This document shows positions 1 to 64,000 of a stretch of 64,000 bases of DNA, one piece after another. A program made the position numbers and the translations under genes. This stretch comes from Demequina sp. (GTDB lineage: Bacteria > Actinomycetota > Actinomycetes > Actinomycetales > Demequinaceae), in NCBI GenBank assembly GCA_024707205.1, contig JANQAD010000001.1, positions 2,197,979-2,261,978 of the forward strand. The letters run 5' to 3'. The notes beneath the pieces were generated by a model. That model saw only the letters and a program-made list of their open reading frames with translations. It was not told where the DNA came from and did no database searches. Positions within the stretch are counted from its first letter, which is position 1, and every line of letters starts with the position of its first letter.

Positions 1-1545
1 GCGGTGGTTCCGCGCGACGGCGGCTACACGGCCGTGCTGCACGCTCCGCTGTCGAGCGCTCAGGCCGGCGACGCCATCCAGCTTGACGTGCGCGTCACCG
101 ACGGAGACGACACCGATGGCTGGAACACGCCAGGGGCAACGGGAACGGTGACCCTCGTGGAGCCTTTGTCCCACGTGGATGTTCCAGAGGCGCCGGTGGT
201 GCCGGTGATCGACGGGACGCTCGACGCTGCATGGAGCACGTCATCCTCGGTGCAGACCCTCAAGGAGATCTCGGGCTCGAACGGCGCCATCGGCACGTTC
301 CACCTGCTCTGGAAGGGCCAGACGCTCTACGTCTTCGCGGAGGTCGCCGACCCCACGGTCGACACCACCGGTTCAGACCCCTGGGTCCAGGACTCCGTGG
401 AGATCTACGTGGACGGCGGAAACGCGAAGAACGGCTCGTACCGCTATGACGACACGCAGATCCGCATCAGCGCGGACGGCGTCGTATCGTTCGGCACCGG
501 CGACGAGGCCTTCCAGGCCAACCGACTGCAGTCGTCGGCGAAGCGCGTCACCGGCGGGTACGTGGTTGAGGCGGCGATCAGCCTCCTCGAGTACGGCGGC
601 CTCGGCACCGTGCAGGGTCTCGACGTTCAGGTGAACGACGCCACCGGCGGCGCCCGCACCGCGATCCGCAACTGGGCCGATCCCACGGGAACCGGGTACC
701 AGACCACGGAGCGCTGGGGTGTGGCCAGCCTGGTCGAGGGCACGCTCATCGAGCAGACGTTCGTGCCGAAGATCTCGGGCTCTGCCGTCGTGGGCAAGAC
801 CCTGTCCGTGAGCGGTGCGCCCGCGGGCGCCGCGCTCACCTATCAGTGGCTGCGGAACGGCTCTGCGATCTCCGGCGCCCATGCGGCCACGTACAAGCTC
901 ACGGCGGCCGACGCTGGGAAAAAGATCAGCATTCGGGTCACCTCCGTGATCGCTGGCTATGCGGACGCCACCAAGACGTCGGCGCAGACGTCGGTGGTGC
1001 TGAAGGCGTTCACCAAGACGTCAACCCCCAAGATCACGGGCACCGTCAAGGTGGGCTCCAAGCTCACGGCGACGCTCTCCGCGTGGTCGCCCAAGGCGTC
1101 GTTCAAGTACCAGTGGTACAGCAACGGCAAGGCGATCAAGGGCGCCACCAAGTCCACCTTCACGCCCACCCGCTCCCAGGCTGGGACGACGGTCACCGTC
1201 ATGGTGACGGGATCGAAGTCCGGCTACCTGGCGGTGTCGAAGATCTCGGCGGGCAAGAAGGTCCCGCTGCTCGCCCTCAAGGTGGGTCCCACGTGGCTCA
1301 ACGGCCCCACCAAGGTTGGCGGCACCCTCAAGGTCACCCCCGGCGCCTCGCGTCCGGTGGCCACGGTCAAGACCTACCAGTGGTACGCGAACGGCAAGGC
1401 GATCTCCGGCGCCACGTCGTCCACGTACAAGGTCAAGACCGCCGACAAGGGCAAGCGCATCACCGTCAAGGTGACGTATCGCGCGCAGGGCTTCGCGACG
1501 AAGGTTGTGGTGGCGGGACCAACCTTCCCAATCGCGGCGCGCTAA
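1..1545 (+). CDS. Secreted carbohydrate-binding protein, C-terminal part (CBM9 plus three Ig-like repeats)
   Basis: The reading frame is open from the first base, so this is the C-terminal 514 codons of a larger protein. The first ~60 residues look like the end of one CBM9-type module. Residues ~60-250 form a full CBM9-like module (DGTLDAAW near the start, then SVEIYVDGGN and RTAIRNWADP). CBM9 binds sugar chain ends and is typical of secreted xylanases and other glycoside hydrolases. Three ~85-residue Ig-like repeats follow, each with a YQW-x-x-NG-x-x-I-x-G core (residues ~281, ~371 and ~459), of the kind found at the C-terminus of actinobacterial surface proteins. No LPXTG-type anchor is visible. 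The catalytic domain would lie upstream of the window; a GH10 xylanase is a guess from the CBM9. The stop overlaps the convergent neighbour by 4 nt. Confidence 0.8.
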   Translation, partial: AVVPRDGGYTAVLHAPLSSAQAGDAIQLDVRVTDGDDTDGWNTPGATGTVTLVEPLSHVDVPEAPVVPVIDGTLDAAWSTSSSVQTLKEISGSNGAIGTFHLLWKGQTLYVFAEVADPTVDTTGSDPWVQDSVEIYVDGGNAKNGSYRYDDTQIRISADGVVSFGTGDEAFQANRLQSSAKRVTGGYVVEAAISLLEYGGLGTVQGLDVQVNDATGGARTAIRNWADPTGTGYQTTERWGVASLVEGTLIEQTFVPKISGSAVVGKTLSVSGAPAGAALTYQWLRNGSAISGAHAATYKLTAADAGKKISIRVTSVIAGYADATKTSAQTSVVLKAFTKTSTPKITGTVKVGSKLTATLSAWSPKASFKYQWYSNGKAIKGATKSTFTPTRSQAGTTVTVMVTGSKSGYLAVSKISAGKKVPLLALKVGPTWLNGPTKVGGTLKVTPGASRPVATVKTYQWYANGKAISGATSSTYKVKTADKGKRITVKVTYRAQGFATKVVVAGPTFPIAAR

Positions 1546-3263
1546 CGAGGGGTGCCACCGACGCTGGCGCGGTCCGCTTCGCGGGCCGCGACCCAGCGCC
1601 GGTGGCGCCCTGCGCCGTTGGCGGCCATCGACCACTCGCCGTCGACGAAGAGCAGTCGCGTTCCAGGGGATTCGAGCCAGCGCGACACGAGTTCCCTCTC
1701 CTCCGTGAGCACGGCTGTTGCGACGTCGAGCTTCTGGGTAAGCGCCCGGAGCCTCTCTGCCGCCTGCCACACGCCGGACTTCACGTGCTCGGATCCGACG
1801 AGCGCACCCTCGGCGAACCCCGCCACGTCCCATCCGTCGCCGAGTCTGCGCACGGCGACGATCGAGCATCGGGCAAGGGCCTCGAGGCGCTGGGCGCGCA
1901 TCGCGCCCTCGACGAATGCGCTGACCCCGTCCCGCAACTGGGCCGCGCGCTCGAAGTTCAGGCTCTCTGCGTGCTCCGCGATCGCTCTCTCCACTACCGA
2001 CACCATGGTGCTCGGGTCCTCAAGAAGAGCTTCGCGGGCGGCGGTCACCACACCGTCGTAACCGGAGTCTCCACCGAGCACGCACGGCGCCGAGCACGCG
2101 CCAAGGTCCTTGAGCAGGCACGCCCTGGCGCCTGCGCGGGGTGTGACGGGAAGGCGCGTGGTGCACGTGCGCACGCCGAGCGCCACTTGCGTGACCTCGA
2201 TAGCCAGCCGAGCGTCGGCCGCCCCACGCATGGGACCGAGGACCGCGTCACCGCGCCCCGCAGACCGGGACACGCTCAGGCGCGGGTAGCGCTCGTCGGT
2301 GAGGCGCACCCATGCGGTGCGCTCTGGCCGCGCCGAGCGACGGTTGTAGCGCGGGCGGAACTCGTCGATGAGCCGCACCTCGCGCACGTTCGCCTCGAGT
2401 TCCGTTGCGCACACGATGGTGTCGACGCCGACGGCGAGCTCGAGCATGTCCCTCACGCCGCGGCGCTGCTCGGCGCGCGTGAAATAGGACTTCACTCGCG
2501 AACGCAGATTCTTGGACGTGCCAACGTAGAGGCGTTCGCCCTGCGGCCCGCGGAAGATGTACACGCCAGGCTTGCTCGGCACGGCGTCGGCCATCCGCGC
2601 CTTCTTGCGCACCCGCTCTGGCATGGGATTGCGTAGGGCGTCGAGGTCCTCGCGGTGGGTGATGCCAAACGCGGCGAGGCGCTCGAACATCCTGTGCATG
2701 ATCTCGGCGGTGGCGCGAGCGTCGGACAGCGCTCGGTGATTGGGGGTGACCTCGGTGCCGAAGACGCGCGCGAGGGTGGACAGCTTCTTGTTGGGCGCCT
2801 CCTCCTTGGTGGTGGCCCTGCGGGCGAGCGTGACGGTGTCGACGACCTCGCTGCCGGGCCACTTGTAGCCGTGGGTGCGGCACGCCGCACGGAGAAAGCC
2901 TGTGTCGAACGGGGCGTTGTGCGCCACCAGCACTGCGTCGCCGAGAAACTCGAGGAACGCAGGGAGCACCTCCTCGATGGGGGGAGCGCTCACCACCATG
3001 GCATCGGTGATTCCCGTAAGCGCGACGATCATGGGAGGGATGGGCGAGCCGGGATTCACGAGCGTCTGGAACTCGCCGATCACCTCCCCGCCGCGCGTCT
3101 TGACCGCGCCGATCTCGGTGATGGCGCTCGACGTGGGGCTGCCGCCCGTGGTCTCGAGGTCCACGGTGACGAAGGTGGTCTGCGAGAGGGGCTCGCCGAA
3201 GTCGTCCAGCCGACGCTGCAGGTGCAGCATCGCCTCAACGGTCGAGGACGGCGAAGTGGGCAT
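1542..3263 (-). CDS. DEDD-family 3'-5' exonuclease / GIY-YIG nuclease fusion
   Basis: A 573-residue two-nuclease protein common in actinobacteria. The N-terminal ~200 residues are a DnaQ/epsilon-like exonuclease: DLETTG at 35-40 carries the first catalytic Asp/Glu, HNAPFDTGFL the second motif and HRALSDA the HxxxxxD motif. From about residue 230 there is a UvrC-like GIY-YIG domain (KPGVYIFRG, LYVGTSKNLRSRVKSYF), followed by a UvrC-like middle region. A role in DNA repair or 3'-end trimming is inferred from the family; it is not the replicative epsilon subunit. The ATG is probably leaderless: TAGGTT (3270-3275, minus strand) lies exactly 6 nt before it. The gene diverges from the CxxC mini-protein and shares a 62-bp promoter region with it. 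Confidence 0.9.
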   Translation of the reverse strand: MPTSPSSTVEAMLHLQRRLDDFGEPLSQTTFVTVDLETTGGSPTSSAITEIGAVKTRGGEVIGEFQTLVNPGSPIPPMIVALTGITDAMVVSAPPIEEVLPAFLEFLGDAVLVAHNAPFDTGFLRAACRTHGYKWPGSEVVDTVTLARRATTKEEAPNKKLSTLARVFGTEVTPNHRALSDARATAEIMHRMFERLAAFGITHREDLDALRNPMPERVRKKARMADAVPSKPGVYIFRGPQGERLYVGTSKNLRSRVKSYFTRAEQRRGVRDMLELAVGVDTIVCATELEANVREVRLIDEFRPRYNRRSARPERTAWVRLTDERYPRLSVSRSAGRGDAVLGPMRGAADARLAIEVTQVALGVRTCTTRLPVTPRAGARACLLKDLGACSAPCVLGGDSGYDGVVTAAREALLEDPSTMVSVVERAIAEHAESLNFERAAQLRDGVSAFVEGAMRAQRLEALARCSIVAVRRLGDGWDVAGFAEGALVGSEHVKSGVWQAAERLRALTQKLDVATAVLTEERELVSRWLESPGTRLLFVDGEWSMAANGAGRHRRWVAAREADRASVGGTPR

Positions 3264-3325
3264 GTAGCGAACCTACGTCAACGCCCCGACATGGGCGTGT
3301 CGTACCCCGTCGCTACGGTCGAGGC
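3264..3325. promoter_or_regulatory. Divergent leaderless promoter pair
   Basis: This 62-bp gap separates two divergent genes. On the minus strand TAGGTT (3270-3275) ends 6 nt before the ATG at 3263. On the plus strand TACGGT (3314-3319) ends 6 nt before the ATG at 3326. No Shine-Dalgarno sequence precedes either start. That is the actinobacterial leaderless layout, with transcription starting at or next to the start codon. Confidence 0.55.
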
Positions 3326-3535
3326 ATGCTCATTGATTGCGATACCTGTGAGGTCCGCGGCAAGGCGTGCGCGGACTGTGTAGTCACGTTCCTCACGATC
3401 GGCGTGCGCCCCGCGGAGCCGGAGCCCCTCACGACGGTCGTCGAGTTCGACACGGAGGTCTCGGCCGCCGTGTCCGCCCTGGTAGCTGGTGGCCTCGTGC
3501 CGCCGCTGCGCCTTGTCGAGAGAAGGGCCGTCTAG
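3326..3535 (+). CDS. Small double-CxxC protein
   Basis: A 69-residue protein beginning MLIDCDTCEVRGKACADC: cysteines at 5, 8, 15 and 18 suggest a metal-binding (zinc ribbon or Fe-S) knuckle. Similar short proteins occur across actinobacteria but I know of no assigned function. The rest is a short amphipathic segment (VEFDTEVSAAVSALVAGG). It is probably translated from a leaderless transcript, with TACGGT 6 nt before the ATG. The gene ends 11 nt before the stop of the convergent acyl-CoA ligase gene. High third-position GC supports real coding. Confidence 0.65.
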   Translation: MLIDCDTCEVRGKACADCVVTFLTIGVRPAEPEPLTTVVEFDTEVSAAVSALVAGGLVPPLRLVERRAV

Positions 3536-3545
3536 CTCACCTGCG

Positions 3546-5372
3546 TTACGAGCCGACGTTGTGGCCGGGAGCCCCGCTGCCTCCGCCACCCCTGTTGTCC
3601 GTGTAGAGGCTCTCGACCGTGTCCGCATAATCCTTCAACACCAAGGCGCGCTTCACCTTCAGCGAGGGCGTGAGGTAGCCGTTCGCGATGGTGAAGTCGT
3701 CCGTGAGGAGCTCGTACTTGCGGATGGATTCTGCTCGCGACACCACCTCATTGGCGCGCTCGACCGCCTTGTCGAGGTGCTCCAGGATGATCGGGCTCTT
3801 GACCGCCTCCTCCACCGTCATCGGCGGGAAGCTGTGGCTCTTGAGCCAGCCGGGCAGCGCCTCGTCGTCGAGCGTGATGAGGGCGCCGATGAACGGTCGC
3901 GCGTCGCCCACGACGACAACCTGGCTCACGAGCGCGTACGCGCGCAGGCGATCCTCGAGCACTGCGGGCGCCACGTTCTTGCCGCCTGCGGTGACGATGA
4001 TCTCCTTCTTGCGGCCGGTGAGGAACAGGTAGCCGTCCTCGTCCTCATACCCGACGTCGCCGGAGTGGAACCAGCCGCCCTCGAACGCCTCGGCCGTGGC
4101 CTCTGGGTTGTGGTGGTAGCTCTCGAACACAATGGGACCGCGCATGAGGACCTCGCCGTCGTCCGCGATCTTGACCTCGGTGCCGCTGAGCGGGAGCCCG
4201 ACTGAGCCGATCTTGGACAGCTTGGGCCGGTTGACGTGGGACGCCGCCGTGGTCTCGGTGAGACCGTATCCCTCGAGCACGGTGATGCCGAGCCCGCGGT
4301 AGAAGTGGCCAAGGCGCGCACCCAGCGGCGCGGAGCCGGACACGGCCCACCTCGCCTGTCCGCCGAGCAGGTCCATGATGCGGTGCAGCACCAGCTTGTG
4401 CGCGAGCGCGTGGCGCAGCTTGAGCGCCACACCGGGCCCGGAGGGCGTGTCAAGGGCCATCGAGTAGTCGATGGACTGCTTGGCCGCCCAGCGGAAGATC
4501 TTCACCTTGCCGCCCGCGGCGGCGGTCTGCTCTGCGCCGTTGTAGACCTTCTCGAAGACTCGGGGAACAGCCACCAACAGCGTCGGCTTGAAGGGGCCGA
4601 GCAGCGGCACGAGCTTCGAGGAGTCGGGGCAGAAGCCAACGATGACGCCGGTGGCGAGGAACACGATCTCGATGAGCCGAGCGAACACGTGCGCGAGGGT
4701 CATGAACAGGACCGTGCTGGCGCCCTCCTGATACAGCACCTCCGGCAGCGCCTCCTGGATGCCACGAGTGTGGTGCACAAAGTGGAAGTGGTTCAGCCGC
4801 ACGCCCTTGGGCCTGCCGGTGGTTCCGGAGGTGTAGATGATCGTGGCGAGGTCATCGAGCCCGACGCTCTCGGTACGGCGCTTGACCTCGGCGTGGTCGC
4901 CGCCCGCTCCGAGCCGGTAGAGCTCGTCAAGCGCGCCCTCGTCGATCACGTGCACGTGCTGCAGAGGTGACTCGGTCAGCGCGACCGCGCGGGCGAGCTC
5001 GGCGTGCTTCGCGGTCTCGACAAAGATCCGGGTGACGTTCGCGTCGGACGTGATCCAGTCGATCTGATCCTGCGAGGAGGTGTCATAGATGGGCACGGGG
5101 ACCGCTCCAACCGACCACAGGGCGAGGTCGATGATGGTCCACTCGTAGCGGGTCTTGGCCATGATCGCCACGCGATCGCCCACCTTCACGCCCTGCGCGA
5201 TGAGGCCGAGCGAAGCGCGTCGGACCATGTCCATGGCCTCGTCGCCGGAGACGTCGTGCCACTCGAGCTTGTCGTCGTGCCAGCGGAACACCGTTTCGGG
5301 CCCTCGGGCGACCCAGCCGCCCTCCGCGAGCGCAACAATGTTGCGTGGATAGTCCTCCGTCTGGGTAGGCAT
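3546..5372 (-). CDS. Long-chain acyl-CoA (AMP-forming) synthetase
   Basis: A 608-residue ANL-superfamily ligase of the FadD15 type, which activates fatty acids to acyl-adenylates and then acyl-CoA. The P-loop-like motif IIYTSGTTGRPKGV is at ~177-190, the A5 motif GYGLTETTA and the hinge TGRKKEIIVTAGGKN are present, and the C-terminal domain ends in a Gly-rich tail. Length matches the family. The ATG has a purine-rich GGGAGAG shortly upstream. It diverges from the ROK glucokinase. Substrate chain length cannot be read from sequence. Confidence 0.9.
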   Translation of the reverse strand: MPTQTEDYPRNIVALAEGGWVARGPETVFRWHDDKLEWHDVSGDEAMDMVRRASLGLIAQGVKVGDRVAIMAKTRYEWTIIDLALWSVGAVPVPIYDTSSQDQIDWITSDANVTRIFVETAKHAELARAVALTESPLQHVHVIDEGALDELYRLGAGGDHAEVKRRTESVGLDDLATIIYTSGTTGRPKGVRLNHFHFVHHTRGIQEALPEVLYQEGASTVLFMTLAHVFARLIEIVFLATGVIVGFCPDSSKLVPLLGPFKPTLLVAVPRVFEKVYNGAEQTAAAGGKVKIFRWAAKQSIDYSMALDTPSGPGVALKLRHALAHKLVLHRIMDLLGGQARWAVSGSAPLGARLGHFYRGLGITVLEGYGLTETTAASHVNRPKLSKIGSVGLPLSGTEVKIADDGEVLMRGPIVFESYHHNPEATAEAFEGGWFHSGDVGYEDEDGYLFLTGRKKEIIVTAGGKNVAPAVLEDRLRAYALVSQVVVVGDARPFIGALITLDDEALPGWLKSHSFPPMTVEEAVKSPIILEHLDKAVERANEVVSRAESIRKYELLTDDFTIANGYLTPSLKVKRALVLKDYADTVESLYTDNRGGGGSGAPGHNVGS

Positions 5373-5456
5373 CGTCGTCTCTCCCGTGGCTTGGCGTCGG
5401 TGACGGAAACGATACCCTCATAGAGCCTCCGGGGACTCCAAGAAAGGCTGGAATAC

Positions 5457-6410
5457 GTGCACGCGGTCGGTGTGGATATTGGCGGTACCAAGATCGCCGT
5501 CGGCGTCGTCGACGAGTTCGGCACCATCCTCGCCAAGACGAAGCGCAAGACGAACCCTCAAGATCCCGCGAGCATCGATGCGGCGATCGCCGACGCGGTC
5601 GCCGAGTTGGCCGTGGACCACGAGTTTCACGCGGTGGGACTCGCGGCCGCAGGGTTCGTCTCCTCGGATCGCGAGCGAGTGCTCTTCGCGCCCAACATCG
5701 CGTGGCGCGAGTACCCACTTGCGCAGCGAGTCGCCTCGGCCATCGGCAGGCTCGACATCGATGTGGTCGTGGAGAACGACGCAAACGCCGCAGGCTGGGC
5801 CGAGTTCGCGTACGGTTCTGGTTCGGACTCCCAGCACATGGTGATGCTCACCATCGGCACCGGCCTTGGCGCGGCCATCGTCGCTGACGGGCGCATGCTA
5901 CGCGGCGCATACGGCTTCGCCGCGGAGCTTGGCCACCTGCGGGTGGTCCCCAACGGGGAGCCGTGCGGCTGCGGCCAGCGTGGATGCTGGGAGCAGTACG
6001 CCTCAGGCTCTGCGCTCACGCGCGAGGCGCGGAAGGCCGCGGCGGCGCACCCTAAGCGCGCGGCCGCGCTCATCGAGGCCGCCGGGGGAGACCCGTCAGC
6101 CATCAAGGGCCCCATGATCACCGAACTCGCCTTCAAGGGAGACGAATTCAGCGTCGGGCAGCTCGCGGAACTTGGCCGCTGGATCGGCGAGGGCTGCGCG
6201 GGACTCGCCGCCGTGCTCGACCCCGAGCGATTCGTCGTTGGCGGGGGCGTGATCGGCGCGGGTGACCTGCTGCTTGACCCCGCGCGCGAGGCGCTGTCCT
6301 CCCATTTGTCGGCAAGGGGGCACCGCACTCAGGCCCCGATCGTGGCGGCGGCTATGGGCAACGACGCGGGTATCGTGGGAGCGGCGGCGCTCGCACGACT
6401 GGAGTCTTGA
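5457..6410 (+). CDS. ROK-family glucokinase
   Basis: A 317-residue sugar kinase, start GTG with AGAAAGG upstream. DIGGTK (residues 7-12) is the phosphate-binding motif, and CGCGQRGCWEQYASG is the ROK zinc-binding signature with the three Cys that mark the family. Glucokinases of this type use ATP, and in actinobacteria sometimes polyphosphate; the sequence does not settle which. It feeds glucose 6-phosphate to the PPi-PFK and gnd steps also encoded in this window. Its TGA overlaps the ATG of the downstream acyltransferase, so the two are translationally coupled. Confidence 0.9.
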   Translation: MHAVGVDIGGTKIAVGVVDEFGTILAKTKRKTNPQDPASIDAAIADAVAELAVDHEFHAVGLAAAGFVSSDRERVLFAPNIAWREYPLAQRVASAIGRLDIDVVVENDANAAGWAEFAYGSGSDSQHMVMLTIGTGLGAAIVADGRMLRGAYGFAAELGHLRVVPNGEPCGCGQRGCWEQYASGSALTREARKAAAAHPKRAAALIEAAGGDPSAIKGPMITELAFKGDEFSVGQLAELGRWIGEGCAGLAAVLDPERFVVGGGVIGAGDLLLDPAREALSSHLSARGHRTQAPIVAAAMGNDAGIVGAAALARLES

Positions 6411-7123
6411 TGTACTACAACGCCTTCAAGTACGTACTCCTTGGGCCCGGGCTCAAGGTGTACTACGACCCCTGGCACGAGGGGGAGGAGAACATCCCGG
6501 AGAAGGGCGGCGCGATCCTCGCGTCGAACCACCTCTCGTTCTCTGACTCGGTGTTCCTGCCGCTCGTGATCAAGCGCAAGCTCGTGTTCCTGGGCAAGGC
6601 GGAGTATTTCGAGGGCAAGGGCGTCAAGGGGTGGGCGACGAAGGCCTTCATGGAGGGCGTCGGCACCATTCCCGTACAGCGCGGAGGCGGGCGGGCATCC
6701 GAGGCGGCCATCCGCACGGGTGTTGAGGTGCTCAAGGGCGGTGACCTGCTCGGCATCTATCCCGAAGGCACACGCAGCCCCGATGGCCGCCTCTATCGCG
6801 GCAAGACGGGCGCGGCGCGCATGGCGATCGAGGCCGGCGTTCCGGTGATTCCCGTAGCCATGATCGGCACCGACAAGGCGCAGCCCATCGGCCAGCGCGT
6901 GCCGAACCGCGCGGTGAAGGTGGGTGCGCGCATCGGCCGCGCCATTGACCTCAGCGAGTTCGCCGGCAGGCAGGAGGACCGGGAGGCCCTGCGCGTGGCG
7001 ACAACGCGCATCATGACGGCGATCCAGGAGCTGTCCGGCCAGGAGTACGTCGACAAGGACGCCGCCATCGTCAAGCGCTCCATGGAGAAGGCCAAAGGGC
7101 CCGACGCCGGGGCGGCTGGGTAG
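6410..7123 (+). CDS. 1-acyl-sn-glycerol-3-phosphate acyltransferase (PlsC family)
   Basis: A PlsC-type acyltransferase of 237 residues that would place the second acyl chain on lysophosphatidic acid (or a related lysolipid) at the membrane. The catalytic HX4D box NHLSFSD covers 40-46 and the glycerol-phosphate-binding motif PEGTRS is at 118-123. I chose ATG 6410, which overlaps the glucokinase stop, over an adjacent TTG at 6407. It resembles mycobacterial Rv2182c, also found near the DAHP synthase. Glucokinase followed by PlsC is a common actinobacterial pair. Confidence 0.9.
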   Translation: MYYNAFKYVLLGPGLKVYYDPWHEGEENIPEKGGAILASNHLSFSDSVFLPLVIKRKLVFLGKAEYFEGKGVKGWATKAFMEGVGTIPVQRGGGRASEAAIRTGVEVLKGGDLLGIYPEGTRSPDGRLYRGKTGAARMAIEAGVPVIPVAMIGTDKAQPIGQRVPNRAVKVGARIGRAIDLSEFAGRQEDREALRVATTRIMTAIQELSGQEYVDKDAAIVKRSMEKAKGPDAGAAG

Positions 7124-7198
7124 GACCGTCGCCCTAGCCTTGGGGCCCGCTGGCCGCCACTAGGATGGTCGCGATAACCCCCATGTGAAAGGCCCGTC

Positions 7199-8398
7199 AT
7201 GTCAGTGCGCCGTGTTGCCCTGCTCACCGCCGGAGGCTTCGCCCCCTGCCTGTCATCCGCCGTCGGCGGACTGATCGAGCGCTACACCGAGATCGCCCCA
7301 GAGGTGGAGATCATCGCGTACCAGCATGGTTACTGGGGCCTCCTCAAGGGCGAGAGCGTGACCATCACCGACACGGTGCGCAAGCACGCCGGACTGCTCC
7401 ACGAGTACGGCGGTTCGCCCATCGGCAACTCGCGAGTGAAGCTGACCAACACCGCCGACTGCGTCAAGCGCGGCCTGGTGCAGGAGGGTCAGGACCCGCT
7501 CCAGGTGGCGGCGGAGCAGCTGGTCAAGGATGGCGTGGACGTGCTGCACACGATCGGCGGCGATGACACGAACACGACCGCCGCCGACCTCGCCGCGTAC
7601 CTCGCGAGCAACGACTACGGACTCACGGTCGTGGGCCTGCCCAAGACCATCGACAACGACGTGGTCCCCATCCGCCAGAGCCTCGGCGCCTGGACCGCCG
7701 CGGAGCAGAGCTCGATTTTCGCGCAGAACATCATTGGCGAGCACCGCTCGGGACCCCGAATGCTCATCGTGCACGAGGTCATGGGGCGCGCGTGCGGGTG
7801 GCTCACGGCAGCGTCGGCCCTCAAGTACCGCGAGTGGCTGGCCACGCGCGAATGGCTCCCGGAGATCGGCCTCAGCGAGGAGCGATGGGACATCCACGCC
7901 GTGTACGTGCCAGAGTCCCCGATCGATCTCGACGCCGAGGCGGAGCGCCTGCGCGCGGTCATGGACGAGGTGGGCAACGTCAACATCTTCCTGTCCGAGG
8001 GCGCGGGCGTCCCCGAGATCATCAAGGAGATCGAGGAGGCGGGCGGAGAGGTGCTGCGCGATGCCTTCGGTCACGTGCGGCTCGACACCATCAACCCCGG
8101 CGCCTGGTTCGCCAAGCAGTTCGCGGAGCGCCTCGGCGCCGAGAAGGTGATGGTGCAGAAGTCCGGCTACTTCTCGCGCTCGGCCGCGGCCAACCCGGAG
8201 GACCTGCGTCTCATCAAGTCCATGACCGACTACGCGGTGGAGTGCGCCCTTCGCGGCGAGTCCGGCGTGATCGGCCACGACGAGGAGGACGGCGACCGCC
8301 TCAAGGCGATCGAGTTCCCGCGCATCAAGGGCCACAAGCCCTTCGACGTCACGCAGGAGTGGTACACGGACCTCCTCGCCGATATTGGGCAGCCATGA
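7199..8398 (+). CDS. 6-phosphofructokinase, pyrophosphate-dependent type
   Basis: A 399-residue phosphofructokinase. The sequence GGDDT at 120-124 has Asp where ATP-dependent enzymes have Gly (GGDG); in this family that Asp is the usual mark of pyrophosphate dependence. PKTIDND (148-154) supplies the catalytic Asp, and MGRACGW follows. The reaction phosphorylates fructose 6-phosphate and can run in reverse with PPi. A Shine-Dalgarno-like GAAAGG lies 7 nt before the ATG and TAGGAT (~7162) could be the -10. The stop overlaps the start of the DAHP synthase (ATGA), coupling glycolysis and the shikimate entry step. Confidence 0.88.
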   Translation: MSVRRVALLTAGGFAPCLSSAVGGLIERYTEIAPEVEIIAYQHGYWGLLKGESVTITDTVRKHAGLLHEYGGSPIGNSRVKLTNTADCVKRGLVQEGQDPLQVAAEQLVKDGVDVLHTIGGDDTNTTAADLAAYLASNDYGLTVVGLPKTIDNDVVPIRQSLGAWTAAEQSSIFAQNIIGEHRSGPRMLIVHEVMGRACGWLTAASALKYREWLATREWLPEIGLSEERWDIHAVYVPESPIDLDAEAERLRAVMDEVGNVNIFLSEGAGVPEIIKEIEEAGGEVLRDAFGHVRLDTINPGAWFAKQFAERLGAEKVMVQKSGYFSRSAAANPEDLRLIKSMTDYAVECALRGESGVIGHDEEDGDRLKAIEFPRIKGHKPFDVTQEWYTDLLADIGQP

Positions 8399-9768
8399 GC
8401 GACACGGGGGACAGGCTCGCGGCAGCGGGCGTTGACTCGTACCTGACGCGGGAGGCGAAGCAGCAGCCGGCATGGCCCGACGCTGATGCACTAGCGCGCG
8501 TGAGGGCTCGGCTTGAGCGCGTCCCACCCCTGGTATTCGCGGGGGAGGCCGACGTCCTGCGCGGCCACCTCGCGGCGGCCGGCAAGGGAGAGGCCTTCGT
8601 GCTGCAGGGCGGGGACTGCGCCGAGATCTTCGCCGAGGCCACCGCGGACCGGATCCGCAACAAGATCAAGACGATCCTGCAGATGGCCGTCATCCTCACG
8701 TACGGCGCGTCGACGCCGGTGGTCAAGATTGGGCGCATCGCGGGCCAGTACGCCAAGCCGCGCTCCGCGGACCTCGAGACCCGCGACGGCGTCACGCTGC
8801 CGGCCTACCGTGGCGACATCATCAACTCCTCGGCGTTCACGCCGGAGGCACGCGTTCCGAACCCGGAGCGCATGCTCGACGCATACAACGTGTCCGCGTC
8901 CACGCTCAATCTGGTGCGCGCGTTCACCCACGGCGGCTTCGCCGACCTGCGTCGCGTCCACGCCTGGAACAAGGGCTTCGCCGCGAATCCCTCGTACGCC
9001 CGGTACGAGCAGATGGCGGCCGACATCGATCGCGCGGTGCGTTTCATGGGCGCGGCCGGAGGCGACTTCGATGCGCTCAAGACCGTGGACCTGTTCGCTA
9101 GCCACGAGGCGCTGTTGCTCGACTACGAGAGGGCGCTCACGCGCATCGACTCGCGATCGGACCTGCCGTACGACTGCTCGGCGCACTTCGTGTGGATCGG
9201 CGAGCGCACTCGGGACCTTGATGGGGCCCACGTGGAGTTCATGTCCAAGATCCACAACCCCATCGGCGTCAAGCTGGGGCCGACGGCGACCGGCGCGGAG
9301 GCGCTCGCGCTCGCCGAGAAGCTCAACCCGGAGAACGTCGAGGGACGCCTCACGTTCATCGTGCGCATGGGGGCGGAAGAGATCCGCGCCAACATGCCGC
9401 AGCTGGTGGAGGCGGTGCGGGACGCGGGCCTGAACGTGACGTGGCTCAGCGACCCGATGCACGGCAACACGTTCACCTCGGAGTCTGGCTTCAAGACGCG
9501 TCGGTTCGACACGATCCTGGACGAGGTCACGGGCTTCTTCGAGGTCCACGAGGCGCTCGGCACGGTTCCCGGCGGGCTCCTGGTGGAGCTCACGGGAGAC
9601 GACGTCACCGAGATCCTCGGCGGCACCGAGAAGATCGATGACGCGAGCCTTGCGCTGCGCTACGAGACCAAGGTGGATCCGCGCCTGAATCACCAGCAGT
9701 CGCTCGAGCTCGCGTTCCTCGTGTCCGAGTTGCTCGCCAAGCGAACCCCGCGAGTGGAGACGATCTAG
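8395..9768 (+). CDS. Class II 3-deoxy-7-phosphoheptulonate synthase
   Basis: A 457-residue class II (plant/mycobacterial type) DAHP synthase that condenses phosphoenolpyruvate and erythrose 4-phosphate, the first step of aromatic amino acid synthesis. Family features include LQGGDCAEIF, the KIGRIAGQYAKPR active-site segment, and WLSDPMHGNTF with metal ligands. Length is close to M. tuberculosis AroG (Rv2178c). The ATG overlaps the phosphofructokinase stop. An exact copy of the 11-mer GCCCGACGCTG lies in the coding sequence at 8475-8485. Allosteric control by aromatic amino acids is known for the family but cannot be confirmed here. Confidence 0.93.
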   Translation: MSDTGDRLAAAGVDSYLTREAKQQPAWPDADALARVRARLERVPPLVFAGEADVLRGHLAAAGKGEAFVLQGGDCAEIFAEATADRIRNKIKTILQMAVILTYGASTPVVKIGRIAGQYAKPRSADLETRDGVTLPAYRGDIINSSAFTPEARVPNPERMLDAYNVSASTLNLVRAFTHGGFADLRRVHAWNKGFAANPSYARYEQMAADIDRAVRFMGAAGGDFDALKTVDLFASHEALLLDYERALTRIDSRSDLPYDCSAHFVWIGERTRDLDGAHVEFMSKIHNPIGVKLGPTATGAEALALAEKLNPENVEGRLTFIVRMGAEEIRANMPQLVEAVRDAGLNVTWLSDPMHGNTFTSESGFKTRRFDTILDEVTGFFEVHEALGTVPGGLLVELTGDDVTEILGGTEKIDDASLALRYETKVDPRLNHQQSLELAFLVSELLAKRTPRVETI

Positions 9769-11723
9769 TTGTAGACCAAGACGAGCGTCGTGCCCTTTTC
9801 GACCTGCTGATTGGGCGCGAGGCTCTGGTCCACGATGTGGTTCTTGTGGCTGAGGAACGCGTACTTTCCGTTCGTGACCACGTTGAAGCCATCCTTCTTG
9901 GCTGCGGCAACCCCGTCCGCGTAGTCCATCCCCACATAGTCGTCGACCGTGATCAGCGGCGGTCCGTCGGAGACCCAGATGGTGATCGGATCGGTGCGGT
10001 GGGCGTCGGCGTCGGCCTTGGGATCCTGCTTGAAGATCTGGCCCTTCGCCACCTTCTCGGTGCGGTCGTGCTCCACGGTGACATCCATGGCGTAGTCAGC
10101 GAGCGAGGCCTGCGCTTCCTCGAGCGTCATTCCCGTGAGGTCGGGCACGACGATGGGCTCGGGGCCGCCGGAGACGGTGAGGGTCACGGGCTCGTCGTGG
10201 CGGATGCTGGTCCCTGGCTTAGGACTCGCAGAGATGACCTCGCCCTTGGGGATGGTGTCGTCGTAGACGGTCTCCGACTTGGCTGCAGTGAGGCGCGCCT
10301 CGTCGAGGGCCGCGCGCGCGACTTCCTCCTGGCTGCCGACAACGGAGGGAACGGTGATCATCTCCGGGCCGAGCGAGATGATGAGCGTCACCTCGGTGCC
10401 CTTCTGCGCGCGCTGCTGCGCCTTGGGATCCGTGCCGATGGCAGTGCCCTCGATCGCCTCGTCATCGTTGCGCTCGTCGACCTTGACGGTGAATCCGGCG
10501 GCCTCAAGCATGCGGGTGGCGTCCTCTTGAGTCTGCCCCTCGACGTACGGCACCGTCGTGAACGCCCCGGGGCCCACGGCGTTGTACCACCACAGGCTCG
10601 CGGCGCCGAGCAGCACGATCACGGCGAGGATCGCTCCCACCCACCACCAGGCCCGACGCTGCGGCTTGGTTGGCAGCAGGGCGTCCGGGTCCTCGTCGAA
10701 GGCGGCGAGGTCGGTGCCCACGCGCTCGAAGGGCCGGCCGATCCCGACCGGCAGCGCGACGGTCATTCCCGCGGCCGGGGTCTCGAGCACGGTGGTCGCG
10801 TCGGGATCCCTCGTGATCGCGAGCGTCCCGCTCGGCGGGTCCGCCCGTCGGTCGAGGGTTGGATCGTCCATGAGTGCGCGCGTGGATCTGACGAGCACGA
10901 GCGCCGCAGCGGCGTCCGTAGGCCGCTCGCTGGATTCGCGTGCCGCGAGGGCCGCGACGAGGTCGTCGAATTCCGTGGGCAACCAGGGGGCAAAGGTCGA
11001 CGGGGTGGGAAGGTCCTCGTGAACGTGCTGCGCGGCGATGTCGACGGGGGACTCGCCGGTGAAGGGATGCCGTCCGGTGACCATCTCGAACAACATGACG
11101 CCCACCGCGTACACGTCGACACCAGGGGAGCCCGCGTCGCCGGCGGTGAGGAGCTCCGGAGCGAGGTAGCCGGGGCTGCCCATGATGAGGGTGTCCGACT
11201 GGGCGTTCACCTCGGTGACGGCCCTGGCGAGCCCAAAGTCCGTGATGCGCGCACGGCCGTCGGTGTCGATGAGGACGTTCTCCGGCTTGACGTCGCGATG
11301 CACGAGCCCCAGTCGGTGAGCTGTCGCGAGCGCGTCGAGGATCGCGTCGGTGAGGCCGAGCGCCTCGCCAATGGTGAGGGTGCCTTCCTGCGCGATGCGC
11401 GAGCGAAGGTTCTCACCGCGCACGTACTCCATCGTCAGGTAGGACAGCTCGCCGTCGATGCCCTGGTCGTAGACGTGCACGATGCCTGGGTGCGTGAGCC
11501 GCGCGGAGGACTTCGCCTCGCGGCGGAAGCGCGCCACGAACTCTCGCGACGCGGCGTCGTCAACCAGTGGCTGGTGCATCGCCTTGAGCGCCACCTCGCG
11601 CTCGAGCCGCTTGTCGAAGGCAACGTAGACGGCCGCCATCCCACCCGTCGCCACGTGATTGCGGATCTCGTACCGCCCGTCGACGACGCGGCCGATCAAG
11701 GGGTCGGTGAGCGTCTCGGACAC
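9765..11723 (-). CDS. Serine/threonine protein kinase with PASTA domains
   Basis: A 652-residue transmembrane kinase. The kinase domain (1-~290) has the Gly-rich loop VATGGMAAVY, the ATP-binding Lys47, HRDVKPEN (catalytic Asp144) and DFG at 162-164. A single membrane helix lies near residues 352-376 (VGAILAVIVLLGAASLWW). Four extracellular PASTA repeats follow, which bind peptidoglycan fragments in PknB-like kinases. Position next to an Rv2175c-like protein and a class II DAHP synthase matches mycobacterial pknL, although PknL itself lacks PASTA repeats. The GTG is likely leaderless (TAGAAT 6 nt upstream at 11730-11735, minus strand). The stop overlaps the DAHP synthase stop. Confidence 0.93.
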   Translation of the reverse strand: MSETLTDPLIGRVVDGRYEIRNHVATGGMAAVYVAFDKRLEREVALKAMHQPLVDDAASREFVARFRREAKSSARLTHPGIVHVYDQGIDGELSYLTMEYVRGENLRSRIAQEGTLTIGEALGLTDAILDALATAHRLGLVHRDVKPENVLIDTDGRARITDFGLARAVTEVNAQSDTLIMGSPGYLAPELLTAGDAGSPGVDVYAVGVMLFEMVTGRHPFTGESPVDIAAQHVHEDLPTPSTFAPWLPTEFDDLVAALAARESSERPTDAAAALVLVRSTRALMDDPTLDRRADPPSGTLAITRDPDATTVLETPAAGMTVALPVGIGRPFERVGTDLAAFDEDPDALLPTKPQRRAWWWVGAILAVIVLLGAASLWWYNAVGPGAFTTVPYVEGQTQEDATRMLEAAGFTVKVDERNDDEAIEGTAIGTDPKAQQRAQKGTEVTLIISLGPEMITVPSVVGSQEEVARAALDEARLTAAKSETVYDDTIPKGEVISASPKPGTSIRHDEPVTLTVSGGPEPIVVPDLTGMTLEEAQASLADYAMDVTVEHDRTEKVAKGQIFKQDPKADADAHRTDPITIWVSDGPPLITVDDYVGMDYADGVAAAKKDGFNVVTNGKYAFLSHKNHIVDQSLAPNQQVEKGTTLVLVYN

Positions 11724-11783
11724 GGCTTCATTCTAGGCGGGGCTGCAACGTGCCCTTGAGGGGCATGCCGGGTGCGGGCAAGG

Positions 11784-13106
11784 TCAGTCGAACCTTTTCA
11801 TCAGCGCGCGGACGGACTTCACGTACTGCTTCGTGTCGGGGTTCATGCCGTGCTTTCGCACGCCTGCGAGGCCTTGGTAGTACCCGGCGATCGCCTGGTC
11901 CAGGTTGTCCGCATTGCGCGTGAGGTACTTGAGGAGCACCACACCGGCCGTGATGTTGTCGTTGGCGTCGAGGAGGTCGAGGTCGCGGCCAACGATGGTG
12001 GAGACCCACGCGCCGGTGGACGGGATCACCTGCATCGTGCCGATGGCGTTGGCGGGGGAGACGGCACGCTGATTGAAGCCGGACTCCTGGTACGCGACGG
12101 CGAGCGCGAGCGACACGTTGACGCCGTACTTCTTGGCCGTCTTCTCGACGAGCGCGCGCGTCTGGGCGCGCGTGGGCACGGCGCTGTTGTTGAGGAGCTG
12201 CTTGTTCGCGTTCGCTCCCCGCACCACGTCTTTCGAGTACGTGCGCCCAGCAAATGTGTCTCCTACCAGGCCCGTTGGCACACCGCCGGGGATGGTGAGC
12301 TTCTGGCCCACGCGAATCGACGAGGGGTCCGTGATGCCGTTGGCACCCGCGATCTTGGAGACTGTGGTGCCGAACTTGCGGGCGATCGCGCTGAGCGTGT
12401 CGCCAGACTTGACGGTGTACCGCGCGGCCGCGGTCGTGGACTTGGTGGTGCCCGACGCTGTGCTCGACTTGGTGGTCGTGGTCGCCTTCACGCCGGGAAT
12501 GGTGAGGCGGTCGCCCACGTGGATCACCGCGTGGGAACCCAGGTTGTTGGCCTTGACGATCGAGGCGACGGTGGTGCCGTAGTGGACGGCGAGGTCCCAG
12601 ACGGTGTCGCCGGATTTCACCGTGTGCTTTGCGGAGCCGGTGGCCTTTTGGGTCGACGACTTGGTGGCCGACTTCGTGGCAGCGGTCTTGGTGTGCGCGG
12701 CCTTCGTCGCGCCCGGGATCACGAGCTTGTCGCCAACGTGGATCGTGGCGCGCCGGTCCAGGTGGTTCGCGTCCACGATCGCCGTCACGGTGGATCCATA
12801 GTGGCGCGCGAGGTCCCAGACGGTGTCACCGCGCACCACGGCGTGGGTGACGCGAGACGTGGATTCCGCGGCGCGAGCGGTTGGCACCGCGAGAACAACG
12901 GGCGCCGCGGCGGGCGCGAGCGCGCGCTCGATCGAGGCTGGAAGGGCGGCGAGCTGCGCGGTGACGGGGGCCGCCTCTGCGGCGATGCCCGCCTCGTGGG
13001 CCTGTTCGGCGTGGGCCGGGGACGCGAACAGCCCGGTGGCGGAGATCACGGCCGTTGCGCTGATCGCGCTGGTGCGCGCTCCTGCGGTGGGGGTGAACGA
13101 GGTCAC
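11784..13106 (-). CDS. LysM-repeat lytic transglycosylase, secreted
   Basis: A 440-residue cell-wall enzyme. I place the start at GTG 13106, with GGAGG 6 nt upstream and a signal peptide ([19 protein letters not shown]) directly after; a longer ATG at 13163 would place coding over the promoter. Three LysM modules (residues ~88-131, ~158-201, ~224-267) are joined by Thr/Ser/Lys-rich linkers and carry [11 protein letters not shown]-type motifs. The C-terminal ~120 residues form an SLT/goose-lysozyme-like domain with AYQESGFNQ, whose Glu is the likely catalytic acid. It should bind and cleave peptidoglycan outside the membrane. Its promoter carries four GTCAC repeats at 9-bp spacing that resemble MtrA sites. 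It sits between the PASTA kinase and its possible substrate. Confidence 0.9.
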
Positions 13107-13129
13107 GGTGTCCTCCAGACGGTGAGGGT

Positions 13130-13188
13130 GTGACGGATGTGACTCAAGTGACTCATGTGACAATATCTCGCGAGGGCGCCGACGGCAA
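13130..13188 (-). promoter_or_regulatory. Promoter of the LysM transglycosylase with four 9-bp-spaced GTCAC repeats
   Basis: On the minus strand, TTGCCG (13183-13188) and TATTGT (13160-13165) are separated by exactly 17 bp, a good housekeeping promoter. Overlapping and following the -10, the pentamer GTCAC occurs four times at a strict 9-bp period: 13157-13161, 13148-13152, 13139-13143 and 13130-13134. Direct 9-bp repeats beginning GTCAC match the loose motif described for the actinobacterial response regulator MtrA, which controls cell-wall hydrolases. Assignment to MtrA is inference; the repeats and the promoter spacing are seen directly. Confidence 0.55.
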
Positions 13189-13207
13189 CCCTCGATAGTC
13201 TTGGCGC

Positions 13208-13555
13208 ATGTCAGACGCCGAGTGGCTCACCGTTCCAGACTTCGCCGATCGCCTTGGTGTGACGGCGTCTCACGTGCGCGAACTGCTCCGTGAGGGGGCC
13301 CTCGTGTCGACGCGGCGGGGAGAGCGCAACACCGTCCAGATTCCGGCGGACTTCATCGTCGACCTCGATGGCGCGCCCGCGATTCTGCCGTGGCTTCACG
13401 GCACGCTGACGGTGCTCAAGGACGCGCATCTGAGCGACGAGGCGGTGCTCGAGTGGCTGCTCAAGGACGAGGAGGAACTCGGCATGAGTCCCCTCGCGGC
13501 ACTGCGGTCCGGTAAGCGCGCGCCCGTGCGCCGAATCGCTCAGACGCTGCTCTAG
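13208..13555 (+). CDS. Rv2175c-like winged-helix DNA-binding protein
   Basis: A 115-residue protein with an N-terminal helix-turn-helix ([27 protein letters not shown]) and the C-terminal helical part seen in Rv2175c-family proteins. In M. tuberculosis, Rv2175c is phosphorylated by the neighbouring kinase PknL on an N-terminal Thr, which reduces DNA binding. Here the flexible N-terminal extension is missing, but Thr8 lies close to the start. The kinase gene is two genes away. The ATG is probably leaderless (TAGTCT 13196-13201, 6 nt spacing). It diverges from the LysM gene, so a protein binding between them could control both. Confidence 0.8.
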
Positions 13556-14610
13556 GACTCTCTCGCGCCCCAGGTAAGCAGCAGCCTCGAGAGCTCGGCG
13601 CGGCCCTCCGGGGCGATGGCGAGGCCGCCGACAATGCGGTCCGCTTCTGCGGTGAGCCCGGCGATCTCTGCCTCCACAGCGGCGATGGCTCCCGACTCCC
13701 TGATGACGGCTATCGCGGCGGCGACCTCAGCCTCGCTCGCGCTTGGCCGGCCCACGGCGACCTCGAGCGCGGACCTGGCGGCAGCGTCGGCCCGTGTCCA
13801 GGCGTGCCACAGCGGAACGGTGCGCTTTCCCTCGCGAATGTCCTCGCCAACCGGCTTTCCCGTCACGGAACTGTCGCCTACGAGCCCAAGGAGGTCATCG
13901 CGCAGCTGGAAGGCGATGCCGGCGGGCAGCCCCGCCGCGCGTGCCGCCTCGATCTGCGCTGGGGAGGCACCGGCCGCGCTCGCCCCAAGGGCGAGCGGGA
14001 ACTCGGCGGTGTAGGACGCCGTCTTCGCGCGCATCGTGGCGCGGATGTCCTCCAGCTGGCCGTCGAGCGCCGTCAGGGGAGTGGCCGCGATGCGCATGTC
14101 GAGGTACTGGCCAACGGTGACGAGTTCCATCATCTCGGTGAACAGGCGCATCGTCGTTGCCTGCGCCTCGCCCAGGGGCGCGCCGGCGATCGCTCGCGTC
14201 GCCGCGACCAGACTCAGGTCGCCGGCGAGCACCGCGCCCGCGAGGCCAAAGCGCTCCGGGGCGCCGGTCCCGCCGCGATCCGCGTGCTCCTTGGCGAACG
14301 TGAGATGAGTCGTTGGCCGTCCGCGACGGGTGTTCGCGTCGTCGAGCACGTCATCGTGGACGAGGGCAGCCGCCTGGAAGAGCTCGAGCGCGGCCGCCAC
14401 GGGAGCGACGGCATGGGGATCGTTTCCACCGTGCGCCGCATAGCTCGCCATGATGGCCGCCGCGCGCATTCGCTTGCCGCCGCGCACGGCGACGGCGAGT
14501 GCATCGATGAGCTCTTCGCCGATGGCGCCTGTGGGGCTCGCGGTCGCGCGGACCTCCGCAATGGTCGCGGCAATCGCCGCCTCGATCGCGTCCTGCGTGG
14601 CATCGGGCAC
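13552..14610 (-). CDS. Polyprenyl (geranylgeranyl-type) diphosphate synthase
   Basis: A 352-residue trans-prenyltransferase that chains isopentenyl diphosphate units. The first aspartate-rich motif DDVLD is at 86-90, followed by ANTRRGRPTTH; the second is DDLLGLVGD starting at 238, with KPVGEDIREGKRTVP after it. GRKR-like GGKRMR at 44-49 binds diphosphate. Product length cannot be set from sequence alone; an IdsA2/GGPP-like role is the usual assignment at this locus (compare Rv2173). The GTG is likely leaderless, with TAGGCT (14617-14622, minus strand) 6 nt upstream. Its stop overlaps the convergent Rv2175c-like gene. Confidence 0.9.
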   Translation of the reverse strand: MPDATQDAIEAAIAATIAEVRATASPTGAIGEELIDALAVAVRGGKRMRAAAIMASYAAHGGNDPHAVAPVAAALELFQAAALVHDDVLDDANTRRGRPTTHLTFAKEHADRGGTGAPERFGLAGAVLAGDLSLVAATRAIAGAPLGEAQATTMRLFTEMMELVTVGQYLDMRIAATPLTALDGQLEDIRATMRAKTASYTAEFPLALGASAAGASPAQIEAARAAGLPAGIAFQLRDDLLGLVGDSSVTGKPVGEDIREGKRTVPLWHAWTRADAAARSALEVAVGRPSASEAEVAAAIAVIRESGAIAAVEAEIAGLTAEADRIVGGLAIAPEGRAELSRLLLTWGARES

Positions 14611-14631
14611 GGCACCAGCCTAGAGGCGCGT

Positions 14632-14655
14632 CCCCAGGGTGGTCTCACCTTGGGG
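14632..14655. promoter_or_regulatory. Inverted repeat between idsA-like and DUF4192 genes
   Basis: CCCCAGGGTG (14632-14641) and CACCTTGGGG (14646-14655) form a 10-bp inverted repeat with one G-T pair and a 4-nt centre. It lies about 10 bp upstream of the -10 of the divergent prenyl synthase gene, in the spacer/-35 zone, so it could be an operator. A chance hairpin in GC-rich DNA cannot be excluded. Confidence 0.35.
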
Positions 14656-14716
14656 TTATCCACCGTTCGGCGGTCCGACGCTCGCGCCAGCCGGGCGGCC
14701 GCGTCAGGGTTTCGGC

Positions 14717-15712
14717 ATGGAGACATTGAAGATTGGCCTCGGCGAGATCGTCGCCGGAATCCCTACGGTCCTGGGCCACGAGCCGAGCGAGGCGGTGGTG
14801 GCGTTGAGCCTCAACGAGTCGGGTCTGCCCACGTGCGCCTTCGAGATCCCGCGCTCTGTGCTGCTTGACGAGGACTCCGCGGGAGTCACCGCGGCCGCCG
14901 TCGCGGAGGAGCTGTGTGAGGATCGCGGCTTCGCGGTGCTGCTCGTGAGCTACACCGATGCGGACGTGCGCGCCCACTGCCCTGCGCTTGAGGCGCTCCG
15001 CCTGGAGGTGGACGTCGCGGTCCCGAACGCGGAGGTGCTCGCGGTCAAGGACGGCGAGTGGTTCCGCCCTGGATGCTTCGACGTCGGGTGCTGCCCTCGC
15101 GAACTTCCCGAGGTGCCCGTCGCCTACGCGAACATCGTCGAGGACGCGCGCAGGCGGGCCGAGGAGCACGCCGAGCATGCGCGCAGGGCGCTCGAGCGAG
15201 TTCAGCGCCGCTTCGAGCAGCGCGAGTCGGCGGCGCTCGTGTGGGAGGAGGCGCTCGCAGAGGGTGCCGTGTGCGACGCCACTGCCGCGCGCAGGCTCGC
15301 GGCTACGCTCGACGACCTGTGCGTGCGCGACTGGGTGGTGCTGACGATCCTCGGGGCGGGGCCTGAGGCGAGGGACGATGCGCTGGAGGGGCTCGAGACC
15401 GGGGCCGTCGCCGTCGCCCTGGATGCGGCGCTCGTCGGCCACGCGCGACCGAACCTGCTTGTCACGGAGCGCGCCCGCGCGGTGGTGGAGCGCGTGGCGC
15501 GGGCCGCGCGCGGACGCTCTCGCAAGGCGGCGACGAACACGTTGGTTGCCGTGCTGGACTGGTGGGAAGGGAATCTTGACGAGGCGAAGGAGCGTTGTGA
15601 CGTGGCGTTGAGCGCCGATCCCAACTACCGCCTCGCGGAGCTCGTCCTGCTCGCGGTCAGCCGCGGGATCCGCCCTGGCTGGCTTGCGCATGCCGGACAA
15701 AGCGCCCATTAG
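14717..15712 (+). CDS. DUF4192 family protein
   Basis: A 331-residue soluble protein of the actinobacterial DUF4192 family, recognised by the N-terminal pattern IGLGEIVAGIPTVLGHEPSEAVVALSL and by its position upstream of the principal sigma factor. A charged helical segment (~140-170, Arg/Glu-rich) and a TPR-like tail (DEAKERCDVALSADPNYRLAELV) can be seen. Function is unknown; I do not propose one. ATG 14717 is chosen because homologous-looking sequence begins there; upstream in-frame sequence lacks coding character. No clear Shine-Dalgarno is visible. Confidence 0.75.
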   Translation: METLKIGLGEIVAGIPTVLGHEPSEAVVALSLNESGLPTCAFEIPRSVLLDEDSAGVTAAAVAEELCEDRGFAVLLVSYTDADVRAHCPALEALRLEVDVAVPNAEVLAVKDGEWFRPGCFDVGCCPRELPEVPVAYANIVEDARRRAEEHAEHARRALERVQRRFEQRESAALVWEEALAEGAVCDATAARRLAATLDDLCVRDWVVLTILGAGPEARDDALEGLETGAVAVALDAALVGHARPNLLVTERARAVVERVARAARGRSRKAATNTLVAVLDWWEGNLDEAKERCDVALSADPNYRLAELVLLAVSRGIRPGWLAHAGQSAH

Positions 15713-15744
15713 GGGGTGTGAGGCGAGAAAACCGGTGCGATCGG

Positions 15745-15770
15745 GGAACGAATCACTTGACAGCGGCGTT
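15745..15770 (+). promoter_or_regulatory. Candidate SigR/SigH-type promoter upstream of sigA
   Basis: GGAAC at 15745-15749 and GTT at 15768-15770 are separated by exactly 18 nt, matching the GGAAT-N18-GTT pattern of thiol-oxidative-stress ECF sigma factors (SigR of Streptomyces, SigH of mycobacteria and corynebacteria). A TTGACA at 15757-15762 overlaps but has no matching -10 at 16-18 bp. SigR control of the principal sigma gene (hrdB) is known in Streptomyces, which makes this plausible; the match itself is only 8 fixed bases. Confidence 0.45.
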
Positions 15771-15896
15771 ACAATTTAATGGATTTGCGCGCGGCCCACC
15801 AGCCTCGTTCCCAAGTCCGCAGCGCCACAATCCACATCACAGCGTCGTCCTGCCGCGCGCAGGCACGATGCGCCCCCGATTCTCGAGGAGCCTGCC

Positions 15897-17087
15897 ACGA
15901 CCCCCGCTAAGGCAACTGCCACCTCTCGCAAGGCCAAGACCGAAGAGCCGGAGCTCGAGGTCGTTGACGACGCCGAGCTCGACGATACCGAACTCGACGC
16001 GGCCGTCGTTGACGACCCGGAGCCCGACCCCGCCGCCGTCACTGGCGACGTTGCAGTGGTCGCCGAGGCCGACGAGGACGAGGACGAAGACGACGAAGAG
16101 TCCGAGGAGGACGCCGTCGGCTTCGTGGTGACCACCGGCGACGACGACGCGCCAACCCAGCAGGTCATGACCGCTGGTGCCACTGCGGACCCGGTCAAGG
16201 ACTACCTCAAGCAGATCGGAAAGGTCGCGCTCCTCAACGCAGAGCAGGAGGTTGACCTGGCCAAGCGCATCGAGGCCGGCCTGTTCGCGGAGGAGAAGCT
16301 CGCCTCCGGCGAGAAGATCGCCCCCAAGCTGCGCCGCGAACTCGAGTGGATCGCGAACGACGGCCGTCACGCCAAGAACCACCTGCTCGAGGCCAACCTG
16401 CGCCTCGTGGTCTCGCTCGCCAAGCGCTACACGGGCCGCGGCATGCTGTTCCTGGACCTGATCCAGGAGGGCAACCTCGGGCTGATCCGCGCGGTCGAGA
16501 AGTTCGACTACACCAAGGGCTACAAGTTCTCCACCTACGCCACGTGGTGGATCCGCCAGGCCATCACCCGCGCCATGGCCGACCAGGCCCGCACCATCCG
16601 CATCCCCGTGCACATGGTCGAGGTCATCAACAAGCTCGCCCGCGTTCAGCGCCAGATGCTCCAGGACCTGGGCCGCGAGCCCACGCCCGAGGAGCTCGCC
16701 GCAGAACTCGACATGACGCCTGAGAAGGTCGTCGAGGTGCAGAAGTACGGCCGCGAGCCCATCTCCCTGCACACGCCCCTCGGCGAGGACGGCGACAGCG
16801 AGTTCGGAGACCTCATCGAGGACTCCGAGGCCGTTGTTCCCGCGGACGCCGTTGGCTTCACGCTGCTCCAGGAGGAGCTCAGCAAGGTCATGGACACGCT
16901 CAGCGACCGCGAGGCCGGTGTGGTGGGCATGCGCTTTGGGCTCACCGACGGTCAGCCCAAGACGCTCGACGAGATCGGCCGGGTCTTCGGCGTGACGCGC
17001 GAGCGCATTCGCCAGATCGAGTCCAAGACGATGTCGAAGCTGCGCCACCCCTCGCGTTCGCAGGTCCTGCGCGACTACCTCGACTGA
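15897..17087 (+). CDS. sigA: Principal RNA polymerase sigma factor (SigA/RpoD), start codon unclear
   Basis: Group 1 sigma-70. After an acidic, low-complexity N-terminus come region 1.2 ([21 protein letters not shown]), region 2 with the core-binding and -10 recognition helix ([33 protein letters not shown]), region 3 and region 4 ([21 protein letters not shown], the -35 helix). Coding sequence clearly continues upstream of the first in-frame canonical start (GTG 16056), because the frame reads [19 protein letters not shown] and then acidic repeats typical of this family. No in-frame ATG, GTG or TTG exists from the stop at 15777 to 16056. GAGGAG at 15885-15890 sits 6 nt before an in-frame ACG at 15897, which I use as the start. 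Either ACG is used or the sequence has an error there. Confidence 0.9.
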
Positions 17088-17389
17088 TGCCGCATTACCT
17101 TCTGCGGTACCAGTACGTCGACGGGATCGACGCGAAGCGTGGCCCGTACAGAGACGAGCACCTGACCCGACTGTGGGCGGAGGCCGATGCAGGGCGAGTG
17201 CTGATCGCCGGGGGAGCGGGCGATCCCGTGAGCGAGGGCATCATCGCGTGGAGCGTCGACGACCCGCAGCTGATCCACGAGTTTGTCAAGGGCGATCCCT
17301 ACATGACGGCAGGCCTCATCACGTCGTATGACGTGGTGCCGTGGCGAACCGTGGTCGGTGACGCGGCCGCGGAGCCGCTGCGCCCCTAG
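17087..17389 (+). CDS. YciI-like (YCII-related) protein
   Basis: A 100-residue ferredoxin-like alpha+beta protein of the YCII family: [22 protein letters not shown] with the conserved His, GRVLIAGGAGDPVSEGIIAW, then FVKGDPYMTAGLITSYDVVPW. Members are small dimeric proteins with a conserved His-Asp pair; roles range from dehalogenase-like catalysis to unknown. The ATG overlaps the sigA stop (TGATG), so the two genes form one translationally coupled unit. Confidence 0.85.
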   Translation: MPHYLLRYQYVDGIDAKRGPYRDEHLTRLWAEADAGRVLIAGGAGDPVSEGIIAWSVDDPQLIHEFVKGDPYMTAGLITSYDVVPWRTVVGDAAAEPLRP

Positions 17390-17392
17390 CCT

Positions 17393-18367
17393 CTACGGCA
17401 CCGTCGCCGGGTCCTCAGGGAGGGCCGACGCCGGCTCGCCGTCCGCGGCGCGATCGCGCGCGGTCTGGGCTACCACGATCCCCGCGAGCACCAGGGCCGC
17501 GCCCGCGATCTGGACCGCGATGAGGGTCTCTCCGAGCCACACCCACGCCACGACGAAGGCGAACAGCACCTCCGAGGATGCGAGGATGCCGACCGCCGTG
17601 GCGGAGAGATGGCGCAGCGCGGCGAAACTCAGCACGAACGGCGCGAACGCGCCGAGCGTGATGACCCAAAGCGTCGGGACCCACAGCGGCACGTGAACGT
17701 CGTCGAGCGCGCCCGTGAGGGACACCGTGCTGCTCATGAGCGCGGGGTCCAGCCGCCACCAGCCGCTGAACAGCGCCCAGAACGCCGTCGCGAAGGCGGA
17801 GGCCCAGAAGGTCACCGCCATCGCTGGGCGGCGGGCCACGCCGCGTTCGCCCGCCAGGAAGTAGAACGCGTAGGCGACCGCGGCAGCGAGCGCCGCAAGC
17901 GTGCCGATCCAGTCGAGGCTGATGTCCCAGACCTCGGCCACGATCGACAGCCCGATGACGACGAACGCGATAGCGAGCCACAGCCGCGCGTGCACCTGCT
18001 CCTTGAACAGCAGCCACGCGGCGAGAGCAACGAGGATGACCGCGGTGTACTCGATGAGCAGCGCCACCCCAACGGGCAGGCGAGAGATCGCGACCGCGTA
18101 GAGCCACTGGATCATCGCGACGCCGGCCACGCCGAGGGCGGCAAGACCGGCGGCGTCGCGGGCGGAGATGCGAAACTGCTCCCTCGCGGAGACCGCGAGC
18201 ACGGCGCCGGCGATGACCGCCGTCGACAGGGTCCTGAGGAACGTCAGCTGAGCCGCGGTGACGCCCGCGCCGATCACAACCTTCGCGACCGAGCCGTTGA
18301 CGCCAAAGAGGAGGGCGCCCGTGAGTGCGTACACCGAGCCGCGTACGGGGGAGCGGTGCACGGTCAC
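17393..18367 (-). CDS. EamA/DMT-superfamily transporter
   Basis: A 324-residue integral membrane protein with about ten hydrophobic helices in two similar halves, the layout of the drug/metabolite (EamA/RhaT) superfamily; each half ends in a GxxLVLxG-type helix. The substrate cannot be deduced. The C-terminal ~25 residues are charged and cytoplasmic. The GTG start is likely leaderless: TAGGCT (18374-18379, minus strand) lies 6 nt before it. It is convergent with the YciI-like gene, with only 3 nt between stops. Confidence 0.85.
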   Translation of the reverse strand: MTVHRSPVRGSVYALTGALLFGVNGSVAKVVIGAGVTAAQLTFLRTLSTAVIAGAVLAVSAREQFRISARDAAGLAALGVAGVAMIQWLYAVAISRLPVGVALLIEYTAVILVALAAWLLFKEQVHARLWLAIAFVVIGLSIVAEVWDISLDWIGTLAALAAAVAYAFYFLAGERGVARRPAMAVTFWASAFATAFWALFSGWWRLDPALMSSTVSLTGALDDVHVPLWVPTLWVITLGAFAPFVLSFAALRHLSATAVGILASSEVLFAFVVAWVWLGETLIAVQIAGAALVLAGIVVAQTARDRAADGEPASALPEDPATVP

Positions 18368-18442
18368 CGCGCCAGCCTACGGTCCCACCACCCCCGCATC
18401 GTCTCGGTACAAGGGTGTCGCTACCGCGGGGTTGTGACGCCC

Positions 18443-18577
18443 GGAGCGTGGCGTCCGTGCGGGTTCACGACGGACGTCTGCGCGGAGCGTGGCGTCGGTG
18501 CGGGTTCACGACGGACGTCTGCGCGGAGCGTGGCGTCGGTGCGGGTTCACGACGGACGTCTGCGCGGAGTGTCCGTC
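18443..18577 (+). repeat. 41-bp tandem repeat, three copies plus partial
   Basis: Copies start at 18443, 18484 and 18525 with a period of exactly 41 bp; a fourth begins at 18566 and decays after GGAG. Each unit begins GGAGCGTGGCGTC and contains GCGGGTTCACGACGGACG. Only one difference (C to G at about 18454) is visible between copies 1 and 2. Because 41 is not a multiple of 3, the array is not a protein repeat. It should be length-variable between strains. Confidence 0.85.
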
Positions 18578-18682
18578 ACGAACCGACGGCCGCAGGTTCC
18601 TGACGGACCTCTCCGCGATCGGTCCCGCGAACCCCACCGCCCCTGCGAACCCCGCGCCCCTGTGAACCCCGCCGCCCCTGCA

Positions 18683-18741
18683 TCCTCTCGGTACAACGGT
18701 GTCGTTACCGCGCGGGAAACGACCCGTGTGTACCGAGAGGA
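18683..18741. repeat. Long imperfect inverted repeat (hairpin)
   Basis: TCCTCTCGGTACA (18683-18695) and TGTACCGAGAGGA (18729-18741) are perfect 13-bp inverted repeats. Inside them, the GTCGTT and AACGAC arms extend the pairing with small bulges, leaving a loop around ACCGCGCGGG. The outer sequence also occurs once more at ~18400 in copy A. It ends about 50 bp before the next gene, so it could be a terminator, operator or element end. Confidence 0.6.
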
Positions 18742-18791
18742 GGTGGAGGGAGAGGGCGCTAGCATCGACATGACCCCGAACGGAGAATCAC

Positions 18792-19133
18792 GTGGACTTC
18801 CTGCGCTACACGTTGCTGACGCTGCACATCCTGGGCGCCGCGGCGATCATCGGCCCCGCGTTCGAGCAGCTGCGATCCGACGCCAAGCGCATCACGACTG
18901 TCATGGTGTGGGGTGCCCGCGCGCAGATCGTCACCGGCCTCGCGCTCGTGGGCGTCGCCTACGCGAACGACGCCGACCCCGACCACGCCAAGATCGCGGT
19001 CAAGCTGCTGATCGCGCTCGCGGTTGTAGGCATTGCGGAGGCCACGCGCAAGAAGGGCGCCGTCGCGTGGGCGTTCTGGTCGGTGTTCCTCCTGACGATC
19101 GTCAACGTCATCGTCGCTGTGTTCTGGCACTGA
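18792..19133 (+). CDS. Small integral membrane protein, unknown function
   Basis: A 113-residue protein with three or four hydrophobic helices (LLTLHILGAAAIIGPAF, IVTGLALVGVAYA, VKLLIALAVVGIAEA, WSVFLLTIVNVIVAVFW). I do not recognise a specific family with certainty; His12 in the first helix and short charged loops are its only marked features. The GTG start has GGAGAATC just upstream as a weak Shine-Dalgarno. The stop precedes the GNAT gene start by 1 nt, so the two are probably co-transcribed. Confidence 0.7.
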   Translation: MDFLRYTLLTLHILGAAAIIGPAFEQLRSDAKRITTVMVWGARAQIVTGLALVGVAYANDADPDHAKIAVKLLIALAVVGIAEATRKKGAVAWAFWSVFLLTIVNVIVAVFWH

Positions 19134-19134
19134 A

Positions 19135-19614
19135 ATGACAGTGGTGAGGCCTGCGGTTCCGGACGACGCCGCGGAGATCGTCCACTTGGGCGCACTCATG
19201 TACAAGTCCGTCGGCGCCAAGCCCACGCCGCAGTGGGCGCTCGAATCCACGCGGATCGTCAAGGAGCGCATTGGGCGCGATCTGATTGGCTTCGTGATCG
19301 ACGCCCCAGAGGGCGGTCTTGCGAGCTGCGGTCTCGTGAACGTGGAGCCGCGCCTGCCGCGCCCGGGCAGGCACTCGCCGCTCGTGGGCTACGTCCAATG
19401 GGTCTCCACCGCGCCGCAGCACTACCGCAAGGGCTACGCGAGAGCCATCATGAACGCACTCCTCGAGGAGACGGACAGGCGAGGCATCGAGGTGGTGGAG
19501 CTCCACGCTACGGAGCGCGGCCGCCATCTCTACGACGACCTGGGTTTCTTCGAGAAGCGAGACAACGTCGCGATGCAGGCGTTGCGTGGCGATGCGGCGA
19601 AGGAACGGCGCTAG
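19135..19614 (+). CDS. GNAT-family N-acetyltransferase
   Basis: A 159-residue acetyltransferase of the GNAT fold. The acetyl-CoA-binding segment is WVSTAPQHYRKGYARAIMNALLEE (motif A, Q/RxxGxG/A variant), and motif B is LHATERGRHLYDDLGFFEK. The substrate is unknown. It directly follows the small membrane protein gene and lies 60 bp before parE. Confidence 0.8.
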   Translation: MTVVRPAVPDDAAEIVHLGALMYKSVGAKPTPQWALESTRIVKERIGRDLIGFVIDAPEGGLASCGLVNVEPRLPRPGRHSPLVGYVQWVSTAPQHYRKGYARAIMNALLEETDRRGIEVVELHATERGRHLYDDLGFFEKRDNVAMQALRGDAAKERR

Positions 19615-19674
19615 CCCTCCACGGCCCCGGCGTGGAAGCGCGGCCCTGTCGCCGCTCCCGCCTAGACTCACCGC

Positions 19675-21770
19675 GTGACTACCGAGCTGTATTCCGCCCG
19701 CCACCTGTCCGTCCTCGAGGGGCTCGAGGCTGTGCGCAAACGCCCCGGCATGTACATCGGCACCACGGACTCGCGCGGGCTCATGCACTGCCTGTGGGAG
19801 ATCATCGACAACTCGGTGGACGAGGCGCTCGGCGGCTTTGGCGCCGAGATCGAGATCATCCTGCATCCCGACGACTCGGTGGAGGTGCGCGACCACGGCC
19901 GCGGCATCCCCGTAGACGTGGAGCCCAAGACGGGTCTCACGGGCGTCGAGGTCGTCATGACCAAGCTGCACGCGGGCGGAAAGTTCGGCGGCGGCTCGTA
20001 CGCCGCCTCTGGCGGCCTGCACGGCGTTGGCGCCTCGGTCGTCAACGCGCTGAGCGAGCGCCTCGACGTGTGGGTTGACCGCGGCGGCGCCACCCACCAC
20101 ATGGCCTTCCGCAGGGGTGAGCCGGGAGCGTTCGCCGATCCAGCGTCGGGCCCTATGCCCGACGCTGCCTTCCTCCGTTCGTCACGGGCAGTGAGCTCAA
20201 GACAGTAGGCAAGGTTGCGCGTGGGGTCACCGGCACGCGCACGCGGTACTGGGCGGACAGACAGATCTTCTCGAAGAACGCGGCGTTCCAGTACGACGAG
20301 CTGGTCACCAGGGCGCGGCAGACGGCGTTCCTGGTGCCCGGGCTGACGCTGGTGGTGCGGGACGAACGCGGCCCCGAGCGGGTGGAGGAGCGCTTCCACT
20401 ATGAGGGTGGCTCGCGCGACTTCGTGGACTTCATCGCCCGCGACGCCGCGGTCACGGACACGTGGGAACTCACGGGCTCCGGCGAGTACACGGAGACCGT
20501 TCCGGTGCTCAAGGCGAACGGCCATCTAGTGTCCGAAGAGGTCCAACGGACCGCGCAGGTGGATGTGGCGCTTCGCTGGGGAACGGGCTACGAGACCGAC
20601 GTGCGCTCGTTCGTCAACATCATCTCCACGCCTAAGGGCGGCACCCACCTCGCGGGCTTCGAGCAGGGGCTTGTGAAGGTGGTGCGCAAGACCATCGACG
20701 CCAACGCACGCCGCCTCAAGATCACCGCGAAGGACGGCGCGGAGCGCATCGAGAAGGACGACATCCTCGCCGGGTTGACGGCTGTCGTGACCGTGCGAAT
20801 CGCCGAGCCGCAGTTCGAGGGCCAGACCAAAGAGGTGCTCGGCACGGGGCCGGTGCGGGCGATCGTCTCGCGAGTGGTGGAGACGGAACTGGGCGCGCTG
20901 CTGAACTCGACGAAGCGCGACACCAAGGCGCAGGCGTCGATCGTGCTCGAGAAGATCGTCAACGAGATGCGGGCTCGCGTGTCCGCGCGCAAGCAGAAGG
21001 AGATCTCGCGACGCAAGAACGCGCTCGAGACCTCGTCGCTCCCGGCGAAGCTCGCGGACTGCCGCTCCAACGATGTAGAGCAGTCCGAACTGTTCATCGT
21101 GGAGGGCGACTCCGCGCTCGGCACGGCCAAGCTGGCGCGGCGAAGCGACTTCCAGGCGCTGCTTCCCATCCGCGGCAAGATCCTCAACGTGCAGCGCGCG
21201 TCGCTCACCGACATGCTTCACAACGCCGAGTGCGCGGCGATCATCCAGGTCATCGGGGCAGGGTCCGGGCGCACGTTCGACCTCGACGCCGCTCGCTACG
21301 GCAAGGTCATCCTGATGACCGACGCGGACGTCGACGGCGCCCACATCCGCACGCTGCTGCTCACGCTGTTCTTCCGCTACATGCGGCCCCTGGTCGATGC
21401 CGGGCGCGTCTACGCGGCCGTGCCGCCGCTGCACAGGGTGGAGGTCATGGGTTCACCGCGAAAGGAGCGCGAGTACATCTACACGTACTCGGACCGCCAG
21501 CTCGAGGAGACTCTCTCCGGATTGCGCCGGAACGGCCGCAAGTTCAAGGACGACATCCAGCGCTACAAGGGCCTTGGCGAGATGGACGCCGATCAGCTCG
21601 CCGAGACCACCATGGATCCCGCGCATCGAACGCTGCGGCGGGTGACCTCCGCGGATGCGGAGCGTGCCGAGCGCGTCTTCGAGCTGCTCATGGGCAATGA
21701 GGTGGCCCCGCGCCGCGACTTCATCGTGGCGGGTGCCGCGAACCTCGACGTGAACCGCATCGACGCGTAG
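19675..21770 (+). CDS. parE: DNA topoisomerase IV subunit B (ParE), single frameshift near 20172
   Basis: The ATPase subunit of topoisomerase IV, about 698 residues once corrected. N-terminal GHKL features: [33 protein letters not shown], and the lid loop [20 protein letters not shown] features in the second part: [36 protein letters not shown]. The frame breaks between DAAF (ending ~20172) and [10 protein letters not shown], in TTCCTCCGTT; one base is missing and restoring it rejoins two conserved halves. The start is GTG with TAGACT (19663-19668) 6 nt upstream, hence leaderless. A perfect 11-bp inverted pair of the GCCCGACGCTG motif lies at 20141-20167, five bases before the break. The partner parC is at 24286-26718. 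Confidence 0.93.
20141..20167. repeat. Inverted pair of the 11-mer motif inside parE
   Basis: CAGCGTCGGGC (20141-20151) and GCCCGACGCTG (20157-20167) are perfect inverted copies separated by CCTAT. The pair encodes ASGP...PDAA in the ParE lid region and is followed within 10 nt by the frameshift. A hairpin of this strength could cause polymerase or sequencing slippage. Confidence 0.85.
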
Positions 21771-21791
21771 GCGCTCGCTAGGCTGAACGGC

Positions 21792-22253
21792 GTGTTCTAC
21801 GCAGCCGTCTTTGGATTCATGCTGGTGCTTCCGGTTGCCAGCACCGCGATCGACCTGGCCAACGGGGGAGACGACGCCGTCATGGCGGTCATCGGCACCT
21901 GGTTCGTGTTTTGGGCCGTTGGCGCGCGACTGTTCACCGCAGGCATCCGCCAGGTGATCAAGCCGGGGCTCACCTCCGAGGGCATCCTCGGGATCGAGGG
22001 CAAGCAGGCGTGGCTGCTGGTCCGCGAGCTTGGCTTCGCCAACATTGGCATGGGTCTCATCGGCCTGCTGTCGCTGTGGAACGAGGGCTGGCGCCCGGCG
22101 GCCGCCTTGGCGGGCGGCATCTTCCTGCTCGCGGCCGGCATCTTCCACGCGCTTAAGAAGCATCGAGACCGCGAGGAGAACATCGCGATGGTCTCCGACA
22201 TCGCAATCGGACTGCTCATGCTCGCTTACGTACTCTGGAACTGGCTGGCCTAG
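21792..22253 (+). CDS. DUF6790-like membrane protein
   Basis: A 153-residue protein with four hydrophobic helices (residues ~3-25, ~31-50, ~80-110 and ~128-150). The central part GIRQVIKPGLTSEGILGIEG and ELGFANIGMG is typical of a family of small bacterial membrane proteins (DUF6790-like, from memory). Function unknown. The GTG is likely leaderless with TAGGCT (21779-21784) 7 nt upstream. Confidence 0.65.
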   Translation: MFYAAVFGFMLVLPVASTAIDLANGGDDAVMAVIGTWFVFWAVGARLFTAGIRQVIKPGLTSEGILGIEGKQAWLLVRELGFANIGMGLIGLLSLWNEGWRPAAALAGGIFLLAAGIFHALKKHRDREENIAMVSDIAIGLLMLAYVLWNWLA

Positions 22254-22300
22254 GACCCAAGCCAGCCCTGCCGTCGGGCCGAATGCGCAAGGATGGTGGC

Positions 22301-23590
22301 GTGACCGAGGAGCCGCCGCCAACCACCCGCGAACTCGAGGAAGCGCTCGAGCCGGTGCAGCTCATCGCGCAGTCAGGGGCGGTGGTGCGGACGGGCCTGC
22401 TCATGCTGGCGTCCGGAACCGCGAGCTATCGCGTGAAAGTGACGATGTCTGCTGTCGCGACGGCGCTCGGCATCGATCGTCCCAGGTATCACGTGTCGTT
22501 CACCGATATCGCGGCCACGAGCCACCGGGGCCGCATCTTCCGCACCGAGGTCGCCGAGAACCGCTCGTTCGCGGTCAACACCGACCGCATCGCCCGGCTC
22601 GATCGCTTCCGCAGGGACCTGCCGCCACGACTCACCGCCGCCGAGGTCCACGCCGCGCTCGACGAGATCGAGGCCGCGCCCGCGCTCTACCCGGGGCTCG
22701 CGAACGCCGCGGCCGCAGGGATCGCGTGTGCGGCCTTCGCGGTCCTCAATCACGCGCTGCCGTGGGAGGTGCTCGTGGTGTTCATCGCCGCGCTCCTGGG
22801 CCAGGCGGTGCGGCGCACGCTCGTGCACCGCCACTTCAACGCGTTCGGCTCTGTGTTGGTCGCCGCAGCCGTGGCGTCGCTCGCGTACCTGGGAGGCATC
22901 GCGCTCGTGAACGCGACCGGCGAGGGTCTCGAGACCCACGCGGCCGGCTACATCTCTTCCGTGCTGTTCCTGCTGCCAGGCTTCGCACTCATCACCGGTG
23001 CCCTCGACATGGCCAAGTTCGACCTCCGTGCCGGCATCGAGCGCATCGCCTACGGCACCATGCTCACGATGGCCGCCGGCGTGAGCGTGTGGGCGGTATC
23101 CCTCGCCGTGACCCTGGATACCGCCCCGCGGTCCGACGCTGGGCTCGCCATTGGCTGGCAGGTGACACTCTGGGCCGTGGCGAGCGGGGTAGGCGTGGCC
23201 GGGTTTGCGGTGATGTTCAACAGTCCGTGGCGGCTCGCGCTGACCGCAGGCGTGATCGGAATGGTGGCCAATACGGGGCGGCTGTGGGGGGTGGAGAGGG
23301 GCATGCCGGTGCAGGCGGCGACGGCCGTGGCGTGCCTGCTCGTGGGCTGCCTCGCGGCCTTCGCGGCCCGGGGCGGGCGCTGGCCGGTCATCACGCTTTC
23401 GGTGCCGTCGGTCTTGGTGATGATCCCGGGCGTGGCCGCCCACGAGGCACTCGTCGCGCTCAACCAGGGGGACTACACCGCCGCGACGGCGGGAATCCTC
23501 AAGGTGGTGCTCGTGGTGCTGTCGATCATGGTGGGGCTGGTTGCCGCGAAGCTTGTGACGGACAAGCGGTGGGCGTTCGGTAGGGAGTAG
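22301..23590 (+). CDS. Threonine/serine exporter family protein (ThrE)
   Basis: A 429-residue ThrE-family transporter. The N-terminal soluble part has the family segment LLMLASGTASYRVKVTMSAVATALG and a RNR-like hydrophilic middle (HVSFTDIAAT). About ten membrane helices follow from residue ~140. ThrE of Corynebacterium exports threonine and serine using the proton gradient. I chose GTG 22301, preceded by AAGGA at 7 nt; an in-frame ATG at 22283 is possible but lacks a ribosome site. The stop at 23588-23590 merges with a near-copy of the 11-mer motif. Confidence 0.85.
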   Translation: MTEEPPPTTRELEEALEPVQLIAQSGAVVRTGLLMLASGTASYRVKVTMSAVATALGIDRPRYHVSFTDIAATSHRGRIFRTEVAENRSFAVNTDRIARLDRFRRDLPPRLTAAEVHAALDEIEAAPALYPGLANAAAAGIACAAFAVLNHALPWEVLVVFIAALLGQAVRRTLVHRHFNAFGSVLVAAAVASLAYLGGIALVNATGEGLETHAAGYISSVLFLLPGFALITGALDMAKFDLRAGIERIAYGTMLTMAAGVSVWAVSLAVTLDTAPRSDAGLAIGWQVTLWAVASGVGVAGFAVMFNSPWRLALTAGVIGMVANTGRLWGVERGMPVQAATAVACLLVGCLAAFAARGGRWPVITLSVPSVLVMIPGVAAHEALVALNQGDYTAATAGILKVVLVVLSIMVGLVAAKLVTDKRWAFGRE

Positions 23591-23609
23591 CGTCGGGCGC
23601 GGGGAGGCA

Positions 23610-23864
23610 ATGGTGATTCCAACGGTGTTGCTCGTCGCGTTCATCGCGGCGTTCTTCGTGCCACAGACATGGCAATGGATGCTTGGCGCCGTGGTGGCGA
23701 TCGGCATTGGGTGGGGAATCGTGATCGCGTTCCTCCCTGACGCTACGGTCGCGATCGTCGCCGGCGCGGCGCTGCTTGGTGCCGTCAACGCGACCGTGGG
23801 CCTCGGCCTCGGTCTATTGGTGCGGCGCCTCGTGATCCGCCGGCGCCGACCGGCTGACAGCTAG
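23610..23864 (+). CDS. Small hydrophobic protein, unknown function
   Basis: An 84-residue protein with three hydrophobic stretches (IPTVLLVAFIAAFFV, WMLGAVVAIGIGWGIVIAFL, ATVAIVAGAALLGAVNATVGLGLGLLV) and an Arg-rich tail that should face the cytoplasm. It follows the ThrE-like gene by 19 nt and may be co-transcribed. The start has AGGCAATG context (GGGGAGG at 23600-23606 is a good ribosome site). No family recognised. Confidence 0.6.
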   Translation: MVIPTVLLVAFIAAFFVPQTWQWMLGAVVAIGIGWGIVIAFLPDATVAIVAGAALLGAVNATVGLGLGLLVRRLVIRRRRPADS

Positions 23865-24289
23865 AGCGTGGTGCCTTCCTTGAGTGCGGCGCCCGCCTTG
23901 AGTTCCCACGCGAACTCAACACGCTGGTACCCGATGTGCGGGTAGTAGCTGGCGGCGTCGGGCGTGGATGACAGTTTGATGCGGCACTCGGGCCCAAGCT
24001 GCGCGCGCAGCAGCCGCTGCAGCTCAAGCCCTATGCCTCCACGCTGGCGCGTGGGGTCCACCGCGATCTCGCACACGTAGCAGTGCAGGTGGAAGTCCGT
24101 GATGGCGCGAAGAGCGCCCACGAGCGAGTCGCCGTCCCACGCGGTGACCATGAGCTGAGCGCCATCGATCGCCGCCTGAATGACGTCGGGCTTGTCGACG
24201 GGTCTGCGATGCGCCATGCCAGCGGCTTCGAGCAGCGCGATGTACTGCGCGGCTGTGGGCCGCTGCTCCATGGAGAACTGCAGCGTCAC
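23861..24289 (-). CDS. GNAT-family N-acetyltransferase
   Basis: A 142-residue GNAT acetyltransferase: [38 protein letters not shown] (acetyl-CoA site) and [22 protein letters not shown]. The first ~15 residues are specific to this subgroup. The GTG start overlaps the parC TGA (GTGA), so it is coupled to parC. The stop overlaps the convergent small membrane protein gene by 4 nt. Substrate unknown. Confidence 0.8.
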
Positions 24290-26718
24290 CCAAGCCCCAG
24301 GACAGGTGCGGCGAGAGGCGAACCCGAGCCATCCCGTCGGCCCGGCTCGGCGGGAAGGTCAACGGCCTGGCCAGCGCTCGAGGTTGCGCGAGAGGGCGCG
24401 GGCCCCACCCAGGCGTGCAAGAGGGTGTCCTCGCCCTTGAGGAAACGCTGCGCGCGGACGCCGCCCGTGGCGCGACCCTTGGAGGGGTACTCGCTGAACG
24501 GCGTCCACTTCGCGGAGCCGGGAGTGGTGCCAGGGAGAGCGTCAGCGGGACCGGCGATCGTGGCGACCACGGCGTCGTCGGGGGAGGTGACCACGCCGAA
24601 GAACACGACCCTGCCTCCGGGCGCGAGCTTGATTCCCGCGATGCCGCCACCGGCCCGGCCCTGGGGGCGCGCCGACGTCTGGGTCGCCTCAAAGTGGAGC
24701 AGGCTCGCGTCGTCCGCCACGAACACCAACTCCGCGCCATCCGGGGCGATACCGGCGCCGACGACCCGGTCGCCGTCCTTGAGGGAGATGACCTCCCACG
24801 CGTCCTTGGCGGGCACATCGCCAGGTGTGACGCGCTTGACGACGCCCTGAGCAGTCCCGAGCGCGATGGGTTCCGGCGAGTCCAGGGGCACGAGGGCAAC
24901 GGGCTCCTCGCCACGCTCGAGCTGCACCAGCTCGGCGAGGGGAGAGCCGCCGCCGAGCGACGGCGGCTCGCTCGTGGGCGCGAGGGCTGGGACGTCGAGG
25001 AGCGACAGCCGCAGGATGCGGCCGGCGGAGGTGACCACGCCAACGTCGGAACGAGCGGACGACGCGACCACGGAACGCAGCACATCGTGCGCCGAGCGTC
25101 GCCCGTCGCGCGCGGGCTCCGTGTCGTCGTCGGTCCGGGCCACGAGGCCGGTCACCGACAGCAGCGCGAAGCACGGCGAGTCCTCGATCTCCATGGCGAG
25201 CGCAGGTGCCTTCGAAGAGGATCGCGCCCCAACGGCCGCGGTCACCGCGGAGCCGCCGTCGGCAAGGAGGATGGTCCGGCGCGGGGTGCCATGCGCCGCC
25301 GCGACCGCGTCCATCTCGCGCGCCACCACAAAGTTCAGGGCCTCGCGCGAGGCGAGGATGTCCTCGAGCTCCGCGATCTCCGCGAGCAGCTGAGCCTTCT
25401 CGTTCTCCAGTTCCAGCCGCGAGAAGCGGGTCAGGCGCCGCAGCCGCAGCTCGAGGATGTACTCGGCCTGGATCTCGCTGAGGTCGAACGCGGTCTGCAG
25501 GCGCTCGCGCGCCTCGGCCGCGTCCTCAGACGACCGGATGATCTGAATGACGTCGTCGATGTCGAGGATCGCGACCAACAGGCCATCTACCAGGTGCAAC
25601 CGGTCGCGACGGGCCGCGAGCCGGAACACCGAGCGGCGGCGCACCACGTCCACGCGGTGGTCCACCCACACCTTCAGCAGCTCGCGCAGGCCCATGGTGC
25701 GCGGCTCGCCGTCAACGAGTGCAACGTTGTTGATCGAGAACGCCTCCTCGAGGGGGGTGAGCCGGTAGAGCTGCTCAAGCACAGCGTCGGGGTTGAAGCC
25801 GTTCTTGACCTCGATCACGAGGCGGAGCCCGTGGTGGCGGTCCGTGAGGTCCACGACCGCGCTCACGCCCTCGAGCTTCTTCGCGGAGACGGACTCCTTG
25901 ATCTTCTCGATCACCTTCTCCGGCCCCACGCCGAACGGAAGCTCGGTGACCACCAGGCCCTCGCGTCGGGCCGTGACCTTCTCCACTCGCGCCGTAGCCC
26001 GCGTGACAAACCGCCCGCGGCCCGTCTCGTAGGCCTCGCGCACGCCCTCGAGACCGACGATCTTGCCTCCGGACGGCAGATCGGGTCCCGGCACAAAGCG
26101 CATCAGTTCATCAAGGCTGGCGCCTGGATTCGAGAGGAGGTGCCGCGCGGCGGAGATCACCTCAACCAGGTTGTGCGGCGCCATGTTGGTGGCCATGCCC
26201 ACCGCGATGCCCGTGGCGCCGTTCACCAGCAGGTTGGGGATCGCAGAGGGCAGCACCGAGGGCTGCATGAGCTTGTTGTCGTAGTTCGGGACCAGGTCGA
26301 CGACGTCCTCGTCGAGGTCCGCGATCATCGGCATCGCCGCTCCCGCGAGCCGCGCCTCCGTGTACCGGGACGCAGCAGGGCCGTCATCGAGAGAGCCGAA
26401 GTTGCCGTGACCGTCCACGAGCGGCAGCCGCAGCGAGAAGGACTGCGCCATGCGCACAAGCGCGTCGTAGATGGCCTGGTCGCCGTGCGGGTGCAGCTTG
26501 CCCATGACCTCGCCGACCACGCGCGAGGACTTCACGTACGGGCGGTCAGGGCGCAGGCCCATATCGCCCATCGTGTAGATGATCCGACGCTGCACGGGCT
26601 TGAGGCCGTCGCGGGCGTCGGGCAGTGCGCGGGCATAGATGACGGAATACGCGTACTCGAGGAACGACGTTTCCATCTCGGCGGCGACGTCGATGTCGAC
26701 GATCTGGCCGTCACTCAT
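24286..26718 (-). CDS. parC: DNA topoisomerase IV subunit A (ParC)
   Basis: An 810-residue type IIA topoisomerase A subunit. [10 protein letters not shown] and the QRDR-region [17 protein letters not shown] (from ~76) are present; the catalytic tyrosine is Tyr119 in [11 protein letters not shown] coiled-coil gate (~residues 370-450, [21 protein letters not shown]) and a C-terminal beta-pinwheel follow. The C-terminal domain lacks the GyrA box, which favours ParC over GyrA, in line with the nearby parE. The ATG is preceded by TTAGGAG at 5 nt. The last codons overlap the GNAT gene. Confidence 0.92.
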
Positions 26719-26834
26719 GGGGCTCCTAAGGGGTCAAGACTCCCCGTATTCTCTCCCAGCGGCCCGACGCTGCGGCACAGGCGCGCTGTCGAAGTCGCCA
26801 CAGCCTGCGGTGCAACGGGGCGGCGCATGAAACA
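26719..26834. other. Divergent intergenic region, parC / DUF5998
   Basis: This 116-bp gap holds the parC ribosome site and an exact 11-mer motif copy at 26762-26772. I see no convincing promoter hexamers and no hairpin that I would call a terminator. Confidence 0.5.
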
Positions 26835-27410
26835 ATGGCGCGCATGCAAGGCACCCTCGAGCAGGCCGTCGCGACGGCAGGCTACTACCCGGCGCTCGTC
26901 TCCCACGTTCTGCGCACAGCGATCGGCGTGGAGGGCATTCGTGCGCACTTTGTGCACGCGGAGACCACCTTCGACGCGGACGAGGTGCGCCGGCACATGA
27001 CGGTGCTCGTGATCACCGATCGCCGCCTCCTGCGGCTGCACGTCGACGACGGCGAGGGCCACGTTGATCAGTCGCTGCACGAGGCCTCTGCCACCGTGGA
27101 ATCGGCGACGCTCGCCTCGATACAGAACATGGCGCTCACGCATGTTGTCCATCACCCTGAGAACTTCCGCGACGGTGACCTGCCGAGCGAACTGGTGCTT
27201 GCCGTCGGCTGGAGAATCCACTCGCGCATCGAGCTCGAGCCCGCGACGTGCGGCGACGAGACCTGCGAGGCCGATCACGGGTACTCGGGGGCGATCGTCG
27301 GGGACGACTCGCTCGTTCGCGTGAGCGTCATCTCCGACGGTGAGGACACCGTGCGCGCTCTCGTCGACTTCGCGGGGGTGCTGCAGGAGGTCATCGGGGC
27401 CCGTCCGTGA
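26835..27410 (+). CDS. DUF5998 family protein
   Basis: A 191-residue soluble protein. It belongs to a family restricted to actinobacteria and placed between parC and a phosphodiesterase-like gene in many of them (DUF5998, from memory). Features include HFVHAETTFDADEVRRHMTVLVITDRRLL, a central beta-rich part and CGDETCEADHGYSG, whose Cys/His spacing could hold a metal. It shows no enzyme motif I can name. Start ATG 26835; an ATG three codons later is equally possible. The stop overlaps the next gene (GTGA). Confidence 0.7.
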   Translation: MARMQGTLEQAVATAGYYPALVSHVLRTAIGVEGIRAHFVHAETTFDADEVRRHMTVLVITDRRLLRLHVDDGEGHVDQSLHEASATVESATLASIQNMALTHVVHHPENFRDGDLPSELVLAVGWRIHSRIELEPATCGDETCEADHGYSGAIVGDDSLVRVSVISDGEDTVRALVDFAGVLQEVIGARP

Positions 27411-28564
27411 CGGACCCCGCGCATCTGGCCGACGCGGGGCTGCTGGCCCCGGACCTCGATGGGGCGCACCTGGGGAGGCTGATTCCTGCCGCGCTCGAGG
27501 CCCTTGGCGTGGCGTTGCCGTCGCACAGCGGGCCGCCGGCACGCGAAGCCCTCGCCGTTCCGGATTCGCGCCACGTCATCGTGGTGCTCCTGGACGGTCT
27601 GGGCCACTTCCAGCTCGACGCGCGCAAGGGGCACGCTCCCTTCCTGCGCGGGGCGGAATCCGCGATTCTCAGCGCCGCCTTCCCCACGACGACCGCGACG
27701 TCTCTCGCATTGCTCGGCACCGGCAAGGCTGCCGGCCTCACGGGCATGACCGGCTACACGGTGCGCAATCCAGAGACGGGCGGCATCGCCAACCTCGTGA
27801 ACTGGGAGGGAGCGCCCGATCCCCACGAGTGGCAGCGCGAGCCGCGCCTCATGGACGCCGCGACCGCGGCGGGCGTGCGGGTCACGACGCTCGGCAAGCC
27901 CAGGTTCGCTGGATCCGGCCTCACGAGAGCCGTGCTCGAGGGAGGTACGTTCGTTGGCGTCCACTCGCTGACCGAAGGCGTAGACGCCGCGATCGCTGCA
28001 TCCGCCCAGCCCGGCATGACGTACCTGTACTGGAGCGAGATCGACGCCTCCGGACACGCGAAAGGCTGGCAGTCCGACGCTTGGGTCGCCGCTCTCGAGG
28101 AGGCCGACGGGCAGCTGGCTCGCCTCGCGCGCGGCATCGCCCCTGGTGCGACGATGGTCGTCACAGCGGACCACGGCATGGTCGACGTTGTGGGCGAGCC
28201 GCGCTGGGATGTGGCCGGCACGCCCGGGCTGGCGCAGGACGTGGAGGTCACGGCAGGAGAGCCTCGCGCCATTCACGTCCATACGGAGGCGGGCGCAGAT
28301 CCGGCAGCGGTAGCGGCGCGCTGGGCGGATGTCCTCGGCGATCACGCGGTCGTCGGGACCCGCGACGAGTGGATCGCGGCGGGCGTCTTCGGCGAGGTCG
28401 CGCCCCACGTCGTGGAGCGCATCGGCGACGTCGTCGCGGCGATGACCGGCCGAGCAACGGTCGTGGATTCGCGGACGCAGACCCCTGCGTCGATGGCGCT
28501 CGTGGGAATGCACGGCTCTCTCACGGCCGATGAGCTCTACGTGCCGCTCCTCGTTATCGCGTAG
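27407..28564 (+). CDS. Alkaline-phosphatase-superfamily phosphodiesterase
   Basis: A 385-residue protein of the type I phosphodiesterase/nucleotide pyrophosphatase group. VLLDGLGHFQLD provides the first metal-binding Asp, FPTTTATSLALLGTGK the nucleophile Thr region, and YWSEIDASGHAKGW and TADHGMVDV further metal ligands. No signal peptide or membrane helix is visible, so it should be cytoplasmic. The natural substrate is unknown. GTG 27407 overlaps the DUF5998 stop. The gene converges on sepH. Confidence 0.85.
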   Translation: MTDPAHLADAGLLAPDLDGAHLGRLIPAALEALGVALPSHSGPPAREALAVPDSRHVIVVLLDGLGHFQLDARKGHAPFLRGAESAILSAAFPTTTATSLALLGTGKAAGLTGMTGYTVRNPETGGIANLVNWEGAPDPHEWQREPRLMDAATAAGVRVTTLGKPRFAGSGLTRAVLEGGTFVGVHSLTEGVDAAIAASAQPGMTYLYWSEIDASGHAKGWQSDAWVAALEEADGQLARLARGIAPGATMVVTADHGMVDVVGEPRWDVAGTPGLAQDVEVTAGEPRAIHVHTEAGADPAAVAARWADVLGDHAVVGTRDEWIAAGVFGEVAPHVVERIGDVVAAMTGRATVVDSRTQTPASMALVGMHGSLTADELYVPLLVIA

Positions 28565-28579
28565 CGGAGGGTAGCTCCG
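28565..28579. terminator. Short hairpin between convergent genes
   Basis: CGGAG (28565-28569) and CTCCG (28575-28579) flank GGTAG in the 17-bp gap between the convergent phosphodiesterase and sepH stops. There is no T-run on either side. A weak bidirectional terminator is possible, but the 5-bp stem is short. Confidence 0.3.
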
Positions 28580-28581
28580 GG

Positions 28582-29610
28582 TCAGCCCTGGTCGTGCCGG
28601 GCGCCGAAGACGATCTCGTCCCAGCTCGGTACGGAGGCCCGGCCTTTGCGGGTGGGCTTCTCCAGTTCCTCGGTCGCGGGCTCGGTCGGCTCCGCGGCTG
28701 CCTCGGGCTCGGGGCGAAGCGCGGAACCTGCAGGATGGGGCATGGACTGGCCGAAGCCGACCTCCGCCGAGCGCTGGTTCGCCGGTCCAAAGCCCTCGAA
28801 GAGCTCGTCGTCGTGGTCGTCCTCTACGTCCGCCGGGGCCTCACGGCTACCGCGACGAGCGTCCAGGTCGTCGAGCAGCGCCTCCGTGGGGTCCACCTCG
28901 ATCTCATCAACGGCGTCGGCCTCATCGGCGGTCTCGTCGACCTCAGCAACCGCCGGCATTGCGGGCCGAAGCTCCGGCAAGGGTGCCGAGTCGTCAGAAG
29001 CGGGCACCGCCGAGAGGTGGCGACGCGGGATGGGCACGTCGAGGAGCTCGGTCTCTGTGAGCCAGCGAGCCTCGTCGTCCTCGGCGGTCAGCGTGCGCGA
29101 CGAGTGATCGAAGGTCCACTGGGCCCTCACGTTGCGCCCGCCGGCAGGGAAGTCCACGGCAACCTGCCAAGGCTCGTCGACCTCGCGCCATGCGTCCCAC
29201 ACGATGTCGCCCTGGTCAACGCCGCGCCCGGCGAGCCGGTCGATGACGAGTTCTCCGAGCACGGGCGCGCTCGGGTCCCTTCCGATGCGCGTGGTGCGCG
29301 CCAACTCGGCGACGTAGCTGCGCTCGGCGATGACGGGGGGCTCGAACTTCTCGAGGCTCTCGCGCGGCGCCCCCGTGAGTTCCGCAAGCTCGGCGGCCGT
29401 GAGGCCCGCCCTGATGCGCTGCTGGATCTCCTTGGGCGACAGCTGGCCGGTCCCGTCGTCCTGCGAGTCATACGCGGGCCGTGGGCGCGCATACCGGACC
29501 GCGTGCCGCAGCTCGTCCGTAATGGCGAGGGTGTACTGCTCGCCGCCGTCGGTCTCGACGACAATGTGCAGACCATCCTCGGCGGGGCCCACGAGGTTCA
29601 CGCGCGTCAT
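28582..29610 (-). CDS. sepH: Cell division protein SepH (DUF3071)
   Basis: A 342-residue SepH. The N-terminal DUF3071 domain (1-~180) includes LVGPAEDGLHIVVETDGGEQYTLAI, the helix-turn-helix-like LSPKEIQQRIRAGLTAAELAELTG, and a second conserved block around QGDIVWDAWREVDEPWQV. The rest is a long acidic, low-complexity linker and a short conserved C-terminal end (RRKGRASVPSWDEIVFG-like: KGRASVPSWDEIVFGAR). SepH binds FtsZ and promotes filament assembly in Streptomyces. Position between the phosphodiesterase-like and IMPase genes is conserved in actinobacteria. Confidence 0.9.
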   Translation of the reverse strand: MTRVNLVGPAEDGLHIVVETDGGEQYTLAITDELRHAVRYARPRPAYDSQDDGTGQLSPKEIQQRIRAGLTAAELAELTGAPRESLEKFEPPVIAERSYVAELARTTRIGRDPSAPVLGELVIDRLAGRGVDQGDIVWDAWREVDEPWQVAVDFPAGGRNVRAQWTFDHSSRTLTAEDDEARWLTETELLDVPIPRRHLSAVPASDDSAPLPELRPAMPAVAEVDETADEADAVDEIEVDPTEALLDDLDARRGSREAPADVEDDHDDELFEGFGPANQRSAEVGFGQSMPHPAGSALRPEPEAAAEPTEPATEELEKPTRKGRASVPSWDEIVFGARHDQG

Positions 29611-29678
29611 GCAGTCAGCGTGCCACGCTCGCTCGCTGTTCGCTCGTTACGGCACGCCGCGTGCACCAGGATGGGCAT

Positions 29679-30500
29679 ATGACCAACGATCCGGCCGAGC
29701 TGCTGCGAATGGCGCGCGAGTTGGCGCTCGAGGCGGGCCGCCTCATCGCGGATCGCCAGCGGGAAGCGCACATCACCGCCACGAAGTCTTCCGGCGTCGA
29801 CATCGTGACGCAGGTGGATCTCGCGTCTGAGAGGCTGCTGCGCGAGCGCATCGCGGGACTCCGACCCGGCGACGGCATCCTCGGCGAGGAGGGGCAGGAC
29901 GTCCCTGGCTCCTCGGGGATCACGTGGGTGATCGACCCCATCGACGGGACCGTCAACTATCTCTACGGCCTGCCGAGTTACGCGGTGTCCGTTGCGGCAG
30001 TCACTGGACCGGCACGCTCTCACGAGTGGACGACGCTCGCGGGAGCAGTATTCGACGGTTCCGGCAGGCTGTGGTCGGCTGGGCGCGGGCTTGGCGCGTG
30101 GCGCGACGGTGAGGCGCTGCACAAGGACGGCGCGCCGCCGCTCGCCGAGTCGCTCGTTGGCACCGGCTTCCAGTACGTGGCGCGGTCGCGGGCCGCTCAA
30201 GGGCAGTTCGTGGCGAAGATGCTGCCGCAGGTGCGAGACATTCGACGGCTTGGAGCTGCGGCCGTAGACCTCTGCCTGGTCGCAGCCGGTCACCTGGACG
30301 CGTACTACGAGCATGGGCTGCACGCGTGGGACTTCGCCGCCGGCTCGATCATCGCGAGCGAGGCGGGCGTGAAAGTGGCAGGTATCGACGGGGGAGCGCC
30401 GGACGAGCACCTGGTGATCGCCGCCCATCCTGCGGTCTGGAACGAGCTGCGGGACGCCCTGGAAACCGCCGGCGCCCGCGAGTTGCTCGCCGCCCCATAA
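29679..30500 (+). CDS. Inositol monophosphatase family protein
   Basis: A 273-residue Mg-dependent, Li-sensitive phosphatase fold: GEEG (69-72) and DPIDGT (86-91) are metal-binding, and HAWDFAAGSIIASEAGVKV is the C-terminal signature with the catalytic Asp. Substrates in this family include inositol phosphate, histidinol phosphate and fructose 1,6-bisphosphate; this copy cannot be assigned. ATG 29679 with AGGATGGG upstream is preferred over GTG 29661. The stop is followed 1 nt later by an exact 11-mer motif copy (30502-30512). Confidence 0.85.
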   Translation: MTNDPAELLRMARELALEAGRLIADRQREAHITATKSSGVDIVTQVDLASERLLRERIAGLRPGDGILGEEGQDVPGSSGITWVIDPIDGTVNYLYGLPSYAVSVAAVTGPARSHEWTTLAGAVFDGSGRLWSAGRGLGAWRDGEALHKDGAPPLAESLVGTGFQYVARSRAAQGQFVAKMLPQVRDIRRLGAAAVDLCLVAAGHLDAYYEHGLHAWDFAAGSIIASEAGVKVAGIDGGAPDEHLVIAAHPAVWNELRDALETAGARELLAAP

Positions 30501-30569
30501 TCAGCGTCGGGCGAACACAACGCACGACACTGCGCACAAGGGGTAGCAAATCCGGCGCAGTTAAGGCAG

Positions 30570-30611
30570 AATGCGTTGGCCCCAGGGAACAAACCGGGCC
30601 CAAAGCGCATT
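30570..30611 (+). promoter_or_regulatory. Hairpin upstream of the DUF4193 gene
   Basis: AATGCG-TTGGCCC (30570-30582) pairs with GGGCCCAAAGCGCATT (30596-30611) with only small bulges, a stem of about 13 pairs around a 13-nt A-rich loop. It ends 38 nt before the DUF4193 start. It could end transcription from the IMPase gene (no T-run follows) or act as a structured 5' leader for DUF4193, which is usually highly expressed. Confidence 0.45.
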
Positions 30612-30649
30612 GAACACTCACGCAACCAAGGTGAAGGGATTCACGCCGC

Positions 30650-30949
30650 ATGGCAACGGATTACGACGCTCCTCGCAAGACGGACGACGAGATTTCAGCA
30701 GACTCCATCGAGGAGTTGAAGGCGCGCCGCGCCGACAAGTCGTCAGGTGTTGTTGACGAGGACGAGGCGGACGCCGCAGAGGGCTTCGAGCTGCCCGGCG
30801 CCGACCTCTCCGGCGAAGAGCTTTCCGTGCGCGTGCTTCCGCCGCAGCAGGACGAGTTCACGTGCATGTCTTGCTTCCTCGTGCACCACCGCAGCCAGCT
30901 GGCGACTTTCCGCAAGGACCAGCCCATCTGCTCGGAGTGCGCGGCATAG
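30650..30949 (+). CDS. DUF4193 family zinc-ribbon-like protein
   Basis: A 99-residue acidic protein of an actinobacterial family (DUF4193). The N-terminal half is highly charged (DDEISADSIEELKARRADKSS), and the C-terminal half has two CxxC-like pairs, CMSC and CSEC, around a hydrophobic core (FLVHHRSQLATFRKDQPI), consistent with a zinc ribbon. Function unknown. AAGGTGAAGG precedes the ATG. It lies between the IMPase and dut genes as in other actinobacteria. Confidence 0.85.
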   Translation: MATDYDAPRKTDDEISADSIEELKARRADKSSGVVDEDEADAAEGFELPGADLSGEELSVRVLPPQQDEFTCMSCFLVHHRSQLATFRKDQPICSECAA

Positions 30950-30954
30950 CCTCC

Positions 30955-31404
30955 ATGGACCACGTCCAGGTGCTGATCAGCACCACCGAACCGGATGTTC
31001 CGGTTCCCACTTACGCACACCCCGGTGACGCGGGCGCGGACCTCACGACTCGCGTCGAGGTGACGCTTGCTCCGGGCGAGCGCGCCACGGTGCCTACGGG
31101 CGTGCGCATCGCGCTTCCCGCAGGCTACGTCGCGCTCGTTCACCCGCGTTCCGGCCTCGCCGCGAAGCAGGGCGTCACGATCGTGAACGCGCCCGGGACC
31201 GTTGACGCCGGGTACAGGGGCGAGATCTCGGTCACCCTGCTCAACACCGACGCCACGCACGCCGTGCACCTGGCCAAGGGCGACCGGATCGCCCAGTTGG
31301 TGATTCAGCGGGTCGAGCGCGCCGCGTTCGTTACTGTGGAGACATTGCCCGGCTCGCACAGGGGTGAGGGCGGGTTCGGATCGACGGGAGTTGGCGGCGC
31401 ATGA
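30955..31404 (+). CDS. dut: Deoxyuridine 5'-triphosphate nucleotidohydrolase (dUTPase)
   Basis: A 149-residue trimeric dUTPase that hydrolyses dUTP to dUMP and PPi, keeping uracil out of DNA. All five family motifs are visible: AGADLTT (1), PRSGLAAKQGV (2), NAPGTVDAGYRGEI (3), GDRIAQLVI (4) and the flexible C-terminal RGEGGFGSTG (5). ATG 30955 lies 5 nt after the DUF4193 stop. The stop overlaps the DUF3710 start, so the genes form a tightly coupled run: dut, DUF3710, OB-fold, DUF3159. Confidence 0.95.
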   Translation: MDHVQVLISTTEPDVPVPTYAHPGDAGADLTTRVEVTLAPGERATVPTGVRIALPAGYVALVHPRSGLAAKQGVTIVNAPGTVDAGYRGEISVTLLNTDATHAVHLAKGDRIAQLVIQRVERAAFVTVETLPGSHRGEGGFGSTGVGGA

Positions 31405-32057
31405 GCGAGGAGCCCGACGCTGGGGCAGGTCCCGTAGACGACGGCTTGGGTGACGTGACCCTGGCGAGCGGCCCTTGGGACGCCTCCGAGGCGCCGGCGG
31501 ACGCAGAGTTCATCGACTTCGGCGTGCTTAAGCTGCCCGCGCACCCCGGCATCAAGGCCCGCCTCGAGATCGACGCCGAGATCGGCGAGGTCGGCGCGGT
31601 CACCGTTCGCGTCGCTGACTGCGCCCTCCAGCTGCAGGTCATCGCGAAGCAGCGCGGCGTGAGCCAGTGGGTGGAGACGCGTCAGGCCCTGCTCGCCAAT
31701 CTCCGCAAGCGACCCGGCCACCAGCAGGTGATCGAGGGGCGATACGGCACCGAGGTGATCGGTGTGCTCACCGGCCGCACCACGGAGGGCGTGCTCACCG
31801 ATTCCACGATGCGCTTCCAGGGCATCGAGGGAGACACCTGGATGATTCGCGCCGTTTCTGCCGGTCCCTCCGTGACGCGCGACGACGTCGTGGCTCGCGT
31901 GGACGCATTCATCTCCGCGTGCGCGGTCGATCGCAGCGCCGTCGCGGGAGGCGCCGAGGCGCCCGCGGGCACGGTCCTGCCGCTGACTGCTCCCGAGGGT
32001 GCGATCGACGCCATCCTCGATGACGCGCGGGCCCAGCAGGAGGCCGAGGAGGCGTGA
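31401..32057 (+). CDS. DUF3710 family protein
   Basis: A 218-residue soluble protein directly after dut, as in most actinobacteria. The core (FIDFGVLKLPAHPGIKARLEID, LQLQVIAKQRGVSQWVETRQAL, WMIRAVSAGP) matches DUF3710; no catalytic motif is evident. The first ~30 residues are a variable acidic leader, and an exact 11-mer motif copy overlaps them (31412-31422). Overlaps dut and the OB-fold gene at both ends (ATGA and GTGA). Confidence 0.88.
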   Translation: MSEEPDAGAGPVDDGLGDVTLASGPWDASEAPADAEFIDFGVLKLPAHPGIKARLEIDAEIGEVGAVTVRVADCALQLQVIAKQRGVSQWVETRQALLANLRKRPGHQQVIEGRYGTEVIGVLTGRTTEGVLTDSTMRFQGIEGDTWMIRAVSAGPSVTRDDVVARVDAFISACAVDRSAVAGGAEAPAGTVLPLTAPEGAIDAILDDARAQQEAEEA

Positions 32058-32332
32058 CGTCCGCCATTCGGATCGCCGACGCGGTGCCGCGAGCGAGCGC
32101 CCAGGTGAGCGGTCGCGTAGTCGCCGTTCGCGTGGAGCCGTTCGACGCCGCTCCCACCTTCACCGTGCAACTCGATGACGGCTCCGGCCGCATCGATGCG
32201 GTGTTCATGGGACGCCGCTCGATCCCCGGCATCGAGCCGGGTGCCCGCCTCACGCTTGAGGGAACCGTGTGCGCCGCGCAGGCTCTCCCTCGCATGTTCA
32301 ACCCGCGCTACGAGTTGCGCGCCTCCGCATGA
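32054..32332 (+). CDS. OB-fold nucleic-acid-binding protein
   Basis: A 92-residue single OB-fold: AQVSGRVVAVRVEP, FTVQLDDGSGRIDAVFMGRRSIPGIEPGARLTLEGTVC. This fits a nucleic-acid-binding (tRNA/DNA-type) OB domain. It is translated from the middle of a coupled operon (GTG start overlapping the DUF3710 stop, and its own TGA overlapping the next ATG). A direct partner is unknown; its position next to dut is conserved in actinobacteria. Confidence 0.8.
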   Translation: MTSAIRIADAVPRASAQVSGRVVAVRVEPFDAAPTFTVQLDDGSGRIDAVFMGRRSIPGIEPGARLTLEGTVCAAQALPRMFNPRYELRASA

Positions 32333-32988
32333 GCGAGCCCCAGGCTCGCGCGGCGCGGATCCTCGGCGGGGAGTCCTTCTCCTTCGCCGATGCGATAGGC
32401 GGCTGGCGGGGGCTCATCGAGACCGCGCTGCCCGGCATCGTCTACGTGGTGGTCGTGACGATCACCAAGACGTGGATGGCGCCGACGATTGCGGCGCTCG
32501 CGGTGGTTGCGCTGCTGGTCATCGTCAGGCTCATCCAGCACGCACCCATCACCCAGGCGCTCGCTGGTGTCGTCGGGGTGCTCATCGGCGCGGTGTGGGC
32601 CTGGCGCACGGGGAATGCGACAGGGTTCTATGGGTGGGGCCTCATCACCAACGCCGCCTACCTTGTTGGGCTGCTTATCTCCATGGCCGTTCGGTGGCCG
32701 ATCGCGGGCGTCGTCATGGGGCTCGTCCACGGCACGGGCTCCGCGTGGCGTACGGAGCCGGGCAGCATGCGCCGCGCGCAGCTGGGAACCGCAGTGCTCT
32801 CCGCGATGTTCGCCCTGCGGTTGGCCGTGCAGGTGCCGCTGTACCTCGCGGATCAGGCCGCGGTGCTGGGCACGATGAAGCTCGTGATGGGCACGCCGCT
32901 GTTCGCGTTGACGCTGTGGGTGGTGTGGCTGATCGTCAGGAACGTAGGACGGAAGCCAGAGCCTCAGGATCCGCCTCAGCAGCCATGA
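32329..32988 (+). CDS. DUF3159 family membrane protein
   Basis: A 219-residue protein with about six hydrophobic helices (PGIVYVVVVTITKTWM, IAALAVVALLVIVRLI, ALAGVVGVLIGAVWAW, GLITNAAYLVGLLISMAV and two near the C-terminus), characteristic of DUF3159. The N-terminus GGESFSFADAIGGWRGLIETALPG is the family signature. Function unknown. ATG 32329 overlaps the OB-fold stop. The last 53 nt overlap the convergent trkA gene. Confidence 0.85.
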   Translation: MSEPQARAARILGGESFSFADAIGGWRGLIETALPGIVYVVVVTITKTWMAPTIAALAVVALLVIVRLIQHAPITQALAGVVGVLIGAVWAWRTGNATGFYGWGLITNAAYLVGLLISMAVRWPIAGVVMGLVHGTGSAWRTEPGSMRRAQLGTAVLSAMFALRLAVQVPLYLADQAAVLGTMKLVMGTPLFALTLWVVWLIVRNVGRKPEPQDPPQQP

Positions 32989-33595
32989 CGAACAAGAGCT
33001 CGTCATGCGCCTCGATGGTGTCCTCGGGGCTGGGGGCGATGGTGCGATCGCCGCGAATGATGCACGTGAGCACCACATCGATGGGCCACTGAATGTCGCG
33101 CAGTAGCGCACCGACCTTGGGCGAGTCCGGCGGCAGCGTGACCTCGACGATCGACGCCCCCGACTGGTGGAACGTGAACACCTTGACGAGATCGCCGATC
33201 GCGACGGCCTCCTCCACCATGGCCGTCATGATGCGCGGCGTCGACACGGCGACGTCGACGCCCCACTGAGCGTCGTAGAGCCACTCGTTGCGGGGGTTGT
33301 TCACCCTGGCGACGGTTCTGGGGACGGCGAACTCCGTCTTCGCGAGGAACGAGATGACGAGATTGGCCTTGTCGTCGCCGGTAGCGGCGACCACCACGTC
33401 CATCTCCTCGATCCCCGCCTCGCGGAGCGCGGAGACCTCGCAGGCGTCCGCGAGCATCCACTCGGCCTCCGGCACCTGCGACACGCGCATCGAGGTGGGG
33501 GAGCTGTCGATCAGCAGCACCTCGTGACCGTGCTCAAGGAGGTCGCGCGCAATCGAGCGTCCCACGGAGCCGGCCCCAGCGATCATGACCTTCAT
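32936..33595 (-). CDS. TrkA-family potassium uptake regulator (second copy)
   Basis: A 219-residue protein with an N-terminal RCK/TrkA-N Rossmann domain (MIAGAGSVGRSIARDLLEHGHEVLLID, with GxGxxG and the acidic Asp that favours NAD(H)) and a TrkA-C domain from about 140. Such subunits gate K+ channels or transporters in response to nucleotides. ATG 33595 overlaps the stop of the upstream trkA copy (ATGA), so the pair is co-translated and probably forms a heteromer, like CeoB/CeoC in mycobacteria. The 3' end overlaps the convergent DUF3159 gene by 53 nt. Confidence 0.88.
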   Translation of the reverse strand: MKVMIAGAGSVGRSIARDLLEHGHEVLLIDSSPTSMRVSQVPEAEWMLADACEVSALREAGIEEMDVVVAATGDDKANLVISFLAKTEFAVPRTVARVNNPRNEWLYDAQWGVDVAVSTPRIMTAMVEEAVAIGDLVKVFTFHQSGASIVEVTLPPDSPKVGALLRDIQWPIDVVLTCIIRGDRTIAPSPEDTIEAHDELLFVMAAEADPEALASVLRS

Positions 33596-34257
33596 GACGC
33601 CGCCTTCGGTGGCTTCGACAGGGCTCGCTCGACGTCCGAGCCACTCCCGCTCGGCACCATGGCGTGGATGTCGTCGCCGTCCTGGATGAGCGTGTCCGCG
33701 GTGGGAAGCAGCGCCTCGCCGAACCGCACCACGTACGCAACCCGGCAGTTCGTCGCGGACTCGAGCGCCGCGACCGGAGCGCCGATCCACCCATCGTTGA
33801 ACTTGAGCCTGCGCATCGAGATGCCCGTTGACGTGTCCTCGAACTCCGCCCCAAGGTCGCCCGGGAGAAGCCGCGCCACGATCTGCTGGCTCGTCCACGG
33901 AACCGGAGCCACCGTCGGGATGCCAAGGCGACGGTAGACCTCTGCGCGGCCAGGATCCGCGATGCGGGCCACCACGTTCTCGACCCCATAGGTCTCTCGC
34001 ACCACGCGGGCCGCGAGGATGTTCGAGTTGTCGCCGTCGGAGACCGCGGCGAACGCGAAGGCGTCTTCTACGCCAGCCGCCTGCAGAGTGTCGCGGTCAA
34101 ATCCCACGCCCGTGATGCGAAGTCCCTGGAAACCGCTGGGTAGACGCCGGAACGCGTCGGCCACGAGGTCGATGATGGCCACCGTGTGACCGCGGGCCTC
34201 GAATTGCCCCGCGAGGGTTGCGCCCGTTCGGCCGCATCCCATGATCACGATGTGCAC
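33592..34257 (-). CDS. TrkA-family potassium uptake regulator (first copy)
   Basis: A 221-residue TrkA protein with the Rossmann motif GCGRTGATLAGQFEARGHTVAIID, followed by a TrkA-C domain (~135-210, EFEDTSTGISMRRLKF). It is first in a two-gene unit with the next trkA copy. The gene diverges from a KimA-like permease, with 41 bp between them, so K+ uptake and its regulation are probably controlled together. TATAGC (~34270, minus strand) is a candidate -10. The start is GTG. Confidence 0.88.
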   Translation of the reverse strand: MHIVIMGCGRTGATLAGQFEARGHTVAIIDLVADAFRRLPSGFQGLRITGVGFDRDTLQAAGVEDAFAFAAVSDGDNSNILAARVVRETYGVENVVARIADPGRAEVYRRLGIPTVAPVPWTSQQIVARLLPGDLGAEFEDTSTGISMRRLKFNDGWIGAPVAALESATNCRVAYVVRFGEALLPTADTLIQDGDDIHAMVPSGSGSDVERALSKPPKAAS

Positions 34258-34298
34258 AAGGCCCCACGCTATACCCCTTCCACCTAGGATGGTGCGCT

Positions 34299-36186
34299 GT
34301 GCGGACGTTTCTGAAACGGCTCAAGACAGCGATTCTGGGGGCGCCAATCGCCACCGAGTCTGCGCGCCCCGTCGCGGTCCGCACGCGCGTCGCGGTAGCC
34401 GTATTCGGCATCGGGATGCTCTCGAGCGTCGCGTACGCGCCCGACGCCGTGATCGACGCCCTCCGCGGCGGCGGGCTCACCTCGGCCGTGCCGTGGATGG
34501 CCGCGGGCGTGGTCCTGCTCATGCTCCTGCTCGGCTTCGCCTACCGCGACAACGTCCGCCAGCGCCACGACGAGCGCGCCGACTACGGCCTCGTGCGCGA
34601 GAAGCTGGGGGCCACCGCCGGTCTCGTCACGGGTGCGGCGCTGCTCGTGGACTACCTCTTCACGGTTGCCGTCTCCGTGGCGGCGCTCGCCCAGTTCGCG
34701 GGATACATGCTGCCGATCTCCCAGCGGCAGGAGACGGCCGTCGGCCTGTTCGTGGTGCTGGTCATGACGCTCCTGTCGCTACGCGGGGTCCGGACGCGGG
34801 CCCGGCTCCTGGTGGTCGTCTCGGCGGCGTTCCTGCTGGTGATCGTGGGGTTGTTCGTCTCCGGCTCCGTGAGTGGCAAGGAGTTCCCCACGGCCGCGCC
34901 CGTGGAGCACGACTCGGCCTGGACCGTCATGATCGCGTTCGCGGGAGCGATCGCCGCGGGCTCCGTGATGATGACCGGCATCGAGTCGCTCGCCGCCTCC
35001 GGCCCATTCCACGAGGCCCCGCAGGGCGTGCGCGCCGGCCGCACGCTGCTCATCGCCGTGGCCGTATCCGCCGCCGCATTCTTCGCGGTCGCGTGGCTCG
35101 TGTGGCACTTCTCGATCTCGGGCTGGGTCGACGGGCCCGCCGTTCTCCAGGTCTCCGACGAGATCTTCTCGAACCGTTGGCCCACCTGGATCATCGCGGT
35201 CGCGAGCATCGCGATCCTGTACGCCGCAGCGTCGGCCGTTTTCCGACGCTTCGCCGGCCTCTCGTCGCTGCTGGCCTCAGACAGCTACCTTCCCCGCCAG
35301 CTGGCCATGCGCAACGACCGCCTCGTCTACCGCGGCGGCGTGCTCACCATCGCCATCGCGTCGGCAGTCGTCGTGCTCGCCGCCGAGGCGAACCTGCAGC
35401 AGCTCATTCACATGTACGTGATCGGCGTCTTCACCTCGATCGTGCTGAGCCAGGTCGCCATGGTGCGGCTGCTGACGGCCAAGGTCGCGCTCGAGACGAA
35501 CCCCCCGCGAGGAACTGCGGCTCCATGCCCTGCGCACGCTCCACGTGGTCGCGGCGGTCGCGGCGGCGGCCGTGTGGCTCGTGGTTGGGGTGTTCAACTT
35601 CCTCAACGGGGCGTGGATCGCCATCAGTTTGATGGTGATCCTTGTCATCGGCATGCGGGCCATTCAGGGTCACTACGCGAAGGTGCGTCAGGAGCTGCGA
35701 ATCCAGCCGCACGACCCCGCCTCCGCGCTGCCGTCGGCGACGCACGGCGTGGTGCTCGTGGCCCAGCTTCACCGGCCCGCCCTGCGCGCGATCGCCTACG
35801 CCAAGGCGAGCAGGCACACCACCCTCACGGCGATCGGCGTGAAGATCGAGGCGCCGGCCGCGCGCGAGCTCCAGCGGCGCTGGACGGAGCTGAAGATCGG
35901 CGTCCCCCTCGTCATCCTCGACTCGCCGTACCGGGACATCGTGGGCCCGGTGATGGAGTACGTGAAGTCCATCCACCGCGAGAGCCCCCGCGACGTCGTC
36001 GTCATGTACGTTCCCGAGTACATCGTGGGCCGCTGGTGGGAGCAGTTCCTCCACAACCGCTCGACGTCGCGCCTGCGCTCGCTCCTGCTGCGCACACCCG
36101 GCGTGGTGGTGGCCGCCGTGCCGTGGCACCTTGAGTCGGCGGCCGACCAGGTCGTGACCTTCGAACCGGAGAGACCCCTTGTCTGA
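34299..36186 (+). CDS. APC-superfamily permease, KimA-like (potassium) with one frameshift at 35501-35506
   Basis: About 628 residues once corrected. The first ~430 residues contain around 11-12 membrane helices of the APC superfamily. A soluble C-terminal domain follows (VVLVAQLHRPALRAIAYAKASR, then GVPLVILDSPYRDIVGPV and WWEQFLHN), an architecture like KimA, the c-di-AMP-regulated K+ symporter of Bacillus. The frame changes at a run of six C (35501-35506); five C restores a continuous protein reading ETNPREELRLHALRTLHVV. Divergence from two trkA genes supports a K+ role, but amino acid transport is not excluded. GTG is likely leaderless (TAGGAT 34285-34290, 8 nt). Confidence 0.8.
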
Positions 36187-37390
36187 TGTGACCCTCGCCG
36201 TCGGCGCGCCAGCGCACGGCGGGCACTGCGTGGCGCGGCACGACGGCCGGGTCGTCTTCGTGCGGCACGCCCTCCCGGGTGAAAGGGTCGTTGCGCGGCT
36301 CACCGAAGCGGAGCCTCGGGCCAGTTACTGGCGGGCCGACGCTGTTGAGATTCTCGACCCGTCTCCAGACCGCGTGCCGCAGGTTTGGCGCGAGGCCGGG
36401 GCCGGGGGAGTGGGCGGCGGAGAGCTTGGTCACGTGTCGCTCGCCGGGCAGTTGGCGTGGAAGCGCGCCGTCTTGGTGGACGCGTTCTCTCGCTTCGCGG
36501 GTCTCGAGTTTCCCGGCGACGTCACTCCGGCGCCAGGGGACGCCGCGCGCGGAGGCCTCGCGTACCGCACGCGCATCTCAGCAGTGGCTGACGCCGAGGG
36601 CAGGGCCGCGATGCACGTGTTCCGCTCGCATGCGCTCCACCGGCTCGCGGCCATGCCCCTGGCGACCGAGCGCGCTCAAGAGGCGCTGCTCGGCCAGCGG
36701 TTCCCCGCGGGCGCCAGGGTCACGATCGCGGACCCGAGCGACGGCGACGTGTTCGTGGCCGTCGACGGTAACCGCTGGCACCTGGGCAAGCGTGATACCA
36801 GGGAGAACGCGCCCCGGCGCGTGCGCGAGCGCGTCAGCGCCGGCGGCGTGGAGCATGCCATGGTCGTCGACGGCACGGGCTTCTGGCAGGTGCACAGGGA
36901 GGCGCCGTCACTGCTCGCGACCCGCGTGGTCGCGCTCGCGGGCGCGGGCGAGAGCGCCCTCGATCTGTATTCGGGCGCTGGCCTGTTGACGCTCGCGCTC
37001 GCGGACCACTTCGAGCGCGTGACCTCCGTGGAGGCGGACGCGGATGCGGTGCGCGCGGCGCGCCGAAACCTGAGCGGCCGCGACAGCGCCACCGTCCTCG
37101 AAGGCGATGTGCGCAAGAGCCTGCGTGCCGGCTTTGGCGACAACAGCGTCGGGCAGGATGCGGTTGCCGTGCTTGACCCGCCGCGCTCGGGCGCGGGGCG
37201 GGAGACGCTCGACGCCCTCGCGGCCCACCGCCCGCGGCGAATCGTGTACGTGGCGTGCGATCCCGTGGCGCTCGCGCGAGACACGGCGCTGCTAGCGGCG
37301 AGCGGGTACGGCCTCACTCACGCCGAGGCGTGGGACCTGTTCCCGATGACCCATCACGTGGAGACGCTTGCGGTGTTCGACCCCCATTAG
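36179..37390 (+). CDS. TRAM-domain SAM-dependent RNA methyltransferase (RumA/TrmA-like)
   Basis: A 403-residue putative 5-methyluridine methyltransferase. An N-terminal TRAM RNA-binding domain (~1-60) is followed by the methyltransferase core: SALDLYSGAGLLTLALA (SAM site), AVLDPPRSGAGRETLDAL and VYVACDPVALARD, whose Cys is the catalytic nucleophile. The CxxxxxCxxC iron-sulfur motif of E. coli RumA is absent. Start TTG 36179, with GGAGAG at 5 nt, overlaps the permease gene by 8 nt. It overlaps the next convergent gene by 77 nt. Confidence 0.88.
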   Translation: MSDVTLAVGAPAHGGHCVARHDGRVVFVRHALPGERVVARLTEAEPRASYWRADAVEILDPSPDRVPQVWREAGAGGVGGGELGHVSLAGQLAWKRAVLVDAFSRFAGLEFPGDVTPAPGDAARGGLAYRTRISAVADAEGRAAMHVFRSHALHRLAAMPLATERAQEALLGQRFPAGARVTIADPSDGDVFVAVDGNRWHLGKRDTRENAPRRVRERVSAGGVEHAMVVDGTGFWQVHREAPSLLATRVVALAGAGESALDLYSGAGLLTLALADHFERVTSVEADADAVRAARRNLSGRDSATVLEGDVRKSLRAGFGDNSVGQDAVAVLDPPRSGAGRETLDALAAHRPRRIVYVACDPVALARDTALLAASGYGLTHAEAWDLFPMTHHVETLAVFDPH

Positions 37391-39785
37391 GCGGCAACGC
37401 CAGCCCGAAGAGGGCGTTGGGGAACTGCGGCTGGCTGTACCAATAGTCGCCGTGGTTGAGCGTCTTGGGCGCGGTGGTGGATCCGACCTTCATCACGAGG
37501 TTCTCGTCTATCCGGACGTTGCGGGCGCCCTCTCCCGCGCCGAGGGTGCACACCGGCTGGCCAAGCGGGTCGGTCATGCGGAACAGATTCACCCAGCGGT
37601 GCTCGAGGAACTCATCCACCTGAGCGAACAGAGTGGGATTGAAGATCCAAGGGAAGAGCCAGCGGTAATGGCTGTCCAGCAGCTGCCCATAGGTGAGCAG
37701 CGAGACGCGCGCCGACTGTTCGGCGGTGAGGCCGCCATACGCCTGCAGGCGCGTGATCGCGGGGACGGCGATGATCGCGCCCTGGCTGTGCGCGCTGACC
37801 ACCACCCTGGTGCCGTCTGACGACTTCACCAGTTCGGCGATGCGGTCGCTGAGCTCCGGGATCGTCGTGTCCGTGTAAGGCGGCGGCGCCCATGGGTGGA
37901 ATTGGCGGGGCCAGAAGTCCACGAGGTCCCAGATGATTCCGACGCCCCTGCGCAGGCCCTGGTCGCGCGAACCCCAGCCCATGTACGCGACCACCGCGGC
38001 GGCCGGGGCCAAGAAGGCGCCTGCGACTGCGAGAACGACGAACCATGTGCTCGCATTCTTGGTGGCCACGTCCCACGTGGTGTTCCAGACCTCGGTGTGC
38101 GCAATCCACGCGTGATAGCCCGCTATTGCCGCCCATGCGAGCGTCAGGACTCCGAAGGCGCCCACCACGACCGCGATGATGCGAGCCCGCAGCCCCTCGA
38201 CAAAGCTTCCGATCGCGACCGCAGCGATGACTGCGGCCACCGCGAACCAGCCGTATTTCGCCCAACTCGCACCCGACTCGAGCGAGGCGAGGGGTCCGCG
38301 CATCTGCTTGTCCGCGTGGGTCATCCATGCGGCCGCGAGGGCCAGGATGACGGTGGCCGCGGCCCCGACGCCAAACACGACGGCGCTCGTGACGATCGCG
38401 CCCCGCGCGTGTTCCACGGTGCTCCGGAGACGCTCGAACCGCTGCACCCCTGTGGGTCCCTTGAGTACGCGCAACTGGGTGAGCAGGATGATGAGCATCA
38501 CGGAAACGGACACGAAGCCAACCATGGCGATCGAGCGCGCCATGGCGCCAAGGATTGGGTCCACCGGAAGGGTCAGGTTTCCGTTGAGCCACCGCGTGGT
38601 GATGAGCTCCAGCCCCACGATTCCGGTGACCGCGGTTCCAAATCCGATCACCGTGAACGCGCCCGCGTGGAGACGTGCAACGGCGGGACCACCGGAAGGG
38701 CCGATGGCGTACTGCGCGGCCACGAGCACAGTCACGGCCGCCCAGATGCACGCCGCGGAGAACGCGACGGCACGCAGCGCCCCATCGGTGAGGGCGGCCG
38801 GTGTGGTGGCCGCCGGCTCGGTCGCAAGCAGCCAAACGACGGAAATCGCGGCGAGCGGAAGCGCGGTCCATCGGACCATGCGCAGCACTGTTCTTCCCCA
38901 GCCTCCCGCGCCCAGGAACGCGACGAGGCCCATGAGGCCGATCGCGATGCTCGCCACGGCGACCCAGCGCGCGCCATCGAACTGGCTCCCGAGCGCGTAG
39001 TCGATGAGGATCGCTGCGGTAGCGATCGACAGCGCCCAGTGGATCCCTGAGAGTCGCTTGGTGACGTCGGTGATCTGCCACAGTCGCGAGACGTCAAAGC
39101 TCTCGAGTGGCGCGCGCGCCACGGCGCCCGACGCCATCGCGGTGGACGCCGCCGCGCTCATGGCGCCCGCCGTCGGCATCTTCGCTCGTCTCCTCGCGGA
39201 CCACACCCAAGCGGCGCTCACGAACACGACGCCCGCGAGAGCGAGCTTGCCCTGCGCCGCTCCGTCGTCCTCGAAGGGCCAGTGGAAGCGGTGCGCGGCG
39301 AAGCGAACGGCGGTGGTGGCAATCCACACTGCGCCCGCCGTGACAAGGAGCGTGAGGCACGCCGCGAGAAGGCGAGACGTGAGTGCGTGCCAGGCCACCC
39401 GTCGGGCCATGGGAGGAGGGCCCCCCTCCTCACCGAGCGGTGGGTGCGTTGGGGCGGGGTCGTCGCCGATGCGAACTCCTGGGGCCATCCACCCGGCCAC
39501 GTTGACGAGGCTGAAGGGGAGCAGCAGCAGGCGCAAGGCGGAGGTGATCCTGGTACCGGACGTGAGGCCGCCCCAGGCGTAGCCCTCGCGCACCCCCGGC
39601 GACTCTGCGTTGAGGGGCCTGTCTCCGGGGTCGTGGCGATAGAAGCCCGCGATGGCCGTTCCCGCCACGAGCGTGGGCGTCTGCTTGATGAGCGCCTCTG
39701 GAGGCGTGCCAGAGACGCCGTGGACGCGCAACTCAACCACGCCGTCGGGCACCCCGACGGGGCGGTAGTCCGATATCCCCGCCAT
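37314..39785 (-). CDS. Polytopic membrane protein with split alpha/beta-hydrolase fold
   Basis: An 823-residue protein. The N-terminus has VELRVHGVSGTPPE (~17-30), which looks like the first strand and oxyanion HG of an alpha/beta hydrolase. About 13 membrane helices follow (~90-590). The C-terminal ~200 residues contain VVVSAHSQGAIIAVPAI, a nucleophile elbow with Ser667, and a late His (TLNHGDYW). If both parts form one fold, a ~500-residue membrane domain is inserted between them. I know no characterised homologue; lipase or esterase activity at the membrane is inference. ATG is likely leaderless (TACTTT 39792-39797, minus strand, 6 nt). The last 77 nt overlap the convergent methyltransferase gene. 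Confidence 0.75.
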   Translation of the reverse strand: MAGISDYRPVGVPDGVVELRVHGVSGTPPEALIKQTPTLVAGTAIAGFYRHDPGDRPLNAESPGVREGYAWGGLTSGTRITSALRLLLLPFSLVNVAGWMAPGVRIGDDPAPTHPPLGEEGGPPPMARRVAWHALTSRLLAACLTLLVTAGAVWIATTAVRFAAHRFHWPFEDDGAAQGKLALAGVVFVSAAWVWSARRRAKMPTAGAMSAAASTAMASGAVARAPLESFDVSRLWQITDVTKRLSGIHWALSIATAAILIDYALGSQFDGARWVAVASIAIGLMGLVAFLGAGGWGRTVLRMVRWTALPLAAISVVWLLATEPAATTPAALTDGALRAVAFSAACIWAAVTVLVAAQYAIGPSGGPAVARLHAGAFTVIGFGTAVTGIVGLELITTRWLNGNLTLPVDPILGAMARSIAMVGFVSVSVMLIILLTQLRVLKGPTGVQRFERLRSTVEHARGAIVTSAVVFGVGAAATVILALAAAWMTHADKQMRGPLASLESGASWAKYGWFAVAAVIAAVAIGSFVEGLRARIIAVVVGAFGVLTLAWAAIAGYHAWIAHTEVWNTTWDVATKNASTWFVVLAVAGAFLAPAAAVVAYMGWGSRDQGLRRGVGIIWDLVDFWPRQFHPWAPPPYTDTTIPELSDRIAELVKSSDGTRVVVSAHSQGAIIAVPAITRLQAYGGLTAEQSARVSLLTYGQLLDSHYRWLFPWIFNPTLFAQVDEFLEHRWVNLFRMTDPLGQPVCTLGAGEGARNVRIDENLVMKVGSTTAPKTLNHGDYWYSQPQFPNALFGLALPPNGGRTPQASPRDGSSGTGPTPRRE

Positions 39786-39869
39786 GACGGGAAAGTACCA
39801 GTTTGGGGCGATTCGCGCGCGCGGTGTCTCGCGAGGTTTCGCGCCGAATTCGGGGGTGCCGACGGCCGA

Positions 39870-39904
39870 TAGAATGGGACCTCATAAGCGAAGAGGAGCC
39901 GACG
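39870..39904 (+). promoter_or_regulatory. Aconitase leader with -10 candidate and ribosome site
   Basis: TAGAAT (39870-39875) is a good -10; no convincing -35 is at 16-18 bp. AGAGGAG (39892-39898) lies 6 nt before the ATG at 39905. The implied 5' leader is about 24 nt, so aconitase is not leaderless. Confidence 0.4.
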
Positions 39905-42601
39905 ATGAGCGTGAATTCCCTGGGGGCTAAGGCCAACCTTGAGGTTGAGGGCCAGACCTACGAGATCTACCGGCTGGACGCCGTACCCGGCCTCGAGAAG
40001 CTTCCGTATTCGCTGAAGATCCTCGCCGAGGCGCTCCTGCGCACCGAGGACGGCCTCAACATCACCGCCGAGCACGTGCGCGCGCTCGCAAACTGGGACG
40101 CAGACGCCGAGCCGGACACCGAGATTCAGTTCACCCCCGCTCGCGTCGTCATGCAGGACTTCACCGGTGTGCCCTGTGTGGTGGACCTCGCCACGATGCG
40201 CGAGGCCGTCGCGGAGCTCGGCGGAGACCCGGCGGTCATCAACCCGCTCGCGCCGGCTGAGATGGTCATCGACCACTCCGTCGTGATCGACGTGTTCGGT
40301 CGCCGCGACGCGCTTCAGCTCAACACGGACCTCGAGTACGTGCGCAACCGCGAGCGCTATCAGTTCCTGCGCTGGGGCCAGACGGCGTTCGACAACTTCA
40401 AGGTGGTGCCCCCGGGCACGGGAATCGTGCACCAGGTCAACCTCGAGTACCTCGCGCGCACGGTGATGACCAAGACCGTTGGCGATGTGACCCAGGCGTA
40501 TCCGGACTCGTGCGTTGGCACCGACTCGCACACGACCATGATCAACGGCCTTGGCGTGCTCGGTTGGGGCGTTGGCGGCATCGAGGCGGAGGCAGCCATG
40601 CTCGGCCAGCCGGTGTCGATGCTCATCCCGCGGGTGGTCGGCTTCAAGCTCTCGGGCTCGATTCCGGCCGGCGCCACGGCGACCGACGTTGTGCTCACGA
40701 TCACCGAGATGCTCCGCCAGCACGGCGTGGTCGGCAAGTTCGTTGAGTTCTACGGCGACGGCGTTGGCGCCGTGCCGCTCGCGAACCGCGCCACGATCGG
40801 CAACATGTCTCCGGAGTTCGGATCGACGGCGGCGATCTTCCCGATCGACGAGGTCACGGTCGACTACCTGCGACTCACGGGCCGCACGCCCCACCAGGTG
40901 GCGCTCGTCGAGGCCTACGCGAGGGAGCAGGGGCTCTGGCACGACCCGTCGGCCGCCAACTATGTGGAGCCGCGCTTCAGCGAGTACCTCGAGCTGGACC
41001 TCTCGACCGTGGTGCCGTCGATCGCCGGCCCCAAGCGCCCCCAGGACCGGGTGGCGCTCACCGAATCGAAGCCCGCATTCGAGAAAGCGATCTCGCAGGT
41101 GCGCACGGGTGACGCCCGCGACACCACCTACGTGGACGAGAACGGCGCCAGCGTGCCGCTCAAGGACGGCGACGTGGTGATCGCCTCGATCACGTCCTGC
41201 ACCAACACGTCGAACCCGTCCGTGATGCTCGCGGCCGCGCTGCTCGCTCGCAACGCCAACGCTCGCGGGCTCACGTCCAAGCCGTGGGTGAAGACCTCGA
41301 TGGCGCCCGGATCCCAGGTGGTCACCGAGTACTACGAGAAGGCAGGCCTCTGGCCGGACCTCGAGGCGCTCGGCTTCCACCTCGTCGGTTACGGCTGCAC
41401 CACGTGCATCGGCAACTCCGGGCCGCTGCCGGAGCCGGTGAGCGCCGCCGTCAACGGGCACGACCTCACCGTCGTGTCCGTGCTGTCCGGCAACCGCAAC
41501 TTCGAGGGCCGCATCAACCCGGACGTGAAGATGAACTACCTGGCATCACCGCCTTTGGTCATCGCCTACGCGCTCGCGGGCACGATGGATCACGACTTCG
41601 CCACGGAGCCCCTTGGCAAGGACTCGCAGGGCAACGACGTGTACCTCAAGGACATCTGGCCCGACCCCACTGAGGTCGAGTCGATCGTCCGCTCCGCGAT
41701 CACCGAGGAGATGTTCGAGTCCAACTACGCAGAAGTGTTCGCGGGCGACGATCGCTGGCGCGGGCTCGACACCCCCGACGGCAAGACCTTCGCTTGGGAC
41801 GACGCCTCGACCTACGTGCGCAAGCCCCCGTACTTCGAGGGAATGGGCCTGGAGCCCGAGCCGGTCAAGGACATCACGGGCGCCAGGGTGCTCGCGCTGC
41901 TCGGCGATTCCGTGACCACGGACCACATCTCTCCGGCAGGCTCCATCAAGCCCGACAGCCCGGCCGGTCGCTACCTGGCAGAGCACGGCGTGGAGCGTCG
42001 TGACTTCAACTCCTATGGCTCGCGCCGTGGCAACCACGAGGTGATGATCCGCGGCACGTTCGCGAACATCCGCCTGCGCAACCAGCTCCTTGCGGACGAG
42101 AACGATGGCGCCGGCATCGAGGGTGGCTTCACGCGGAATCTGCTCACCGGCGAGGTGGACTCGATCTACGACGCCGCGGTCGCCTATCAGGACGCCGGCA
42201 TTCCTCTCGTGGTCATCGCGGGCAAGGAGTACGGCTCCGGCTCTTCCCGCGACTGGGCAGCGAAGGGCACGAGCCTGCTCGGCGTTCGCGCGGTCATCAC
42301 CGAGAGCTTCGAGCGCATTCACCGCTCGAACCTCATCGGCATGGGCGTGATTCCGCTCGAGTTCCCCGCGGGCGCGAGCGCCGCGTCGCTCTGCCTGGAC
42401 GGCACCGAGACGTTCGACATCGCGGGGATCGCGGCCTTCAGCAACGGCGAGCACCCCAAGTCGCTGACGGTCCGCGCCACCAAGGCGGATGGCTCGGTCG
42501 TCGAGTTCGAGGCCACGGTGCGCATCGACACGCCCGGCGAGGCCGACTACTTCCGCAACGGCGGCATCCTGCAGTACGTTCTGCGGTCTCTGGTCGCCTA
42601 A
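39905..42601 (+). CDS. acnA: Aconitate hydratase A
   Basis: An 898-residue aconitase/IRP1-type enzyme that interconverts citrate and isocitrate in the TCA cycle. The [4Fe-4S] ligands are in [13 protein letters not shown] and [35 protein letters not shown] and the C-terminal swivel domain with [10 protein letters not shown] are present; length matches the family. ATG 39905 is preceded by a strong AGAGGAG. The next gene (dxs) begins 58 nt after its stop with an exact 11-mer motif copy (42607-42617) between. Confidence 0.96.
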
Positions 42602-42659
42602 TTCAGGCCCGACGCTGTGGCCAGTTACAGTGGTGATTGGCCGTAACGAAGGAGTGGGT

Positions 42660-44519
42660 TTGCTGGAGCGCATCGGGTCCCCGGATGACGTGAGGGCGCT
42701 CTCGCTCGAGGAGTGCGATGCGCTCGCGGGCGAGATCCGCGACTACCTCGTTGACTCCGTCTCGCGCACGGGCGGGCACTTGGGGCCGAACCTCGGCGTC
42801 GTGGAACTCACGCTCGGCCTGCACCGCGTGTTCGAGTCCCCGCGGGACACGATCGTCTTCGACACGGGCCACCAGGCGTACGTCCACAAGCTCATCACGG
42901 GACGCTCCGACTTCTCGTCCCTGCGTTCTCGCGGCGGGATCTCCGGCTACCCGGCTCGCGCGGAGAGCGACCACGACGTCGTCGAGAACTCGCACGCCTC
43001 CACTGCGTTGTCCTGGGCCGCCGGCATCGGCCGCGGCCGCACCCTGCGTGGGGAGACGGACCGCCACACGGTCGCCGTGATCGGCGACGGGGCCCTCACC
43101 GGGGGAATGGCGTGGGAAGCGCTGAACTCGCTGGCAGCGTCGGACGACAAGGTCGTGATCGTCATCAACGACAACGGCCGCTCGTATGCGCCGACGATCG
43201 GCGGGCTCGCCCGCAGGCTCGACACCATTCGCACGGACCCGCGCTACGAGCAGTTCCTCGGGTGGGGCAAGCGCACGTTCCAGGACAAGGGGCGGTTCCG
43301 CGCCTTCACCTACGAGAGCGTGATGCACGGCAAGCGCGCCCTCAAGGGACTCATCGGTCCCGACGGCGTGTTCGCGGACCTGGGCCTCAAATACATGGGT
43401 CCGGTGGACGGCCACAACCTCGCTCAGGTGGAGGAGGCGCTGCGTCAGGCCAAGATGTATGGCGGCCCGGTCATCGTCCACGTGCTTACCGAGAAGGGCC
43501 GCGGGTACACGCCAGCGGAGGAGGACGACGCCGACCGCTTCCACGCCGTGGGCAAGATCCATCCGGAGACCGGCCTGCCGATCGAGCCGTCTCGCTTTGG
43601 CTGGACCAGCGTCTTCGCGGACGAGATGGTGACGGCGGGCGGGGAGCGTGACGACCTCGTGGCCATCACCGCGGCGATGCTTGAGCCCGTGGGCTTTGGG
43701 CCGTTCGCGCGCGAACATCCGGAACGGGTGATCGACGTCGGCATCGCGGAGCAGCACGCGGTGACCTCCGCGGCGGGTCTCGCGTACGCGGGAATGCACC
43801 CGGTGGTCGCCGTCTACGCGACCTTCCTCAATAGGGCATTCGACCAGGTGCTCATGGATGTGGCGCTACACCACGCGGGCGTGACCTTCATGCTCGACCG
43901 TGCGGGGATCACGGGCGACGACGGGGCGAGCCACAACGGCATGTGGGACATGGCGCTGCTTCGCCACGTCCCGGGCCTGCGCCTGGCGGCCCCGCGAGAC
44001 GAGCCGACGCTGCGGGCGGCCTTCCGGGAGGCGATCTGCATTGAGGATGCGCCAACAGTGGTGCGCTACCCCAAGGGCGCGCTTGGCGACCCCGTGCCCG
44101 CGATCCGCCGCGAAGGGGGGCTCGACGTTCTCGCGGAGCATGGCGCGGGACGCGACGCGGTAGTCCTGGGCCTGGGTCCCATGGCGGTGACGGCGATCGA
44201 CGTGGCTGGCAAGCTCGCCGCCGAGGGCTTCGACGCGATCGCGGCCACGGCGACGTGGGTGCACCCGGTCCCGGAGGGTCTTGTCTCCCTCATCAACGGC
44301 GCGCGCCTGGTCATCACCGTGGAGGACGGCCTGGCAGACGCGGGAATCGGCGAAGAGTGGGCTGCCTATGCCCGCGAGGCGGGCGTCGAGGCCGAGTTCC
44401 GACACTTCGGCGTGCCGCGCCGCTTCCTCGAGCACGCGTCCAGGGCCCAGATCATTGGCGAGGTGGGGCTGGACGCCGCAGCGATCGCCGACTCGGCCAC
44501 CGCGGCGCTGAACGCGTAA
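42660..44519 (+). CDS. dxs: 1-deoxy-D-xylulose-5-phosphate synthase
   Basis: A 619-residue thiamine-diphosphate enzyme that joins pyruvate and glyceraldehyde 3-phosphate, the first step of the MEP isoprenoid pathway feeding the polyprenyl synthase. SRTGGHLGPNLGVVELT and HQAYVHKLITGR mark the N-terminus, GDGALTGGMAWEALN (GDG...N) binds ThDP, and the transketolase Pyr domain (GIAEQHAVTSAAGLA) follows. Start TTG 42660 with AAGGAG at 5 nt fits the Dxs N-terminus; a GTG at 42654 would sit on the ribosome site. Confidence 0.95.
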   Translation: MLERIGSPDDVRALSLEECDALAGEIRDYLVDSVSRTGGHLGPNLGVVELTLGLHRVFESPRDTIVFDTGHQAYVHKLITGRSDFSSLRSRGGISGYPARAESDHDVVENSHASTALSWAAGIGRGRTLRGETDRHTVAVIGDGALTGGMAWEALNSLAASDDKVVIVINDNGRSYAPTIGGLARRLDTIRTDPRYEQFLGWGKRTFQDKGRFRAFTYESVMHGKRALKGLIGPDGVFADLGLKYMGPVDGHNLAQVEEALRQAKMYGGPVIVHVLTEKGRGYTPAEEDDADRFHAVGKIHPETGLPIEPSRFGWTSVFADEMVTAGGERDDLVAITAAMLEPVGFGPFAREHPERVIDVGIAEQHAVTSAAGLAYAGMHPVVAVYATFLNRAFDQVLMDVALHHAGVTFMLDRAGITGDDGASHNGMWDMALLRHVPGLRLAAPRDEPTLRAAFREAICIEDAPTVVRYPKGALGDPVPAIRREGGLDVLAEHGAGRDAVVLGLGPMAVTAIDVAGKLAAEGFDAIAATATWVHPVPEGLVSLINGARLVITVEDGLADAGIGEEWAAYAREAGVEAEFRHFGVPRRFLEHASRAQIIGEVGLDAAAIADSATAALNA

Positions 44520-44531
44520 GTCCCAAGTCAC

Positions 44532-44653
44532 CCTGCGCGGAGTCGCAGGCCTCAGCCGGAATGGGTCGTGGTAGTCGCGAAAGCGCGATTTCGCGACCAC
44601 CAGAGCCCATTCCAAGCGGTGCCAGATTCTGCGACTCGCTGCGCTCGCGCAGG
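44532..44653. terminator. Long nested hairpin between convergent dxs and RNase D genes
   Basis: Four successive arm pairs are visible: CCTGCGCG (44532-44539) with CGCGCAGG (44646-44653); GAGTCGCAG (44540-44548) with CTGCGACTC (44629-44637); GGAATGGG (44558-44565) with CCCATTCC (44606-44613); and GTCGCGAAA (44574-44582) with TTTCGCGAC (44589-44597) around GCGCGA. The structure fills almost the whole 142-bp gap. A bidirectional terminator is the simplest role, though four stacked stems exceed what termination needs. Confidence 0.7.
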
Positions 44654-44661
44654 ATGACCTG

Positions 44662-45894
44662 TTACGGCGCGTCGAAGGCCGCGGCCAGCACCGGCGCACA
44701 CAGGTCGACCTGCCACGGACGCGCACCGCGCGACGCAAGGAATGACCGCACCCACTCCTCGCCGCCCCCCGGATACTCCCAGCAGGCGCGGCGCAGCGCG
44801 TCGGGCTGCAGAAGGTTCTCGGCGGGAACTGAAAGCGTCTCCACCAATAGGCCGATGCCCTCACGCGCCGCGGAGAGCCGATCCGCGGCCTCTGGGCGCT
44901 TTTCCTTCCACATCCGCGGCTGCGGAGGTCCGTCGCCCGCAGGGCCGCGGCGGGAGGGCAACCGGTCCTCCGGCAGCGCCATGGCCGACGCTATGGCCGG
45001 GTACCAGAAGGCGGCTCGCCGCTTGGTGCCGCGAGATTGCCATTCGGGAATCTGCACGAGCGCCTCGAGGGACGTCGGCTTGGCCTGGGCTGCCGCGGTG
45101 ATCGCGGCGTCGCGAAGCACGCGGCCGGGAGAGGTGTCTCTTGCCTGTGCCTCGGCGTCGCGCGCCTCCCACAGCGACTTGACGATCGCGAGGGCGCGGG
45201 AGTCGCGCAGGAGATGGGTGCCCGCCGTGCGGCGCCACGGGTCAATGCGAGGCTCCGCCGGGGGCGCCGCGCGCACGGCCTCAAACTCCTGCCGCGCCCA
45301 TTCGGACTTGCCGGCGGCCTCGAGGTGCTCGGCGAGGCGGTCTCGCAGGTCCAGCAGCACCTCCACGTCGAGCGCCGCATAGGCGAGCCACGAGTCGGGA
45401 AGGGGACGCGTGGACCAGTCCTGTGCGGAATGCTCCTTGGCGAGCACGAGCCCGAGCTCCTGCTCGACCACGGCGGCGAGCCCCACCTTCGGCCACCCGA
45501 GCAGCCTCGCGGCGAGTTCGGTATCGAAGACCGACGCCGGTTCCAGCCGGAGGTCATGCATGCCGGGCAGATCCTGAGACGCCGCATGGAACACCCACTC
45601 GGCATCGCCGATGGCCTCGCCGAGCGAACTCAAGTCGGGCAGCGCCGCGGTGTCGATGAGCGCTATACCAGCGCCTTCGCGCTTGAACTGAGCCAAGTAC
45701 GTGGCCTGCCCATAGCGAAAACCGGACGCGCGCTCGGCGTCGGCAGCAACTGGACCCGACGCGGAGGCGAACGCCGCGCACACGGCCGCCAGAGCGTCGG
45801 GCGTAGCGATGATGGGGGGCACCCCGCCTGGCGGTTCCGAGAGGGCCGTGAGTTCGCGCTCGGGAGGCTGAGCGTCGTCGGGAGTCTCGGTCAC
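44662..45894 (-). CDS. Ribonuclease D-like 3'-5' exoribonuclease with HRDC domain
   Basis: A 410-residue protein. The exonuclease domain (~25-200) shows the DEDDy motifs: AADAERASGFRYG (DxE), AASQDLPGMHDL (second Asp region) and YAALDVEVL (Tyr and last Asp). A C-terminal HRDC-like helical domain follows (LEALVQIPEWQSRGTKRRAAFW). It should trim tRNA or other stable RNA 3' ends. GTG 45894 overlaps the DUF3000 stop (CGTGA). The order DUF3000-RNase D beside dxs is conserved in actinobacteria. Confidence 0.88.
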   Translation of the reverse strand: MTETPDDAQPPERELTALSEPPGGVPPIIATPDALAAVCAAFASASGPVAADAERASGFRYGQATYLAQFKREGAGIALIDTAALPDLSSLGEAIGDAEWVFHAASQDLPGMHDLRLEPASVFDTELAARLLGWPKVGLAAVVEQELGLVLAKEHSAQDWSTRPLPDSWLAYAALDVEVLLDLRDRLAEHLEAAGKSEWARQEFEAVRAAPPAEPRIDPWRRTAGTHLLRDSRALAIVKSLWEARDAEAQARDTSPGRVLRDAAITAAAQAKPTSLEALVQIPEWQSRGTKRRAAFWYPAIASAMALPEDRLPSRRGPAGDGPPQPRMWKEKRPEAADRLSAAREGIGLLVETLSVPAENLLQPDALRRACWEYPGGGEEWVRSFLASRGARPWQVDLCAPVLAAAFDAP

Positions 45895-46439
45895 GCGCGC
45901 CGCCCGTGCAGGACCGCGACGCCGTCCGGGGTTGGCGGGATGCCAGCGCTGAACGCCATGAGCTCGGTCCAGGCAACGATGTGCGGTTCCATATCCGTCG
46001 TTTCCGGCGTCCACGAGACTCGAATCTCGACGGTCACCTCGTCGTGTCGCTCGGCGAGCGAGCCGAAGGACCGCGACACCGTCTTGGTGACCGTTCCCCC
46101 CTCACTGTGGTGCGCGACGCCGTCGAGGGCGTCGGCGAGCCATGACCACGCGACGTCCGCCCACATGTCGTCGGACCCGACCTCGGCCTCCACGACCGCC
46201 TTCACGAGAGCGACCACGCGGAACGTTCCCGCCCACGCCGCCTGCCCGTCGGGGTCGTGCAGCAGCACGAAGCGACCGGTGGCGTCGGCGATCTCGCCGT
46301 TGATGGCGATCGCGAATGGGGCGATGCGATGGGGCGCCGGTGTCTCGACGAGCATGACATCACGCCTGGTACGCGCCGTCGCAAGCGAAGCCAACGCCTC
46401 CTGGAACGCAGGAGGCGCTGCCGTTGCGTCCTGCGCCAT
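45891..46439 (-). CDS. DUF3000 family protein
   Basis: A 182-residue soluble protein of the actinobacterial DUF3000 family: FQEALASLATARTRRDVMLVETPAPHRIAPFAIAI near the start and SWTPETTDMEPHIVAWTELM near the end. No enzyme motif is evident. ATG is likely leaderless: TACGCT (46446-46451, minus strand) lies exactly 6 nt upstream. It is co-transcribed with RNase D, overlapping by 4 nt. Confidence 0.85.
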   Translation of the reverse strand: MAQDATAAPPAFQEALASLATARTRRDVMLVETPAPHRIAPFAIAINGEIADATGRFVLLHDPDGQAAWAGTFRVVALVKAVVEAEVGSDDMWADVAWSWLADALDGVAHHSEGGTVTKTVSRSFGSLAERHDEVTVEIRVSWTPETTDMEPHIVAWTELMAFSAGIPPTPDGVAVLHGRRA

Positions 46440-46541
46440 GGTTTGAGCGTAATCTTGCCCGACGCCGTGGCCGGGTACGCCACGCGGCCGCACCTCCCAT
46501 AGGCTTGGGCCGTATCCCCAACTCCCCGCTAAAGGATGGAC

Positions 46542-47974
46542 ATGTCGCACGCGCAAATTGGCGTCACCGGACTCGCAGTGATGGGCCGAAACCTGGCCCG
46601 CAACTTCGCCCGAAACGGCTTCACCGTTGCGGTGCACAATCGCTCCGCGGAGAAGATGCACTCGCTGATCGCCGATCACGGCGACGAGGGCGCCTTCATC
46701 GGATGCGAGACGCTCCAGGACTTCGTCGACGCGCTCGCCAAGCCGCGCACGATCGTCATCATGGTGCAGGCGGGTGGCCCAACGGACGCCGTGATCGACT
46801 CGCTCGTGCCCCTGCTGGAGCAGGGCGACATCATCGTGGACGCGGGCAACGCGCACTACCCAGACACGCGCCGCCGCGAGGCCGCGCTCCGTGAGCAGGG
46901 CATCCACTTCGTCGGCTCCGGCGTGTCCGGTGGCGAGGAGGGTGCGCTGCTCGGCCCGTCGATCATGCCCGGCGGTCCGGCGGAGTCCTATGTCACGCTC
47001 GGCCCGATCCTCGAGAAGATCTCCGCGAAGGTGGACGGCGTGCCGTGCTGCACCCACGTGGGCCCCGACGGCGCCGGTCACTTCGTCAAGATGGTGCACA
47101 ACGGGATCGAGTACGCGGACATGCAGCTCATCGGCGAGGCCTATGACCTGCTTCGCGCGGGGCTCGGGCTTGAGCCGCCGAGATCGCGCAGATCTTCGCC
47201 GACTGGAACAAGGGCGACCTGGAGAGCTTCCTCATCGAGATCACCGCAGAGGTGCTCGCGCAGGTGGATCCCAAGACCGGCAAGGCGCTCGTGGACGTGA
47301 TCGTGGACCAGGCGGGACAGAAGGGGACGGGCCGCTGGACGGTGCAGAACGCCCTCGACCTCGGCGTCCCCGTGACGGGCATCGCGGAGGCGACGTTCGC
47401 TCGCGCCATCTCGTCGCAGGTGGCGCAGCGCGAGGCCGCTCGCGGGGTGCTTGCGGCAGACACGCAGCCGTGGGCGATTGCGGACAGGGACGCGTTCATC
47501 GAGGACGTTCGCCTCGCGCTCTACGCCTCCAAGGTGGTGGCGTACGCGCAGGGCTTCGATCAGATTCAGGCGGCGTCGGACGAGTACGACTGGAACATCG
47601 ATCGCGGCGCGATGGCGCGCATCTGGCGCGGCGGCTGCATCATTCGAGCTCGCTTCCTCAACCGCATCACCGAGGCGTACGAGCGCGACGCGAAGCTCGC
47701 ATCCCTGCTCGTGGACCCGTACTTCGCGGAAGAGGTGGGCAAGGGGGTCGCCGCGTGGCGTCGGGTGGTGTCGCAGGCGGCGCTCTCCGGAGTGCCCGTG
47801 CCTGCCTTTGGCTCGTCGCTGTCCTACTACGACTCGCTGCGTGCGGAGCGCCTTCCTGCGGCCCTCATCCAGGGCCAGCGCGACTTCTTCGGCGCCCACA
47901 CCTACAAGCGCGTCGACGCCGAGGGAACGTTCCACACGCTGTGGTCCGGCGACCGCACCGAAGTCGAGGCCTAA
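46542..47974 (+). CDS. gnd: 6-phosphogluconate dehydrogenase (decarboxylating), one frameshift near 47175
   Basis: About 477 residues once corrected, matching the long-chain NADP-type enzyme of the oxidative pentose phosphate pathway. VTGLAVMGRNLARNFARNGF is the Rossmann site, GVSGGEEGALLGPSIMPGG the substrate-binding signature, and HFVKMVHNGIEYADMQ the catalytic Lys/Asn segment. The frame breaks after GLGLEP: CCGCCGAG must gain one G to read on into AEIAQIFADWNKGDLES. The two parts align perfectly otherwise. Start ATG 46542 with AAAGGA at 7 nt is preferred over ATG 46536, which sits on the ribosome site. Confidence 0.92.
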
Positions 47975-47975
47975 G

Positions 47976-48689
47976 TCAGCGCGTCCAGCGCTTCATCTCG
48001 AACCCGGCGCCCGTGAGGGTGTGAACCGGCGTCATCCACGAGGGTGGGGCGGGGACCAAAGGAGCCCGCGAGCCTCCCGGTTTGGGTGACGTGGTGAGGC
48101 AGTAGTCGTCCACGACGTCCGCGTCGAACAGCGCGGTAGCGAGCTGGGGGCCGCCTTCACACAGCACGCGCGTGAGCCCGCGGTCGGCGAGCTTCGCGAC
48201 GAGCAGCTCCGGGTCAAGGTCGCGCTTCCCTGCGATGATCACGCGGTCGCCCCACTCGTCCGCGAGCTCGGCCGCCTGGCTCTTGCGCGTGGTGACTATC
48301 CAGGTCCGATCCGGGTCGAGATCGTCGGGGAGCTCTCCGGTGCGAGTGACGACCGCGAGATCCGGCGCGGACAGGCGGAATGTCCCGACGCGAGCCTTCG
48401 ATAGGCCGGGGCGCAGGCGCACGTCGCCGTACTCCTCGTCGCGCGCGGTCTTTCCCCCGATGACCACAACGTCCGCCCACGACCGGGCCACGCGCAGGAT
48501 GCGCAGGTCCTCCTCGCCGTTGAGCGACCGCGAGCTGCCGTCAGGCCCTGCGGCGCGCCCGTTGACGGAGCGGATCATGGACACGCGCACCGATGGCGAA
48601 GGCACGCGATAGAGGGCGCGCAGCTCGTGCTCCGCGGGATCGGGCGGCAGCACCCGCCCGTCTTCGGTCGTCAGGCTTCCTGGCTCCAT
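47976..48689 (-). CDS. RibD C-terminal-like (dihydrofolate reductase fold) reductase
   Basis: A 237-residue pyrimidine-reductase-family protein: SMIRSVNGRAAGPDGSSRSLNG, VVVIGGKTARDEEY and LCEGGPQLATALFDADVVDDYCLT carry the NADPH and substrate loops. In riboflavin synthesis the RibD reductase acts on the pyrimidine intermediate, but stand-alone homologues like this often have unknown substrates, and no other rib gene is nearby. ATG 48689 with GGAGG at 6 nt is chosen over an upstream ATG. Its stop is 2 nt from that of gnd. Confidence 0.8.
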   Translation of the reverse strand: MEPGSLTTEDGRVLPPDPAEHELRALYRVPSPSVRVSMIRSVNGRAAGPDGSSRSLNGEEDLRILRVARSWADVVVIGGKTARDEEYGDVRLRPGLSKARVGTFRLSAPDLAVVTRTGELPDDLDPDRTWIVTTRKSQAAELADEWGDRVIIAGKRDLDPELLVAKLADRGLTRVLCEGGPQLATALFDADVVDDYCLTTSPKPGGSRAPLVPAPPSWMTPVHTLTGAGFEMKRWTR

Positions 48690-48728
48690 GAATCCCTCCG
48701 CTTCGCTGCGCAATTAGGCTAGGCCATC

Positions 48729-49700
48729 GTGCAGACTCGCTTGGTTGGCCGCCGACCCGCCGTGGCCCCAGCGCAGCTCGTGGCGGCCCTGACGCCGCCC
48801 CCTCACTTCGCCCACGCCACGTTCGCATCGTATGCGCCCGATCCCGACTACCCGTCGCAAGCCACCGCCCTGGCCGCCGCGAAGGGCTTCGCAACCGGAG
48901 CGTCGGGCCGAAAGAGGGTGAGCGCGGGCAAGGGCCTGTATCTCGATGGCGGCTTCGGTGTGGGCAAGACCCACCTGCTGACGGCGATGGCGCACGAGGT
49001 GGGGGAGCGGGCCGCGTTCGGGACCTTCCTCGAGTTCACGAGCCTCGTGGGCGCGCTCGGCTTCGCGCCCGCGCGCGATGCGCTGAAGACCTTCCGCCTC
49101 GTGTGCATCGACGAGTTCGAGCTCGACGACCCGGGCGACACGCTCCTGATGGCGCGCCTCATGCGCGAACTGGCCGACGCCGGGGTCGCCATCGCGGCCA
49201 CGTCCAATACGCCTCCCGGCGCCTTGGGCGAGGGGCGCTTTGCGGCCGACGATTTCCGGCGGGAGATTCAGTCGCTCGCCTCTCGCTTCACGGTCCAGAC
49301 CATCGACGGCCCCGACTACCGCCACCGCGATTCACTCGCGGAGGTGCCGCCGGCGTCCGACGCTGAGGTGGAGGGCGTCGCGGACCTCTCGGGCGGCGCG
49401 GTCGAGGACTGGGGGGCACTCATCGCCGACCTCGCCCAGGTGCATCCCTCGCGGTATGCGGCGTACGTGGAGGGCGTCGAGACGCTCGGGCTGCGGAACG
49501 TCGCGCCCCTCGCGGACCAGAATCAAGCCCTCAGGCTGGTGATGCTCGTGGATCGCCTCTACGACTCGGACGTTCGCGTTGTCGCGAGCGGCGAGCCGTG
49601 GGGCGGGGTCTTCGCCGCGGACATGCTTGCCGGCGGCTATCGCAAGAAGTACCTGCGGGCCCTGTCTCGCCTGCACGCGATGACGGCGGGGACGGACTAG
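48729..49700 (+). CDS. zapE: ZapE/AFG1-family ATPase
   Basis: A 323-residue P-loop ATPase: Walker A is GGFGVGKTHLL (~76-86), Walker B is LVCIDEFELDD, and SNTPPGALGEGRF provides a sensor segment. The bacterial family member ZapE destabilises FtsZ rings in E. coli; a division role here is by homology only. GTG is likely leaderless (TAGGCT 48715-48720, 8 nt). The start region reads VGRRPAVAPAQL. The stop overlaps the convergent marR gene by 4 nt. Confidence 0.85.
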   Translation: MQTRLVGRRPAVAPAQLVAALTPPPHFAHATFASYAPDPDYPSQATALAAAKGFATGASGRKRVSAGKGLYLDGGFGVGKTHLLTAMAHEVGERAAFGTFLEFTSLVGALGFAPARDALKTFRLVCIDEFELDDPGDTLLMARLMRELADAGVAIAATSNTPPGALGEGRFAADDFRREIQSLASRFTVQTIDGPDYRHRDSLAEVPPASDAEVEGVADLSGGAVEDWGALIADLAQVHPSRYAAYVEGVETLGLRNVAPLADQNQALRLVMLVDRLYDSDVRVVASGEPWGGVFAADMLAGGYRKKYLRALSRLHAMTAGTD

Positions 49701-50146
49701 TTCCCTGCCTCGATCTCGGTCGCGGCGGCGTCGTATGCGGTGACGAACCGCTCGAGCGTGTCGAAGAACAGGTCGTAGTCGTCGCCCACGGCGGAGATCC
49801 CTGCGTCGAGCGCCCGCAGCTGGATCACCGACGCGCGCGCGAACGCCTCCTCGCCCGCAGGGGTGCGGGCGATGAGCTGGGCGGGGGCGCCGTCGGCCCG
49901 GTGGCGCGAGAGGTGCCCCCTTGCCTCAGCAGCGCCCACCTGCCGATTGACGGTGGACTGTTCGAGCGCCAGCTCGTCCGAGATCTCCTTGAGGGTCCGC
50001 TCCCTGCCATCCGAGAGCAGCCAGAGCAGTCGCAGTTCGGCGGAGGGCACATCGTGAACGCGCTCGACCGTGCGTCGCGCCCGCTCGGCGTGGGCGAGCA
50101 GGCGAGCGAGCTGTTGCCGCCCGGTGAGTCTCGACAGGTCGCCCAT
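49697..50146 (-). CDS. MarR-family transcriptional regulator
   Basis: A 149-residue winged-helix regulator: RLLWLLSDGRERTLKEISDELALEQSTVNRQVGAAEARGHLSRH spans the HTH and wing. ATG 50146 with AAGGAG at 6 nt is the clear start. It diverges from an MFS exporter, and the gap holds two 17-bp palindromes; auto-repression and control of the exporter by a small ligand is the usual MarR logic. Confidence 0.88.
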   Translation of the reverse strand: MGDLSRLTGRQQLARLLAHAERARRTVERVHDVPSAELRLLWLLSDGRERTLKEISDELALEQSTVNRQVGAAEARGHLSRHRADGAPAQLIARTPAGEEAFARASVIQLRALDAGISAVGDDYDLFFDTLERFVTAYDAAATEIEAGN

Positions 50147-50173
50147 GGATCGCTCCTTCGCGGTGAGGTCACG

Positions 50174-50202
50174 TTGACAGTGATATGTATTATACATATG
50201 AT
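50174..50202 (+). promoter_or_regulatory. MFS promoter (TTGACA-N17-TATGAT)
   Basis: TTGACA at 50174-50179 and TATGAT at 50197-50202 with exactly 17 bp between them form a near-consensus promoter for the exporter. The 17-bp palindrome 50183-50199 fills the spacer. On the opposite strand TATAAT (50189-50194) is a candidate -10 for marR, with no good -35. The start lies 53 nt after the -10, preceded by AAGAGG. Confidence 0.8.
50183..50199. promoter_or_regulatory. MarR operator 1 (17-bp perfect palindrome)
   Basis: ATATGTATTATACATAT is a perfect palindrome around T50191. It lies between the -35 and -10 of the exporter promoter and over the -10 candidate of marR, so binding should block both. Confidence 0.75.
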
Positions 50203-50204
50203 GC

Positions 50205-50221
50205 GTATGTAACTTACATAC
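50205..50221. promoter_or_regulatory. MarR operator 2 (17-bp perfect palindrome)
   Basis: GTATGTAACTTACATAC is a perfect palindrome around C50213, 22 bp (two helical turns) centre-to-centre from operator 1, so two dimers would bind the same DNA face. It covers the expected exporter transcription start. The two sites share the half-site core ATGTA. Confidence 0.75.
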
Positions 50222-50255
50222 GGGACCTTCGTCCCGCCCAGCCCTAAGAGGTCGC

Positions 50256-51731
50256 GTGCAGTCATCAACCGAAGTTTTCGCCACTCCATCCCAACTGAGC
50301 GATAAGCGCGGGATGTGGGTCGTGATCGTCGTCGCGTTCGCGTCGCTATGCACGGCGCTCATGCAGTCGCTCGTCATTCCCATCCAGGGGGAGTTCGCGG
50401 AACTGCTCAACACCTCGGCGAGCACGGCTTCGTGGGTCGTCACGGCCACGCTGCTCGGTGGCGCCGTGGCGATGCCCATCGCGGGCCGCCTCGCCGACAT
50501 GATCGGCAAGAAGCCCGTACTCGTGGGCTCTGCTCTGATCCTCGTCGCCGGCTCGCTCGTGTGCGCCCTGTCCAGTTCGGCCACGCTTGTGATCGCGGGC
50601 CGTGTGCTGCAGGGCTTCGCCATGGGCTTCATCCCTGTCGCGATCTCCCTCGTGCGCGAGCTTTCTCCCGCGCACATGCGCAACACCGCGGTCGCGGGCG
50701 TCAGCGCCACTCTCGGCGTCGGAGGCGCGCTTGGCCTTCCGCTCGCGGCGTGGATCGCCCAGGACTATAACTGGCACATCCTGTTCTGGGTTGCCTTCGG
50801 CCTCGCCGCGGTCATGACCGTCGCCGTCGCCATCGTCATTCCACACATCCACGATGCGCACCCGGCCACGTTCGACGTCGTTGGGGCGATCGGGATCGCG
50901 GTCGGCCTCGTCGCGCTCCTCGTCGGCATCTCCAAGGGCAGCAGCTGGGGCTGGGACTCGGCCACGACGATCGGCTTCATCGCAGGCGGTCTCGTTGTGC
51001 TGCTCGTGTGGGGCTGGTACGAGCTTCGCCACCACGATCCGCTCGTCGACCTGCGCACGAGCGCCCAGCGTCCCATCCTCATGACCAACATCGCTGCGCT
51101 CCTCATCGGATTCGGCATGATGGCGATGTCTATCGTCATCCCGCAGCTGCTGCAGCTGCCCGTGGAGACCGGAAACGGGATGGGCCAGTCGGTCCTCGCC
51201 GCTGGCCTGTGGATGGCTCCCGGAGGCCTCATGATGATGGCCTTCGCGCCCGTTTCCGCCAAGATGCTCACCCGCTACGGAGGCCGCATCACCCTGTCCG
51301 TCGGCGCGTTCGTCATCGCGGGCGGCTACCTCGTCGCGATCCTGCTGATGAATGCCCCGTGGGAGCTGCTGGTCGCGTCCCTCATCATCTGCGCCGGCGT
51401 CGGCATCGGCTATGCGGCCATGCCCACGCTGATCCTCACCAACGCGCCGGAGGAGGAGGCCGCCTCGAGCGTGGGCGTCAACGCGCTCATGCGCTCCATG
51501 GGCACCACGATCGCGGGAGCCGTGATGGCCGCGATCCTGACTGGAAGCGCGATTGAACTCGGCAGCTCCGGTGTGTTCCTGCCCACCCAGTCCGCGTTCC
51601 ACCTGTGCTTCATCATCGGGGCGATCGCTGCCGCCGCTGGTGCCTCGGTGGCGCTGCTCGCGCGGCCGTCTTCCAAGCGGGCCGACGCTGTTGAGGCCGC
51701 CGACGAGGAGCTCGTCGCCGCGCTCTCGTGA
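50256..51731 (+). CDS. MFS drug-exporter-like transporter (DHA2 type)
   Basis: A 491-residue major facilitator protein with about 14 membrane helices, the DHA2 (EmrB/QacA) layout. GRLADMIGKKPVLVGSALIL is the loop 2-3 motif A, and RVLQGFAMGFIPVAISLVREL is motif-C-like. Proton-driven export of a toxic or signalling compound is expected. The substrate is unknown, but the neighbouring MarR presumably senses it. GTG start with AAGAGG upstream. The last residues (RADAVEAADEELVAAL) are cytoplasmic. Confidence 0.88.
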   Translation: MQSSTEVFATPSQLSDKRGMWVVIVVAFASLCTALMQSLVIPIQGEFAELLNTSASTASWVVTATLLGGAVAMPIAGRLADMIGKKPVLVGSALILVAGSLVCALSSSATLVIAGRVLQGFAMGFIPVAISLVRELSPAHMRNTAVAGVSATLGVGGALGLPLAAWIAQDYNWHILFWVAFGLAAVMTVAVAIVIPHIHDAHPATFDVVGAIGIAVGLVALLVGISKGSSWGWDSATTIGFIAGGLVVLLVWGWYELRHHDPLVDLRTSAQRPILMTNIAALLIGFGMMAMSIVIPQLLQLPVETGNGMGQSVLAAGLWMAPGGLMMMAFAPVSAKMLTRYGGRITLSVGAFVIAGGYLVAILLMNAPWELLVASLIICAGVGIGYAAMPTLILTNAPEEEAASSVGVNALMRSMGTTIAGAVMAAILTGSAIELGSSGVFLPTQSAFHLCFIIGAIAAAAGASVALLARPSSKRADAVEAADEELVAALS

Positions 51732-51757
51732 CGAGTGGAGATAGGAGCGGGGTTCGG

Positions 51758-52612
51758 CTAGAGGCGCAGGTCCTCTAGCCGCCGCTTCTGCTCCTCGACG
51801 TCGAAGTCCGCGGCCGGCCACCCGAGGTTCAGTTTGGTGAGCGTCTCGAATAGCAGCGAGCCAACGACGAGCCGAGCGAACCACTTGTTGTCCGCGGGAA
51901 CGGCGTACCAGGGCGCCACGTCGGTGCTCGTCGCATCGAACATGTCCTGGTACACCGCCTGGTACTCGTTCCAGTACGCGCGCTCGTCGATGTCGCCGGG
52001 GTTGAACTTCCAGTACTTGTCCGGCCGCTCTAGGCGCTCTCCAAGCCGTCTCTTCTGCTCGTCCGGCGAGATGAGCATCGCGCACTTGATGATGCGCGTT
52101 CCCGCGGCGGCTACCTCGGCCTCGAACGCGTTGATCTCCGCGTAGCGCTCGGCCCACGGCGATCCGGGCACCAGGTTGTGCACGCGCACGATCAGCACGT
52201 CCTCGTAGTGGGAGCGGTCGAATACGCCGATCTTGCCCGCGACGGGCAGCGCGTTGCGGATGCGCCACAGGTAGTGATGCGCGAGCTCCTCCTTGGTGGG
52301 CTTGCCGAACGCGCGGTGCTGCACGCCCTGCGGATCAACCATGCCCACCACGTGCCGCACGATCCCGCCCTTGCCCGACGTGTCCATGCCCTGCAGCACG
52401 AGCAGCACGGACGTCGTGCCTCCCGCGCGGCCGTCCGCGAACAGCCGCTCCTGGAGGTCGCTCAGCGCATTGGCGTGCTTGGCCATGATCTTGGAGGCGT
52501 CCTTCTCGTCGCCGGAGAACCCTGGAGTCGCGGCGGCATCGAAGGCGTCGAGCCGGAAGTCCGGGCCAACCCGCAGCGTCGTTGAGGGAAACACATCCCA
52601 CTTCTTGGCCAT
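51758..52612 (-). CDS. Polyphosphate kinase 2 family protein
   Basis: A 284-residue PPK2 enzyme that moves phosphate between polyphosphate and nucleotides. LQGMDTSGKGGIVRHV is the Walker A, FDRSHYEDVLIVRVH the Walker-B/lid I segment, and ERLERPDKYWKFNPGDID the lid II region. Sequence does not decide whether it uses AMP, ADP or GDP. ATG 52612 has GGAGGGTG upstream. Its position just downstream of the treYZ genes may be operonic (24 nt from treZ). Confidence 0.88.
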   Translation of the reverse strand: MAKKWDVFPSTTLRVGPDFRLDAFDAAATPGFSGDEKDASKIMAKHANALSDLQERLFADGRAGGTTSVLLVLQGMDTSGKGGIVRHVVGMVDPQGVQHRAFGKPTKEELAHHYLWRIRNALPVAGKIGVFDRSHYEDVLIVRVHNLVPGSPWAERYAEINAFEAEVAAAGTRIIKCAMLISPDEQKRRLGERLERPDKYWKFNPGDIDERAYWNEYQAVYQDMFDATSTDVAPWYAVPADNKWFARLVVGSLLFETLTKLNLGWPAADFDVEEQKRRLEDLRL

Positions 52613-52636
52613 CGCAACACCCTCCTCAACTCGCGC

Positions 52637-54320
52637 CTAGGCGCGGACCAGGGCAACAGCGTCGGGCCGGAGCGTGAACCGCGCTCCGTCAACGGCGACG
52701 TCGCCGAACACGGCCAATGGCCGTCCCTCGTACGCTACCGGCTCGTCGCTGAGGTTGGCGTGGACCAGGACGGGTCCTGTCATCGTCAGTTGCTTTGCGC
52801 CGCGTTCGATGACGCTCACCGGATGACGCTCCCACGCGCCCGACGCCGTTGTCAGGTGCCGCGCTGCCATCACCTTGCGCGTCCACTCGGGGAGGGCGCC
52901 CGCTTGGGTTGGGGCCAGTTTGGAGGCGAGGAAGGTGGCAGGGTCTTGGGGATCGGGGATGGCGCGGGCATCCCAGCCGTGGGCCGCGAACTCGCGCACG
53001 CGGCCCTCCCGAACGGACGTTGCGAGCGGCTCCGCGTGGTTGCTGAAGAACTGGAAGGGCCGTGTCTCACCGTACTCCTCGCCCTGGAAGAGCAGCGGCG
53101 TGAACGGGGACAGCAGAATGAGCGCGAGCGACGCCGCAAGCCCGCCGGGGGACAGCGTGGCGGAGGGGGCGATCGCCGGCCGCCCTGTTGCCCACCTGGT
53201 CGTGGTTCGAGGCGAAGACAACGAACCTGCGCCGATCCATCTCGGTGGGAACGGGGTGGCCCCACGACCTGCCGCGGAATGTCGAGAAGCCGCCGTCGTG
53301 CACGAACACCTGCTGGAACGCCTTGTTCAGGATCTCGATCGAGCCGAAGTCCGCATAGAGGCCATCGCGCTCGCCGGTGAGGTAGGCGTGAAGGGCGTGG
53401 TGGACGTCGTCGGCCCACTGCGCCGTCTGGCCGAGCCCGCCCTCCTCGAGCGGCGTTACCAGCAGGGGGTCGTTCAGGTCGGACTCGGCGACGAGGGAAA
53501 GCGGCCTCCGGAGCTCAAGTGAGAGCGCCGCGGTCTCGCGGCTCAACTGGGCGAGGAATGGTTCGGGGGAGTCGTCGTGAAAGGCGTGCACGGCGTCGAG
53601 GCGGAGTACGTCGACGTGGAAGTCGCGGAACCACCGCAGTGCGCAGTCCGCGAGGTAGCGCCGCACCTGCCCGGAGTGAGGCTGGTCGAGGTTGATAGCC
53701 GCGCCCCACGGCGTCTCGTGCACGGGCGTGAAGTACGGACCGAACGCGCCCAGGTAGTTTCCGTCCGGACCCAGGTGGTTGTACACCACGTCGAGGGCGA
53801 CGGCGAGGCCGAGCCCGTGGGCGGCGTCAACGAAGCGCTGCAGTGCCGCGGGGCCGCCGTACTCCTCAAAGACGGCGAAGGGAGAGACCCCGTCGTAGCC
53901 CCACCCGCGGGCTCCCGGCATCGGCGCAATGGGCATCAGTTCCACGATCTCCATCCCGGCCTCGGCGAGCCGGGGGAGCGCCGCGGCCGCCGCGTCGAGG
54001 GTGCCTTCCTGGGTGAAGGTGCCCACGTGGAGCTCATAGAACACCGAGCCGAGGGCGCCGCGTCCCTCCCAGTCGGCGTCGGTCCAGGCGAAGGCGCCCG
54101 CGTCAAAGGCGCGCGACGGCCCGTGGACGCCGTGCGGCTGCCATGGGGACCTCGGGTCGGGGAAGGGGCCGTCGCCGTCCACGAGGAAGGCGTAGTCCTG
54201 GCCGTCTCCCAGCTGTGGCCCGCGCCACCAGCCGTCCTCGCCCGCGGTGAGGGGAGCGTCGACCCCGCCCGTGCGGCAGGTGACGGTCGACGCGAACGGG
54301 GCCCAGACGTCGGCCCTCAC
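52637..54320 (-). CDS. treZ: Malto-oligosyltrehalose trehalohydrolase, one frameshift at ~53163-53170
   Basis: About 560 residues once corrected. TreZ releases trehalose from the product of TreY. GH13 features: VALDVVYNHLGPDGNYLG, VDVLRLDAVHAFHDDS (nucleophile Asp), LVAESDLND (acid Glu) and FVVFASNHDQVGNRA. The frame breaks in GCGATCGCCCCCTCC (coding strand): five C must become four, after which PSATLSPGGLAASLALILLSPF follows. GTG 54320 overlaps the treY stop (GTGA). An exact 11-mer motif copy lies near the 3' end (52657-52667). No treX debranching gene is in this cluster. Confidence 0.9.
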
Positions 54321-56818
54321 GCGCGCACCAGCAGGGCAACGGGAAGGCTGCGCAGGACGGAGCCGATGGGAGCCGTCCCGCCCTCCACTCGCGCGCCCGT
54401 GAAGGCGTCGGTCCACTCGCCGGCTGGAAGCTGGACGGTGTGCTCGTGCCACCCGCCGAGCCGCTCGAGCTCGCCGTGGACTCGCGTCGCGATGGTGATG
54501 ACGCGATCCTCGTCGTGTGCGGAGCGGGCGAAGACGATCGCGTGTCCCGAGGACCCGGCCAACGGGTGGTAGCCGGCACTCGTGCCGATGAAGGCCTCGC
54601 GATGCGCGCCGCGAACCGCGAGGGTGCGGGACGTGACCAGCAGCTTCTCGTCGTCGAGATCGCGCGGCCGCGAGCGTCCCAGCCGCTTCAGGCGCGCCGT
54701 GAGGTCCTCATAGTCCACCGGGCGCCGGTTGTCGGGGTCCACGAGCGTCGGCGCGACGATCTCGGTGCCCTGGTAGACGTCGGGGACGCCGGGCAGGGTT
54801 AGCGACAGCAGCTTCTGGGAGAGGATCGACGCCCGTTCCGCCTCCGCGCGCGCCGCATGCCAGGCGAGAATGTGCTCCCGCACGGTCGCGTCCGCATGGG
54901 TCGCCTGCGCAAACCACAGCACCTGGTTCTCGTAGTGCTCGTCCACCGCGGTCCACGTGGTGAACGTCTTCGCCTCGCGCGTCGCCTTCACGAGGTAGCG
55001 CTCGAGCCGGTCCCACGCCATGAGCGAGTCCGCGTCGGAGGTGCCCACGAGCGTCTGCCACCAGAGGTTCTCCGTGCGGCCGTCGAGCTCGGCTGGCCGC
55101 ATCGGCGCCGTGAGGGACTGTAGCCTGCCCAGGAGCTCGTCCCAGTCGCTCGCGAAGTCGCTGAGCACGCCGAGCCGGGCGCGCACGTCCTCGGAGCGTT
55201 TGGTGTCGTGGGTCGTCAGGCACGTCATCGCGTGCGGATAGGTGCTCTGCCGCTCGGCGGCCCACGCGTGCAGCGAGGCGGGAGGGAGGTTGAAATGCGC
55301 GGCGGGGGAGCCCACCTCGCACAGCGCGAGCAGATGCGTCCAGCGGTAGTACGCGGTGTCCTCGACCCCTTTTGCCATCACGGCGCCACAGGCCTGCTGA
55401 AAGCGCGTGATGAGCTCCGCCCTGTCCGCATCCAGCCTGCGCCCTGCGGAGCCGACCTCGGCGCCACGCAGCAGGTCGACGACAACCTCGAGCGTCTCGT
55501 GCCGCTCGGGGTCGAGCCGTTCGCGAGCACGGTCGGCCGCGCTGGAGAGCGCGTCGAGGGACATCGGCTTCGGCGGAGTGCCAGGCACAACGTATGCGCG
55601 GTAGCGGTCGAACGCGACGATGAGCGTGGTGAGGCAGTCGTAGAGGGCGCTCCACGTGTGGTCGCGCAAGCGCACGTCGGAGGTGCAGATCCCGTGCGCG
55701 ATCAGCGCGAGCCGCCGCATCTCCGCCGCGAGCGACTGCTCGACGATCTCGCGCTTGGCCTCGTCGATGACCGCGGGCAGAGCGCCCATCGCGTCGCCGG
55801 CCACCCGGAACATCGTCGCCGCAAGGCCCGACGCTCCGCTCGGGTCACGGAGTGCGGCACCTATGCGCCACGCGGCGTCGTAGCCGGTGGTTCCCGCGGT
55901 CTTCCATGACGTGGGCAGGCGCTCCTCGCCTTCGAGGATCTTCTCGACGACGACCCACGCGCCGTCCGTCGCCTCGGCCAGGCGTTCGAGGTAGCCCGCG
56001 GGGTCGACGAGCCCATCGGGGTGATCGACCCTCAGTCCCTGCAGCGTGCCGTCCTTGACGAGCGACACGATGAGCCGGTGGGTCGCGTCGAACACGTCCG
56101 GGTCCTCGACCCGCACCGCCACCAGAGACCCGACGTCGAAGAAGCGCCGATAGTTGAGCTCCTCGTTGGCCACTCGCCAGTACGCAAGCCGATAGTGCTG
56201 CTCCTCGACCAAACGCGCCATGGGCAGATTCTCCGTGCCCTCGCGGATGGGGAAGACGTGGTCGAAGTAGCGCAGGATGGGCACCTCGCCCGCGGCCTCG
56301 AAGCCGGGAACCACCATGCGGTCCAGGCTGAGTTCCTCGGCCGCAAGCACGGTGCCGATTCTTTTGCCGAGCACGGGCATCAGCACGGGCGCCCCGCGCG
56401 CCCAGTCCACGTCGAACCAGTGCTTGAAGGGCGAGGCCTCGCCTTCGGCGAGGACGGACCACAGCGCGCGGTTGTGGAACGCGGGCGTCGGCACCGCCAT
56501 GTGGTTGGGGACGAGGTCCGCGATGAGGCTCAGGCCGCGTTCGCCCGCGCGCCACGAGAGGTCCCGCAGCGCCTCCTCGCCGCCGATGGATGGGTCGATG
56601 CGCGAGTGGTCCACGACGTCGTAGTAGTGGCTCGATCCCGGAGCGGCCGCGAGAAGTGGGCTCAAATACAGGTGAGAGACGCCCAAGGAGGCGTAGTAGC
56701 CCAGGTTCTCGGCAGCGTCGGACAGTGTGAAATCCGCGCCCAACTGCAGGCGATACGTGGCGGAAGGGACGGGTGCGAGCGGGCTGTGCCCCAGTCTGAA
56801 CGCACGCTCGTCTGCCAT
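54317..56818 (-). CDS. treY: Malto-oligosyltrehalose synthase
   Basis: An 833-residue GH13 enzyme that converts the reducing end of a maltodextrin into an alpha,alpha-trehalose unit. ATYRLQLGADFTLSDAAENLGYYASLGVSHLYLSP is the TreY start, ADLVPNHMAV a conserved region, GLRVDHPDGLVDP the nucleophile Asp, and VEKILEGEERLP the acid Glu. ATG 56818 is preferred over GTG 56827. The GTGA overlap with treZ shows coupled translation. Trehalose is a stress protectant and envelope-lipid precursor in actinobacteria. Confidence 0.9.
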   Translation of the reverse strand: MADERAFRLGHSPLAPVPSATYRLQLGADFTLSDAAENLGYYASLGVSHLYLSPLLAAAPGSSHYYDVVDHSRIDPSIGGEEALRDLSWRAGERGLSLIADLVPNHMAVPTPAFHNRALWSVLAEGEASPFKHWFDVDWARGAPVLMPVLGKRIGTVLAAEELSLDRMVVPGFEAAGEVPILRYFDHVFPIREGTENLPMARLVEEQHYRLAYWRVANEELNYRRFFDVGSLVAVRVEDPDVFDATHRLIVSLVKDGTLQGLRVDHPDGLVDPAGYLERLAEATDGAWVVVEKILEGEERLPTSWKTAGTTGYDAAWRIGAALRDPSGASGLAATMFRVAGDAMGALPAVIDEAKREIVEQSLAAEMRRLALIAHGICTSDVRLRDHTWSALYDCLTTLIVAFDRYRAYVVPGTPPKPMSLDALSSAADRARERLDPERHETLEVVVDLLRGAEVGSAGRRLDADRAELITRFQQACGAVMAKGVEDTAYYRWTHLLALCEVGSPAAHFNLPPASLHAWAAERQSTYPHAMTCLTTHDTKRSEDVRARLGVLSDFASDWDELLGRLQSLTAPMRPAELDGRTENLWWQTLVGTSDADSLMAWDRLERYLVKATREAKTFTTWTAVDEHYENQVLWFAQATHADATVREHILAWHAARAEAERASILSQKLLSLTLPGVPDVYQGTEIVAPTLVDPDNRRPVDYEDLTARLKRLGRSRPRDLDDEKLLVTSRTLAVRGAHREAFIGTSAGYHPLAGSSGHAIVFARSAHDEDRVITIATRVHGELERLGGWHEHTVQLPAGEWTDAFTGARVEGGTAPIGSVLRSLPVALLVRA

Positions 56819-56879
56819 TCTTGTCACTTCCGGAGGGTTTTTCCCATCATGTCAGAACCTGCTCTGGCACACTTTGCCC

Positions 56880-57809
56880 ATGCGCAGACTGATGTGGTGG
56901 CTGGCGTTGCTGACGTTGTTGCCTGTCGCCCTGACCGTTGTGGCGCGCGCGTTCCGCTTCGAGGCGGGCCCGCTGGTCTTCGCCGTCGCGATGATGCCGT
57001 GGGTCACGTTGGCGTGCCTGGTCCCGTTCGTGCTCGCGCTCTTGGCGCGGTCGCTCCCTATCGCGCTCGCCACTGCGTTGATCAGCGCGCTGTGCGCATG
57101 GTGGTTGCTTCCGCTGTACATCTCGGAGCCTGCGAGCGACACGACGCTCACCGTCGCCACCGTCAACGCTGAGTTTGGCCAGGTGGATGCGGCCGCGGTC
57201 GTTGACATGGTCAAGTCGTCCAAGATCGACATCCTCGCGGTGCAGGAGCTCACGCCACAGGCGGTCGCGGCGCTCAAGAGCGCGGGTCTCGGCGACGAGC
57301 TTGGTGCGTCGTACGTGCGGCCCGCCGCGGGCTTTGAGGGGATCGGCGTGTGGTCTCGCTACCCCATGGACGCGAACGCTCTCGATGGCCTTCTCGCCAA
57401 CTCCATCCAGGCCACGATCGTCACGCCTGAGGGCGACATCAAACTCTTCGCCGTGCACCCTGCTGCGCCCAGCACCGGCAACCACGCGGCCTGGACCAAG
57501 GACTTCAATCGCCTGAACTTCGTGCTCTCGAAGGCGATTGGGCCAACCATGGTGCTCGGCGACTTCAACGCCACCCGCGACAACGCGCCGTTCCGCTCGA
57601 TCGAGGGACTCGGCTACGCCGACGCGCCGGACCAGGCGGGGGCCGGTTTCATTCCCACGTTCCCGAATGGGCGCGCACCGTGGCCCCTGGTGGCCATCGA
57701 CCACGCGATGGTGCGCGACTCGAAGCTCACCGCAAACAATGTGAAGTCCGTGACGCTGCCAGGCACCGACCACCGGGCGCTCGTGGTGGAGTACGGGAAC
57801 TCGCTCTAG
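56880..57809 (+). CDS. Membrane-anchored endonuclease/exonuclease/phosphatase-family protein
   Basis: A 309-residue protein: three N-terminal membrane helices (~4-24, ~31-60, ~62-80) followed by an EEP (DNase I-like) domain. TVATVNAEFGQVD, ILAVQELTP (metal-binding Glu), VLGDFNATRDNAPFR (Asp/Asn) and PGTDHRALVVEY (catalytic His) are the domain motifs. The catalytic domain should face outside. Substrates of such proteins are phosphodiesters, DNA or phospholipids; undetermined here. Start ATG 56880 lacks a clear ribosome site. It diverges from treY. Confidence 0.8.
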   Translation: MRRLMWWLALLTLLPVALTVVARAFRFEAGPLVFAVAMMPWVTLACLVPFVLALLARSLPIALATALISALCAWWLLPLYISEPASDTTLTVATVNAEFGQVDAAAVVDMVKSSKIDILAVQELTPQAVAALKSAGLGDELGASYVRPAAGFEGIGVWSRYPMDANALDGLLANSIQATIVTPEGDIKLFAVHPAAPSTGNHAAWTKDFNRLNFVLSKAIGPTMVLGDFNATRDNAPFRSIEGLGYADAPDQAGAGFIPTFPNGRAPWPLVAIDHAMVRDSKLTANNVKSVTLPGTDHRALVVEYGNSL

Positions 57810-57825
57810 GCCTATTGACGGCGAA

Positions 57826-57845
57826 AGCGGCCCCGAGGGACCGCT
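57826..57845 (-). terminator. Terminator after the tRNA cluster
   Basis: On the minus strand AGCGGTCCC, TC and GGGGCCGCT form a 9-pair stem with one T-G pair, then TTTCGCC. It follows the tRNA-Val(CAC) gene and lies 17 nt after the stop of the convergent EEP gene, so it may serve both. Confidence 0.6.
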
Positions 57846-57850
57846 GGTAG

Positions 57851-57926
57851 TGGTGGGCGATACTGGGATCGAACCAGTGACCTCTTCCGTGTGAAGGAAG
57901 CGCGCTACCCCCTGCGCCAATCGCCC
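57851..57926 (-). tRNA. tRNA-Val (CAC)
   Basis: A 76-nt tRNA on the minus strand with encoded CCA. The acceptor GGGCGAT pairs with ATCGCCC. The anticodon arm CTTCC-TTCACAC-GGAAG gives anticodon CAC, read for GTG valine codons. The T arm CTGGTTCGATCCCAG is canonical. It is nearly identical to the tRNA-Val(GAC) at 60225 in opposite orientation. Confidence 0.95.
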
Positions 57927-57944
57927 GTGCTCAACGTTCTAGCG

Positions 57945-58015
57945 AGGTGGGTACGGGATTCGAACCCGTGTATACGGCTTTGCAGGCCGCTGCCTCGCCT
58001 CTCGGCCAACCCACC
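57945..58015 (-). tRNA. tRNA-Cys (GCA)
   Basis: A 71-nt tRNA on the minus strand, no encoded CCA. The acceptor GGTGGGT pairs with ACCCACC, and the anticodon arm GCGGC-CTGCAAA-GCCGT gives GCA (Cys). The T loop GGGTTCGAATCCC is standard. It sits between tRNA-Gly and tRNA-Val in one direction. Confidence 0.95.
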
Positions 58016-58050
58016 GTAGGTACCAACACCCGGTAGGTATCGGCCTTCCG

Positions 58051-58123
58051 AGCGGACGACGGGACTCGAACCCGCGACCCTCACCTTGGCAAGGTGATGC
58101 TCTACCAACTGAGCCACGTCCGC
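58051..58123 (-). tRNA. tRNA-Gly (GCC)
   Basis: A 73-nt tRNA on the minus strand. The acceptor GCGGACG pairs with CGTCCGC, and the anticodon arm TCACC-TTGCCAA-GGTGA gives GCC (Gly). The T loop GGGTTCGAGTCCC is standard. It is first in the cluster Gly-Cys-Val. Confidence 0.95.
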
Positions 58124-58234
58124 ATTGTCACCATCGCTGGCAACAGGGAATGACTTTAGCGGATGCCGCGCTCAAAGACCAATCCACTCGAGCCTCCGGC
58201 GCGCCGTTCGAGAGCCGCCCGATACCGTTGTCGC

Positions 58235-59307
58235 GTGGATGCCCACGCCGCCTTCAGGACCGTCAGCGCCAGCGGGTGCGCCGAGCATATCGACGCGTCC
58301 GTTGACAGCCACCGGCTCGCCGAGGGCGGCTTCTGGGTGCTCGTCGCCAGCTTCGAGGGAACGCTTGACGCGTGGCGCTTTGAGCGCGTCACCTATCGCG
58401 ACCCGCAGGCAGAGCCCAGAACGGCCCGACGCTGGCTTGGGCCCGCGGGTGACGCCTGGCGGTCTTCGCTCACCGAGGCGGAATACGTGGCGGGTGTTGA
58501 GCGCATTCGTGCGGACATTCGCGAGGGCGACGTGTACCAGGTCAACCTGTGCAGGGTGCTCTCGGCGCCGCTGGCCGCCGGGGGCGAGGGTCCGGATGCC
58601 ATCGCGCTCTCGGAGCGCCTCGCCACGGGCAATCCGCGAGGTACGCCGCGCGCATCGTGATCCCGCGCTCCGCGGCTAGGCCCGGGGCCTGGGTGGTCTC
58701 CGCGAGCCCCGAACGCTACCTCGGCGTCGAGGGGTCAACGGTGCTGTCCAGCCCCATCAAGGGAACGGCAGCCCCGGGGGAGGCGATGCTGCCCAAGGAC
58801 GAGGCGGAGAACGTGATGATCACGGACCTCATCCGCAACGACCTGTCCCAAGTGGCCGTCCCAGGCAGCATGACGGTCCCCGAGTTCCTCGAGCTACACG
58901 AGCACCCGGGGCTCGTTCACCTCGAATCGACCGTGCAAGCGACGCTCGCGCCGGCGTTCGACTGGACCGCGGACATGTGGCCGGCGCTGTTCGACGGGAC
59001 GTTTCCGCCGGGGTCTGTCTCGGGTGCTCCGAAGGCCGCGGCGCTGCGGATCATTGGGCGGGAAGAGACGGTCCCTCGCGGCCCGTATTGCGGCGCGATC
59101 GGCTGGATCGATGCCGACGCCCGACGGGCGGAACTCGCCGTGGGGATTCGCACTTTTTGGTGGGACGACGCCTCCGGAGGCACCCTTCGCTTCGGCACCG
59201 GGGCGGGAATCACCTGGGGATCCGACCCACATGCGGAGTGGCGAGAGACCGAACTCAAGGCGCGCCGGTTGATAACGCTCGCATCCGCCGACACAATTGG
59301 CCCATGA
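58235..59307 (+). CDS. pabB: Aminodeoxychorismate/anthranilate synthase component I-like, one frameshift near 58635
   Basis: About 357 residues once corrected. The chorismate-binding enzyme motifs are present: REGDVYQVNLCRVLSAPL, SSPIKGTA, DEAENVMITDLIRNDLSQVAVPGSM, HLESTVQATL, DGTFPPGSVSGAPKAAALRII and AIGWIDADARRAELAVGIRTF. The frame breaks at AATCCGCGAGG, where one missing G would give NPARYAARIV. The shortness of the N-terminal domain and the following pabC favour 4-amino-4-deoxychorismate synthesis (folate). I chose GTG 58235 with TACCGT 6 nt upstream (leaderless). Upstream in-frame sequence from ATG 58163 has low third-position GC and looks non-coding. Confidence 0.88.
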
Positions 59308-60176
59308 GCGACGTCGTCTGGGTGAACGGCACCCTCCGCGCCGCGGATGACCACGCGATCTCGCCCCTCGACCACGGGTTCACCGTTGGCGACGGGGTGT
59401 TCGAGACGATGGAGGCCGTCAACGGCGTCGCCTTCGCTCTCACGCGGCATCTGATGCGTCTCGAATACTCGGCGTCCCGCATGGGTCTCACCGGCGTCGA
59501 CACCGCACACGTCCGCAAGGGCGTGGAAGCTGTGCTCGCCGAGGGAGGCGACGCGATGACGCGGCTGCGGGTCACGGTGTCCTCGGGCTCCGGACCGCAC
59601 AGCTCGATCCGCGGCGACTCCGCCCCCACGGTCGTGGTGGTCGGGAGCGACTCGCCGCCGATTCGCGAGTGCAAGGCTGTGCGGGCACCGTGGAAGCGCA
59701 ACGAGCGCTCGCCCATCGCGGGCGTCAAGTCCACGTCCTACGCGGAGAACGTGGTGATGGTGCAGTTCGCGCGTTCCAAGGGCGCCGACGAGGCCCTCAT
59801 CGCCAACACGCACGGTCACCTGTGCGAGGGAACCGGTTCGAACGTGTTCATCGAGCGAGCGGGAGAGATCGTCACGCCTCCGCTCGCTTCCGGCTGCCTG
59901 CCCGGCATCACGCGCGGGCTCGCACTCGAGTGGGGCGCCCAGGCCGGGCTGCCGGTGAGGGTCGCCGCTCCAGGGGAGCTCGAGATGGCCGTGCTCGATG
60001 AGGTCATCGATGGCATCTCATTCGCGGCCGTCACCTCGTCCACCCGGCACGTGCAGCCGCTCACGGCCCTCGACGGCAAGACTCTCGGCAAGGGACCGCT
60101 CCTGACCAGGCTCGCGGTGGAGTTCAACCACCGGGCCGCGAAGGACGCAGACCCGGCGCCACCGCGAGACTCCTGA
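59304..60176 (+). CDS. pabC: Aminodeoxychorismate lyase (class IV aminotransferase fold)
   Basis: A 290-residue PLP enzyme of fold type IV: DHGFTVGDGVFETMEA near the start, KSTSYAENVVMVQFARSKGADEALIANTHGHLCEGTGSNVF with the PLP-binding Lys, and SGCLPGITRG. It would release pyruvate from aminodeoxychorismate to give p-aminobenzoate. A branched-chain aminotransferase is an alternative, but the overlap with pabB (ATGA) supports PabC. The TGA is followed directly by an exact 11-mer motif copy (60177-60187). Confidence 0.85.
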   Translation: MSDVVWVNGTLRAADDHAISPLDHGFTVGDGVFETMEAVNGVAFALTRHLMRLEYSASRMGLTGVDTAHVRKGVEAVLAEGGDAMTRLRVTVSSGSGPHSSIRGDSAPTVVVVGSDSPPIRECKAVRAPWKRNERSPIAGVKSTSYAENVVMVQFARSKGADEALIANTHGHLCEGTGSNVFIERAGEIVTPPLASGCLPGITRGLALEWGAQAGLPVRVAAPGELEMAVLDEVIDGISFAAVTSSTRHVQPLTALDGKTLGKGPLLTRLAVEFNHRAAKDADPAPPRDS

Positions 60177-60224
60177 CAGCGTCGGGCCGGCCCTCAAGAA
60201 TCCGCTACCATGGAGCCTGCTCTT

Positions 60225-60299
60225 GGGCGATTGGCGCAGCGGTAGCGCGCTTCCCTGACACGGAAGAGGTCACTGGTTCGATCCCAGTATCGCCCACCA
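60225..60299 (+). tRNA. tRNA-Val (GAC)
   Basis: A 75-nt tRNA with encoded CCA. The acceptor is GGGCGAT/ATCGCCC, the anticodon arm CTTCC-CTGACAC-GGAAG gives GAC (Val, GTC/GTT codons). The D arm is one base shorter than in the CAC copy at 57851; all other arms match nearly base for base. Confidence 0.95.
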
Positions 60300-60301
60300 A
60301 C

Positions 60302-60332
60302 AAGCGGCCGGATCCTTGTGAACCGGCCGCTT
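60302..60332 (+). terminator. Terminator after tRNA-Val (GAC)
   Basis: AAGCGGCCGG (60302-60311) and CCGGCCGCTT (60323-60332) are perfect 10-bp arms around an 11-nt loop, 2 nt after the tRNA 3' end. The stem ends in TTCGTCGTT, a weak T-tract, as is common in high-GC actinobacteria. Confidence 0.8.
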
Positions 60333-60391
60333 CGTCGTTCCCGGCCTAGACTCGCAATGTGCGCCAACGACGGCGCAAAGGAGGAATGACC

Positions 60392-60556
60392 ATGGACATG
60401 GACGACATCATCAAGCAGGCAGAAGGCGCCATGAAGAACGTCTCGGATGATCAGATCGAGGACGTCGCCGAGAAGGTCAAGGACAAGACGCCGGACCAGG
60501 TGGACGGCCTCGTCGACAAGGCGGCTGACTTCCTCGAGGGGTTCAACGACAAGTAG
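60392..60556 (+). CDS. Small acidic helical protein (MT0933-like antitoxin family?)
   Basis: A 54-residue highly charged protein, MDMDDIIKQAEGAMKNVS..., rich in Asp/Lys and predicted to be helical. It resembles the small MT0933/Rv0909-type "antitoxin" family, but no toxin gene is next to it, so the label says little about function. ATG 60392 is set by AAAGGAGG at 60377-60384, 7 nt upstream; an ATG at 60386 would be too close. TAGACT (~60347) is a candidate -10. Confidence 0.6.
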   Translation: MDMDDIIKQAEGAMKNVSDDQIEDVAEKVKDKTPDQVDGLVDKAADFLEGFNDK

Positions 60557-60598
60557 CGCGCTTCGCCGCTTGGCGAAGTCGGTAGCCTAGGTGGTGCC

Positions 60599-60614
60599 CG
60601 CGCAAGTGCGCGGC
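60599..60614 (+). promoter_or_regulatory. Hairpin in the thrS leader
   Basis: CCGCGC (60599-60604) and GCGCGG (60609-60614) form a short perfect stem around AAGT, about 20 nt before the thrS start and 10 nt before AAGGAG. The leader is too short for a T-box. A TAGCCT or TAGGTG at ~60585-60595 may be the -10. Confidence 0.3.
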
Positions 60615-60634
60615 CGAACCTCAAGGAGCCGAAA

Positions 60635-62626
60635 GTGCCTGCAATAGCCCTGACCGTCGACGGAGTCGAGCGATCGGTCGAGCAGGGCACGACGGCGGCC
60701 GACCTTTTCGCGGAGCGGCCCGACGTTGTGGTTGCGCGGGTGGACGGCTCCCTGTGGGACTTGGCGCGCGTTCTGCCAGCGGGGGCGTCCGTTGAGGCCG
60801 TGACCATCAGTGAGCCCGATGGGCTCATGGTGCTGCGCCACTCGACCGCGCACGTCTTGGCCCAAGCGGTGCAGCAGATCAACCCTGATGCGAAGCTCGG
60901 CGTTGGCCCGCCCATTGAGAACGGGTTCTACTACGACTTCGATGTCGCCACCCCGCTTACGCCCGAGGATCTCAAGGAGATCGAGAAGGCGATGCAGCGG
61001 ATTCAGCGGGAAGGCCAGGCGTTTGTGCGCCGCGAGGTCACCCGCGAGGAGGCTCTCGCCGAGCTCGCGCACGAGCCGTTCAAGTGTGAGCTGCTGTCGC
61101 ACTCGACGGAGGGCGCCGAAGGAGCGTCGGTAGAGATCGGCGATGGAGACATCACCATCTACGACAACGTCCGCCGCGGGGGAGAGGTGGCCTGGAAGGA
61201 CCTCTGCCGCGGCCCGCACGTGCCGTCCACCAAGGTGCTCGGCATCGGCTGGTCGTTGCAGCGCTCCGCGGCCGCGTACTGGAAGGGCTCCGAGAAGAAC
61301 CCCCAGCTTCAGCGCGTCTACGGCACGGCATGGCCCTCGAAGGAGGAGCTCACCGCGTACAAGGAGCGCCTCGCGGAGGCCGAGCGGCGCGACCACCGCA
61401 AGCTCGGCGCGGAGATGGACCTGTTCTCGTTCCCCGACGAGATCGGCTCCGGCCTTCCCGTGTTCCACCCCAAGGGCGCGATGATCCGCATGGAGATGGA
61501 GGAGTACTCGCGCCGGCGTCACGTCGAGGCCGGGTACTCGTTCGTCAACACCCCGCACATCACCAAGTCCAACCTCTTCGTGACCTCGCGCCACCTCGAG
61601 TGGTACGCGGACGGCATGTACCCGCCGATGCGGCTCGACGAGGAGCGCGACGAGGCGGGCAACGTCACCAAGCAGGGCCAGGACTACTACCTCAAGCCCA
61701 TGAACTGCCCCATGCACAACCTCGTGTTCAACGCCCGGGGTCGCTCATACCGCGAGCTGCCGCTGCGGCTGTTCGAGTTCGGCTCGGTCTACCGCTACGA
61801 GAAGTCCGGCGTGGTTCACGGCCTCACCCGCGCTCGCGGCTTCACTCAGGACGACGCGCACATCTACTGCACTCGAGAGCAGATGAAGGACGAGCTCACC
61901 TCGCTGCTGACGTTCGTGCTCGACCTGCTCAAGGACTACGGCCTGAGCGACTTCTACCTCGAGTTGTCCACCCGCGACCCAGAGAAGTCCGTGGGGGACG
62001 ACGCAACCTGGGAGGAAGCCACGCGCACCCTCGAAGAGGTGGCAACAGCGTCGGGCCTTGACCTGGTTCCCGACCCCGGCGGCGCGGCCTTCTACGGCCC
62101 CAAGATCTCCGTCCAGGCCAAGGACGCGATCGGGCGCACGTGGCAGCTGTCCACCATCCAACTGGACTTCTTCGAGCCCGAGCTGTTCGAGCTCGAGTAC
62201 ATGGCGTCTGACGGCACCCGGCAGCGCCCGGTCATGATCCACCGCGCGCTGTTCGGGTCGATCGAGCGATTCTTCGGTGTGCTGCTTGAGCACTACGCGG
62301 GGGCGTTCCCCGTGTGGCTCGCACCGGTGCAGGCGAAGCTCATCCCGGTCGCCGAGCCGTTCAACGACTACCTCGAGGACGTTGCGCAGCAGCTGCGTAC
62401 CGCCGGGGTGCGCGTGGAGGTCGACGTCACGGACGAGCGCTTCCCCAAGAAGATCCGCAATGCGTCAAAGGAGAAAGTGCCGTTCGTGCTGATCGCGGGC
62501 GGCGAGGACGCCGACGCCGGCGCGGTGTCGTTCCGCTTCCGCGACGGCTCCCAGGACAACGCGATCCCCGTTCCGGACGCCGTGAAGCGCATCGTCGAGG
62601 CGATTCGCACCAAGGCGCAGGTCTAG
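60635..62626 (+). CDS. thrS: Threonyl-tRNA synthetase
   Basis: A 663-residue class II aminoacyl-tRNA synthetase. The N-terminal TGS domain (1-~60) is followed by the editing domain with [14 protein letters not shown]. Class II motif 2 is [25 protein letters not shown], and motif 3 lies in [22 protein letters not shown]. The anticodon-binding domain is at the C-terminus. Active-site zinc ligands: KPMNCPMHN contains the Cys, with His later. GTG start with AAGGAG at 6 nt. It heads thrS-HIT-pgsA-patA, an order shared with M. tuberculosis Rv2614c-Rv2611c. Confidence 0.95.
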
Positions 62627-62629
62627 CGC

Positions 62630-63178
62630 GTGACCGACATCGTCGATTCCGAGTGGATGGGGGGCAATCCAGACGGCTTCGAGCGTCTGTGGACGCCGCA
62701 TCGGATGGCATACGTGCGCAACGCCTCGGATCGTCCGCCCATGGAGGGCGAACACGAGTGCCCGCTGTGCAAAAAGCCAGGCGATGACGACCGCGAGCAC
62801 CTCGTGGTGCACCGCGGGGAGTCCTGCTACGTGGTGCTCAACCTGTACCCGTACAACCCGGGGCACCTCATGGTGTGCCCGTACCGCCACATCGGCTGGT
62901 ACACGGAGGCCACGGACACGGAACGCGATGAGATGGGCGAGCTGACCCAGAAGGCGATGCGCGTGCTCCAGTCCGTGAGCGGGACAAAGGGCTTCAACAT
63001 CGGCATGAATCAGGGCGTCACCGGGGGTGCCGGGATCTCCGAGCACCTCCACCAGCACGTGGTTCCGCGCTGGATCGGCGACTCGAACTTCCTGCCCATC
63101 ATCGCGAAGACCAAGGCGCTCCCTGAGCTCCTCGACGATACGTGGCAGCGCGTGAGCGGCGCCTGGAAAGTGAGCTGA
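62630..63178 (+). CDS. HIT-family Ap4A phosphorylase-like protein
   Basis: A 182-residue histidine-triad protein like mycobacterial Rv2613c, which splits diadenosine tetraphosphate using phosphate. The triad is EHLHQHVVPRW near residue 142; LYPYNPGHLMVCPYRHIGWY is the conserved strand. Cysteines CPLCKKPGDDDREHLVVHR near residue 45 may bind zinc. GTG 62630 lies 3 nt after the thrS stop. The next start follows 1 nt after its stop. Confidence 0.9.
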   Translation: MTDIVDSEWMGGNPDGFERLWTPHRMAYVRNASDRPPMEGEHECPLCKKPGDDDREHLVVHRGESCYVVLNLYPYNPGHLMVCPYRHIGWYTEATDTERDEMGELTQKAMRVLQSVSGTKGFNIGMNQGVTGGAGISEHLHQHVVPRWIGDSNFLPIIAKTKALPELLDDTWQRVSGAWKVS

Positions 63179-63179
63179 C

Positions 63180-63835
63180 GTGCTCGGCTGGCTGCGCCCG
63201 GTCATGGGCGCCATCTGGAAGGCGCCAGCGCGTGGGCTCCTGAAGCTTGGCGTGCACCCCAACGTCATGACGCTCGTCGGCACCGCAGGCGTGGTCTTCG
63301 GCGCGCTGTTCTTCTTTCCCAAGGGGGCATCTGGCTGTTCTGGGGAGTCATGGTGGTCACGCTGTTCGTGGTCACCGACATGCTCGATGGCACCATGGCT
63401 CGCCTCGGCGACAAGTCGTCCCGACTCGGTGCCTTCCTCGACTCCACCTTGGACCGGGTCGCGGACGCCGCCATCTATGGCGCGCTCGTGTGGAGCTTTG
63501 TCGACGTCTCGCGGGTAACCTCGGCCGCCGCCCTCGTGTGTTTGATCCTTGGCTTCTTGGTCCCATATTCGCGCGCTAAGGCGGAGTCGATCGGCGTTGA
63601 GGCTAAGGGCGGGTTCGCGCAGCGTTCCGATCGCCTTGTGCTTGGGCTGACCGCGACCGGCCTCGTGGGCCTTGGGCTGCCCGTCGGGGTGCTGACGTGG
63701 ACGCTGTGGCTCCTGTCGCTTCTCGCGGCGCTCACGTTTGCTCAGCGCATCTACTCGGTGGTCAAGGCCGCACGGCGCGATCCCGACTGGAACAAGGACC
63801 TCGACATTCGCGTGGAGCACGAGCCGCATTCATGA
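63180..63835 (+). CDS. pgsA: CDP-alcohol phosphatidyltransferase (phosphatidylinositol phosphate synthase type), one frameshift at 63323-63327
   Basis: About 218 residues once corrected. The CDP-alcohol phosphotransferase signature DMLDGTMARLGDKSSRLGAFLDSTLDR has all four catalytic Asp (DxxDG...AR...GxxxDxxxD). Six membrane helices are expected. The frame breaks at AAGGGGGCATC: a sixth G gives GGIWLFWGVMVVTLF and joins the two conserved parts. By synteny with mycobacterial Rv2612c it makes phosphatidylinositol phosphate for PIM/lipoarabinomannan. GTG 63180 follows the HIT gene by 1 nt. The stop overlaps the patA start (ATGA). Confidence 0.9.
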
Positions 63836-64000
63836 ATTCCTTGCTCGTGGCGATGCGCGTGTCGCGCTACCTGCCGCGCACCGTGGTGAGGGCCGGAGCG
63901 TGGGCTGGCTCCAACGTCGGCTGGCTGCGCAATGGCCGCGACCGCAAGCGGCTCGAGGACAACCTGCACCGCGTTACGGGCCTCACCGGTCGTGGCCTGT
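63832..64000 (+). CDS. patA: Phosphatidylinositol mannoside acyltransferase, N-terminal fragment
   Basis: Only 56 codons are in the window, running open to the end: MNSLLVAMRVSRYLPRTVV followed by RAGAWAGSNVGWL and LEDNLHRVTGL. The pattern matches the start of LpxL/HtrB-type lauroyl acyltransferases (NLxRVxG), of which PatA (Rv2611c) acylates mannosylated phosphatidylinositol. The catalytic HX4D motif would lie beyond the window. Identification depends mainly on position after pgsA. Confidence 0.7.
   Translation, partial: MNSLLVAMRVSRYLPRTVVRAGAWAGSNVGWLRNGRDRKRLEDNLHRVTGLTGRGL

Follow-up and report, generated by a model that had tools for sequence, protein, structure and literature searches.

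The matS/MatP system of the E. coli Ter macrodomain comprises many copies of one site confined to a single chromosome domain, with matS being the 13-bp palindrome GTGACRNYGTCAC (PMC3116907, in the passages dealing with matS). The nucleoid occlusion protein SlmA has about 50 sites, which occur mainly in coding regions and are excluded from one macrodomain, Ter (same passages of PMC3116907). Tus/Ter fork traps make use of long, non-palindromic sites, which are located on the terminus side and are restricted to certain taxa (excerpts of PMC8707476). The uptake sequences (DUS/USS) number hundreds to thousands per genome and include in-gene copies, intergenic inverted pairs and species dialects (excerpts of PMC2346458 and PMC3630211), while the REP/REPIN and RPE families consist of short, dispersed, imperfect palindromes, some of them near-copies, with the known REP superfamilies tagged by a terminal unpaired GTAG or CGTC (PMC3733652, in the section on these families).

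A palindrome in an intergenic region of Demequina sp. belongs to a set of 43 sites which resembles each of these systems in part. Like matS, one site occurs in many copies, which here lie mostly in the dif half of the chromosome and are clustered, but the Demequina site is longer, asymmetric, single or paired, off-centre from dif and found in one species only, and its sequence does not match matS. The set shares with the SlmA sites a comparable number, a coding-region bias and one empty domain, but the empty part lies on the origin side and the sequence differs. The features listed for Tus/Ter sites are likewise shared; however, the known traps have fewer sites, the polarity observed here is weak and the inverted pairs do not fit. 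In comparison to DUS/USS, the sites are few and unevenly placed. Unlike the REP families, no terminal GTAG or CGTC tag was seen by eye in the twelve aligned pairs, which end in CCTSTCGGTACA, and the single sites add no length in the gene families aligned.

The analysis started from the window, a stretch of 64,000 nucleotides (contig JANQAD010000001.1, positions 2,197,979 to 2,261,978), in which a composite locus occupies the intergenic space between a divergent EamA gene and a small gene (Table 1). The sequence-only reading had described a gene-free locus of two similar copies flanking near-perfect 41-bp repeats, with a 13-bp perfect inverted repeat at the second copy, and all of these elements were recovered, with the copies at 18384-18431 and 18668-18715 (48 nt; 85 % identical) and the inverted repeat formed by TCCTCTCGGTACA and TGTACCGAGAGGA. 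The first copy, hereafter the half copy, contains a sequence-model match at 18388-18427 (chromosome position 2216366; E 4e-8 with the model R1; 34.2 bits with a model of all sites), and the second forms part of an inverted pair of sites, which extends over 18668-18756. Between the half copy and the pair sits the 41-bp array, a local repeat in its own right; further genomic copies of the 41-mer, for which a search had been proposed, were not found, with own-genome BLAST matching the window locus alone. The sequence-only reading had noticed neither the degenerate fourth unit nor the C-rich array listed in Table 1, nor the genome-wide family to which the arms belong.

Table 1. Features of the composite repeat locus and its flanking genes, in window positions
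Feature	Position	Strand	Evidence
EamA-family transporter gene, flanking	17393-18367	-	PF00892, E 2.7e-29
Half copy: one single motif site with C-rich 5' flank	18384-18431	+	Self-similarity, model search
41-bp tandem array, 3.1 copies, 98 % matches	18442-18569	+	Repeat search
Fourth 41-bp repeat unit, partial and degenerate	~18584-18615	+	Local alignment
Imperfect C-rich array, unit ~18 bp, running into the left arm	18627-18681	+	Repeat search
Inverted pair, left site	18671-18711	+	Model, 40.4 bits
Inverted pair, right site, facing the left site	18712-18752	-	Model, 38.4 bits
Palindromic core with 13-bp perfect arms (18683-18695 and 18729-18741)	18683-18741	.	Repeat search, folding
Small flanking gene, without Pfam match	18792-19133	+	Homologues in 20/24 relatives searched

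On either strand, the stretch 18655-18760 folds better than 200/200 dinucleotide shuffles (z -6.3 and -5.4), and the fold of the half-copy stretch (18384-18470) is unremarkable (z -1.5; 17/200 shuffles equal or better). Among single-base shuffles of 18380-18780, 3/2000 contain a perfect inverted repeat of 13 bp whose spacer does not exceed 60. No Rfam family reached its gathering score within 17300-19300, where the sole match was mir-4716 (19.4 bits against 76; E 1). The EamA gene still adjoins the small gene in 6/20 relative loci, all of the same genus, with a spacer of ~98-174 bp against 424 bp here (start codons assumed). The extra length at the window locus thus amounts to ~250-330 bp, with poor intergenic alignment at such distance. 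The same sequence in orthologous regions, which would have pointed to a fixed local structure, was not found in these relatives; their spacers are short, and none holds a palindrome of the same kind. An orthologous hairpin was sought in the 20 relative loci and rejected. Two loci (L200 and L205) have a short-loop hairpin upstream, of a sequence unrelated to the window palindrome, and in a third (L186; score 16.2) the inner gap measures 35 bases and falls within an apparent coding stretch.

Both arms of the palindrome represent one asymmetric motif, approximately CTSTCGGTACA-N5-GTCGYTWC, with a fixed inner spacing, a C-rich 5' flank and a strongly conserved part of ~23 bp. Using two BLAST searches, pattern searches and R1, a model for which just the 24 paired arms were used, 43 sites could be distinguished in the 2.54-Mb chromosome, with 24 occurring as twelve inverted pairs and nineteen as single sites (31 loci). 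The search for further copies of the arm suggested in the sequence-only reading was therefore productive by all three approaches. Own-genome BLAST with the window locus yielded eighteen matches which, besides the locus itself, all fall in arms, and TCGGTACA is present in 24/24 paired arms and 18/19 singles. R1 recovered eighteen singles at E <0.009 and one at 0.039. Its own-genome matches at E <=1 number 45, two of which (2065227, E 0.33; 2422756, E 0.76) were discounted as chance, while the single at 1828669 (E 0.039), although chance gave a match at least as good in other genomes, was retained because BLAST also matched it (E 8.6e-4) and it shares a gene with another site. When a model of all sites was applied to 411 kb of the own genome, 31/32 matches scored at least 29.6 bits and the next 17.3, and 800 kb from two relatives gave one match of 13.2 bits; as this model was trained on the own sites their scores are partly by construction, while the score gap below them is not. 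The site scores are thus all-or-none.

The motif is apparently restricted to one species. BLAST gave no match in 38 other genomes, including 24 of the same genus, and R1, applied to 24 further genomes (16 of the genus and 8 of the order), reached an E of 0.038 at best. A 43-site model, filtered more strictly and limited to a small number of scored candidates in each genome, was also run against 396 genomes of the order and found nothing above chance in the 395 others, fourteen of which gave one match each at E <=0.05 (best 0.001), about the number expected by chance for 395. At the level of a literature survey, no actinobacterial terminus motif, fork trap or miniature inverted repeat was recognised as CTSTCGGTACA-N5-GTCGYTWC. 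A viral origin was considered and rejected: exact matches to TCGGTACAN5GTCGNTT occur in 87 stretches of viral contigs, one match each, and were taken as chance without a shuffled control, with none of the 87 matching stretches listed containing two.

The inverted pairs are in part copies of one another. The most alike two are 96 % identical over 57 bp, free positions included, and the median of all pair comparisons is 84 %. At the five N positions, the arms within a pair agree in 0.28 of cases against 0.42 when the arms are re-dealt, with 99.7 % of shuffles as high or higher. Among the nine of twelve pairs for which both neighbouring genes were determined, seven are flanked by co-directional and two by divergent genes, and none by convergent genes.

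Thirteen of the nineteen singles sit in twelve Pfam-recognised genes. These code for an aldehyde dehydrogenase, an ABC exporter, a ferric-reductase-like protein, HemB, a methyltransferase, an RNA uracil methyltransferase, a SpoU methylase, an ABC ATPase, an esterase, an amidohydrolase, a GH10 protein (two sites) and an NAD synthetase (NadE). Three further singles (L062, L067 and L073) lie in open frames without Pfam match, and three (L063, L064 and the window half copy) apparently lie outside genes. The gap test covered three families, in which the site is ungapped in 80/80 amidohydrolase, 22/22 HemB and 18/18 NadE homologues, and likewise for NadE against PDB 3n05; ten of the 80 amidohydrolase homologues carry a single additional residue, which lies 11 residues upstream of the site. 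The absence of gaps in these families indicates that the motif arose in place, through substitutions. The relatives fit 6-11 (HemB) and 7-14 (NadE) of 21 motif positions, against 18 and 19 in the own genome, and the nucleotide identity of these two genes is 0.63-0.77 outside the site and 0.38-0.69 in the site region. Sixteen sites were submitted to a codon test, of which L063 gave no reading frame and was dropped, and the codons within the remaining fifteen are much rarer than those of the flanks (mean log relative use -1.10 for 119 codons vs -0.41 for 1400; p 1e-14), with ACA, GGT, TTA and ATA among the rare codons inside the sites. The motif therefore forces rare codons, a constraint at the DNA level. 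Furthermore, it runs along the gene in 13/15 cases and against it in 2/15, and so acts as DNA and not as message. Free position 8 is C in 10/19 singles and 5/24 paired arms, with T or A in 17/24 arms, such that the singles do not look like arm copies. The GH10 gene (L017) carries two inward-facing sites, at chromosome positions 1827836 and 1828669, ~0.83 kb apart. Inward-facing sites at this distance occur only there and not around a transposase, and a transposon with GH10 cargo was rejected, as both half sites fall within an intact GH10 reading frame.

On the chromosome, dnaA is located at 1.088 Mb, while the best dif-like sequence, which has one mismatch and resembles the dif suggested for Frankia (PMC3025954, in its account of that sequence), is found at 2.350 Mb, close to the antipode at 2.357 Mb; the GC skew is too weak to show or confirm a terminus. 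The dif-centred half holds 28/31 loci (12/12 pairs and 16/19 singles), or 10/12 when a single locus is kept per 50 kb. Sites are absent from 0.812-1.828 Mb, a 1.02-Mb stretch on the origin side which contains dnaA and makes up ~40 % of the chromosome. The chance of such a gap, which was picked post hoc, is 1e-7 for 31 independent loci and 0.002 for twelve loci at one per 50 kb. Considering that the mean site position lies 180 kb from dif and that the sites are densest at 2.06-2.16 Mb, the set is terminus-side and not terminus-centred. Eleven of the twelve pairs lie on one side of dif, and 2.217-2.498 Mb holds only one single. The singles point towards dif in 14/19 cases (8+/4- on the left arm and 1+/6- on the right; Fisher p 0.057, binomial p 0.064), a strand polarity that is suggestive and remains unproven because the singles also follow gene direction.

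A long site of fixed spacing, occurring singly and in inverted pairs, imposing a codon cost and leaving one part of the chromosome empty, behaves like a protein recognition site with a chromosome-scale role. The 43 sites may represent the recognition motif of a putative DNA-binding protein which acts on the terminus side, like the sites of matS/MatP or SlmA without belonging to either by sequence, a reading held tentatively and with a little less than even confidence. The window palindrome would then be an inverted pair of the long asymmetric site, read by a putative protein of the species' own, which would bind a pair twice and a single once, and the bound sites could mark or organise the terminus-side chromosome, as matS/MatP do for Ter and SlmA for the non-Ter part. 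The pairs would probably have multiplied partly by copying, and the singles would have arisen by point substitution where genes already resembled the motif. A more far-reaching version is possible but rather doubtful, namely an undescribed actinobacterial system, in which a putative protein would read a 23-40 bp asymmetric site in at least a dozen genes and a dozen intergenic pairs, marking the side opposite the origin as a counterpart of matS/MatP that evolved independently and is specific to the lineage. Several observations count against a binding protein with this role. A core chromosome-organising system is expected to be shared, yet BLAST found the motif in none of 24 same-genus genomes; the set lies off-centre from dif, and the GC skew gives no terminus signal; binding-site selection need not produce near-copy pairs; and slow selection might leave intermediates in place of all-or-none scores. 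No convincing candidate for the protein emerged from a 410-kb region, in which 156/407 called genes had no hit in the corresponding regions of two relatives and some of these were read by eye, and this, together with sister species that lack the motif, forms the main weakness of the reading.

The near-copy pairs would fit a mobile palindrome, either a MITE or REP-like element of ~57 bp which copies itself into intergenic spaces and leaves the singles as fragments or secondary sites. The longer spacer at the window locus and the presence of other palindrome families nearby are in agreement with this, and the miniature mobile element proposed from the letters alone stands to the extent that some pairs are near-identical. 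However, 19/43 sites are single and thirteen of these fall in Pfam genes, with no inserted length in the three aligned families, so that a miniature mobile element hardly explains the motif family; neither do the singles resemble copies at position 8, nor was a transposase-bearing element with such ends seen. A mobile palindrome is considered unlikely. A transcription-regulator operator or attenuator, or a leader RNA hairpin, would account for the strong hairpin at the window locus and for the start of at least one gene beside the pair in all nine pairs with both neighbours determined, but would leave unexplained the singles within genes on either strand. An RNA hairpin was rejected, given that the arms are not kept complementary at the free positions and the Rfam search gave nothing above a gathering score, and regulation of this kind as a whole appears distinctly unlikely.

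An uptake-signal-like sequence spread by molecular drive, as in the Neisseriaceae and Pasteurellaceae, would unite the in-gene singles with the intergenic inverted pairs, and the preferred gene orientation and the species restriction also have parallels among uptake sequences (the relevant passages of PMC3630211 and PMC2346458). Such sequences would nevertheless be expected in far greater numbers and with less strongly uneven placement, and the terminator-like pairs expected between convergent genes are missing (0/9), making this explanation very improbable. Polar replication-fork barriers or pause sites of the Tus/Ter kind are judged to have just as small a chance. They would suit a long asymmetric site, its terminus-side placement and the orientation of most singles towards dif, but the polarity falls short of significance and is confounded by gene direction, twelve inverted pairs would stop forks both ways, and the sites are not dif-centred. 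Should the binding-protein reading hold, the sites would constitute a system for marking chromosome domains that is distinct from those known and of recent date, being present in one species and in none of the 24 sister species searched, and ~30 loci with a protein-coding cost measurable per site would render the origin of such site sets testable. If the mobile or the uptake explanation is correct, a repeat motif within genes of unchanged length would still be unusual.

Other repeats were observed in the same chromosome and in one relative. A palindrome at window positions 44558-44613 (GGAATGGGTC...GTCGCGAAA...CCCATTCC) recurs at chromosome position 1972332 and, as a lone arm, at 2176154, and its layout of outer word, spacer and GTCG resembles that of the main motif. 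A further composite repeat locus (L299; chromosome 2010767-2012046) contains seven near-exact copies of the 18-bp word GTACGCACATGAGCGTCG in tandem direct and inverted arrangement, and two more inverted-repeat families, GGTTGAGGTAGGTGG and CCCAACACTCCTGACCACTC, are found at 2265908, 2281347, 2281440 and 2323040; 1987474 and 2339335. The relative G003 carries three near-identical palindromes, CATATGGTTGTGGTGG-[A/T]CGTTT..., at 583170, 730656 and 731710 (L256 and L263). The inner arms of one of these (GGTCGTTT/AAACGACC) are like the main motif, while the outer arms differ, and the G003 palindromes are possibly an analogous system. Finally, one 40-base stretch occurs twice in the Demequina sp. 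chromosome, at 2025042 and 2052652, with the second opening a 441-codon frame which is without likeness in the corresponding regions of two relatives and presumably codes for an IS256-type transposase.
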